Shown piece after piece: positions 1-33,972 of a stretch of DNA of 33,972 nucleotides (position 1 is the stretch's first letter; every line of letters begins with the position of its first letter). The position numbers were made by a program, and so were the translations under genes. The stretch spans positions 1 to 33,972 of the forward strand of contig JAPOYG010000632.1 in the NCBI GenBank assembly GCA_026706755.1. The letters are read 5' to 3'. This stretch comes from Acidobacteriota bacterium (GTDB lineage: Bacteria > Acidobacteriota > Vicinamibacteria > Vicinamibacterales > UBA8438). The notes beneath the pieces were generated by a model. That model searched no databases. It was given only the letters and a program-made list of their open reading frames with translations, and was not told the DNA's origin.

Positions 1-341
<341 letters not shown>

Positions 342-453
342 TTCATTCCGTGTCGGAGCGGGAAGCTGCCGTTCGTAGGGTATTCAGTTGTCGCCTGGTT
401 GTCGCCCCACGGTCGGGACAAGGCCGACGGCGGGGTGGCCAGCGACCGAGGCG

Positions 454-469
454 CCCGGCAAATGCCGGG
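454..469 (+). other. Short hairpin in the 23S-5S spacer
   Basis: A perfect 7-bp inverted repeat (CCCGGCA, AA loop, TGCCGGG) lies in the 192-bp spacer between 23S and 5S. It is probably a processing or folding element of the rRNA precursor. No tRNA gene is seen in this spacer. Confidence 0.5.
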
Positions 470-476
470 GCCCGGT

Positions 477-524
477 TGCGTTCTTTGACACGATGAGCCC
501 GGGGGTGCGCAGGCACGCCCCGGG
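477..524 (+). promoter_or_regulatory. boxA-like element followed by a strong hairpin, just before 5S
   Basis: TGCGTTCTTTGACA (477-490) resembles the rRNA antitermination boxA (consensus close to TGCTCTTTAACA). It is followed by a stem of 11 pairs with one bulge (arms 498-508 and 513-524) and then a T-containing stretch. BoxA is normally in the leader and the 16S-23S spacer, so a copy between 23S and 5S is uncommon. The stem could be an RNase processing site. TTGACA inside it also looks like a -35 box, but no -10 follows at the right distance. Confidence 0.4.
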
Positions 525-533
525 TTTGCGATT

Positions 534-651
534 TCCCGGTGGTCATAGGAGAGGGGAAACACCTGTTCCCATGCCGAACACAGCAGTTAAGCCCTCCACC
601 GCCGATGGTACTGCGGGGGCAACTTCGTGGGAGAGTAGGTCGCTGCCGGGA
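534..651 (+). rRNA. rrf: 5S ribosomal RNA
   Basis: About 118 nt whose ends pair (TCCCGG at 534 with the CCGGGA-type end at 645-651). It contains the typical 5S sequences ACACCTGTTCCCATGCCGAAC, the AGTTAAG motif and GGGAGAGTAGGTCGCTGCC. Same strand as the 23S, 192 nt downstream, as expected for the end of an rrn operon. Confidence 0.96.
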
Positions 652-661
652 TTGTCACTCG

Positions 662-687
662 CCCGGAGCCGGCGTAGCCGGCTTCGG
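662..687 (+). terminator. Probable rrn operon terminator hairpin
   Basis: Ten nucleotides after the 5S end, AGCCGGC-GTA-GCCGGCT forms a perfect 7-bp stem, extended by CCCG/CGGG across one mismatch (11 pairs in all). The tail is GTTCGTTCG rather than a run of T, as is common in GC-rich genomes. Its position suggests the end of rRNA transcription. The remaining 688-780 holds no gene. Confidence 0.5.
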
Positions 688-780
688 GCGTTCGTTCGTA
701 CGCCGGTTCCGTCGTTCTAGGAGCTTGCGCCGCAGAAGCCAACGCACCGGAGTTCCGCGGCGCAGGCTCCAGGGACGCCC

Positions 781-3630
781 GTGACACCTACCCCGCTCGA
801 TAACGTCCTGGCTCAGAAGGCGCGGGGTCGATTCCGCACCGCGCTCCGCCGCCTGAACCGGCTGGATGCGACCGTTCCGACCAGGATGCGCGCCGCCTAC
901 CTGACGGCGGATGCGGAGTTGCGGCAACTGACGGGCGACAGTGAGGCAGCGGCTTCCGCCGCCCGGCGCGTTCTCCGGTCCGCGAGCGCCGCACTCGACT
1001 GTCGGGCGCGCAGTCACGGCGTGCTCGGCGCGGTGGCGGCCGCGGTGGGCAAGGCGGGCCGCAGCCTGAACCGATTTCGGCGCGCGGTCGAGGACGCGGA
1101 GGCGGCCGGCGACCCGGAGCTCGTCAGCCGGATCCGCCTCGACGCCGTCGACCACCTGGCGGACGTGGTGGGTCCTCCGGTGGCGGGCCGCCTGGTGGAC
1201 GAGTGCCTGCGTTCGGCCACCGTCGCCGCCCGGCCGGACCTGCACGTCCGTCTGCACCTGGCCCTTGCCGGGCTCGACACCCGGCGGGGCCGTCTCGACC
1301 CTGCCCTGGCGCACCTGGCGGCGGCGGAGGAGCTGCTGGCGACGGGAGAGAACGTGTGGCTGGCCGGGCGGCAGGCGCTCGCGCGCGCAAACGCCTGCGC
1401 CCTCGCAGCGGACCACGCGGCGGAGGCCCGCTACGGCCGGGCGGCACTCGGTCACGCGGTGCGGTCGGGCCACCTCGCGTCCCGTGTCGAGGCCATTGCC
1501 CGCCTTGCGCGCGCCCGGCTGTCCGCCGGCGATGCGGGCGAGGCCGAAACCCTCTGCGAGCAGGGGCTGGCGGTCCCGGGCGGATCGGCCCGGGTCCGCA
1601 TCGCCCTCCTCGACACGCTGGCCCGCATCGGGTTGTACCGCGCCCGACCGGACGAATGCCGGCGGCGTCTTGCGGAGCTCGACGACCTGCTTCGCCGCGA
1701 CACGAGCCTCGCCCCGACGCCGGAGGTCCTTGCCTCGTGCCTCACCCGCGCGCGCCTCGCGCTGGTGGCCTGCGCATGGCACGAAGCGCTCGCCGTCTGC
1801 GAGACCGGGATCGCGAGGGCGGACGAGTGCGGAGACCTGCCCCACAGCCTGTCGCTGCGCTGCCTCAAGGCGGACGCCTGCCGGGGGCTGGATCGGGCCG
1901 ACCTGGCGGCCCGCACCCTCGCCGAGGCCCGCGACCTGGCGGACGACGTGCCGCTGCCGTTGACGGCGGAGCTCGAGCGCGCTCACACCGCGCTGCTCGG
2001 CGCCGCCGCGCTCGGCGATCGCGAGCGGCCCGCCGTGGAGGCCTCCCTGCGCATCCTCTCGGCCGTGGGCACCGCGGACGCCACGCGGGACGGCGTGCTC
2101 GGCTACCTGCAGACCGCCGGCCGGGCCGGTTCCCGACCGCGAAGCCGGCTCGCGGCTTCCCCCTGCGACGTGACGCCCATCGTCCGCGATACCCTGCCGG
2201 GCCGCACGTCGACTCCGATTCCGACCCGCGGGGCCACGTCGACTCCGGACCTCCTGGACCTCGCGCCGCTCTCCCACCTCGCTTCGCGTCCCGAGCTCCT
2301 CGCCCAGGAGCTCTTCATTCTCCTGCGCCGCAGCGGTTGGGCGGAGGCCCTCGCAATCGTCTTCACCCGCGACGGGCGCTCGTTCGACCTTCGCGCCCAC
2401 GAGGGCTGGTCGGCCTCGGCGGCCGCCGAGGCGGCCCGCCGGCCGGTACGTGTGACGTCGATCCCCTGCGGACTGGGTACGGAGGGCGAGGTGCGCATCC
2501 TCGTGCGACCTCCCCAGGACGTGCGGGCACGAGCGGGCCTGCCCGCCCTGCGGTCCCACGTGCAGCGGCTGGCGGCCTTCGAGGCGCTCCGCCGCGCGGA
2601 CCGCGAGCGCCCGTCCCCGTGGCCGCCCGAGCTCCGGGCGCCAGGCGACGACGGCGTCTTCGCGTCGCCCGTGATGCGGCGGCTCGTCGAGAAGGCGCGG
2701 AAGGTCGCGGCGAGCAGGTTGCCGATCCTGATCCTCGGGGAGTCGGGCACCGGCAAGGAGGTGCTGGCGCGCCTGATCCACCGGCACTCGGGCCGCGGGC
2801 CGCGGGACTTCGTCCCCTACAACTGCACCGGCACGCCCCGCGACCTCGTCGACAGCCAGCTCTTCGGTCACCTTCGCGGGTCGTTCACGGGCGCGTACGA
2901 CAACATGCCGGGTCTCGTCCGCACCGCCGACGGCGGGACGCTGCTCCTCGACGAGGTGGGCGAGCTCGACCTGCAGGCCCAGCCCAAGCTGCTGCGCCTG
3001 CTCGAGCACAACGAGGTGCAGCCGCTCGGCGCCGCGCGGCCGGTCGCCGTCGACGTGCGGGTCATCGCGGCCACGAACGCCGACCTCGCCGGGCTGGTGC
3101 GGGAAGGCCGCTTCCGGAAGGATCTGCTCTTCCGGCTGAACGCCGTCTGCCTGCCCATCCCGCCGCTGCGCGAGCGGAGAGACGACATCCCCCCCCTCGT
3201 GCACTACTTCCTGCGGCGCCACGGAGCCGAGCACGGGCGGCCGCGTCTCAAGCTGTCCCCCCGCACCCTCCGGTGCCTCCTGCGCTACCGGTGGCCGGGC
3301 AACGTGCGCCAGTTGTCGAACGAGATTCGACGGGCGGCGGCGCTCGCGGACGACGGCGCGGTCATCACGCCCGAGCACCTGTCCGCGGACGTGCTCCGGG
3401 CGGCGCAGGCCGGGCCGCCGGCCACCGCCAAAGCCTCCCCGTTCCAGGTCACCGTTCACCCGGGGCAGACGCTGGCGGCCGCGACCGCGACGGTCGAGCG
3501 GGCGCTGATCCGTCGGGCGCTCGAGGTCACGGGGGGACGGGTGGACCCCGCTGCGCGGCTCCTCGGCCTGTCGCGCAAGGGGCTCTTCCTCAAGCGTCGC
3601 CGGCACGGCGCCGACCTTCCCGTCGCCTGA
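781..3630 (+). CDS. Sigma-54-type AAA+ transcriptional activator with TPR-like sensor region
   Basis: A 949-aa regulator predicted to use ATP hydrolysis to activate sigma-54 RNA polymerase. Residues ~1-440 are Ala/Leu/Arg-rich helical repeats of TPR type. A GAF-like stretch follows (~500-610), then the AAA+ domain with Walker A GESGTGKE (~654-661), the sigma-54 contact loop as GSFTGA (~700-705, usually GAFTGA), Walker [10 protein letters not shown]-like (~721-728) and the arginine-finger region [11 protein letters not shown] Fis-type helix-turn-helix ([15 protein letters not shown]) lies near the C-terminus. GTG is chosen as start because AGGGA lies six bases upstream and the homologous region begins soon after. 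It ends 12 bp before nhaC on the same strand, so it may control the antiporter and channel genes behind it; that role is inferred. No recognisable -24/-12 promoter was found here. Confidence 0.9.
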
Positions 3631-3642
3631 CGGGCCGCCGCC

Positions 3643-5145
3643 ATGACCGCATCCGCGTTGCGCGAGGCCCGCGAGGCGACGCTTCGTCAGGCCGTCGTTC
3701 CGGTGCTGTTCCTGATCGCCCTGCTCGGGAGCTCGGTCTACCTCTTCGGCGATTCCTCGTCGTCGGGGCCCAACCAGATCGCGCTCGTCCTCTCGGCCGG
3801 CGTGGCGGCGATCATCGGCCTTGTCAACGGCCATCGGTGGACCGACCTGGAGGCGGGCATCAGCCGGGGAATCTCGGTCTCGATGGGGGCCGTGCTCATC
3901 CTGCTGGCGGTGGGGGCGCTCATCGGGACCTGGATCCTGGCGGGCGTCGTCCCCACGATGATCCACTACGGCCTGACCCTGCTCGCGCCGTCGGTCTTCT
4001 ACGCCGCCGCCTGCGTGATCTGCGCGGTGGTCGCCCTGGCGACCGGCAGCTCGTGGACGACGGCCGGCACGGTGGGCATCGCCCTCCTCGGCGTTGCGAC
4101 CGCGCAGGGGCTCCATCTCGGCCTGGCGGCCGGCGCGGTCATCTCCGGCGCGTACTTCGGCGACAAGATGTCTCCGCTGTCGGATACGACGAACCTCGCC
4201 CCCGCCGTGACGGGCACGGACCTGTTCGTTCACATCCGGCACATGCTATGGACGACCGCGCCGAGCTTCGCCGCCGCCCTCGTCCTGTTCGCGGTCGCGG
4301 GCCTGACGGCATCGGCCCCGGAGGAGACGGCCGAGCTCGCGGCGGTGCGGACGGCCCTGGCGGAGAGCTTCGTGCTCGGCCCGCACCTGCTGCTGCCCAT
4401 GGTCCTGGTGCTGGCGCTGGTGATGCGCAGGGTCCCGGCCCTGCCGGCGATGCTGATCGGCGCCCTCACGGGAGGCCTGTTCGCCGCCCTGTTCCAGCCG
4501 GAGGCCGTCCTGCGCTACGTCGGCCCGACCGAGCTTCCGCAGGGCGTCGCGCTCCTCAAGGGCGTCTGGCAGGCGCTCTACGCGGGCTACGGCCTGGAAT
4601 CGGGCAATCCGCTCATCGACGACCTGGTCTCGCGGGGCGGGATGGCGAGCATGCTGACGACGGTGTGGCTGATCCTGACGGCGATGACCTTCGGCTCGGT
4701 CCTGGAGACCACGGGCATGCTGCGCGTCCTCGCCGGACGCATGCTGGCGCGGGTGCGCGGAGCGCGCGGACTGATCCTGACCACGCTCGGCACGTCGTTC
4801 GGCATCAACGTGCTCGCGTCCGACCAGTACATCTCGATCGTGCTGCCCGGCCGCATGTTCCGGGGCGAGTACGAGCGCCGCGGCCTCGACCCGAAGAACC
4901 TCTCCCGCACCCTCGAGGACGCCGGCACGCTCACGTCGCCGCTCATTCCGTGGAACACGTGCGGCGCGTTCATGGCGACGACGCTGGGCGTCCCCACCCT
5001 CACGTATGCTCCGTTCGCCTTCTTCAATCTCCTCAGTCCGCTCGTGGCAGCGCTGTACGGCGTCCTGAACATCGCCGTCGCCCCCGTCCGGACCGCCGCC
5101 GGCGCCCCTCCCGGCGAAGGCCCGGACTCGAAGCCGCCGATATAA
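3643..5145 (+). CDS. nhaC: NhaC-family Na+/H+ antiporter
   Basis: A 500-aa polytopic inner-membrane protein with about 11-13 hydrophobic segments. The stretch GAYFGDKMSPLSDTTNLAP (around residues 169-187) is the NhaC-type signature, and a second conserved region with NVLASDQY lies in the C-terminal half. It is expected to exchange Na+ for H+ and so to govern pH and salt tolerance. It begins 12 bp after the sigma-54-type regulator, with no clear Shine-Dalgarno, so translation may be coupled. The stop lies in a TATAAT that may be the -10 box of the next gene. The length is normal for the family; substrate preference cannot be read from the sequence. Confidence 0.92.
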   Translation: MTASALREAREATLRQAVVPVLFLIALLGSSVYLFGDSSSSGPNQIALVLSAGVAAIIGLVNGHRWTDLEAGISRGISVSMGAVLILLAVGALIGTWILAGVVPTMIHYGLTLLAPSVFYAAACVICAVVALATGSSWTTAGTVGIALLGVATAQGLHLGLAAGAVISGAYFGDKMSPLSDTTNLAPAVTGTDLFVHIRHMLWTTAPSFAAALVLFAVAGLTASAPEETAELAAVRTALAESFVLGPHLLLPMVLVLALVMRRVPALPAMLIGALTGGLFAALFQPEAVLRYVGPTELPQGVALLKGVWQALYAGYGLESGNPLIDDLVSRGGMASMLTTVWLILTAMTFGSVLETTGMLRVLAGRMLARVRGARGLILTTLGTSFGINVLASDQYISIVLPGRMFRGEYERRGLDPKNLSRTLEDAGTLTSPLIPWNTCGAFMATTLGVPTLTYAPFAFFNLLSPLVAALYGVLNIAVAPVRTAAGAPPGEGPDSKPPI

Positions 5146-5146
5146 T
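5141..5146 (+). promoter_or_regulatory. Putative -10 box (TATAAT) for the K+ channel gene
   Basis: A perfect TATAAT overlaps the nhaC stop codon, 25 bp before the TTG start of the channel gene. No TTGACA-like -35 is seen. The channel gene could therefore be transcribed from its own promoter as well as by read-through from nhaC. Confidence 0.4.
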
Positions 5147-5171
5147 CGTCATCGATCCTCCAAGGAGCGCC

Positions 5172-6869
5172 TTGCTGTTCCCGAGCAGCGCACGCAGGGC
5201 GGCCGGCCGCGAGCCCGGGCGCCGCAGCAGCTTTCCGTTCGTCGTCGGCGCCATCCTCGCGGCGTTCATCCCGCTGAACGCGGCCCTCTTCCAGCTGATC
5301 ATGCTGCACGTCGAGGACCGCTCCTACTCGTGGATCACGGCCGTGTACTGGACCGTGGTCACCATGAGCACGCTCGGCTTCGGCGACATCGTCTTCCAGA
5401 GCGACGCCGGCCGGCTGTTCAGCATCTGGGTGCTGCTGAGCGGCATCCTGCTGCTGCTGGTCGCCCTGCCCTACGTGTCGATCGAGTTCCTGATCGAACC
5501 GCTGCGGCGCGCGCAGGAGCTGTCGCGCGTGCCCCGGCGGGCGCCCGCCGGCGAGCGCGGGCACGTGGTCATCACCCGCTACGACCCGATCGCGGCCAGC
5601 CTGATCGGACGCCTCCGTACCGACGGCATCCCGTGCTACGTCCTCGAGCCCGATCCGGCGGAGGCGGCCCACCTGACGGACCGCGGGATCCGGGTGGTGG
5701 CGGGCGACCCCGAGAGCCGCCTGACCTTCGAGCTGCTCGGCATCGAGCGGGCGCGGACGGTGTTCGCGAACCACGAGGACACCACGAACACCAACATCGC
5801 GCTGACCGTCCGCGAGGTGTCGCCCGACGTCCCGGTCATCGCGCTCGCGGAGCACGAGGACTCGACGGACATCCTGGAGCTGAGCGGCTGTTCGCACATC
5901 CTCCCGCTCAAGGTGCGTCTCGGCGAGTACCTGGCGAACCGGGTCAGCGCCGGCCTCGGGAAGGCCGACATCGTCGGCACCGTGAAGGGGCTGCAGATAG
6001 CCGAGTTCTCGGCCCGCGACACGCCGCTGGCCGGCCAGTCCGTGCGCGACACCCATCTCCGGGAACGGACGGGGCTGAACATCGTCGGGCTGTGGCACCG
6101 CGGACGCCTCGTTCCCGCCTTCCCGGGGGTGCCGATCACGCAGGAGAGCATCGTGGTCGTCGTGGGCGCGACCGATCAGTTGACCGCCCTCGACGGGCTT
6201 ATCCGCGACCGTCCGGACATCGACGCTCCCATCCTGCTCGTGGGGGCGAGCACGGTCGGCAGCGTCGCCGCCCGCGCCCTCAAGCGCAAGGGCGTGCGGG
6301 TTCACGTGCTCGACCGGGATCCGGAGGCGCGGGAGCGGATGATCGGCGTTGCCGACGAGGTGTTCGGGGGCGACGCCAACGACCGTGACGCGCTGACCCG
6401 GGCCGGCCTCGGGAACGCCGCGCAGGTGCTGCTCACGACGCACGACGACGCGATGAACGTCTATCTCGCCGTCTACTGCCGGCGCCTGAAGCCCGACCTG
6501 CGCATCGTGAGCCGCGTCACCCACGAGCAGAACCTCGAAGCCATCCACCGCGCCGGCGCCGACTTCGTCCTCAGCTACTCCTCGCTGGGGGCCGAAGCCG
6601 TGCTCTCCCTCATCGAAGGACACGAGCTGGTGGTCCTCGGAGAGGGCGTCGACCTCTTCTCGCTGCCCCTCCCCCGCTCCCTGCACGGGAAGACGCTGGC
6701 CGCCACGGAGATCGGATCGCGCACCGGCCTGAGCGTCGTCGCGGTCGAGCAGGGCGGGCAGGTCGTCACCAACCTGCGCGCGTCGATGACCCTGGAAGCG
6801 GGCGCCGAGCTCGTCATGCTCGGCAGCGTGCAGCAACGGCGCGGGTTCACGGCCCGGTTCGGGAACTGA
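5172..6869 (+). CDS. Two-TM potassium channel with tandem RCK (TrkA-N/TrkA-C) domains
   Basis: A 565-aa inner-membrane K+ channel subunit. TM1 (~20-42) and TM2 (~82-105) flank a pore helix and the selectivity filter TLGFGD (residues 67-72), a variant of TVGYGD. Two cytoplasmic Rossmann/RCK units follow (~130-340 and ~350-565), each with a TrkA-C-like tail. In the second unit the nucleotide loop is VGASTVGS; in the first (ITRYDPIAAS) the GxGxxG glycines are absent, so only the second may bind nucleotide normally. TTG is taken as start because AAGGAG sits four bases before it and in-frame sequence further upstream belongs to nhaC. With nhaC it forms a cation-homeostasis group. The last 16 codons and the stop are duplicated downstream (see repeat). 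Confidence 0.88.
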   Translation: MLFPSSARRAAGREPGRRSSFPFVVGAILAAFIPLNAALFQLIMLHVEDRSYSWITAVYWTVVTMSTLGFGDIVFQSDAGRLFSIWVLLSGILLLLVALPYVSIEFLIEPLRRAQELSRVPRRAPAGERGHVVITRYDPIAASLIGRLRTDGIPCYVLEPDPAEAAHLTDRGIRVVAGDPESRLTFELLGIERARTVFANHEDTTNTNIALTVREVSPDVPVIALAEHEDSTDILELSGCSHILPLKVRLGEYLANRVSAGLGKADIVGTVKGLQIAEFSARDTPLAGQSVRDTHLRERTGLNIVGLWHRGRLVPAFPGVPITQESIVVVVGATDQLTALDGLIRDRPDIDAPILLVGASTVGSVAARALKRKGVRVHVLDRDPEARERMIGVADEVFGGDANDRDALTRAGLGNAAQVLLTTHDDAMNVYLAVYCRRLKPDLRIVSRVTHEQNLEAIHRAGADFVLSYSSLGAEAVLSLIEGHELVVLGEGVDLFSLPLPRSLHGKTLAATEIGSRTGLSVVAVEQGGQVVTNLRASMTLEAGAELVMLGSVQQRRGFTARFGN

Positions 6870-6920
6870 CCCGGCAGCGTGCAGCAACGGCGCGGATTCA
6901 CGGCCCGGTTCGGGAACTGA
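6821..6920 (+). repeat. 51-bp tandem duplication spanning the stop codon
   Basis: The sequence 6821-6869 is repeated at 6872-6920 with a single difference (G6845 versus A6896). The period is 51 bp, exactly 17 codons. The first copy encodes the end of the K+ channel protein and its TGA. The second copy stays in frame and would encode the same end (SVQQRRGFTARFGN) and a second TGA if the first were read through. Confidence 0.95.
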
Positions 6921-6943
6921 ACCAGCGGGCGGGGGAAGTCGTG

Positions 6944-7423
6944 CTACCAGGCGGGCTGCCGGGCGCCTCTGTACGCAACCCGGTAGCCGATGACGAGGTG
7001 GACGCCGTAGGCGATGACGAACAGCACGCTCGTGGCCACGTGGGTCCAGATCGCGGTCGCGATCACGGCGGGGCTCGTCGCCACCTGGATGAGATAGCCC
7101 GACAGCGTCATCACCAGGAAGCTCCCGGCCGACGTGAGGCCGGTGCGCCGGTTCACCGGACTGGCCTGCAGGAGCTTGCGCAACGTGTGGGAGCGGAACA
7201 CCATGCCGAAGAGGAAGACGCCGAGCGGCGCGACGAACACGTGGATCGACAGCATCGTCGGCTCCCACGGGTGGTTGACGAGCGCGAACGGATCGTCGGT
7301 CGTCATCAGGTACTTCATGCAGAAGTAGGCCACGCCGCTCAGCGTGATGACGGCGTGCATCGCGTTGAAGAACCAGCGCTCCGCCCGGGGCAGGACGGCC
7401 CACCGCTTGAGGGCGGCGATCAT
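6944..7423 (-). CDS. Four-helix b-type cytochrome-like membrane protein (DUF4405-like)
   Basis: A 159-aa protein with four hydrophobic helices (~20-40, 57-76, 98-117, 124-147). Histidines sit in the helices at H23, H61, H128 and H142, an arrangement that could hold two b hemes as in cytochrome b561/DUF4405-type proteins. It is last in a minus-strand run after a porin and an FMN-binding protein. A likely job is passing electrons across the inner membrane from the quinone pool to the flavinylated partner; this is inferred from the family and neighbours. The start ATG has no good Shine-Dalgarno, and a repeat core (7433-7448) lies just before it. Its 3' end faces the K+ channel gene. Confidence 0.7.
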   Translation of the reverse strand: MIAALKRWAVLPRAERWFFNAMHAVITLSGVAYFCMKYLMTTDDPFALVNHPWEPTMLSIHVFVAPLGVFLFGMVFRSHTLRKLLQASPVNRRTGLTSAGSFLVMTLSGYLIQVATSPAVIATAIWTHVATSVLFVIAYGVHLVIGYRVAYRGARQPAW

Positions 7424-7432
7424 GGACAGCCG

Positions 7433-7448
7433 GGAGTCTGCGCCGTAG
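7433..7448 (-). repeat. Dispersed repeat core, copy E
   Basis: On the minus strand this reads CTACGGCGCAGACTCC, identical to the cores at 14020-14035, 14098-14113 and 28788-28803. It lies in the 43-bp gap between the FMN-binding gene (18 nt after its stop) and the cytochrome-like gene (9 nt before its ATG). Confidence 0.9.
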
Positions 7449-7466
7449 AGAGTGGCATGGAGGGCT

Positions 7467-8054
7467 TCAGGGCGCGCCCCCGGCCTGCAGGATCCGATCG
7501 AGGGCCAGCACCCGCCGCACCGCGCCGTTCACGGCGCGATTCGTGAGCGTCGCGCCGGCGATCGGCCGGATGGCGCGCTGGATCGCGAGGTCGTCGTCGA
7601 GCGGCCGGCGATCGTACTGCCGCAGCCACGGCTCGGGCGCGACGTACTCCGGCGGCTCGAGAAACGCAGTGACGTCGATACGGCGGACTCGCCCGTCCGG
7701 CTCGAGCGAGATCAGGAGGCTCTCGCGCTTCGTGCGCACCACGTGGGTGTCGACGTAGGCCCGCCCGACGACGGCACCGCCGCGGCGCGCCACGTAGCGC
7801 GCGTAGATGCGGCCCGGAACGTCCTGGCGAGAGAGGTCGGCCACGGCCCGGACCTGGGCTCGCGTCAGATAGACCCGATCCGCGGCGATATCGGCGCCGG
7901 GGAAGGTCGCGGCCAGCGCCTCCTCCCTCGAGATGCCGGGCTGGCCGCTCGCCGCGGCGGCGGTCATCACCACGAGGAGCCCGGCGGCCAGGAGACGAGC
8001 CGCGGGCCGGCGATCAGAATGCGTATCCAACGTTGACGTTGAACTGGTTGACAC
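7467..8054 (-). CDS. Secreted FMN-binding domain protein, probably flavinylated by ApbE
   Basis: A 195-aa protein (if started at GTG 8054) with a hydrophobic signal segment (~19-37) ending ASG, then an FMN_bind-like domain. Near the C-terminus RPIAGATLTNRAVNGAVRR contains the GAT motif that the ApbE transferase uses to attach FMN to threonine in NqrC/RnfG-type proteins; the acceptor here would be T169. The protein should sit in the periplasm. The GTG start overlaps the porin gene by 41 bp; TTG at 8030 would cut this to 17 bp, and neither has a clear Shine-Dalgarno, so the start is uncertain and translational coupling is likely. No apbE is present in the window. Confidence 0.78.
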   Translation of the reverse strand: MSTSSTSTLDTHSDRRPAARLLAAGLLVVMTAAAASGQPGISREEALAATFPGADIAADRVYLTRAQVRAVADLSRQDVPGRIYARYVARRGGAVVGRAYVDTHVVRTKRESLLISLEPDGRVRRIDVTAFLEPPEYVAPEPWLRQYDRRPLDDDLAIQRAIRPIAGATLTNRAVNGAVRRVLALDRILQAGGAP

Positions 8055-9438
8055 CGCTGTCGACGGGGTTGTTCACCCACATGTGGTCGACCTTGACGAC
8101 GATGCCCGGAATCGGCTTCAGCTCGAGCCCGAAGGTCGTGTACGTGTTGTTCTTCGACGGGTTCCTCGTGAAGCCGGCCGCGAGCGCCGCGTGCGTGTCG
8201 ACCTTCTCGTAGCGGACGTAGGGCGTGAACGCCACGTCCCCGGTCGAGGCCACCTGCGACAGCAGGTCGTAGCCCACCTGCAGGTAGCCGCCCTGCATCT
8301 TCTCGGCGACCCCGGCCGAGCCGCTCAGGCCGAGCACCTCGTTCAACTGCGGGGTGTCGTCGAGCATTGCCTGCGCGAAGAGGGCACGGACGTCGAAGCC
8401 GCGCGCCTGCACCTGCGCGTGCACGTCGAAGATGCTCGTCCGGACGCCGTAGTTCCGATCCTCGACGACGATGTCGCCCTGACCGGATCCGCCCGTGTAG
8501 AAGCTGGCCCCGAAGAACATGCCCGGGGTCGGCGTGAAGTCGACCCGACCGGTGACCGCGAAGTCGTTCGCCTTCGCCTTGCCGCCCTTCTGGCGGCCGC
8601 CGCGCACTCCGCTCGACGAGAACGCGGAGCCGTTGAGGCCGTTGACCGTGTAGAGCCGGAAGGCGAGCTTGTCGAACGCCCCGTAGATGCCGCCGCCGTT
8701 CTCCCGCCACGTGCTCGGGATGATGCTCTTCTCGGTCACCGGCCGCTCGGCTCCGATGAAGACCGTCGGCTCGTGGAACTCGTTGACCAGCCCCATCGGG
8801 ATCAGCAGCATTCCCGCCCGCAGGCCGAAGTTCTCGGTCGCGAGGAAGTCGACGTAGGCGAACTCCACGAAGATCTCCTTCGCGTGCTCGACCTCGATCT
8901 CGGAGTTGAAGAGGAAGCGGTCGTTGAACCGGTAGCCGGCATAGAGGATCGCCCGCAGGTAGTCGAACTGGTCGGTCTTGCTGGAGGCGTAGTTCTCGTA
9001 CAGCATCTCGCCGTAGCCGGCGATCGAGACCCCCGAGTCGATCGCGTAGGTAGCGGCCGCCGAGGGCGCGAGGCCGAGCGCGCGGGCCTGATCGATGGTC
9101 ACCTCGCGCTCGGGCTCGCCGCTGCGCAGGCGCTCGAGCTCCTCGGCCAGGATCTCCAGGCGGCGCTCGAGCTCGGCAATGTCGATTGGGTCGTCCTGCC
9201 CCTCGCCCGCCTCCGTCGCGGCCGGCTCGGACTCCACGCCCTCCGGCCCCGCCGGCCCCGGCGGCCCCGGCGTTGCCGGCCTGCGCTCCGCGGACTCCCC
9301 GGCCGCAGCCGCCGGCGCCAACGCCCCGGCCTCGGGCCGGCCGGCTCCGTTCGGCGCGCCCTGCGCCAGAGCCGCGCCCGACAGGTCCAGACACGCGAGC
9401 GACACGACGGCCAGCGAACTCACACGTAGCACCGACAT
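8014..9438 (-). CDS. Outer-membrane beta-barrel porin with N-terminal coiled coil
   Basis: A 474-aa exported protein. A signal peptide (~1-25, ending ALAQ) is followed by a Gly/Ala/Pro-rich linker, then an acidic heptad-like segment (IDIAELERRLEILAEELERL, ~87-106) that should form a coiled coil, as in Phosphate-selective/OprO-like or SLH-type porins. The remainder alternates hydrophobic and polar residues with many aromatics and ends NVNVGYAF, the terminal Phe typical of BamA-inserted barrels. ATG is preceded by GGAGGAG at good spacing. It heads the run with the FMN-binding and cytochrome-like genes, so it could let a substrate or electron acceptor reach the periplasm. The specific solute is unknown. 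Confidence 0.85.
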   Translation of the reverse strand: MSVLRVSSLAVVSLACLDLSGAALAQGAPNGAGRPEAGALAPAAAAGESAERRPATPGPPGPAGPEGVESEPAATEAGEGQDDPIDIAELERRLEILAEELERLRSGEPEREVTIDQARALGLAPSAAATYAIDSGVSIAGYGEMLYENYASSKTDQFDYLRAILYAGYRFNDRFLFNSEIEVEHAKEIFVEFAYVDFLATENFGLRAGMLLIPMGLVNEFHEPTVFIGAERPVTEKSIIPSTWRENGGGIYGAFDKLAFRLYTVNGLNGSAFSSSGVRGGRQKGGKAKANDFAVTGRVDFTPTPGMFFGASFYTGGSGQGDIVVEDRNYGVRTSIFDVHAQVQARGFDVRALFAQAMLDDTPQLNEVLGLSGSAGVAEKMQGGYLQVGYDLLSQVASTGDVAFTPYVRYEKVDTHAALAAGFTRNPSKNNTYTTFGLELKPIPGIVVKVDHMWVNNPVDSGVNQFNVNVGYAF

Positions 9439-9655
9439 CGCACTCCTCCATCTCGGCGCGGTTGCGCCGTGCGATGCCGGCCCCTAGAATGGGCATCTGG
9501 GCGCCGCACGCCGTGCAACCCCAGCCAGGGAAACCGCGGGCGAGCGTTCAGCCGGCCCGTCCAGTGTGGGCGCACCGGGCGGGCCATCTCACTCTCTGAC
9601 GCCCGGGGCCGATCCCCGAGCCGTCTCGAGCGTCCCTCAACGGGCAGATTCCGCT

Positions 9656-9739
9656 GAAGTGAGATTCGGTCTCACTTCGATCCGGGCGACTATATACCCG
9701 ACCGATCCGGTCGGTCAAGAAAGTGAGATTCAATCTCAC
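9656..9739 (+). promoter_or_regulatory. Operator array: two matching 17-bp palindromes around a promoter with a TetR-like palindrome
   Basis: O1 (9659-9675) and O2 (9723-9739) share the form GTGAGATTCRRTCTCAC, differing only at two central bases; O1 extends to 9-bp arms (9656-9678). Their centres are 64 bp apart, about six helical turns. Between them lie TATATA (9691-9696) and a third palindrome, CCGACCG-ATC-CGGTCGG (9698-9714), resembling TetR/QacR-type operators and covering the expected start of transcription. The array is in the 358-bp gap between the porin (minus) and the ANKH-like transporter (plus). The rest of 9439-9796 shows no gene. Confidence 0.7.
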
Positions 9740-9796
9740 GCTCGGGACATCCCCCCGTCCGACGGCGGCGCCCCTGCCGCTCCCGGTCCCAGACGT

Positions 9797-11113
9797 GTGA
9801 CGCCAGCCCCGCTCACCCGCCGCCGAATCCTCGCCTTCTGGCTACCGCTCGCCGGCACCTGGCTGATGATGGCGGCCGAGGGCCCGTACCTCGCGGCCAT
9901 CATCGCGCGTCTGCCGGAGCCCACGGCCAACCTCGCCGCGTTCGGCGTGGCCTTCGCCTTCGCCATCATCATCGAGTCGCCGGTCTTCATGCTGATGAGC
10001 GCGTCGACGGCGCTCGTCGAGGACGAGCCGAGCTACCGGGCCCTCCGGCGCTTCGCGTACCGGCTCGCGGCGCTCGTCACCGCGGTGCAGGTCGTCCTGC
10101 TCCTGCCGCCGGTGTTCGACGCCGTCGCAGGCCTGCTGCGTCTTCCGGCCGACGTGGCGCACCTGACGCACGGCGCTCTCGTGCTCCTGCTGCCCTGGCC
10201 CGGAGCCATCGCCTATCGCCGGTTCCGGCAGGGGATCCTGATCCGGCACGGCCAGACCCGCCGCGTAGCGACGGGGACCGTGATCCGCCTCGCCGCCATG
10301 TCGGTGACGGCGTTCGCCGCCTTCCGGGCCGCGAGCCTTCCGGGCGTCCACGTCGGCGCCCTTGCGCTGTCTGCCGGCGTGCTCACCGAAGCGGTTGCCA
10401 GCCGCCTGATGACGCGAGGCCTGGTCGCGTCGCTGCGCGACCGGCCGCGGCCGGCGGACGCGATGGAGGCGCTGCGCCCGGCGGCGCTGGCGCGCTTCTA
10501 CGCCCCCCTGGGGCTCACGACCTTCGTCGCCCTCTCGGCCCAGCCGATCGTGACCTTCTTCATGGGTCAGGCGCGGTTCCCCATCGAGTCGCTTGCCGTG
10601 CTGCCCGTGATTCACGGGCTGACGTTCGTCTTCCGCGCTCTCGGCCTGTCGTTCCTCGAGGTGGTCATCACGCTGCTCGGCCGCCGCCGCGAGCACTTCG
10701 CCGAGCTGCGCGACTTCGCCTTCCTGCTCGCGCTGGCCGCGACCGGAGGCCTCATGGCGATCGCCTTCACGCCCCTGGCCGAGTTCTGGTTCCACACCGT
10801 CTCGGGGCTCGACCTCGCGCTGACCCGCTTCGCGTTGCTGCCGGTCCGCATCCTCTCCGTGTTCCCGGCCCTGTCCGTCGTGCTGCACGTCCAGCGAGGC
10901 CTGCTGGTGCATGCCCGCCGGACGCGCCCGACCACCACGGCCACCGTGCTCGAGGTGGTCGCCGTGAGCGCGGTGCTCGCGGCCGCCATCCATGCCCTCG
11001 ACTTCCCGGGCGCCGTGGCGGCGGCGACGGCCATCCTGGCCGGGCGACTCGTCGGAGTGGCCTGGCTGGTGCCGCCGTGCCTGCGGCTGCTGCGAGCGGA
11101 GCCGACGCCGTGA
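9797..11113 (+). CDS. MOP-superfamily transporter related to ANKH (progressive ankylosis protein)
   Basis: A 438-aa polytopic membrane protein with about 11-12 helices. Fold and layout match MATE/MOP exporters, and several stretches recall animal ANKH: the N-terminal FWLPL, and PVRILSVFP (residues 349-357), which matches PLRIFSFFP in human ANKH in the same context, followed by a similar basic loop and a Gly/Ala-rich helix. ANKH moves pyrophosphate/ATP or citrate out of animal cells; the bacterial substrate is unknown. GTG 9797 is chosen because reading further upstream would translate the operator array. No strong Shine-Dalgarno is seen. The operators suggest ligand-controlled expression, as for many exporters. 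It could otherwise be a generic MatE protein. Confidence 0.75.
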   Translation: MTPAPLTRRRILAFWLPLAGTWLMMAAEGPYLAAIIARLPEPTANLAAFGVAFAFAIIIESPVFMLMSASTALVEDEPSYRALRRFAYRLAALVTAVQVVLLLPPVFDAVAGLLRLPADVAHLTHGALVLLLPWPGAIAYRRFRQGILIRHGQTRRVATGTVIRLAAMSVTAFAAFRAASLPGVHVGALALSAGVLTEAVASRLMTRGLVASLRDRPRPADAMEALRPAALARFYAPLGLTTFVALSAQPIVTFFMGQARFPIESLAVLPVIHGLTFVFRALGLSFLEVVITLLGRRREHFAELRDFAFLLALAATGGLMAIAFTPLAEFWFHTVSGLDLALTRFALLPVRILSVFPALSVVLHVQRGLLVHARRTRPTTTATVLEVVAVSAVLAAAIHALDFPGAVAAATAILAGRLVGVAWLVPPCLRLLRAEPTP

Positions 11114-11179
11114 GGTCTCCGCGTCCGTCGACGCGCCCCCTCGGGCGCGCGGGCCGGGATCCGCGGGCCGCGGGGCGCC

Positions 11180-11237
11180 GGCGGGACACGGCCCGGCGGG
11201 GCACGCCCGGCGGGGCACGGCTCGGCGGGGCACGCCC
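11180..11237 (+). repeat. 29-bp tandem repeat, two copies (four 14/15-bp subunits)
   Basis: 11180-11208 and 11209-11237 are two nearly equal 29-bp units, each made of GGCGGGGCACGGCYC plus GGCGGGGCACGCCC. They lie between the ANKH-like gene and the promoter of the VOC gene, ending ten bases before its TATAAT. Confidence 0.8.
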
Positions 11238-11247
11238 GGGCGGGCGC

Positions 11248-11253
11248 TATAAT
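11248..11253 (+). promoter_or_regulatory. Putative -10 box (TATAAT) for the VOC gene
   Basis: A perfect TATAAT 41 bp before the ATG, directly after the G-rich 29-bp repeats, which occupy the -35 position. The mRNA leader would be ~35 nt and contain the GGAGG Shine-Dalgarno at 11279-11283. Confidence 0.5.
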
Positions 11254-11294
11254 CGGCCCCACGATTCGGTAGCAGACTGGAGGGAAGGCAACCG

Positions 11295-12074
11295 ATGACC
11301 CGCAAGCTCTTCGTCCTCGTCGCGCTGACCGCCTGGGTCGCGGGCGCTCCGGCCATCGCCGGTGCCGCGGACTACCACCACATCCACCTGGTCGCGACGT
11401 CCGCCGCCGAGGCCAAGGAGTGGTACATGACCCACATGGGGTGCACCGACTACGGCCGCCACAACGCGTGCGCCGCCGGCGACACCCTGATCATCTTCTT
11501 CGAGCGCGAGCCGACCGGGCCCAGCGTCGGCAGCGGCGTCGATCACATCGGGTTCTCGTTCCCGGACCTGGCGGCGAAGATGGCGTCGTACGAGGCGGCG
11601 GGCGTCAAGATCCTCGAGCCGATGCGCGAGATCGACGGCCTGTTCAAGCTGGCGTTCGTAGAGGACCCGTGGGGCACGAAGATCGAGGTGGTCGAGGACA
11701 CCGAGTGGCTCGGCTTCCACCACCTGCACCTGCGCTCGACGGACCGGACCGCTGCGCTCGACTGGTACGAGAACATCTTCGGGGGCGAGCGCGACAGCCT
11801 CAAGGGCCGCATCGCCGGCCTCCGCTACGGCACGGTCTGGCTGCTCGTCTCGCAGCACGAGGGGGAGCTGGCGCCCACCGACGGCCGCGCCTTCGACCAC
11901 CTGGGCTGGCAGTTCCCCGACCTGCGCGCGGCGGCCGAGGAGATCAGGGGCAAGGGCGTCGAGTTCACGATGGAGCCGCGCCCCTTCACCAACCCGCTCG
12001 GGGAGGACATGCTGATCTCGTTCGTGGTCGGCCCCGACGGCGTCCGCATCGAGATCGTGCAACCCCGCGCGTAG
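11295..12074 (+). CDS. Secreted protein with two VOC (glyoxalase/dioxygenase-fold) domains
   Basis: A 259-aa protein with a Sec signal peptide (cut near residue 24, AGA-A). Two vicinal-oxygen-chelate units follow: the first starts DYHHIHLV (H28, H29, H31) and ends TKIEVVED; the second starts GFHHLHL (H142, H143, H145) and ends VRIEIVQ. DHIGF and DHLGW add further conserved histidines. The His...His...Glu pattern of VOC metal sites is therefore present. VOC enzymes act on varied substrates by metal chelation; which reaction occurs here cannot be told. Export is unusual for glyoxalase-like proteins. The start has GGAGG at 11279-11283. The next gene, also exported, is 110 bp downstream. Confidence 0.85.
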   Translation: MTRKLFVLVALTAWVAGAPAIAGAADYHHIHLVATSAAEAKEWYMTHMGCTDYGRHNACAAGDTLIIFFEREPTGPSVGSGVDHIGFSFPDLAAKMASYEAAGVKILEPMREIDGLFKLAFVEDPWGTKIEVVEDTEWLGFHHLHLRSTDRTAALDWYENIFGGERDSLKGRIAGLRYGTVWLLVSQHEGELAPTDGRAFDHLGWQFPDLRAAAEEIRGKGVEFTMEPRPFTNPLGEDMLISFVVGPDGVRIEIVQPRA

Positions 12075-12184
12075 GCAGGGTGCGGCGCCCCGGTGACGGC
12101 GATCCCATGGGTGCCGACGTGCGCGGCTCATCCGTGGTAGAACAGATGCGTCACCACGATCCTCCGCCCACGCAAGGAGCAGCC

Positions 12185-13198
12185 ATGCGCATCCAGTCCC
12201 CGACCGCCGACCCCCGGAAACCGTCTCGCCGCCGTTTTCTCGAGAGCGCCGGCCTCGCCGGCGGGGCCGCCCTGGCGGGGGCCGCGGTCCCCGGCGGCGC
12301 CGCGGCCGCCGGCCGCACGGTCGCGACCCAGGCGGCCGAGAGCGCGAGCCCCGGAGCGCGCTTCCGGCAGCTGCTCGGCGGCGACACGCCGCCGCGCTGC
12401 ATCAACTGCGGCGACGTCGCCACGGCCCGGCTGGCCGAGATGCACGGATTCGAGATCGTGATGACGGGGGGCAGCGCCCTGTCGCTCAGCAAGTACGGCG
12501 TCGGCGACTTCGGCGTGATCACGATGGACGACCTCGTCGAGTTCTGCGGGCGCACGGCCGACCGCATCGACGTCCCGATCATCGCCGACGCGGACGACGG
12601 CGGGGGGAATCCGCTGAACGTCTACCGCACGGTGCAGCGGATGGAGAAGGCGGGCGCCGCGTGCATCATGATCGAGGACCTCTACGGCGCCAAGCACCTC
12701 GCCGGCTACGACGAGGGCAAGATCCTGGGCCGCGAGGCGATGGTCGACAAGGTGCGGGCGGCGGTCGACGCGCGGCGCGACGAAGACCTCGTGCTGCTGG
12801 TGCGCAGCGACGTCGTGGCCGACGGCGGGCCCCTCGAGGACGCCCTGGAACGCGTGACGGCCTACGCCGCGGCGGGCGGCGACCTCATCTTCGTGCCGGG
12901 CATCCCGCTCGATCAGTGCCGGCGCGCGGTCGAGATGGCGGGTCGCCCGATACTGACCGGCGCCCCCTCGCTCGCCGCGGCCCGCGACGCCGGCGTGGGC
13001 GTCCTGTTCATCGGCGCGATGGGCGCGATTGCGGCGGGGGCCGTGGACCGGGCGATGGCCGAGCTGACGCGCGACGGCGAGCTCGGCGAGACCGCGGCGC
13101 TGTCGCTCCCGGGCGCGCGGCGCCTGGAGCTCATCGGCAACGAGGCGGCCGCCGACCGCGCCCGCCGCTTCAACGCGCTCCGGGAGGACGGCCAGTAG
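12185..13198 (+). CDS. Tat-exported isocitrate lyase/PEP mutase-fold protein
   Basis: A 337-aa protein beginning with a twin-arginine signal (SRRRFLESAGLAGG, residues 14-27, then an Ala/Gly-rich hydrophobic stretch). The mature part is an ICL/PEPM-type barrel: NCGDVATARLAE, the substrate/Mg loop as DADDGGGN (DADTGxGN in PrpB) and IEDLYGAKHLAG (E164-G173 region). In PrpB and isocitrate lyase this last segment carries the catalytic KRCGH/KKCGH; here it reads KHLAG, so the essential Cys is missing. A classical lyase is unlikely; a hydrolase, decarboxylase or binding role is open. AAGGAG precedes the ATG at five bases. Export of this fold is unusual. It follows the secreted VOC gene and may work with it. 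Confidence 0.82.
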   Translation: MRIQSPTADPRKPSRRRFLESAGLAGGAALAGAAVPGGAAAAGRTVATQAAESASPGARFRQLLGGDTPPRCINCGDVATARLAEMHGFEIVMTGGSALSLSKYGVGDFGVITMDDLVEFCGRTADRIDVPIIADADDGGGNPLNVYRTVQRMEKAGAACIMIEDLYGAKHLAGYDEGKILGREAMVDKVRAAVDARRDEDLVLLVRSDVVADGGPLEDALERVTAYAAAGGDLIFVPGIPLDQCRRAVEMAGRPILTGAPSLAAARDAGVGVLFIGAMGAIAAGAVDRAMAELTRDGELGETAALSLPGARRLELIGNEAAADRARRFNALREDGQ

Positions 13199-13383
13199 CG
13201 CCAGGGCCTGCACCCGCGGGAGCGGCGGGGCCGGGAGTGGCGCGCACGCGCAGGACGACCTCCGGTCCGCCGCTCGCGAAACGACACGGAAGTGCGACCT
13301 GACGGTCGCGTTGGGGGTCTGCGCGCGGGCGCTGCGCGGACGTCGCCTGCGCTACGGCGCGCGAGTCTCGCGGTGCCGGCTCT

Positions 13384-13402
13384 GCGGCGCAGCCTCCAGG
13401 GA
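13384..13402 (+). repeat. Repeat-family variant that supplies a Shine-Dalgarno
   Basis: This 19-mer matches 757-775 at 18 of 19 positions (GCGGCGCAGSCTCCAGGGA) and is a diverged form of the 16-bp core family. In both places its 3' end provides the purine-rich ribosome-binding sequence of the next gene (GTG 781 and ATG 13410). The surrounding 13199-13409 holds no gene; a GCGACC/GGTCGC hairpin lies near 13291-13306. Confidence 0.6.
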
Positions 13403-13409
13403 GGTACTC

Positions 13410-13958
13410 ATGGTTCCGGTCCCCGCCCTCTGGCTGCCGATCCTGCTCTCCGGGGTGCTGGTCTTCCTCGCCAGCTCGCTCTTCCACATGCTGCTGAAGT
13501 ACCACCGGAGCGACGCCGGGCCGCTTCCCGACGAGGACAAGGTCGCCGACGCCCTGCGTCCGCTCCGCATCCCGCCCGGCGACTATTCCCTGCCCTACGG
13601 CGCGGGACCGGGCTCGCCGGAGCTGATGGAGAAGTTCAAGCAGGGTCCGGTGGCCATCCTCACGGTGATGCCCAACGGACTGCCCGCGCTCGGGGTCAAC
13701 CTGGCGCGATGGTTCGGGTACTCGCTCCTCGTCGGCGCGGTCGCCGCCTACGTGGCCGGGCTCACCCTGGGACCGGGGGCGGAGTACTCGCTCGTCTTCC
13801 GCGTCGTCGGCACGGTGGCCTTCGCCGGCTACTCGCTGGCCATCCTGCAGTCGAGCATCTGGTGGTCGCGGAGCTGGAGCTTCACTCTCAAGACGATGGC
13901 CGACGGCGTCGTCTACGCGCTCCTCACCGCCGGTACGTTCGGCTGGCTCTGGCCCTAG
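13410..13958 (+). CDS. Small integral membrane protein, function unknown
   Basis: A 182-aa protein not recognised as a characterised family. Hydrophobic helices are seen at ~5-27, ~93-116, ~130-150 and ~162-181, with a polar domain (~30-90; YHRSDAGPLPDEDKVADALRP-type sequence) between the first and second. ATG 13410 is chosen over a longer reading because GGGAGG sits six bases before it and the N-terminal helix starts there. The TAG is followed at once by the first unit of a structured tandem repeat, and proC converges from the other side. It looks like a conserved acidobacterial-type hypothetical protein, but I cannot name it. Confidence 0.75.
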   Translation: MVPVPALWLPILLSGVLVFLASSLFHMLLKYHRSDAGPLPDEDKVADALRPLRIPPGDYSLPYGAGPGSPELMEKFKQGPVAILTVMPNGLPALGVNLARWFGYSLLVGAVAAYVAGLTLGPGAEYSLVFRVVGTVAFAGYSLAILQSSIWWSRSWSFTLKTMADGVVYALLTAGTFGWLWP

Positions 13959-14116
13959 CTGGCGCACCCTGCGGGTGCGTCGGGACTCTGCGCGGGCACG
14001 GAGTTCGTGCGTCGCCCGTCTACGGCGCAGACTCCTGGCGCACCGTTGCGGGTGCGTCGGGACTCTGCGCGGGCACGGAGTTCGTGCGTCGCCCGTTCTA
14101 CGGCGCAGACTCCTGG
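13959..14116 (+). repeat. Tandem structured repeat, copies F and C, between convergent genes
   Basis: Two near-identical units (13959-14034, 76 bp; 14035-14112, 78 bp) differ by a substitution and two single-base insertions. Each starts with a GCGCACC/GGGTGCG hairpin, continues with GGACTCTGCGC, an inner GCACG/CGTGC stem, and ends with the exact core CTACGGCGCAGACTCC (14020-14035 and 14098-14113). GGACTCTGCGC pairs at 10 of 11 positions with GCGCAGACTCC, so each unit folds into a long stem in either strand. It lies directly after the stop of the membrane protein and contains the proC stop, so it may act as a two-way transcription end. Confidence 0.9.
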
Positions 14117-14973
14117 GGCTTCGTCCCGGTCGCCGCGCGCCGCGTGCTCATCTCGCCCAGCGCCACGCTGCGCTGGAATGCCGCGAGCACGGCCTTCGAC
14201 ATGACCGTCCGGAAGCTCCCCTTCTCGAGCTGGTAGAGGGCGTCGGCGCTCGTCCCGCCGGGCGAGGTCACGCGGTTGCGGAGCTCCGCCGGATGGACCG
14301 GCTGCTGCTCGGCGTAGATCGCCGCGCCGCGGATGGTCTGCACCACCAGCTCGCGCGCGTCGCTGCGCGAGAAGCCGAGGTGCACGGCAGCGTCGATCAG
14401 CGCCTCCATCATCAGGAAGACGTAGGCCGGCCCCGACCCGCTGATGGCGGTGGCCATGTCGAGGAACCGCTCGTCGTCGACGAAGAGGTGCCGTCCGAGG
14501 GCCCCGACGATGGCTCCCGCCTGCCGGCGCTGGGCCTCCGAGACCTCCGGGGTCGCGGTCCAGACGGTCATCCCCTCGCCGACCTGGGCCGGCGTGTTCG
14601 GCATCGTCCGGACGATGGCCGCGTGCCGCAGGCCGGCCCCGATCGACGCGATCGTGGCGCCGGCGACGATGGACACCGCGAGCGCGCCGGGCCGCAGGCA
14701 ACCCTGAAGCTCCTCGAGCACCGCGGGCAGCACCTGCGGCTTGACGGACAGCACGACCACGTCCGCGTCACGCGCCGCTTCGCCGTTGTCGAGGGTGGTG
14801 CGGACGCCGAGCTGTTCCCGGACCGCGGCCAGGCGCTCCTCGTGCCGGTCGCTCGCGGTGATGCGGTCCGCCTCCACGTCGTGCCGCGCCAGGAGGCCTC
14901 CGATCATCGCCGTGCCCATGGCGCCGGCGCCGACGAAGGCCAGATTCGCGTCGTTCAACAGGCTCGTCGCCAC
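14098..14973 (-). CDS. proC: Pyrroline-5-carboxylate reductase
   Basis: A 291-aa NAD(P)H-dependent enzyme that reduces 1-pyrroline-5-carboxylate to proline, the last step of proline synthesis, in the cytoplasm. The Rossmann loop is VGAGAMGTAMIGG (from residue 14), followed by SVKPQ, VRTMPNTP, and the family signature near the C-terminus (GSGPAYVF... and VTSPGGTSADALYQLE). GTG 14973 is chosen because GGGAG sits four bases upstream and the homologous region starts about ten residues later. The last four codons (Glu-Ser-Ala-Pro) and the TAG lie inside a dispersed repeat unit, so the C-terminus has probably been rewritten by the repeat. It converges with the preceding membrane protein gene. Confidence 0.95.
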   Translation of the reverse strand: MATSLLNDANLAFVGAGAMGTAMIGGLLARHDVEADRITASDRHEERLAAVREQLGVRTTLDNGEAARDADVVVLSVKPQVLPAVLEELQGCLRPGALAVSIVAGATIASIGAGLRHAAIVRTMPNTPAQVGEGMTVWTATPEVSEAQRRQAGAIVGALGRHLFVDDERFLDMATAISGSGPAYVFLMMEALIDAAVHLGFSRSDARELVVQTIRGAAIYAEQQPVHPAELRNRVTSPGGTSADALYQLEKGSFRTVMSKAVLAAFQRSVALGEMSTRRAATGTKPQESAP

Positions 14974-15015
14974 GCTGCTCCCATCCGCGCGCCCGAGAAC
15001 CGCTGCGCGCTTCGG

Positions 15016-15021
15016 TATTCT
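15016..15021 (+). promoter_or_regulatory. Putative -10 box (TATTCT) close to a start codon
   Basis: TATTCT ends ten bases before ATG 15032, so a transcript starting about seven bases downstream would be leaderless or nearly so. No Shine-Dalgarno precedes that ATG, which fits. It lies in the gap between divergent proC and the YdjM-like gene. Confidence 0.35.
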
Positions 15022-15031
15022 AATGGGCGCC

Positions 15032-16216
15032 ATGGACCCCCTCGCCCACACGCTCGTCGGGGCGGCGCTCGCCGAGACCCGCCTCGGCTCTCTGGGCCGC
15101 ACGACGCTCGCGGGGCCGGCCCTCATCCTCGGCGCCAACGCCCCGGACATCGACGCCGTCACCATGTTCCTGGGCCGGGACGTATCGCTCGGCTTCCGGC
15201 GCGGCTGGACCCACGGGGCGCTCGCGATGGTGGTCCTGCCCCTCGTGCTGACCGGGCTCCTCCTGCTGGCGGACCGGGCGGTCGCGGCCTGGCGCGGGCG
15301 CGAGCCGCGGGCGCGGGCCGGGCCGCTCCTGGCCCTCAGCACGCTCGCGGTGCTGTCGCACCCGGCCCTCGACTGGCTGAACACCTACGGCGTGCGCTTC
15401 CTGATGCCGTTCGACGGCACCTGGTACTACGGCGACGCGCTGTTCATCGTCGACCCGTGGGTATGGCTGCTCGCGGCGACGCCGGTGGTGCTGGCGCACA
15501 GCGCCTCGCGGGTCAGCGCGGCCGGCTGGATCGTGCTCGGAATCGCCGCCACGTCGCTCATCACCGGCTTCGAGGGCGCCCCGGCCCCCGCGCGGCTGCT
15601 GTGGTGCGCCGGCGTGGCGGCCATCGTCTGGCTCCGCTTCAGCGGGCGCTGGGAGCGGCACCTGCCCCGCGTCGCGGCCGCGTGCGCCGTCGTGCTGGTG
15701 GCCTACGCGGCGGCGATGGCGGTGGCCTCCACCGCCGCGGAGCGGCAGGTCGCGGCGCTTCTTCGCGCGCGCGCCCTCCCCGGGCCGGCCGCGCCCTCCG
15801 GCCCGATCGAGGTGCTGGCCAGCCCCGCCCCGGCCAATCCGTTGCGGCGGGACATCATCGTGGCCGACGCGGCGCACTACCATTTTCTCGAGCTCGACTG
15901 GCTCGCCGATCCGCCGCTCCGCGCGGTCGGCGGATCGATCCCGCGGGGCAAGCGCGACCCGGTGGTCGAGGCGGCCCTCAGCGCGCCGCACGTCCGGGGC
16001 CTCGCCACGTGGATGCGCTTGCCCGCCTTCGACGTCGAAGTGACCGGGGACGGCTACCGGGTGTCCATTTCCGACGTCCGCTACGCCCGCCGTCCCGGGG
16101 GCGGCTTCGGCGCCACGGTCGTCGAGCTCGACCACGACCTGCGGGTGCGCGCGCCCGACGCGCGGCCGCGCCGGGCCGACGCCGGTCCGGCCGCACCGCG
16201 GACCGGAGGTGAATGA
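15032..16216 (+). CDS. YdjM/DUF457-type membrane-bound metal-dependent hydrolase family protein
   Basis: A 394-aa protein. The N-terminus MDPLAHTLVGAALAE, the NAPDIDAVTMF segment and GWTHG match the YdjM/LexA-regulated membrane family (PF04307), whose His and Asp residues are thought to bind metal. Five or six membrane helices span ~65-240, then a soluble C-terminal domain (~265-394). ATG 15032 is chosen over ATG 15023 because family members begin MDPxxH. The biochemical reaction is not established for the family. It overlaps the next gene by four bases (ATGA), so the two are probably co-translated. Confidence 0.82.
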   Translation: MDPLAHTLVGAALAETRLGSLGRTTLAGPALILGANAPDIDAVTMFLGRDVSLGFRRGWTHGALAMVVLPLVLTGLLLLADRAVAAWRGREPRARAGPLLALSTLAVLSHPALDWLNTYGVRFLMPFDGTWYYGDALFIVDPWVWLLAATPVVLAHSASRVSAAGWIVLGIAATSLITGFEGAPAPARLLWCAGVAAIVWLRFSGRWERHLPRVAAACAVVLVAYAAAMAVASTAAERQVAALLRARALPGPAAPSGPIEVLASPAPANPLRRDIIVADAAHYHFLELDWLADPPLRAVGGSIPRGKRDPVVEAALSAPHVRGLATWMRLPAFDVEVTGDGYRVSISDVRYARRPGGGFGATVVELDHDLRVRAPDARPRRADAGPAAPRTGGE

Positions 16217-17370
16217 TGACGGCTGCGCGACGGATCTCCAGGGCCGCGGCGGCCATCGCGGCGCTCTCCCTGCTCGCCTGCGCCGGCCCCGAGCGGACGG
16301 CGACCGAGGGGGCGGAGGCGCCTGGGCTCGGTTCGGCAGCCGCGGCGGAGGACGGTGCGCTCTACTTCCCACCGGCGCACGGCCCGTGGGAGACGGTGGC
16401 GCCCGCGGCGGTCGGCTGGGACCCCGCGCGCCTCGACGCCGCGCTCGCCCTGGCCGCGGACCGCGCCTCCACCGGGGTCGTGGTGCTGCACCGCGGCCGG
16501 ATCCTGGCGGAGCGCCACTGGACGCTCGACGACCCGTCTCCCGCGCACGCCAACGGCAGCCAACCCCCGACCGCCGACGGGCACGCCGTGGAGGACGTCG
16601 CGTCGGTGCAGAAGAGCGTCGTCGCGGTCCTGATCGGGATGGCGCGGGCGCGGGGCCTGCTCGACCTCGACGACCCGGTCGCGGCGCACGAGCCGGGCTG
16701 GAGCGCGGCCTCCCCCGAGCAGGAATCGGCAGTGACCCTCCGCCACCTGCTGGCGATGACGACCGGCCTGACGCCGGAGCTCGCCTTCGAGGCCGCACCC
16801 GGGACGACCTGGCGCTACAACACGCCCGCCTACCATCACCTGCTGCGCATCGTCGCCGGCGCGGCCGGCCGCGAGCCGAACGACGTGACCCGCGACTGGC
16901 TGACCGGGCCCCTGGGGATGACCGACTCCCGCTGGGAGCCGCGGCCCTGGGCGCGGGCCGCCATCGGAACGGGCTTCGTGACCACGGCCCGCGACCTCGC
17001 CCGCTTCGGCCTCCTCTTGCTGGCCGGCGGGGTCTGGCAGGGGCGGTCGATCGTGGAGGACGCCGACTACCTGGCCGAGATGCTGCGGCCGTCCCAGGCG
17101 CTCAACCCCGCCTACGGCCTGCTCTGGTGGGTCAACGGGCAGGCGTCGGCGCTCTCCTGGGCGCTGCCGCCGGTCGAGACCGCGGGGCCGCTGATTCCGT
17201 CCGCCCCGCCCGACCTGGTCGCGGCCCAGGGGGCGCGGGACCGCAAGCTCTACGTGGTGCCGAGCCTGGACCTCGTGGTGGCGCGCCTCGGCGACAACGG
17301 CTCCACCGACGCGTCCTCGTTCAACGACGCCTTCTGGTGGCTGCTCGCCCAGGCGGCACCGCGCTCCTAG
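16213..17370 (+). CDS. Lipoprotein serine hydrolase of the beta-lactamase/PBP (class C) family
   Basis: A 385-aa protein starting with a lipoprotein signal (lipobox LLAC, C23). The active-site SxxK is SVQK (S131-K134) in a context typical of PF00144, with a Tyr motif RYNTPAYHHLL near residues 200-210 and GLLWWVNGQ further on, as in esterase/6-aminohexanoate-dimer hydrolase-like members. It probably acts as an esterase, amidase or peptidase in the periplasm; it lacks features that would single out an antibiotic-degrading enzyme. The start has GGAGGT just upstream (16205-16210) and overlaps the preceding gene by four bases, indicating an operon. ATG 16216 is an equally usable start. Confidence 0.87.
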   Translation: MMTAARRISRAAAAIAALSLLACAGPERTATEGAEAPGLGSAAAAEDGALYFPPAHGPWETVAPAAVGWDPARLDAALALAADRASTGVVVLHRGRILAERHWTLDDPSPAHANGSQPPTADGHAVEDVASVQKSVVAVLIGMARARGLLDLDDPVAAHEPGWSAASPEQESAVTLRHLLAMTTGLTPELAFEAAPGTTWRYNTPAYHHLLRIVAGAAGREPNDVTRDWLTGPLGMTDSRWEPRPWARAAIGTGFVTTARDLARFGLLLLAGGVWQGRSIVEDADYLAEMLRPSQALNPAYGLLWWVNGQASALSWALPPVETAGPLIPSAPPDLVAAQGARDRKLYVVPSLDLVVARLGDNGSTDASSFNDAFWWLLAQAAPRS

Positions 17371-17422
17371 CGCCCCCTTCGCCGGCCCGGCGCCGGTTGC
17401 TGCACCGCATGCGGCCAGCGGC

Positions 17423-17428
17423 TATGAT
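17423..17428 (+). promoter_or_regulatory. Putative -10 box (TATGAT), leaderless promoter
   Basis: TATGAT lies six bases before GTG 17435. The predicted transcription start coincides with the GTG, and there is no Shine-Dalgarno, so the M29-like gene is probably read from a leaderless mRNA. Confidence 0.45.
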
Positions 17429-17434
17429 CGAAAC

Positions 17435-18595
17435 GTGCGAGTCGTGGCCGCAGCCGCGCTGGCCTGCCTGCTGAGCACGGCGCCAGCGTCCGCCCAGCCC
17501 CGCCTGACGATGCAGTGGCGGGCGCTGGCCGAGCGCCTGGTGGCGCAGCTCGCCCCCGAACCGGGCGAGCGAATCCTGCTCGTGGCGCGGCCCGGTCAGT
17601 TCGACGACCTGATTCCCCCCCTCCGCTACGCGCTGGCGGAGGCCGGGGCCGTCGACCTCGGGGTGGTCGACGTCATGGCCGAGCCGCACCCGGAGCACTG
17701 GGACGCCGGGCCGCTTGCACGGAGCTCGGAAGCCGCGCGCGCCCTGTGGCGCGAGATGCTCAGAGGGAGCGTCGACGGTGCCATCATGCTGCCCGGCGCC
17801 CGCCCCGATCACACCGTCTACGCGGCGCTCCAGGATCTGCTGCACGAAGGCCTCGGCAGGACCATCCACTTCCACTGGACCCAGAACGGCAGCGCCTTCC
17901 CGGTGCCCGGCCAGCCCATGCCGAGCCCGGCGGCGGTCGACGCGACGTACCAGCGCGCCGTCCTCGAGACCGATTACGCCGCGCTGGCGGCGGCGCAGGA
18001 CCGTTTCGTCGCGGCGCTGCGCGCGTCCGAGGTGCGCGTGACGACGCCGTCCGGCACCGACATCCGCTTCCGCATCGGCGACCGCCCGGTCAACCTCGGC
18101 AACGGCGACGCGTCGAAGGCGCGGACGGATCGGGGCGTGATCCTGATCGACCGCGAGATCGAGCTGCCCGCCGGGGCCATCCGGGTAGCGCCGGTCGAGG
18201 AGACGGTGCACGGCACCATCGTCTTCCCCCCCTCGCAATGGGACGGCCGGCCGGTCGCGGACCTCGCCCTCACGTTCGAGCGCGGCCGCATCACCGGCGT
18301 CCGGGCGTCGTCCGGGCAGGCCGCGGCGGAGGCGGAGTTGGCCGGCGTCCCGGACGAGGCGCGCGCCTTCCGGGAGTTCGCCCTCGGCTTCAACCCGCTT
18401 CTCGCGGTTCCCGAGCGGAACCCCTGGATCCCGTACTACGGGTACGGCGCCGGCGTGGTGCGCCTCTCGCTGGGCGACAACTCGGAACTCGGCGGGCAGG
18501 TGGCGGGCGGCTACGTCCGCTGGAACTTCTTCACCGACACCACCGTGACCGTGGGCGGCGAAGTCTGGGTGCGCGACGGGCGACTCGTCAGGTAG
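17435..18595 (+). CDS. Secreted aminopeptidase M29-like protein with altered metal ligands
   Basis: A 386-aa protein with a Sec signal peptide (~1-21, ASA-Q). The body resembles thermophilic metallo-aminopeptidases (M29, AmpS/AmpT): TPSGTDIRFRIGDRPV, ELPAGAIRVAPVEETVHG, FERGRITGV and FREFALGFNPLL. Two metal-binding glutamates appear kept (E255, E314). The next ligands do not: the usual HIALGDN is RLSLGDN (R343) and the usual VHWDF is VRWNF (R362, N364). Both His and the Asp are therefore replaced, and a dinuclear peptidase site cannot form as known. Being secreted is also unusual for M29, which is normally cytosolic. It may be a binding or repurposed protein. It stands 20 bp before the phosphofructokinase gene. 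Confidence 0.75.
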   Translation: MRVVAAAALACLLSTAPASAQPRLTMQWRALAERLVAQLAPEPGERILLVARPGQFDDLIPPLRYALAEAGAVDLGVVDVMAEPHPEHWDAGPLARSSEAARALWREMLRGSVDGAIMLPGARPDHTVYAALQDLLHEGLGRTIHFHWTQNGSAFPVPGQPMPSPAAVDATYQRAVLETDYAALAAAQDRFVAALRASEVRVTTPSGTDIRFRIGDRPVNLGNGDASKARTDRGVILIDREIELPAGAIRVAPVEETVHGTIVFPPSQWDGRPVADLALTFERGRITGVRASSGQAAAEAELAGVPDEARAFREFALGFNPLLAVPERNPWIPYYGYGAGVVRLSLGDNSELGGQVAGGYVRWNFFTDTTVTVGGEVWVRDGRLVR

Positions 18596-18615
18596 GCCCG
18601 ACCGCCGTCAACGAC

Positions 18616-19920
18616 ATGGCCCATCACGGCAAGCTCGGCATCCTCGCCGCCGGAGGGCCGGCGCCGGGCATCAACAGCGTCATCAGCGCCGCGACGATCC
18701 GGAGCCGCCTGGAGCACGTCGACGTGGTCGGGATCCGCGACGGCTTCGAGTGGATCATGCGCGGCGACATCGATCACGTCACCCCGCTCGACATCGACGG
18801 GGTGAGCCGCATCCACTTCCGCGGCGGCTCGCAGATCGGCATCTCGCGGGCCAATCCGACCCGCAGCCCGGAACACCTCGAGAACACGATCGTCTCGCTC
18901 CTGCGCCTCGACGTGACCCAGCTCATCACGATCGGCGGGGACGACACCGCCTACACGGCCATGAAGCTGGCCGAGCGGAGCGAAGGGCGCCTGCGCGTCG
19001 TCCACGTCCCGAAGACGATCGACAACGACCTCGACCTGCCGCCCTACGTCGACACCTTCGGCTTCGCCACCGCGCGCCACTACGGGGTGGAGATCGTCAA
19101 GAACCTGATGGTCGACGGCAAGACCACCTCGCGCTGGTACTTCGTGATCGCGATGGGGCGCAAGGCCGGACACCTGGCCCTCGGGATCGGCAAGGCCGCC
19201 GGCGCCACGCTGACGCTCATCCTGGAGGAATTCGCCGACCACCGGATCCGACTCAAGTCCCTGGTCGACACGCTGACCGGCGCAATCATCAAGAGGCTCA
19301 ACCAGGGCCGCCGGGACGGCGTCGCCATCCTCGCCGAGGGGGTCGTGCTGGGGATCGATCCGGAGGATCTGGCGGGCCTCGACGACGTGGAGCGCGACAG
19401 CCACGGCAACGTCCGGATTGCCGAGGTGAACATCGGGGAGATCCTGAAGGAGCAGGTGCAGGCGAGGCTCAGGACGCTCGGGCTCTCGCCCACCCTCGTC
19501 GCCAAGAACATCGGTTACGAGCTGCGCTGCGCCGACCCGATCCCCTCCGACCTGGAGTACACGCGCGACCTCGGCTACTGCGCGGCGCGCTACGTGATGG
19601 CGGGCGGGAGCGCGGCGATGATCTCCATGCAGGGCGGCCGCTTCGTGCCGATTCCGTTCGAGCGGATGGTGGACGCCGAGACGGGGCGCGCGCGCGTCCG
19701 CCTGGTCGACGTCCACTCGACGCGCTACCGGATTGCGCGCCGCTACATGCTGCGCCTGCGCCGCGACGACTTCGAGGAGCCGCACGAGCTGGCGAAGCTC
19801 GCCGCCTGCGTCGGCCTCTCCCCGGACGAGTTCCGCCGCGAGTTCGAGTACCTCGTGGCCCAGGAACCGCCCCCCCTCGAGCTCGATCTCGCGCAGGGCT
19901 TCACCCTCGGCGGGGCGTGA
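18616..19920 (+). CDS. pfp: 6-phosphofructokinase, probably pyrophosphate-dependent
   Basis: A 434-aa glycolytic enzyme phosphorylating fructose 6-phosphate. Motifs in order: GGPAPGIN near the N-terminus, GGDDT (residues 107-111), PKTIDND (132-138), AMGRKAGHLA and a C-terminal substrate region. ATP-dependent enzymes usually have GGDGS and PGTIDND; Asp in GGDD and Lys in PKTIDND are the known marks of the PPi-dependent type, which can also run in reverse. ATG 18616 lacks a clear Shine-Dalgarno. The TGA overlaps a possible GTG start of the next gene. The ATP/PPi assignment comes from motif knowledge and is not tested here. Confidence 0.9.
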   Translation: MAHHGKLGILAAGGPAPGINSVISAATIRSRLEHVDVVGIRDGFEWIMRGDIDHVTPLDIDGVSRIHFRGGSQIGISRANPTRSPEHLENTIVSLLRLDVTQLITIGGDDTAYTAMKLAERSEGRLRVVHVPKTIDNDLDLPPYVDTFGFATARHYGVEIVKNLMVDGKTTSRWYFVIAMGRKAGHLALGIGKAAGATLTLILEEFADHRIRLKSLVDTLTGAIIKRLNQGRRDGVAILAEGVVLGIDPEDLAGLDDVERDSHGNVRIAEVNIGEILKEQVQARLRTLGLSPTLVAKNIGYELRCADPIPSDLEYTRDLGYCAARYVMAGGSAAMISMQGGRFVPIPFERMVDAETGRARVRLVDVHSTRYRIARRYMLRLRRDDFEEPHELAKLAACVGLSPDEFRREFEYLVAQEPPPLELDLAQGFTLGGA

Positions 19921-19931
19921 CGCGGGACGGC

Positions 19932-21020
19932 ATGCCGGGCCGGGGACTTGCCCTCGCCTTGCTGGCGGCGGCGTCGTGGATCGGCGAGCCCGCGGGACGA
20001 CAGAACGCGGCCCGGCAGGATGCTCCTCCCCCGGTCGAGGCGGGGGCCGCCGCCGATGCCGACGCTGCGGCGGAGGCGGGAGCCGCCGGCGCCACCGGGG
20101 CGGACCGTTCGGAGGCGGACTCGCAGGAGCCCGCTCCGCCGGACGCCGCTCCGCAGGACGCCGCTCCGCAGGACGCCGTGGAGGGAGACGAGGCGCCGGG
20201 AGACACCGCCGCGGCCGACGACGCAGCAGCGGAAGGCGCCGACGCGGAAGACGCTCCGCCGGAACCGCCGCCGGAGGTCCTCGAGATCGGCGACGGACTC
20301 TACGTGCTGCCCTACTGCGGGAACGCGACCCTGCGCGTCACGGCGCACGGCGTCGTGCTGGTGGGGGACGAACTGGCGGGGTACGGGGCCGAGATCGCCA
20401 GGCTGGCGGCCACGGTGACCGACCACCGGATCGCGTACGAGATTCACACGCACCGCCACGGCGCGGAGGACGACGACGCCGCGGCCCCGGGAGCGCGGCG
20501 CCTGGGGCCGGCCCTGGGCGACGCGTCCGTGCGAGCGCCGGCGGAGCCCCCGGACATCGTCTTCACGTCAGGTCTCTCGCTCTTCCTGGGCGAGGCGGAG
20601 ATCCGCCTGCGCCACGTCGGAGGCGCACACAGCGCCGCCGACGCCGTGGTCGCCTTCCCGGATCGGGGCGCGGTCCATGCCGGACACCTCGTGACGGACG
20701 GGCCTCCGACCATCGACTACGCAGGCGGCGGCAGCGCCGGGGGCTGGATCCAGGCACTCGACGCCCTGCTCGCGCTCGAGTTCGACACCCTCATCCCGGG
20801 CGCGGGGCCCGTGCTCGAGAAGAGCGGCGCGCAGGCGTTCCGCGACCGTCTCGTCACGCTGCGGACGCGGATCGAGCAGCTCGTGCGGCGCGGCGTCGCG
20901 AAGGAGGAGGCCGCCCGGCGCCTCGAGACCACCGACCTCGGGTGGCCCCTGGACCCGGACGGGGACTTCGTCCGGGAGACGCTGCCGGGCCTCTACGACG
21001 AGGTGGCGGGAGGTCCCTGA
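19932..21020 (+). CDS. Secreted MBL-fold protein with degraded metal site and Ala/Asp/Pro-rich linker
   Basis: A 362-aa exported protein: signal-like segment (~4-20), then a low-complexity Ala/Asp/Glu/Pro linker (~25-115) and an MBL-like domain (VLEIGDGLYVLPY to the end). Compared with metallo-beta-lactamase-fold hydrolases, HxHxDH is HTHRHGAE (H174, H176 kept, Asp and His replaced by Ala and Glu), the third His is kept (H233, GGAHS), the bridging Asp of GDL is His (H252, GHL) and the final His of PGHG is Ala (A291, PGAG). Only a partial zinc site could exist. GTG 19917 overlapping the pfp stop is an alternative start. Likely operon with pfp. It converges on sixA with a 9-bp gap. Confidence 0.75.
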   Translation: MPGRGLALALLAAASWIGEPAGRQNAARQDAPPPVEAGAAADADAAAEAGAAGATGADRSEADSQEPAPPDAAPQDAAPQDAVEGDEAPGDTAAADDAAAEGADAEDAPPEPPPEVLEIGDGLYVLPYCGNATLRVTAHGVVLVGDELAGYGAEIARLAATVTDHRIAYEIHTHRHGAEDDDAAAPGARRLGPALGDASVRAPAEPPDIVFTSGLSLFLGEAEIRLRHVGGAHSAADAVVAFPDRGAVHAGHLVTDGPPTIDYAGGGSAGGWIQALDALLALEFDTLIPGAGPVLEKSGAQAFRDRLVTLRTRIEQLVRRGVAKEEAARRLETTDLGWPLDPDGDFVRETLPGLYDEVAGGP

Positions 21021-21029
21021 AGGCGGCCG

Positions 21030-21530
21030 TCACGACCGGCCGGCGATCTCCCGAGGCCGCCACAGGTTCACCAGGCGGCCGCGCGTCGTCAGCCGCAGGC
21101 TCCTCCAGCCCCGGATCGGCAGATCGATGTGGGCGAGGCCGGCTGTCGGAAGGGGCTCCACGTAGCCGGTCAGCCGGGTGATGAGCGCCTCGAGCCCCGG
21201 GTTGTGGCCGACCAGCAGAACGCAGGGAGAGCGACCGCCGGCTTCGCGCACGATGTCCACGATGGCGGCCGGATCGGCAAGATAGAGCCTCCGGTCCAGT
21301 TGTGCGAGGCCCTCGTGCGCGCATCGCTGGGCCACCGCCTCGGCCGTGCGGCGCGCCCGCTTGGCCGTCGAGCTGAGGATCAGATCGGGCCGCAGCCGGA
21401 GCTCCGCGAGCAGTGTCGCCATGCGGGGGGCATCCCGCTTGCCGCGTCCGTTCAGGGGACGATCGTGGTCGGACAGCTCGCGGTGCTTCCAGCTCGACTT
21501 CGCGTGGCGCAGCAGGAGGAGCGTTCTCAT
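21030..21530 (-). CDS. sixA: SixA-type phosphohistidine phosphatase
   Basis: A 166-aa member of the histidine phosphatase superfamily. The phosphoacceptor loop is LLRHAKSSW (H9), followed by DRPLNGRGKRDAP and SSTAKRARRTAEAV, and the second catalytic His is in LLVGHNPGLE. SixA proteins remove phosphate from phosphohistidine on signalling or PTS proteins. Slightly longer than the E. coli protein (161 aa). It is divergent from the YggT gene (96-bp gap with a TATGAT box for the latter) and converges with the MBL-fold gene. The physiological target is unknown. Confidence 0.88.
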   Translation of the reverse strand: MRTLLLLRHAKSSWKHRELSDHDRPLNGRGKRDAPRMATLLAELRLRPDLILSSTAKRARRTAEAVAQRCAHEGLAQLDRRLYLADPAAIVDIVREAGGRSPCVLLVGHNPGLEALITRLTGYVEPLPTAGLAHIDLPIRGWRSLRLTTRGRLVNLWRPREIAGRS

Positions 21531-21564
21531 CGCGGCAGGGACCGCGGCTCGACCGGGCCGGTAG

Positions 21565-21570
21565 TATGAT
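21565..21570 (+). promoter_or_regulatory. Putative -10 box (TATGAT) for the YggT gene
   Basis: TATGAT preceded by GTAG, 56 bp before the ATG of the YggT gene. It resembles the boxes at 17423 and 21938 and has no clear -35. Confidence 0.35.
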
Positions 21571-21626
21571 TCGAGCGACGACGTGTCCCATCAACCCTGG
21601 CCGATCGCCTCCGTTCCCTGATACTC

Positions 21627-21863
21627 ATGCTCCTGGTTCTCTTGCTCGACGCCTACACGCTGGTCATCTTCGGCGCCGTCATTGCGTCGTGGCTCCAGCT
21701 TCCACCGTCGCATCCTATCGCGAACATGCTGAAGGTGCTGACCGAGCCCCTGCTGGCCCCCATCCGCCAGCGGCTCCCCGCCATGGGCGGCATCGACTTC
21801 TCGCCGCTGGTGCTCCTCATCGCCGTGCGCCTCGTCCGCGGCGTCTTCCTCTCGGGCTTCTGA
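21627..21863 (+). CDS. YggT family membrane protein
   Basis: A 78-aa protein with two hydrophobic helices (~1-22 and ~55-75) and the family pattern LLDAYTLVIFGAVIASWLQ, then PLLAPIRQRLP and FSPLVLLIAVRLV. YggT proteins are inner-membrane proteins linked by context to cell shape, division or osmotic tolerance; their biochemistry is unclear. ATG 21627 has no good Shine-Dalgarno, and no better in-frame start exists upstream. The gene is alone on its strand between sixA and the cytochrome operon. Confidence 0.85.
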   Translation: MLLVLLLDAYTLVIFGAVIASWLQLPPSHPIANMLKVLTEPLLAPIRQRLPAMGGIDFSPLVLLIAVRLVRGVFLSGF

Positions 21864-21937
21864 GCCGCGCCGGGGCGTCCGCCGCCTCCCCGGGCGCACC
21901 GGCACGCGCCGCGTAGTCGCGTCCCGCGGGATCGGAC

Positions 21938-21986
21938 TATGATGCGTCGGAAAGTCGGGTCCGGCGGCGCCGGGCCGGTCCGGCCC
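21938..21986 (+). promoter_or_regulatory. Promoter and palindrome before the cytochrome/PQQ dehydrogenase operon
   Basis: TATGAT (21938-21943) should start transcription near 21950. A perfect palindrome, GGGCCGG-T-CCGGCCC (21972-21986), follows in the leader, 35 bp before the ATG, and could be an operator or an mRNA hairpin. No gene is seen in 21864-22021. Confidence 0.4.
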
Positions 21987-22021
21987 CGAGGCTGTTCATC
22001 GATTCGCGGAGAGGGTGCACC

Positions 22022-22828
22022 ATGCGCAGAGCACTAGCAGTTGGCCTCGTCCAGGCCGTGTGGGCCGCCGGGCTCGTAGCCGGCGGCGGGTCCGCGGCGC
22101 CGGCGGCGGCCCAGGAGAACCCGTTCACGACAACCGTCGACGTCCGGATGGGCGAGCGTCTCTTCCGGGCGCAGTGCGGGCGCTGCCACGGTCGCGACGG
22201 CACCGGCAACGACGAGACGGGCGCCCCCGACCTGACGACCGGGACCTTCGCGAACGCCAGCTCCGACGCGGGGCTCTTCGACGTGATCCGCGACGGCATC
22301 GACGGCACGGCAATGATCGGCATCAGCCCGCGCGCCTCGGACCAGACCGTCTGGCAGATCATCTCCTACGTCAACTCGCTGAACCTGGACCCCGAGGACT
22401 ACGACCTGCCCGGCGATGTCCGCGCCGGCCGACAGATCTACGACGGCAAGGGCAACTGCGCGAACTGCCACATGGTCGACGGGGTGGGCGGCCGGCTCGG
22501 TCCGGACCTGTCCAGGGTGGCCAACCGGCGCGATCCGGACGAGCTCCGGTCCGACCTGCTCGCGCCGGACGAGGAGGTCGCCCCGCGGTGGTGGACGATC
22601 CGGGTGACGCGCGCCGACGGCTCCGTCGTCGAAGGGCTGCGGATGAACGAGGACACGTTCACGGTGCGGATCATGGACGCGGACGAGAGCCTCTGGCACT
22701 TCATGAAGAGCCAGGTCCGGTCGACGGAGCGCATCACGACCTCGACCATGCCCGCGTCCGACACCCTGACCCCGACCGAGGTGGACGACCTGATCGCCTA
22801 CCTCTTCTCGCTGCGGAGGGAAAGCTGA
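22022..22828 (+). CDS. Periplasmic diheme cytochrome c
   Basis: A 268-aa exported protein: signal peptide (~1-30, AAA-Q), then two class-I cytochrome c domains with heme sites CGRCH (C52-H56) and CANCH (C146-H150). The segment between 175 and 240 (TIRVTRADGSVVEGLRMNEDTFTV-type) resembles the C-terminal part of heme proteins found beside PQQ dehydrogenases. It probably takes electrons from the dehydrogenase encoded next and passes them to the respiratory chain. Stop and the next start overlap (TGATG), so the two proteins are made together. The start has GAGAGGG upstream. Confidence 0.9.
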   Translation: MRRALAVGLVQAVWAAGLVAGGGSAAPAAAQENPFTTTVDVRMGERLFRAQCGRCHGRDGTGNDETGAPDLTTGTFANASSDAGLFDVIRDGIDGTAMIGISPRASDQTVWQIISYVNSLNLDPEDYDLPGDVRAGRQIYDGKGNCANCHMVDGVGGRLGPDLSRVANRRDPDELRSDLLAPDEEVAPRWWTIRVTRADGSVVEGLRMNEDTFTVRIMDADESLWHFMKSQVRSTERITTSTMPASDTLTPTEVDDLIAYLFSLRRES

Positions 22829-24492
22829 TGCCGAAGCGTCTCGCAATCGTCCTCGCGTTCGCCGTTGTCTGCGCCGCGGCGACGGCGTCGGCCCAGACAC
22901 AGTCGGAAGCGGCCGCGGACACGCCCGCCGCGGACGCGGCCGCCGCGGCCTTCTCCCCCGTCACGTGGGAACGCCTTCTGCACGCGGCCGACGAGCCGCA
23001 GAACTGGCTGATGTACTCGGGCACGTTCGACAGCCAGCGGCACAGCCGTCTCGAGCAGGTCCACACCCGCAACGTGGACGAGCTCGAGCTGAAGTGGGCC
23101 TACCAGATCCCCGAGATCGACCGGGCCGAGACGACGCCGCTGGTCGTCGACGGGGTGATGTTCGTCACCGAGGCGCCGAGCAACGTCGTCGCGCTCGACG
23201 CGGCGACCGGGGGGCGGTACTGGCGCTACGAGCACGAGCTGCCGGACGACCTGCGGATCTGCTGCGGGCGCAACAACCGGGGCGTGGCGATCCTGGGCGA
23301 GACGCTCTACATGAGCACCCTCGACGCCCACCTGGTCGCCATCGACGCCCGCACCGGCAACCTCGTCTGGAACCGCGAGGTGGCGGACCACCAGGCGGGC
23401 TACAGCAAGACGGCGGCCCCGCTGATCGTCCGGGACCAGGTGGTCACCGGCATCGCGGGCGGCGAGTACGGCATCCGCGGGTTCCTCGACTCCTACGACG
23501 CGGAGACCGGCGAGCAGGAGTGGCGCGCCTGGACGATTCCGGGACCCGACCACCCCGACAACCGCACCTGGTCCGGGGACTCCTGGCGCACCGGCGGCTC
23601 CCCCACCTGGATCACCGGCTCGTACGACCCGGACCTGGACCTCGTCTACTGGGGCACCGGCAACCCGGGGCCGGACTGGAACGGCGACGTCCGGCTGGGC
23701 GACAACCTCTACGCCGACTCCGCCCTGGCCCTCGACGGCGAGACCGGCGACCTGAAGTGGTACTTCCAGTTCACGCCCCATGACGTGCACGACTGGGACG
23801 CGATCCAGATCCCCATCCTCGGCGACATCATGTACGAGGGCGAGATGCGGAAGGTCATGATGTGGGCCAACCGCAACGCGTTCTACTACACGCTCGACCG
23901 CGAGACCGGAGAGTTCCTCGTCGGCACCCCGTTCGCGGAACAGACGTGGGCGGAGGGGCTGGACGAGAACGGACGCCCCATCCGCGTCCCGAACACGGCG
24001 CCGACCCCGGAGGGCGTCGTCGTCTCCCCGCCGATCGGCGGCGGCACCAACTGGTGGTCGCCAGCGTACAGCCCGCGCACCGGGCTTTTCTACGTCAACG
24101 CCTTCGACGGCGAGCAGGAGTACTTCACCCGCGAGGAGGAGTACGTCGAGGGTGAGACCTACATGGGCGGCGGCGGCAACAACGTCCTGCCGATCGACCA
24201 CTACCAGAGCTACATCCGCGCCCTCGACCCGGCGACCGGCAACCTCCGCTGGGAGTACCCGATCGCGCCGCGGTCGACCTCCGGGCTGCTCTCGACCGAG
24301 GGCGACCTCGTCTTCGGGGGCACGGTCGACGGCTGGTTCTTCGCCCTCGACGCGCTGACCGGCGAGGAGCTGTGGCACATCAACGTCGGCTCGCGCGTCC
24401 ACTCCGGCCCGATGGCCTATGCGGTCGACGGCCGACAGTACGTGGCGGTCGCGGCCGGGAACGTGGTCTTCGCGTTCGGCCTCGACGACTGA
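22828..24492 (+). CDS. PQQ-dependent (quinoprotein) alcohol dehydrogenase
   Basis: A 554-aa periplasmic enzyme with signal peptide (~1-22, ASA-Q) and an eight-bladed PQQ propeller seen as repeated W-motifs (ALDAATGGRYWRY, AIDARTGNLVWN, ALDGETGDLKWYFQ, ALDPATGNLRWEY, ALDALTGEELWH). The vicinal Cys pair is C145-C146 (ICCGRNNRG), typical for this class. The active-site segment TPHDVHDWDA carries D322 and D324; an Asp two residues after the catalytic Asp is the known mark of lanthanide-using members, so the metal may be a lanthanide rather than Ca. It likely oxidises an alcohol or aldehyde and gives electrons to the cytochrome c just upstream. The exact substrate is unknown. Confidence 0.92.
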   Translation: MPKRLAIVLAFAVVCAAATASAQTQSEAAADTPAADAAAAAFSPVTWERLLHAADEPQNWLMYSGTFDSQRHSRLEQVHTRNVDELELKWAYQIPEIDRAETTPLVVDGVMFVTEAPSNVVALDAATGGRYWRYEHELPDDLRICCGRNNRGVAILGETLYMSTLDAHLVAIDARTGNLVWNREVADHQAGYSKTAAPLIVRDQVVTGIAGGEYGIRGFLDSYDAETGEQEWRAWTIPGPDHPDNRTWSGDSWRTGGSPTWITGSYDPDLDLVYWGTGNPGPDWNGDVRLGDNLYADSALALDGETGDLKWYFQFTPHDVHDWDAIQIPILGDIMYEGEMRKVMMWANRNAFYYTLDRETGEFLVGTPFAEQTWAEGLDENGRPIRVPNTAPTPEGVVVSPPIGGGTNWWSPAYSPRTGLFYVNAFDGEQEYFTREEEYVEGETYMGGGGNNVLPIDHYQSYIRALDPATGNLRWEYPIAPRSTSGLLSTEGDLVFGGTVDGWFFALDALTGEELWHINVGSRVHSGPMAYAVDGRQYVAVAAGNVVFAFGLDD

Positions 24493-24586
24493 GCGGCGCC
24501 GAGCCGCACCCTCCCGCCGCGCGGCAGGCGACCCCGGCGGTCACCCGTCGCACGGCGCCGGTATATGGTGGAGGCAGGAGGGTTTC

Positions 24587-25375
24587 ATGAACCGGAATCA
24601 CATGCGTTCCGCCGGCGCCGCAGCACGGCTCGCGGCGGCCGCCGGCCTCGGGGCCGCGGGGTGGCTCGCGGTGGCCGCGGTGCTCGTCCTGGCGGGGGCG
24701 GGCGCCGCTGCGGCCGCCCAGTCCTCCGATGCCGTCGCCCGGGCGGTCGAGGATGCGCTCGACGACGAGCGGGCGTTGCGCCGCCTCGAAGTCTCCGTCG
24801 CCGGCGCGGAGGTGACGCTCTCGGGCTCGCTCCGCAACTTCTGGGAGAAGAGCGAGGCCCTGCGCATCACGTTCGACGTCGAGGGGGTGGAGACCGTCGC
24901 CAGCGAGATCGAGATCCCCGAGCCCGAGGACGACCAGGACCTCGCCAACGAGGTCGGCCGCCAGATCACCCGCTACCCCTTCTACACGATGTGGGACGTC
25001 ATCGACGGCCGGGTCGACAACGGAGTCGTGCGGCTCCGCGGCCTCGTCACGCCGATCCGCGACAAGGCCGGCGAGCTGTTCGAGCGCATCGCCAAGATCC
25101 CCGGCGTGCAGGACATCCAGATGGACATCCGGCCGTTGTCGCCGAGCAGCGGCGATGCGCGGATCCGCTCCATCATCTCCCGCCAGCTCGCCCGGAACAC
25201 GCACTTCGAGCGCTTCGCGCGGATGCGCAACCCGCCGTTCCACATCATCGTGAACAATTCGCTTGCGACGCTCATCGGCTACGTGCAGGGCGAGATCGAG
25301 CGGATGGAGCTGCAGCGGATCGTCGCGCAGACCCCGGGCGTGCTGCGGGTCGACAACCAGTTGCAGACGCGGTAG
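24587..25375 (+). CDS. Secreted protein with BON domains
   Basis: A 262-aa exported protein. The signal segment (~20-47, AAAAQ) is followed by two clear BON-like units (~50-115 and ~120-185; VTLSGSLRNFWEKSEALRI and VRLRGLVTPIRDKAGELFE) and a third, weaker one (~190-262; IIVNNSLATLIGYVQGEIE). BON domains bind phospholipid or envelope components in OsmY- and DolP-like proteins. AGGAGG at 24577-24582 fixes ATG 24587. The 94-bp gap before it contains only a weak TATATG box. It converges on the GH65 gene; a long hairpin separates them. Confidence 0.85.
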   Translation: MNRNHMRSAGAAARLAAAAGLGAAGWLAVAAVLVLAGAGAAAAAQSSDAVARAVEDALDDERALRRLEVSVAGAEVTLSGSLRNFWEKSEALRITFDVEGVETVASEIEIPEPEDDQDLANEVGRQITRYPFYTMWDVIDGRVDNGVVRLRGLVTPIRDKAGELFERIAKIPGVQDIQMDIRPLSPSSGDARIRSIISRQLARNTHFERFARMRNPPFHIIVNNSLATLIGYVQGEIERMELQRIVAQTPGVLRVDNQLQTR

Positions 25376-25391
25376 GCGGAAGGCCTCGCCC

Positions 25392-25441
25392 CCTCGGCTG
25401 CGGCGCGGGGCCGGCGGGCAGGCGCCGCGTCCGCCCCGAGG
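25392..25441. terminator. Long hairpin between convergent genes
   Basis: CCTCGG (25392-25397) pairs with CCGAGG (25436-25441), and GCGGCG (25400-25405) with CGCCGC (25423-25428). The stem sits between the stops of the BON-domain gene and the GH65 gene and could end transcription from both sides. There is no T-run. Confidence 0.4.
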
Positions 25442-27832
25442 TCAGCCGGCAGCGGCCGGGTCGCGGTTCCGGTCGGGCGCCGGGGCGGCCTGCGGCGCGG
25501 CGACCGCCCGCGTCACGGGCGCTTCGGGCCGGAGCTCGACGATCTCGCCTTCGTGCCCGACGGTCAGGGGGCGCGTGCCCTTCAGAAGATAGGTGGCGCG
25601 CTCCGGCGTCAGGTCGATCTCGAGGCGCTGCCCGCGGATCTCGAGCGGAAAGCGCAGCCCGCCGAGCTCCGGGGGCACGCGGGGCGCGAAGGTGATCCGT
25701 CCTCCGTTGTCGCGCATTCCGGCGAACCCGTAGATCAGCGTCATCCAGAATCCGCCCATCGACGCGATGTGGCACCCGTCGTGGACGTTGCCCGCCACGT
25801 CCGCGAGGTCCATGAATCCGGCGTCGATCGAGTACGTGAACGCCTTCTCCATCTCGCCCACCTCGGCCGCCACGATGCTCTCGATGGAGCACGAGAGCGA
25901 CGAGTCGCGCGTCGTCAGCCGGTCGTAGTAGACGAAATTCCGCCGCTTCTGGGTCAGCGAGAACTGATGACCGAGGAGGAACATCGCGAGGACGACGTCG
26001 GCCTGCTTGACGACCCGGTGCCGGTAGATGACGAGGGGGTGGTAGTGCAGCAGCAGCGGGTAGCGGTCGGCCGGCGTGTTGTCGAAGTCCCACTCCTCCT
26101 TGTCGGTGAAGGCGTCGTCCTGCAGGTGCACGCCGCTGCGGTCGTCGTAGGGCAGGAACATCCGGTCCGCCGCGCGCCGCCATTCGTCGATCTCGGCCGG
26201 GTCGAGCCGGGTCTCCCGCACGAGCACCGCGAAGCGGCGCGGGTCCGCATCGCGTAGCGCGCCGATCGTCTCCGCCGCGTACCACAGCCCCTCGCGCGCC
26301 ATCAGGTTCGTGTAGAGGTTGTTGTTGACGACCGTGTTGTACTCGTCGGGACCGGTGACGCCGTTGATGCGGAACCGGCCGTCGCGGCGATCGAAGAAGC
26401 CGAGATCGACCCACAGCCGGGCCGTCTCGATGAGGAGCTCGGCCCCCACCGCGCGAAGGAACTCGTCGTCGCCGGTCACGTCGACGTACTTGCGCAGGGC
26501 GTAGACGATGTCGGCGTTGATGTGGTACTGCGCCGTCCCCGCCGCGTAGTAGGCCGAGGCCTCGGTGCCGTTGATCGTGCGCCACGGGAAGAGCGCGCCC
26601 TTCTGATTGACCTCCCGCGCGCGCTGCCGCGCCAGGTCGAGATTGGCGTGGCGCAGCCGCAGCAGGTTCTGCGCGATGCGCGGCTTCGTGTAGGTGAGGA
26701 AGGGCAGGACGTAGATCTCCGTGTCCCAGAAGTAGTGCCCCTCGTACCCGGGGCCGGTGAGACCCTTGGCCGGCACCCCGACGCCCTCCGCGCGCGCCGT
26801 CGCCTGGCACATCTGAAAGAGATTGAAGCGGATCACCTGCTGCCAGCGCCGCCGCCCGGACTGCACGACGTCGCTGCGATGCCAGAAGTCGTCGAGGAAG
26901 CGCCGCTGCGTGTCGAGCAGCTCCTGGAAGCCGTGGCGGACGGCCCGATCGAGGACGCGTTCCGCCCGCTGGCAGAGCTCGCCGACCTGCGGCCGCCGCG
27001 ACGAGTGGTAGGTGATGTACTTGACGAGGCGGATCGGGACGCCGACCTGTCCGTCGATCGAGAAGACGACGCGCCCCCGGGGACCCTCCGCCTGCGCCTC
27101 TCCGGAATGCGGACACTCGGTCTGCACCTCGTGGTCGATGGCGCACGAGAGCGTCATGCCGCTCGAGCGGGCGGAGTAGCCGAGCACCACCCGGAGGTCG
27201 GCGGCCCGGCTGACGTGGCACGCCAGCACCTCGCACCCGAGCTGCCGGGAGCGGGGGTCGCCGGTCGGCGGGGATGCCCGCTGGCTGTCGGCCACCTCCG
27301 AGACGATGACGACGGGGGCGTCGTTGGCGAGCAGCGTGACCTCGTAGGCGATCGCCGCGAGGTGACGGTGCTCGAGCGAGACGAGGCGCCGGGAGCTGAT
27401 GGCGACCCGCTGCCCGGACGAGTGCGCCCAGATCAGGGTGCGGTCGAGGGTGCCGGCCCGCATGTCGAGGGCCCGCTCGAACCCTTCCAGCGTCGCCGTC
27501 GGCAGGTGGAACGGCTCGTCGTCGACATACAGGCGAATGACCTTCGCGTCCGGCAGGTCGACGATGGTCTGCCCCTGCTTGGCGAAGCCGTACGCCTCCT
27601 CCCCGTACACGATCGGCCACGTCTCGTGAAAGCCGTTCAGGTACGTCCCGCTGTGCTCGACGGGAATGCCCTCGTCGCACGTGCCGCGCATGCCGAGGTA
27701 GCCGTTGGCGGTCGCGAAGAGCGCTTCGGCGGCGGCGAGGCGCTCTTCGTCGAAGCGCGTCTCGACCAGGCGCCACTCGTCGACGGGATAGATGTCCTCG
27801 GGCGGCTCGATGCGGGGGGCGCGCCGGGCCAT
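25442..27832 (-). CDS. Glycoside hydrolase family 65 disaccharide phosphorylase
   Basis: A 796-aa enzyme of the maltose/trehalose/kojibiose phosphorylase family, which splits an alpha-glucoside with phosphate to give beta-glucose 1-phosphate. The N-terminal beta-sandwich (~20-270) leads to the (alpha/alpha)6 barrel with YFWDTEIYVLPF, the catalytic acid in GVTGPDEYNTVVNNN (E497), and GFWMTLIYGFAG, then a short C-terminal beta-domain. The length is normal. Its ATG overlaps the stop of the upstream HAD gene by one base (TGATG), so the two are translated together. Which disaccharide is used cannot be decided from sequence alone; trehalose and maltose are the most common. Confidence 0.93.
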   Translation of the reverse strand: MARRAPRIEPPEDIYPVDEWRLVETRFDEERLAAAEALFATANGYLGMRGTCDEGIPVEHSGTYLNGFHETWPIVYGEEAYGFAKQGQTIVDLPDAKVIRLYVDDEPFHLPTATLEGFERALDMRAGTLDRTLIWAHSSGQRVAISSRRLVSLEHRHLAAIAYEVTLLANDAPVVIVSEVADSQRASPPTGDPRSRQLGCEVLACHVSRAADLRVVLGYSARSSGMTLSCAIDHEVQTECPHSGEAQAEGPRGRVVFSIDGQVGVPIRLVKYITYHSSRRPQVGELCQRAERVLDRAVRHGFQELLDTQRRFLDDFWHRSDVVQSGRRRWQQVIRFNLFQMCQATARAEGVGVPAKGLTGPGYEGHYFWDTEIYVLPFLTYTKPRIAQNLLRLRHANLDLARQRAREVNQKGALFPWRTINGTEASAYYAAGTAQYHINADIVYALRKYVDVTGDDEFLRAVGAELLIETARLWVDLGFFDRRDGRFRINGVTGPDEYNTVVNNNLYTNLMAREGLWYAAETIGALRDADPRRFAVLVRETRLDPAEIDEWRRAADRMFLPYDDRSGVHLQDDAFTDKEEWDFDNTPADRYPLLLHYHPLVIYRHRVVKQADVVLAMFLLGHQFSLTQKRRNFVYYDRLTTRDSSLSCSIESIVAAEVGEMEKAFTYSIDAGFMDLADVAGNVHDGCHIASMGGFWMTLIYGFAGMRDNGGRITFAPRVPPELGGLRFPLEIRGQRLEIDLTPERATYLLKGTRPLTVGHEGEIVELRPEAPVTRAVAAPQAAPAPDRNRDPAAAG

Positions 27833-28617
27833 CAGCGTTCCGCCCCGCCCGCCGCCCGCGGTCCGGACGGGGCGGCCTCCTGCCCCAGCGTGTCGCCGAG
27901 ATCGGTCACGACGACGTCGGCGCCGGCCTGCGCCAGCGCCTCGGCGCTGCCGGTGCGATCGATGGCGACGACGAGGGCGAACCCACCGGCGCGCCCAGCC
28001 TCGACGCCCGCAATCGCGTCCTCGACGACGGCGCTCCGGGCCGGCGCCGCCCCGAGCGAGCGCGCGGCGTGCAGGAAGGTGTCGGGGGCCGGTTTGCCGG
28101 GGAGGCCTCGCTCGTCCGCCACCACCCCGTCGACCCGCACCCCGAACAGCTCGCTCAGGCCGGCCGCGGCGAGTATCGCCTCACAGGTCCGGCTCGACGA
28201 CACGACGCCCGTGCGGATCCCGTGCGCCAGCAGGTGCCGGACCACGGCCACGGAGCCCGGGTAGGCGTCGACGCCCTCCGAGGCGAGAAGGTCGCTGAAG
28301 AGGCCCTGCTTGCGGTTGCCCAGTCCGCAGACCGTTTCCCGGTCCGGCGGATCGTCGGGCGAGCCGTCCGGCAGCTCGATGCGCCGGGCGGCCAGGAAAC
28401 CGCGCACGCCGTCGTAGCGTGGCAGGCCGTCCACGTGGAGCGCATAGTCGCGAGGCAGCTCGAAGGGCGTGGGAATCTCGCCCGACCGGCTCGCCCGCAC
28501 GGTCAGGAAGTCGTCGAACATCCGCTTCCAGGCCCGGGCGTGCAGCGCGGCCGTCGCGGTCAGCACGCCGTCGAGGTCGAAGAGGACCGCTTCGTACGTC
28601 TTCCAGTCAATCACCAT
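27832..28617 (-). CDS. HAD phosphatase/mutase of the beta-phosphoglucomutase family
   Basis: A 261-aa cytosolic HAD protein. The nucleophile loop is FDLDGVLTAT (D14, with D16 as acid/base), as in beta-phosphoglucomutase, then a cap domain and TGVVSSS (motif II Ser), and GKPAPDTFLHA (motif III Lys) with VVEDAIAGVEAG (motif IV). It fits conversion of beta-glucose 1-phosphate, the product of the adjacent GH65 phosphorylase, to glucose 6-phosphate. The cap is longer than in lactococcal pgmB, so a phosphatase role remains possible. It is the first gene of the pair. The 28618-28811 gap before msrA holds repeat elements. Confidence 0.85.
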   Translation of the reverse strand: MVIDWKTYEAVLFDLDGVLTATAALHARAWKRMFDDFLTVRASRSGEIPTPFELPRDYALHVDGLPRYDGVRGFLAARRIELPDGSPDDPPDRETVCGLGNRKQGLFSDLLASEGVDAYPGSVAVVRHLLAHGIRTGVVSSSRTCEAILAAAGLSELFGVRVDGVVADERGLPGKPAPDTFLHAARSLGAAPARSAVVEDAIAGVEAGRAGGFALVVAIDRTGSAEALAQAGADVVVTDLGDTLGQEAAPSGPRAAGGAER

Positions 28618-28687
28618 GAGCCGCCGCGGGACGTTCCGCCGTTCATCCTATCGGCGGCAGGGCCCGGTTTCCGGAAGCCCGGCCCGC

Positions 28688-28812
28688 CCGGCGCAGGCTC
28701 CCCGCCCGCCATTCGTCGCCGCGACCGCAAGGTCGCGCTGCGGCCGCCGCCTGGCGCCCAACCAGCCCTCCGGGAGTCGTCGCCGTTCTACGGCGCAGAC
28801 TCCTCGCCCGCC
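28688..28812 (-). repeat. Structured dispersed repeat, copy D, after msrA
   Basis: The exact core CTACGGCGCAGACTCC is at 28788-28803, eight bases past the msrA stop. GGAGTC...GACTCC (28773-28778 and 28798-28803) with an inner CGCCG/CGGCG stem folds around it. A second, diverged core copy starts at 28688 (CGGCGCAGGCTCCCCGCCCGCC-like, positions 28688-28709, matching 28791-28812 with two changes). Between them a perfect stem CGCGACC-GCAA-GGTCGCG (28720-28737) has a GNRA loop, parallel to the hairpin that opens the repeat units at 13959 and 14035. Confidence 0.85.
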
Positions 28813-29465
28813 TACCCGGCGGCGACCCCGACCGGGCAGCGCACGCCGGTGCCCCCCAGTCCGCAGTAGCCGCCGGGGTTCTTGGCGAGGTACTGCTGGT
28901 GATAGGCCTCGGCATAGTAGAAGGGAGGCTCGGGACCGACGGTCGTGGTGATGGGCTCGTAGCCCGCCGCCGTCAGGCCTGGCTGGTAGGCGTCGCGCGA
29001 GGCCGCCGCCGCTCGCCGCCCGCCCTCGTCGGAGGCGAGGATCACGGAGCGGTACTGGGTCCCGACGTCGTTCCCCTGGCGCATGCCCTGGGTGGGATCG
29101 TGGCTCTCCCAGAACAGCGCAAGCAGCTCGTCGAAGCTGACCGCAGCCGGGTCGTAGACGACCAGCACGACCTCGGCGTGACCCGTCCCGCCGCTGCACA
29201 CCTCCTGGTAGGTGGGGTGGGGCGTCACGCCGCCCGCGTACCCGACTGCCGTGGTGTAGACGCCGCCCCGCTGCCAGAACACCCGCTCCGCGCCCCAGAA
29301 GCAGCCCAGCCCGAAGACCGCGCGGCGGGTGCCCTCCGGGAAGGGCGGGACGATCGGCCGGCCGTGCACGTGGTGCGCGGTCGGAACCGGCATCGGCTCG
29401 TCGCGCCCCGGCAGCGCCTCCGCGGCGCTCGGCAGCCGCAGACTGGCGGGATTGGCGAACAGCAT
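28812..29465 (-). CDS. msrA: Peptide-methionine (S)-S-oxide reductase
   Basis: A 217-aa enzyme repairing oxidised methionine. The catalytic motif GCFWGAE carries C55; [34 protein letters not shown] and [18 protein letters not shown] follow in the standard order. Two C-terminal Cys (C201, C210) can act as resolving residues for thioredoxin. An N-terminal extension of ~40 residues precedes the usual domain and lacks a signal peptide; ATG is supported by GGAGG six bases upstream. It is divergent from modA with a 252-bp gap. Confidence 0.96.
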
Positions 29466-29663
29466 CGATCACCTCCGGAGTCGCGGCGCGCCCGACGCCT
29501 GCGCCGCGGAACGTGCGCTGCAGGATGTCGCCCCGCGCAGAGTGCCAACTCACCCAGGAGGGCACGCTGGCACATGCCCCTCCGCAGAGCATAGTGAACG
29601 GCAGCGGCAGGCGCCACCCGACGGTCGGGCGCAGGGTCCGCGGAGCATGGTGGTCGCGGCCGA

Positions 29664-29714
29664 AATCGTGTGGAATCGTTTGCTCAATCGTTCGAAATGC
29701 TATTGAATCAAACG
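29664..29714 (+). promoter_or_regulatory. AT-rich promoter/operator of the mod operon
   Basis: In this otherwise GC-rich window, 29664-29714 is AT-rich. AATCGT occurs at 29664, 29674 and 29686, spaced by 10 and 12 bp. CGTTTGCTCAAT (29677-29688) faces ATTGAATCAAACG (29702-29714), an inverted repeat with one extra base, centred on a TTCGAA. TATTGA (29701-29706) could be a -10 box, placing the mRNA start within a few bases of ATG 29718. A ModE-like regulator site is possible, but the sequence is not the E. coli ModE consensus. The remainder of 29466-29663 shows no gene, only a CCCGA/TCGGG hairpin near 29616-29628. Confidence 0.5.
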
Positions 29715-29717
29715 TCC

Positions 29718-30545
29718 ATGTCGAAGCGGCTCCCTGCACGGGGCACGAGGTTCCTCCTTCTGCTCGCCCTCGGCGGCGCGGCGGCTCCCGGCTGCGGGGG
29801 TGATGCCGGAGCCGGCACCGCCGCCGGCGGGCGGCCGACGCTCCTGGTCTCGGCCGCCGCGAGCCTGTCCGAGGCGATCGCCGGGGTCACCGAGCGGTAC
29901 GCGGACGAGCAGGACGTCCGAGTACGGTTGAACGTCGCGGGCTCGCAGATGCTCGCGGCACAGATCATCGAGGGGGCGCCCGTCGACGTCTTCATCAGCG
30001 CCGACGTGCTGCAGATGGACCGCGCGGCGGCGGCGGGCCGCATCGACGCGACACGGCGGGTGGACCTGCTCTCGAACCAGCTCGTGGTCGTCGTCCCGTC
30101 CGACCGGGCCGGGACCGTGGCGGCGCCGCGCGACCTGGCGAGCGCGTCCGTCGCGCGCATCGCCCTCGGAGACCCGGAGGCGGTGCCGGCCGGCGTCTAT
30201 GCCCGGCGCTACCTGGAATCCGAGGGGCTGTGGGATTCTCTCGCGCCGCGCATCGTGCCCGCCAGCAGCGTGCGGTCGGCCCTGCGCGCCGTCGAGGCGG
30301 GGACGGTCGACGCCGGGATCGTCTATCGCACGGACGCGGCGAGCTCCCGGAGCACGGAGGTCGCGTTCGCCGTGCCGCCGGAGGCGGGGCCCGCCATCGT
30401 CTACCCCGCGGCCGTCGTCCGGGGTGCGCCGGACCCCGTCCGCGCGGCGCGCTTCCTGGAGCACCTGCAGAGCGGCGCGGCGCGGCGCCGCTTCGAGGCG
30501 GCGGGCTTCATCGCCCTGCCGCGCGCCGCGGAGGGCGGCTCGTGA
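29718..30545 (+). CDS. modA: Molybdate ABC transporter, substrate-binding lipoprotein
   Basis: A 275-aa protein with a lipoprotein signal (AAPGC, C26) and a periplasmic binding fold. LLVSAAASLSEAI, VRLNVAGSQMLAAQIIEGAPVDVFISAD, VDLLSNQLVVVVP and VEAGTVDAGIVYRTDA are typical of ModA, which binds molybdate or tungstate. ATG 29718 is chosen because in-frame sequence upstream is the promoter and the signal peptide starts there. The stop overlaps modB (GTGA). Oxyanion preference cannot be read from the sequence. Confidence 0.93.
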   Translation: MSKRLPARGTRFLLLLALGGAAAPGCGGDAGAGTAAGGRPTLLVSAAASLSEAIAGVTERYADEQDVRVRLNVAGSQMLAAQIIEGAPVDVFISADVLQMDRAAAAGRIDATRRVDLLSNQLVVVVPSDRAGTVAAPRDLASASVARIALGDPEAVPAGVYARRYLESEGLWDSLAPRIVPASSVRSALRAVEAGTVDAGIVYRTDAASSRSTEVAFAVPPEAGPAIVYPAAVVRGAPDPVRAARFLEHLQSGAARRRFEAAGFIALPRAAEGGS

Positions 30546-31198
30546 CGGCCGAGCTGGTGCAGGTGACCGCGTTCACCGTCCTGATGGCCGCCGTCGCCAC
30601 CCTCGTCATGCTGCCGCCGGGCGTCGCCGTGGCGTGGCTTCTCGCGCGGCGCGAGTTTCCGGGACGCACGATCCTGGAGACCGTCGTCTCGCTGCCCCTG
30701 GTGGTCCCGCCGGTGGCGACCGGACTCATCCTGCTGAAGCTCTTCGGACGCCGGGGGCCGCTCGGGGCCGTGCTCGAGCCGCTGGGCATCGACATCGTCT
30801 TCACCTGGCGCGCGGTGGTGGTCGCGATGGCGGTCATGGGGATCCCGCTCCTCGTGCGGGCGGCGCGGGCCGGGTTCGAGCAGGCCGACCGGCGCTACGA
30901 GGCGATCGCAGCCACCCTCGGCGCGCGGCCGTGGCGCGTCTTCTGGACCGTCAGCCTCCCGCTCGCCCGGCGCGGCGTGCTGGCCGGGACGGTCCTGGGC
31001 TTCTCGCGGGCCATCGGCGAGTTCGGCGCGACCATCATGCTGGCCGGCGCCCTGCCCGGCGCGCGCACGCTCTCGGTCGCCATCTACCGCAACGCGGAGC
31101 TCGGCCGGGACGCGGCGGCGATGACGCTGATCGCGGCCGCCGTCACCATCGGCTTCGCGGCCGTCTACCTCTCGAACCGGCTCGGGACCGCGTCGTGA
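30542..31198 (+). CDS. modB: Molybdate ABC transporter, permease
   Basis: A 218-aa inner-membrane protein with five or six helices. The EAA loop that docks on the ATPase is EAIAATLGARPWRVFWTVSLPLARRGVLAGTVLGFSRAIGEFGATIMLAG, with ModB's characteristic SRAIGEFGA. Starts with GTG overlapping the modA stop and ends overlapping the modC start (GTGA), so the three genes form a tight operon. Confidence 0.94.
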   Translation: MTAELVQVTAFTVLMAAVATLVMLPPGVAVAWLLARREFPGRTILETVVSLPLVVPPVATGLILLKLFGRRGPLGAVLEPLGIDIVFTWRAVVVAMAVMGIPLLVRAARAGFEQADRRYEAIAATLGARPWRVFWTVSLPLARRGVLAGTVLGFSRAIGEFGATIMLAGALPGARTLSVAIYRNAELGRDAAAMTLIAAAVTIGFAAVYLSNRLGTAS

Positions 31199-31953
31199 GC
31201 GTCGTGCGCGGCGGCGTCGAGGCCGCCGTCGTCATCGACATCCGGCTTCGCGCCGGCGCCTTCGCGCTCGACCTGCGCGAATCCATCGCCGCCCGCACCG
31301 TTGCGCTGTTCGGCCCGTCCGGATCCGGGAAGACGACCACCCTGGACGCCGTCGCCGGCCTGCGGCGACCCGACGCCGGCGTCATCCGGGTCGGCCGCCA
31401 CGTGCTGTTCGATGCGCGCCGCGGAGTCGACGTGCCGCCGTACGACCGGAAGGTCGGCTACGTGCCGCAGGATCTGGCCCTGTTCCCCCACCTCGACGTG
31501 CGGGGCAACGTCCTGTACGGCGCCCGCCGCCGGGCCGCGGAGCGGGTTCCGGCGGCATCGACGGTCGGGAACGGCGGAGCGGGCCCGGGCACGCACGCCG
31601 CTCACGCCTCCGCGCTCGAAATCCTCGAGATTGATACGCTGCTGTCCCGCCGCGTGGACGGCCTGTCGGGCGGCGAGCGCCAGCGGGTCGCGCTCGCACG
31701 CGCCCTGATGACCGATCCCGACCTGCTGCTGCTCGACGAGCCGCTCGCGGCCCTCGACCTCGGCCTGCGGGATCGCATCCTCCCCTACCTGGAGAGGGTC
31801 CGCGACGAGATCGGCACGCCGATGATCTACGTCTCGCATGCGGCGGACGAGGTGCGGCGGATGGCCGACCACGTACTGGTGCTCGAGGCCGGCCGCGCGG
31901 TCCGCTCGGGTGCGCCCGCCGACGTGCTGGCGCAGTATGCAGGGGGCGGCTGA
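31195..31953 (+). CDS. modC: Molybdate ABC transporter, ATPase (short form without MOP/TOBE domain)
   Basis: A 252-aa nucleotide-binding subunit: Walker A GPSGSGKTT (residues 40-48), Q-loop VPQDLALFPHL, signature LSGGERQRVALARA, Walker B LLLLDEPLAALD and switch His in YVSHAADEV. E. coli ModC has about 352 residues because of a C-terminal molybdate-binding MOP/TOBE domain that senses substrate; here the protein ends just after the ATPase core, so inhibition by internal molybdate is not expected. A glycine-rich insert (~118-134) precedes the signature. GTG 31195 overlaps the modB stop. Confidence 0.93.
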   Translation: MSVVRGGVEAAVVIDIRLRAGAFALDLRESIAARTVALFGPSGSGKTTTLDAVAGLRRPDAGVIRVGRHVLFDARRGVDVPPYDRKVGYVPQDLALFPHLDVRGNVLYGARRRAAERVPAASTVGNGGAGPGTHAAHASALEILEIDTLLSRRVDGLSGGERQRVALARALMTDPDLLLLDEPLAALDLGLRDRILPYLERVRDEIGTPMIYVSHAADEVRRMADHVLVLEAGRAVRSGAPADVLAQYAGGG

Positions 31954-32023
31954 GGCCGGCCCGCCGGCAGCGCCGGCAGGCCCCCGCGGATGTGGGGCGT
32001 ACTGCCTGGCATGGAGGGTGAAC

Positions 32024-33598
32024 TTGACTCGCGCAACTCCGTCCCTGCTCCCCGACGATGCGTTCAACCGCCGCCTGACCGGCCACGTCCATCCGCCCGC
32101 ATGGCGCAACCCGACGCCGGCCGACCGCTACAACCTGGTGGTGGTCGGGGCCGGCACGGCCGGGCTCGTGACCGCCGCCGGGGCAGCCGGGCTCGGCGCC
32201 CGGGTGGCGCTCGTCGAGCGGCACCTGATGGGCGGCGATTGCCTGAACGTCGGCTGCGTCCCGTCGAAGGCCGTCATCCGGGCCGCGCGGGCCTGGGCCG
32301 CGGCCCGCAACGGGGCCGAGTTCGGATTGCGTCTTCCGGACGACGTGCCGGGCGACTTCAGCGCCGCCATGGCCCGCATGCGGCAGATCCGCGCCGACCT
32401 GGCGCCCGTGGACTCGGTGGCGCGGTTCACCGGCCTCGGCGTCGACGTCTTCCTGGGCGCGGGGCGCTTCGCCGGCCCCGACCGCCTCGTGGTCGGCGAC
32501 GCGACGCTCCGCTTCGCGCGGGCGGCGATCTGCACCGGGGCGCGCGCCGCGGCCCCGCCCATCCCGGGTCTCGCCGATGCCGGCTACCTGACGAACGAGT
32601 CCGTCTTCTCCCTCACCGAGCTCCCCCCGCGGCTCGGCGTGATCGGCGCCGGACCCATCGGCTGCGAGCTCGCGCAGGCGTTCGCCCGCTTCGGCAGCGA
32701 GGTGACCCTGCTGGAGATGGCGCCGCACATCCTCCCCCGCGAGGACCCCGACGCCGCGGAGGTGGTCCGCGCGCGCATGGTGCGGGACGGCGTCCGGGTC
32801 ACCGTCGGCGCGGCCATCGAGCTCGTGGAGGCGGTCCCGGCGCCCGCTGCCGCCGGCGAGGGGCCGGGCTCGGGGAAGCGGGAGCTGCGGATCCGCTACG
32901 CGCAGGGCGGATCGCCGCAAGAGGTGAGGGTCGACGAGATCCTCGTCGGATCGGGCCGGACGCCGAACGTAGAGGGGCTCGACCTGGAAGCGGCCGGCGT
33001 CGCCTGCGACCGCACCGGGGTGACGGTGGACCGCTACCTGCGGACGACCAGCCCGCGCATCTACGCCGCGGGCGACATCTGCTCCCCGTTCAAGTTCACC
33101 CACACCGCCGACGCCATGGCGCAGATCGTCATCCAGAACGCCCTGTTCCCGCATCCGCTCGGCCTCGGGCGGGCATCGACGGACCGGCTGATCATCCCCT
33201 GGTGCACCTACACCGAACCGGAGATCGCCCACGTCGGGATGTACGAGCCGGACGCGCGACGGCGCGGGATCGAGGTCGAGACGTTCACCCAGCCGCTCGC
33301 CGACGTCGACCGCGCGGTGCTCGACGGCGAGGACACCGGATTCGCGCGGGTGCACGTCCGGAGGGGGACCGACCGCATCCTCGGCGCCACGATCGTGGCC
33401 GCCGACGCCGGCAACCTGATCAGCGAGGTGACGGTGGCCATGCGGGCGGGAGCGGGCCTGCGCACGATCGGCGCGGCGATCCACCCGTATCCGACGCAGG
33501 CGGAGGCGCTCCGCAAGGTGGCGATGCAGTTGCGCCGGGCGCGGTTCAGCGCGCGGCAGCGCTCCATTCTCGAGCGCTGGTTCGCCTGGACGCGCTGA
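32024..33598 (+). CDS. MerA-like FAD-dependent pyridine nucleotide-disulfide oxidoreductase
   Basis: A 524-aa flavoprotein of the lipoamide dehydrogenase/mercuric reductase class. FAD site VVVGAGTAGLVTA, redox pair CLNVGC (C73, C78), NAD(P) site GVIGAGPIGCELA, IYAAGDIC and the interface catalytic motif HPYPTQAEA. It lacks an N-terminal HMA domain and the C-terminal Cys pair of true mercuric reductases, so mercury reduction is unlikely; a general dithiol oxidoreductase fits better. TTG 32024 is chosen because GGAGG (32013-32017) lies six bases before it, while in-frame GTG 32018 touches the Shine-Dalgarno. It follows modC by 70 bp and may be read with it. Confidence 0.85.
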   Translation: MTRATPSLLPDDAFNRRLTGHVHPPAWRNPTPADRYNLVVVGAGTAGLVTAAGAAGLGARVALVERHLMGGDCLNVGCVPSKAVIRAARAWAAARNGAEFGLRLPDDVPGDFSAAMARMRQIRADLAPVDSVARFTGLGVDVFLGAGRFAGPDRLVVGDATLRFARAAICTGARAAAPPIPGLADAGYLTNESVFSLTELPPRLGVIGAGPIGCELAQAFARFGSEVTLLEMAPHILPREDPDAAEVVRARMVRDGVRVTVGAAIELVEAVPAPAAAGEGPGSGKRELRIRYAQGGSPQEVRVDEILVGSGRTPNVEGLDLEAAGVACDRTGVTVDRYLRTTSPRIYAAGDICSPFKFTHTADAMAQIVIQNALFPHPLGLGRASTDRLIIPWCTYTEPEIAHVGMYEPDARRRGIEVETFTQPLADVDRAVLDGEDTGFARVHVRRGTDRILGATIVAADAGNLISEVTVAMRAGAGLRTIGAAIHPYPTQAEALRKVAMQLRRARFSARQRSILERWFAWTR

Positions 33599-33605
33599 CC
33601 GCGCC

Positions 33606-33972
33606 TCAGCCCGCGAGGCCGAGGAGGTGCGGCACGTCGGCGACCGAGTCGACGACGGCATCGGGCGCGGGGGCCGCGTCGAGGTCCGCCGGGCGGAACT
33701 TGCCGGTCCGCACCAGCACCCCGCGCGCGCCGGCCGCCATCGCGCCGCGCACGTCGCTGTCGACGTCGTCGCCCACCACCACGAGGTCGGCCGCCTCGAG
33801 CCCCATCGCCGCCGCCGCGCCACGGAAGAAGGGCGCGCTCGGCTTCCCGGCCACGGTGGCGGAGCGGCCGCTCGCGAACTCGATGGCCGCCACGAACGGA
33901 CCCGCGTCGAGGGTGAGCCCGTCGCCGGTGCGCCAGTAGCGGTTCTTCTGGATGGCGACGAGCCGCGCGCCG
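33606..33972 (-). CDS. LHPP-like HAD-IIA phosphatase (partial, start beyond window)
   Basis: The C-terminal ~121 residues of a HAD phosphatase. Reading continues in frame to the right edge, so the start lies outside. VAIQKNRYWRTGDGLTLD, GPFVAAIEFASG, VAGKPSAPFF (motif III Lys), VVVGDDVDSDV (motif IV Asp) and VRTGKFRPAD agree closely with LHPP/NagD-type proteins; the RTGKFRP segment is characteristic of LHPP (phospholysine phosphohistidine inorganic pyrophosphate phosphatase). Its 3' end faces the MerA-like gene with a 7-bp gap. With sixA it would be a second phosphohistidine-directed phosphatase in the window, if the family assignment holds. Confidence 0.85.
   Translation of the reverse strand, partial: GARLVAIQKNRYWRTGDGLTLDAGPFVAAIEFASGRSATVAGKPSAPFFRGAAAAMGLEAADLVVVGDDVDSDVRGAMAAGARGVLVRTGKFRPADLDAAPAPDAVVDSVADVPHLLGLAG

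Follow-up and report, generated by a model that had tools for sequence, protein, structure and literature searches.

The window analyzed here comprises positions 1 to 33,972 of contig JAPOYG010000632.1, from an Acidobacteriota genome of the order Vicinamibacterales. It contains a gene for a 386-aa protein whose closest flanking genes lie within a few dozen bases on either side (Table 1). The reading frame of this gene is open throughout, as the first-pass annotation of this DNA had stated, and the hydrophobic leader of its product ends in ...APASAQ as read from the sequence. The same annotation had called the product secreted, which is supported by the leaders and lipoboxes of its orthologues. 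Among 77 orthologues scanned for leaders, 17 were classified as carrying a lipobox and 29 an AxA-type leader, and 31 were left unclassified by what is a crude rule, many of the latter having a leader visible by eye. A leader and an SxxK motif can also be seen by eye in the upstream beta-lactamase-family protein.

Table 1. Features of the window and codons at the remodelled site (positions of the whole window)
Feature	Position	Strand	Remark
Sigma-54 activator (PF00158, Fis-type HTH), 949 aa	781-3630		
Na+/H+ antiporter family protein	3643-5145		close behind the sigma-54 activator
Beta-lactamase-family protein (PF00144, 114 bits)	16213-17370	+	same strand as the 17435-18595 ORF; ends 64 bases upstream of it
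Predicted metal-less secreted protein of M29/NicX fold	17435..18595	+	386-aa ORF, GTG start, stop 18593-18595
Predicted leader peptide MRVVAAAALACLLSTAPASAQ	17435..17497	+	residues 1-21; cleavage place inferred by eye
Ala248 codon	18176..18178	+	aligned with the first Glu ligand of M29 (E250 LmAmpII, E253 AmpS)
Arg250 codon	18182..18184	+	canonical Phe place; two residues past the lost Glu, same strand
Glu314 codon	18374..18376	+	sole M29 metal ligand kept (E316 LmAmpII; bridging E319 AmpS)
Arg343 codon	18461..18463	+	place of His345 (LmAmpII)
Ser350 codon	18482..18484	+	place of catalytic Tyr352 (LmAmpII)
Arg362 codon	18518..18520	+	place of His378 (LmAmpII)
Asn364 codon	18524..18526	+	place of Asp380 (LmAmpII)
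Phosphofructokinase (PF00365)	18616-19917		begins 20 bases downstream of the 17435-18595 ORF stop

Peptidase_M29 (PF02073) was the sole Pfam match of the 386-aa protein (31.2 bits; cut-off 27), and this match is local, covering residues 191-319. No family was assigned by NCBIfam and PHROGs searches, and a single-sequence search against the PDB returned just two weak matches, both to unrelated proteins. When the source assembly (713 contigs) was searched with PF02073, only this gene was matched, and thus no canonical M29 paralogue was found alongside it. A profile built from 24 orthologues gave weak PDB matches to AmpT (E 0.0034), PepS (0.01) and AmpS (0.2), the AmpT alignment keeping register between the first and the second ligand Glu.

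An AlphaFold2 model based on a 66-row alignment (pLDDT 93.6, pTM 0.88) was then compared with solved structures. By VIA-align, the closest fold is that of the 2,5-dihydroxypyridine dioxygenase NicX (7cup_E; Z 26.7, rmsd 3.6, 304 aligned residues, 15% identity), and the M29 structures score Z 22.5-23.4, including AmpT (Z 23.4, rmsd 3.9, 331 aligned), PepS 4icq (Z 23.2, rmsd 4.4, 330 aligned) and AmpS (Z 22.7, rmsd 4.6, 330 aligned). Two M29-related proteins of crocagin biosynthesis, CgnE (6zsu; Z 12.5, rmsd 5.2, 258 aligned) and CgnB (6zsv; Z 11.9, rmsd 5.6, 241 aligned), lie well below both. Foldseek returned the same four top proteins with TM-scores of just 0.57-0.60 on the whole query chain, so the domains may sit at a different angle. 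The annotated M29 likeness therefore stands as a distant relationship to the M29/NicX fold, given the PF02073 score above cut-off and the VIA-align matches.

In canonical M29 peptidases, three carboxylates, two His and a weakly placed Tyr surround two metal ions, and Ala at any of E250, E316, H345, Y352, H378 and D380 abolishes the activity of Listeria AmpII (LmAmpII), according to the available portion of PMC7023490. The profile of 66 orthologues was aligned with canonical M29 sequences by hhalign (99.4%, E 4e-21), and these six residues correspond to A248, E314, R343, S350, R362 and N364 in the 386-aa protein. MAFFT alignments agree in placing R343 (in the motif VVRLSLGDN) on H345, and R362 and N364 (in YVRWNF) on H378 and D380, which bears out the replacement of His/His/Asp by Arg/Arg/Asn originally proposed. 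Two further claims, that both glutamates remain and that all other motifs are preserved, do not hold: the column of the first ligand Glu, which is the second E of LPTEE or the E of LPxGEVFTAP in canonical sequences, contains Ala248, leaving just the second, E314; Ser350 takes the place of the catalytic Tyr; and YYG replaces the canonical FDE ahead of the His strand. E255 (in PVEETV) was considered as an intact counterpart of E250 and rejected, since it falls outside the ligand column and some members have S, L or V there.

Compared with the M29 peptidases (PF02073; AmpT 2ayi, PepS 4icq/4ics/4icr, AmpS 1zjc), the protein thus shares the whole-length fold and the bridging Glu, whereas it has lost four of the five metal ligands (E/E/H/H/D) and five of the six catalytic residues, including the Tyr, and has three new Arg, a leader peptide and a 16-column insertion before the ELPAG strand. 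Because a Glu and the Tyr have been lost and a third Arg (R250) gained, the site is a remodelled one, and the protein is more than an intact metalloenzyme with three residues swapped. By homology, the three Arg side chains would converge on one cavity.

These residues are highly conserved within the family, and R250, E314, R343 and R362 occur in all complete family rows examined. In an alignment comparison of 87 family rows with 60 canonical rows, R250, E314, R343, R362 and N364 are each present in 100% of the former, and the same columns of the latter contain F (93%), E, H, H and D (100% each). The comparison leaves out the non-canonical loci L123-L128, L130, L133, L134, L137, L138, L140, L198-L204, L206-L209, L234 and L235; L197, which contains N; the deeper-branching L027-L030 and L121; and the remaining family loci L001-L026, L111-L120, L122, L172-L175 and L205. 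Among 80 loci retrieved with peptide patterns, counted per covered site, R250 is found in 80/80, E314 in 79/79, R343 in 79/79, R362 in 77/77 and N364 in 77/77. These loci are 80 of 171 relatives. The patterns include R250, R362 and N364, so the counts for these three residues are biased; E314 and R343 are absent from the patterns. The column of residue 248 contains A in 66 of these loci, V in 10 and S in four. According to record titles, the 80 loci belong to Acidobacteria (some of them Vicinamibacterales), Gemmatimonadetes, Bacteroidetes, Marinimicrobia and Gammaproteobacteria, the last comprising Woeseiaceae and Chromatocurvus halotolerans. A further set of 42 loci, which overlaps the first in species and includes the window (L001, L113) and other genomes twice, has R250 in 41/41, E314, R343 and R362 each in 40/40, and N364 in 34/40 covered sites (five Leu, one Phe).

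Because of the retrieval bias, searches with the whole protein and with profiles, neither of which uses the patterns, were added. The whole-protein search matched 47 of the 100 genomes of relatives, 31 of them strongly (>180 bits), and most strong matches are uninterrupted frames. Among matches without a locus, those in G090, G004 and G015 were read and weak ones below 35 bits were left out; E314, R343, R362 and N364 are present on the end pieces from G004 and G015. One family relative, L026 (G017), has its frame in two overlapping pieces, likely an assembly error or a broken copy. Profile searches gave matches in 89 of 396 genomes of the window's phylum (12 >280 bits), in 50 of 200 Gemmatimonadetes, the phylum of L082 (23 >300 bits and six at 165-180 bits), in 109 of 395 genomes of the phylum of L087 (two >540 bits), and in three of 274 genomes of the class of L067, where the one match >540 bits is L067's own genome. 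The remaining matches are weak, and those read are other M29-like groups. All five residues are found in 21 of the 21 loci (L176-L196) obtained from Gemmatimonadetes by the pattern-free profile, and also in L205.

The check originally suggested, an alignment of orthologues at the three sites, yielded no close orthologue with His/His/Asp, a combination absent from every family row examined. Nor is a sequence error at these codons borne out, since the residues recur in many separate assemblies. All six Arg codons are used at sites 250, 343 and 362. NG86 dN/dS between the window gene and four relatives is 0.14-0.20 (dN and dS of 0.018/0.126, 0.069/0.470, 0.119/0.597 and 0.201/1.320). Neutral decay, or an annotation or sequence artefact, of an ordinary M29 peptidase might be suggested by the loss of four of five ligands and by the split frame of L026; however, the fixation over several phyla, the synonymous Arg codons, the low dN/dS and the predominance of uninterrupted frames among strong matches make it extremely improbable. 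The view that the Arg/Arg/Asn replacement is a selected change rather than decay, put forward in the first-pass annotation, is strongly supported. Conservation also extends beyond the cluster: 51 columns are invariant in 66 rows whose identity to the window protein falls to 46%, among them H145, Y181, D239, E241, E243, Y334 and Y337, and H147 is conserved in at least 90%.

In a maximum-likelihood tree of 37 sequences, 16 family members with both Arg are monophyletic (UFBoot 100) and separate from canonical M29. A deeper branch (L027-L030 and L121) has Leu or Phe at residue 364. Relatives of a sister type (L198-L203, and L236 from the window's own order), which are outside the tree, keep R250, E314, R343 and PYYGYG in 7/7, and have the R362/N364 segment replaced by NRSSNGEVLLF-like sequences (RSPGGPLWLF in L236); a Pfam search with L198 gave nothing at E 0.01. 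Since these relatives keep the first three residues without R362/N364, R250/E314/R343 looks like an older core of the new site, with R362/N364 a later addition or separately lost, and the sister-type proteins are possible intermediates.

Members of this fold are known to have changed or abandoned their metal chemistry. The Fe(II) ligands of NicX (7cn3, 7cup), the closest solved fold, are His265, Ser302, His318 and Asp320, as given in the available part of PMC7910607. The columns that appear to match His265, His318 and Asp320 hold E314, R362 and N364 in the 386-aa protein; thus, the NicX Fe ligands are probably absent. CgnE is a relative of M29 aminopeptidases with a disrupted metal site and no metal density that binds the peptide CgnA with a KD of 1.8 uM, and CgnB appears to be catalytic, as reported in the accessible part of PMC10070186. 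The fold of these proteins is M29-related, and the metal site of CgnE has been lost as well; however, its ligand changes described in that part are two (Glu to Lys and His to Tyr), unlike the set found here. CgnE also works together with CgnC, within a RiPP cluster; the 386-aa protein, by contrast, has a leader peptide, and no recurrent partner was seen among 106 nearest neighbours in the family loci, going by the 25 commonest of 106 Pfam families.

Taken with the conservation pattern, the reading that we favor, with somewhat better than even confidence, is that of a secreted, metal-free protein of the M29/NicX fold, in which an Arg cluster has taken the place of the di-metal cage and holds the anionic group of a ligand. 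The protein would be periplasmic, or lipid-anchored in many Bacteroidetes. With three Arg, one Glu and one Asn at the ancestral site, plausibly no metal is bound there, and the protein would not be an M29 aminopeptidase. R250, R343 and R362, together with N364 outside the deeper branch, are fixed around the retained E314, so that the former acidic cage, in which two M2+ ions were held by three carboxylates and two His, would have become a net-cationic guanidinium cluster supplying the positive field once given by the metals. In one conserved small ligand or peptide, a carboxylate, carbonyl or other anionic or oxo group may be what this cluster holds within the interdomain cleft, which H145, W148, Y181, Y334 and Y337 may also line. 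As CgnE, whose M29-related fold lost its metal, binds a peptide, we think by analogy that the protein mainly serves to bind a specific ligand, probably a peptide or carboxylate. Against such a role, neither a ligand nor a partner gene nor a conserved neighbour across loci supports the predicted binding, and the 51 invariant columns fit an enzyme as well as a binder; the Leu or Phe at 364 in the deeper branch and the relatives without R362/N364 also count against this reading.

The main rival to ligand binding is metal-free catalysis, in which the Arg cluster, E314 and nearby His and Tyr residues would polarise a carbonyl or stabilise an oxyanion. The putative reaction, a hydrolysis or one of the lyase or isomerase type, would take place in the periplasm on a carboxylated substrate. 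The invariant H145, Y181, D239, E241, E243, Y334 and Y337 are potential acid/base residues, and the fold has switched chemistry before, as in NicX (Fe dioxygenase; available part of PMC7910607) and CgnB (accessible part of PMC10070186). Given the loss of the canonical catalytic Tyr, and with no known reaction, substrate or pathway neighbour, we regard this as possible and on balance doubtful. In its broader form, a set of secreted metal-free enzymes across phyla in which three Arg round the old bridging Glu replace two catalytic metals and a carboxylated substrate, perhaps a peptide, undergoes a new chemistry in the periplasm, it is advanced here as a tentative and rather unlikely proposal.

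The same invariant residues could alternatively form a relocated metal site, made of H145-x-H147 in the N-terminal domain and D239/E241/E243 of a family-specific insertion, with the arginines as substrate binders of a new metalloenzyme. The segment with D239 and E241 does correspond to a gap or to variable sequence in canonical M29, but L021 has Arg at position 147, and we consider a relocated site improbable. A structural pseudo-enzyme, whose surface binds another protein and whose Arg/Glu cluster is just an internal salt bridge holding the fold in the absence of metal, is also quite improbable: three Arg and one Glu could pair mutually, and the site can matter for folding, since restoring metal binding in CgnE or disrupting it in CgnB gave insoluble protein (accessible part of PMC10070186); however, the invariance reaches aromatic and polar residues beyond the cluster, more than folding seems to need. 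In all, the gene is unlikely to be explained by decay, by sequence error or by ordinary M29 activity, and specific ligand binding by the Arg cluster remains our preferred one.

The gene behaves as a stand-alone unit. A conserved operon was rejected by ORF clustering of the 80 loci and the window, in which no neighbour cluster occurred in more than 13 of 81 loci, with frames overlapping the gene itself set aside and a recount made for the eight largest clusters. The 106 nearest neighbours in 56 of the 80 loci, picked by a length and GC rule without a gene finder and skipping neighbours >900 aa, have Beta-lactamase (PF00144, five members) as the top Pfam family. The phosphofructokinase is found again at 94-99% identity in L031, L032 and L033, and L032, L033 and L037 have the beta-lactamase-family protein (73-93% identity), with weaker matches to the latter (22-25% identity) in five other loci; for so common a family, this recurrence is only a slight hint. 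Carriage on mobile elements was also rejected, as plasmids and viral contigs yielded no full-length relative. Among 72,556 plasmid records, 11 were matched, with identity below 60% throughout and less than 80% of the query covered in each case, and the ten listed comprise nine annotated aminopeptidases and one without annotation. In viral contigs, one of two short patterns was hit in 16 stretches, of which none codes for a relative.

The family is thus real, selected and kept over several phyla, and it is a variant within a known superfamily rather than a canonical peptidase. No report of an inactive M29 branch like this was found in the open-access literature searched, and print may hold one; the papers listed by one of the searches contain no M29 term, and a term search of the available part of the review PMC11266112 found no mention of M29. 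Since its Pfam label is that of a thermophilic metalloprotease, the protein may have been included where secreted peptidases were counted in Acidobacteria, Gemmatimonadetes and Bacteroidetes of soil and sea, and if our reading is true, the family protein is not a peptidase. It would then represent a natural experiment in which arginines replaced a di-metal centre in a kept fold across several phyla. L067, an ortholog of 61% identity, comes from the deposited strain Chromatocurvus halotolerans DSM 23344, so that its function is directly testable.

Besides this family, more M29-like groups with altered metal-ligand columns were observed (L123-L128, L206-L209 and L234), with motifs such as GMVTIGIGQAP and FSFxDxGxNP. 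The first Glu is kept in L123-L128, of which L123, L124, L126 and L127 show a leader or lipobox on inspection by eye. Metal loss may be common in exported proteins of the M29 fold. In four other loci (L130, L133, L134 and L138), the first-Glu column holds Ala and the E314 column His (NLPFGAISFTVPE, ISHxGIGVNP); they resemble the NicX ligand pattern, but have Asn-x-Asp at the place of NicX His318-x-Asp320.
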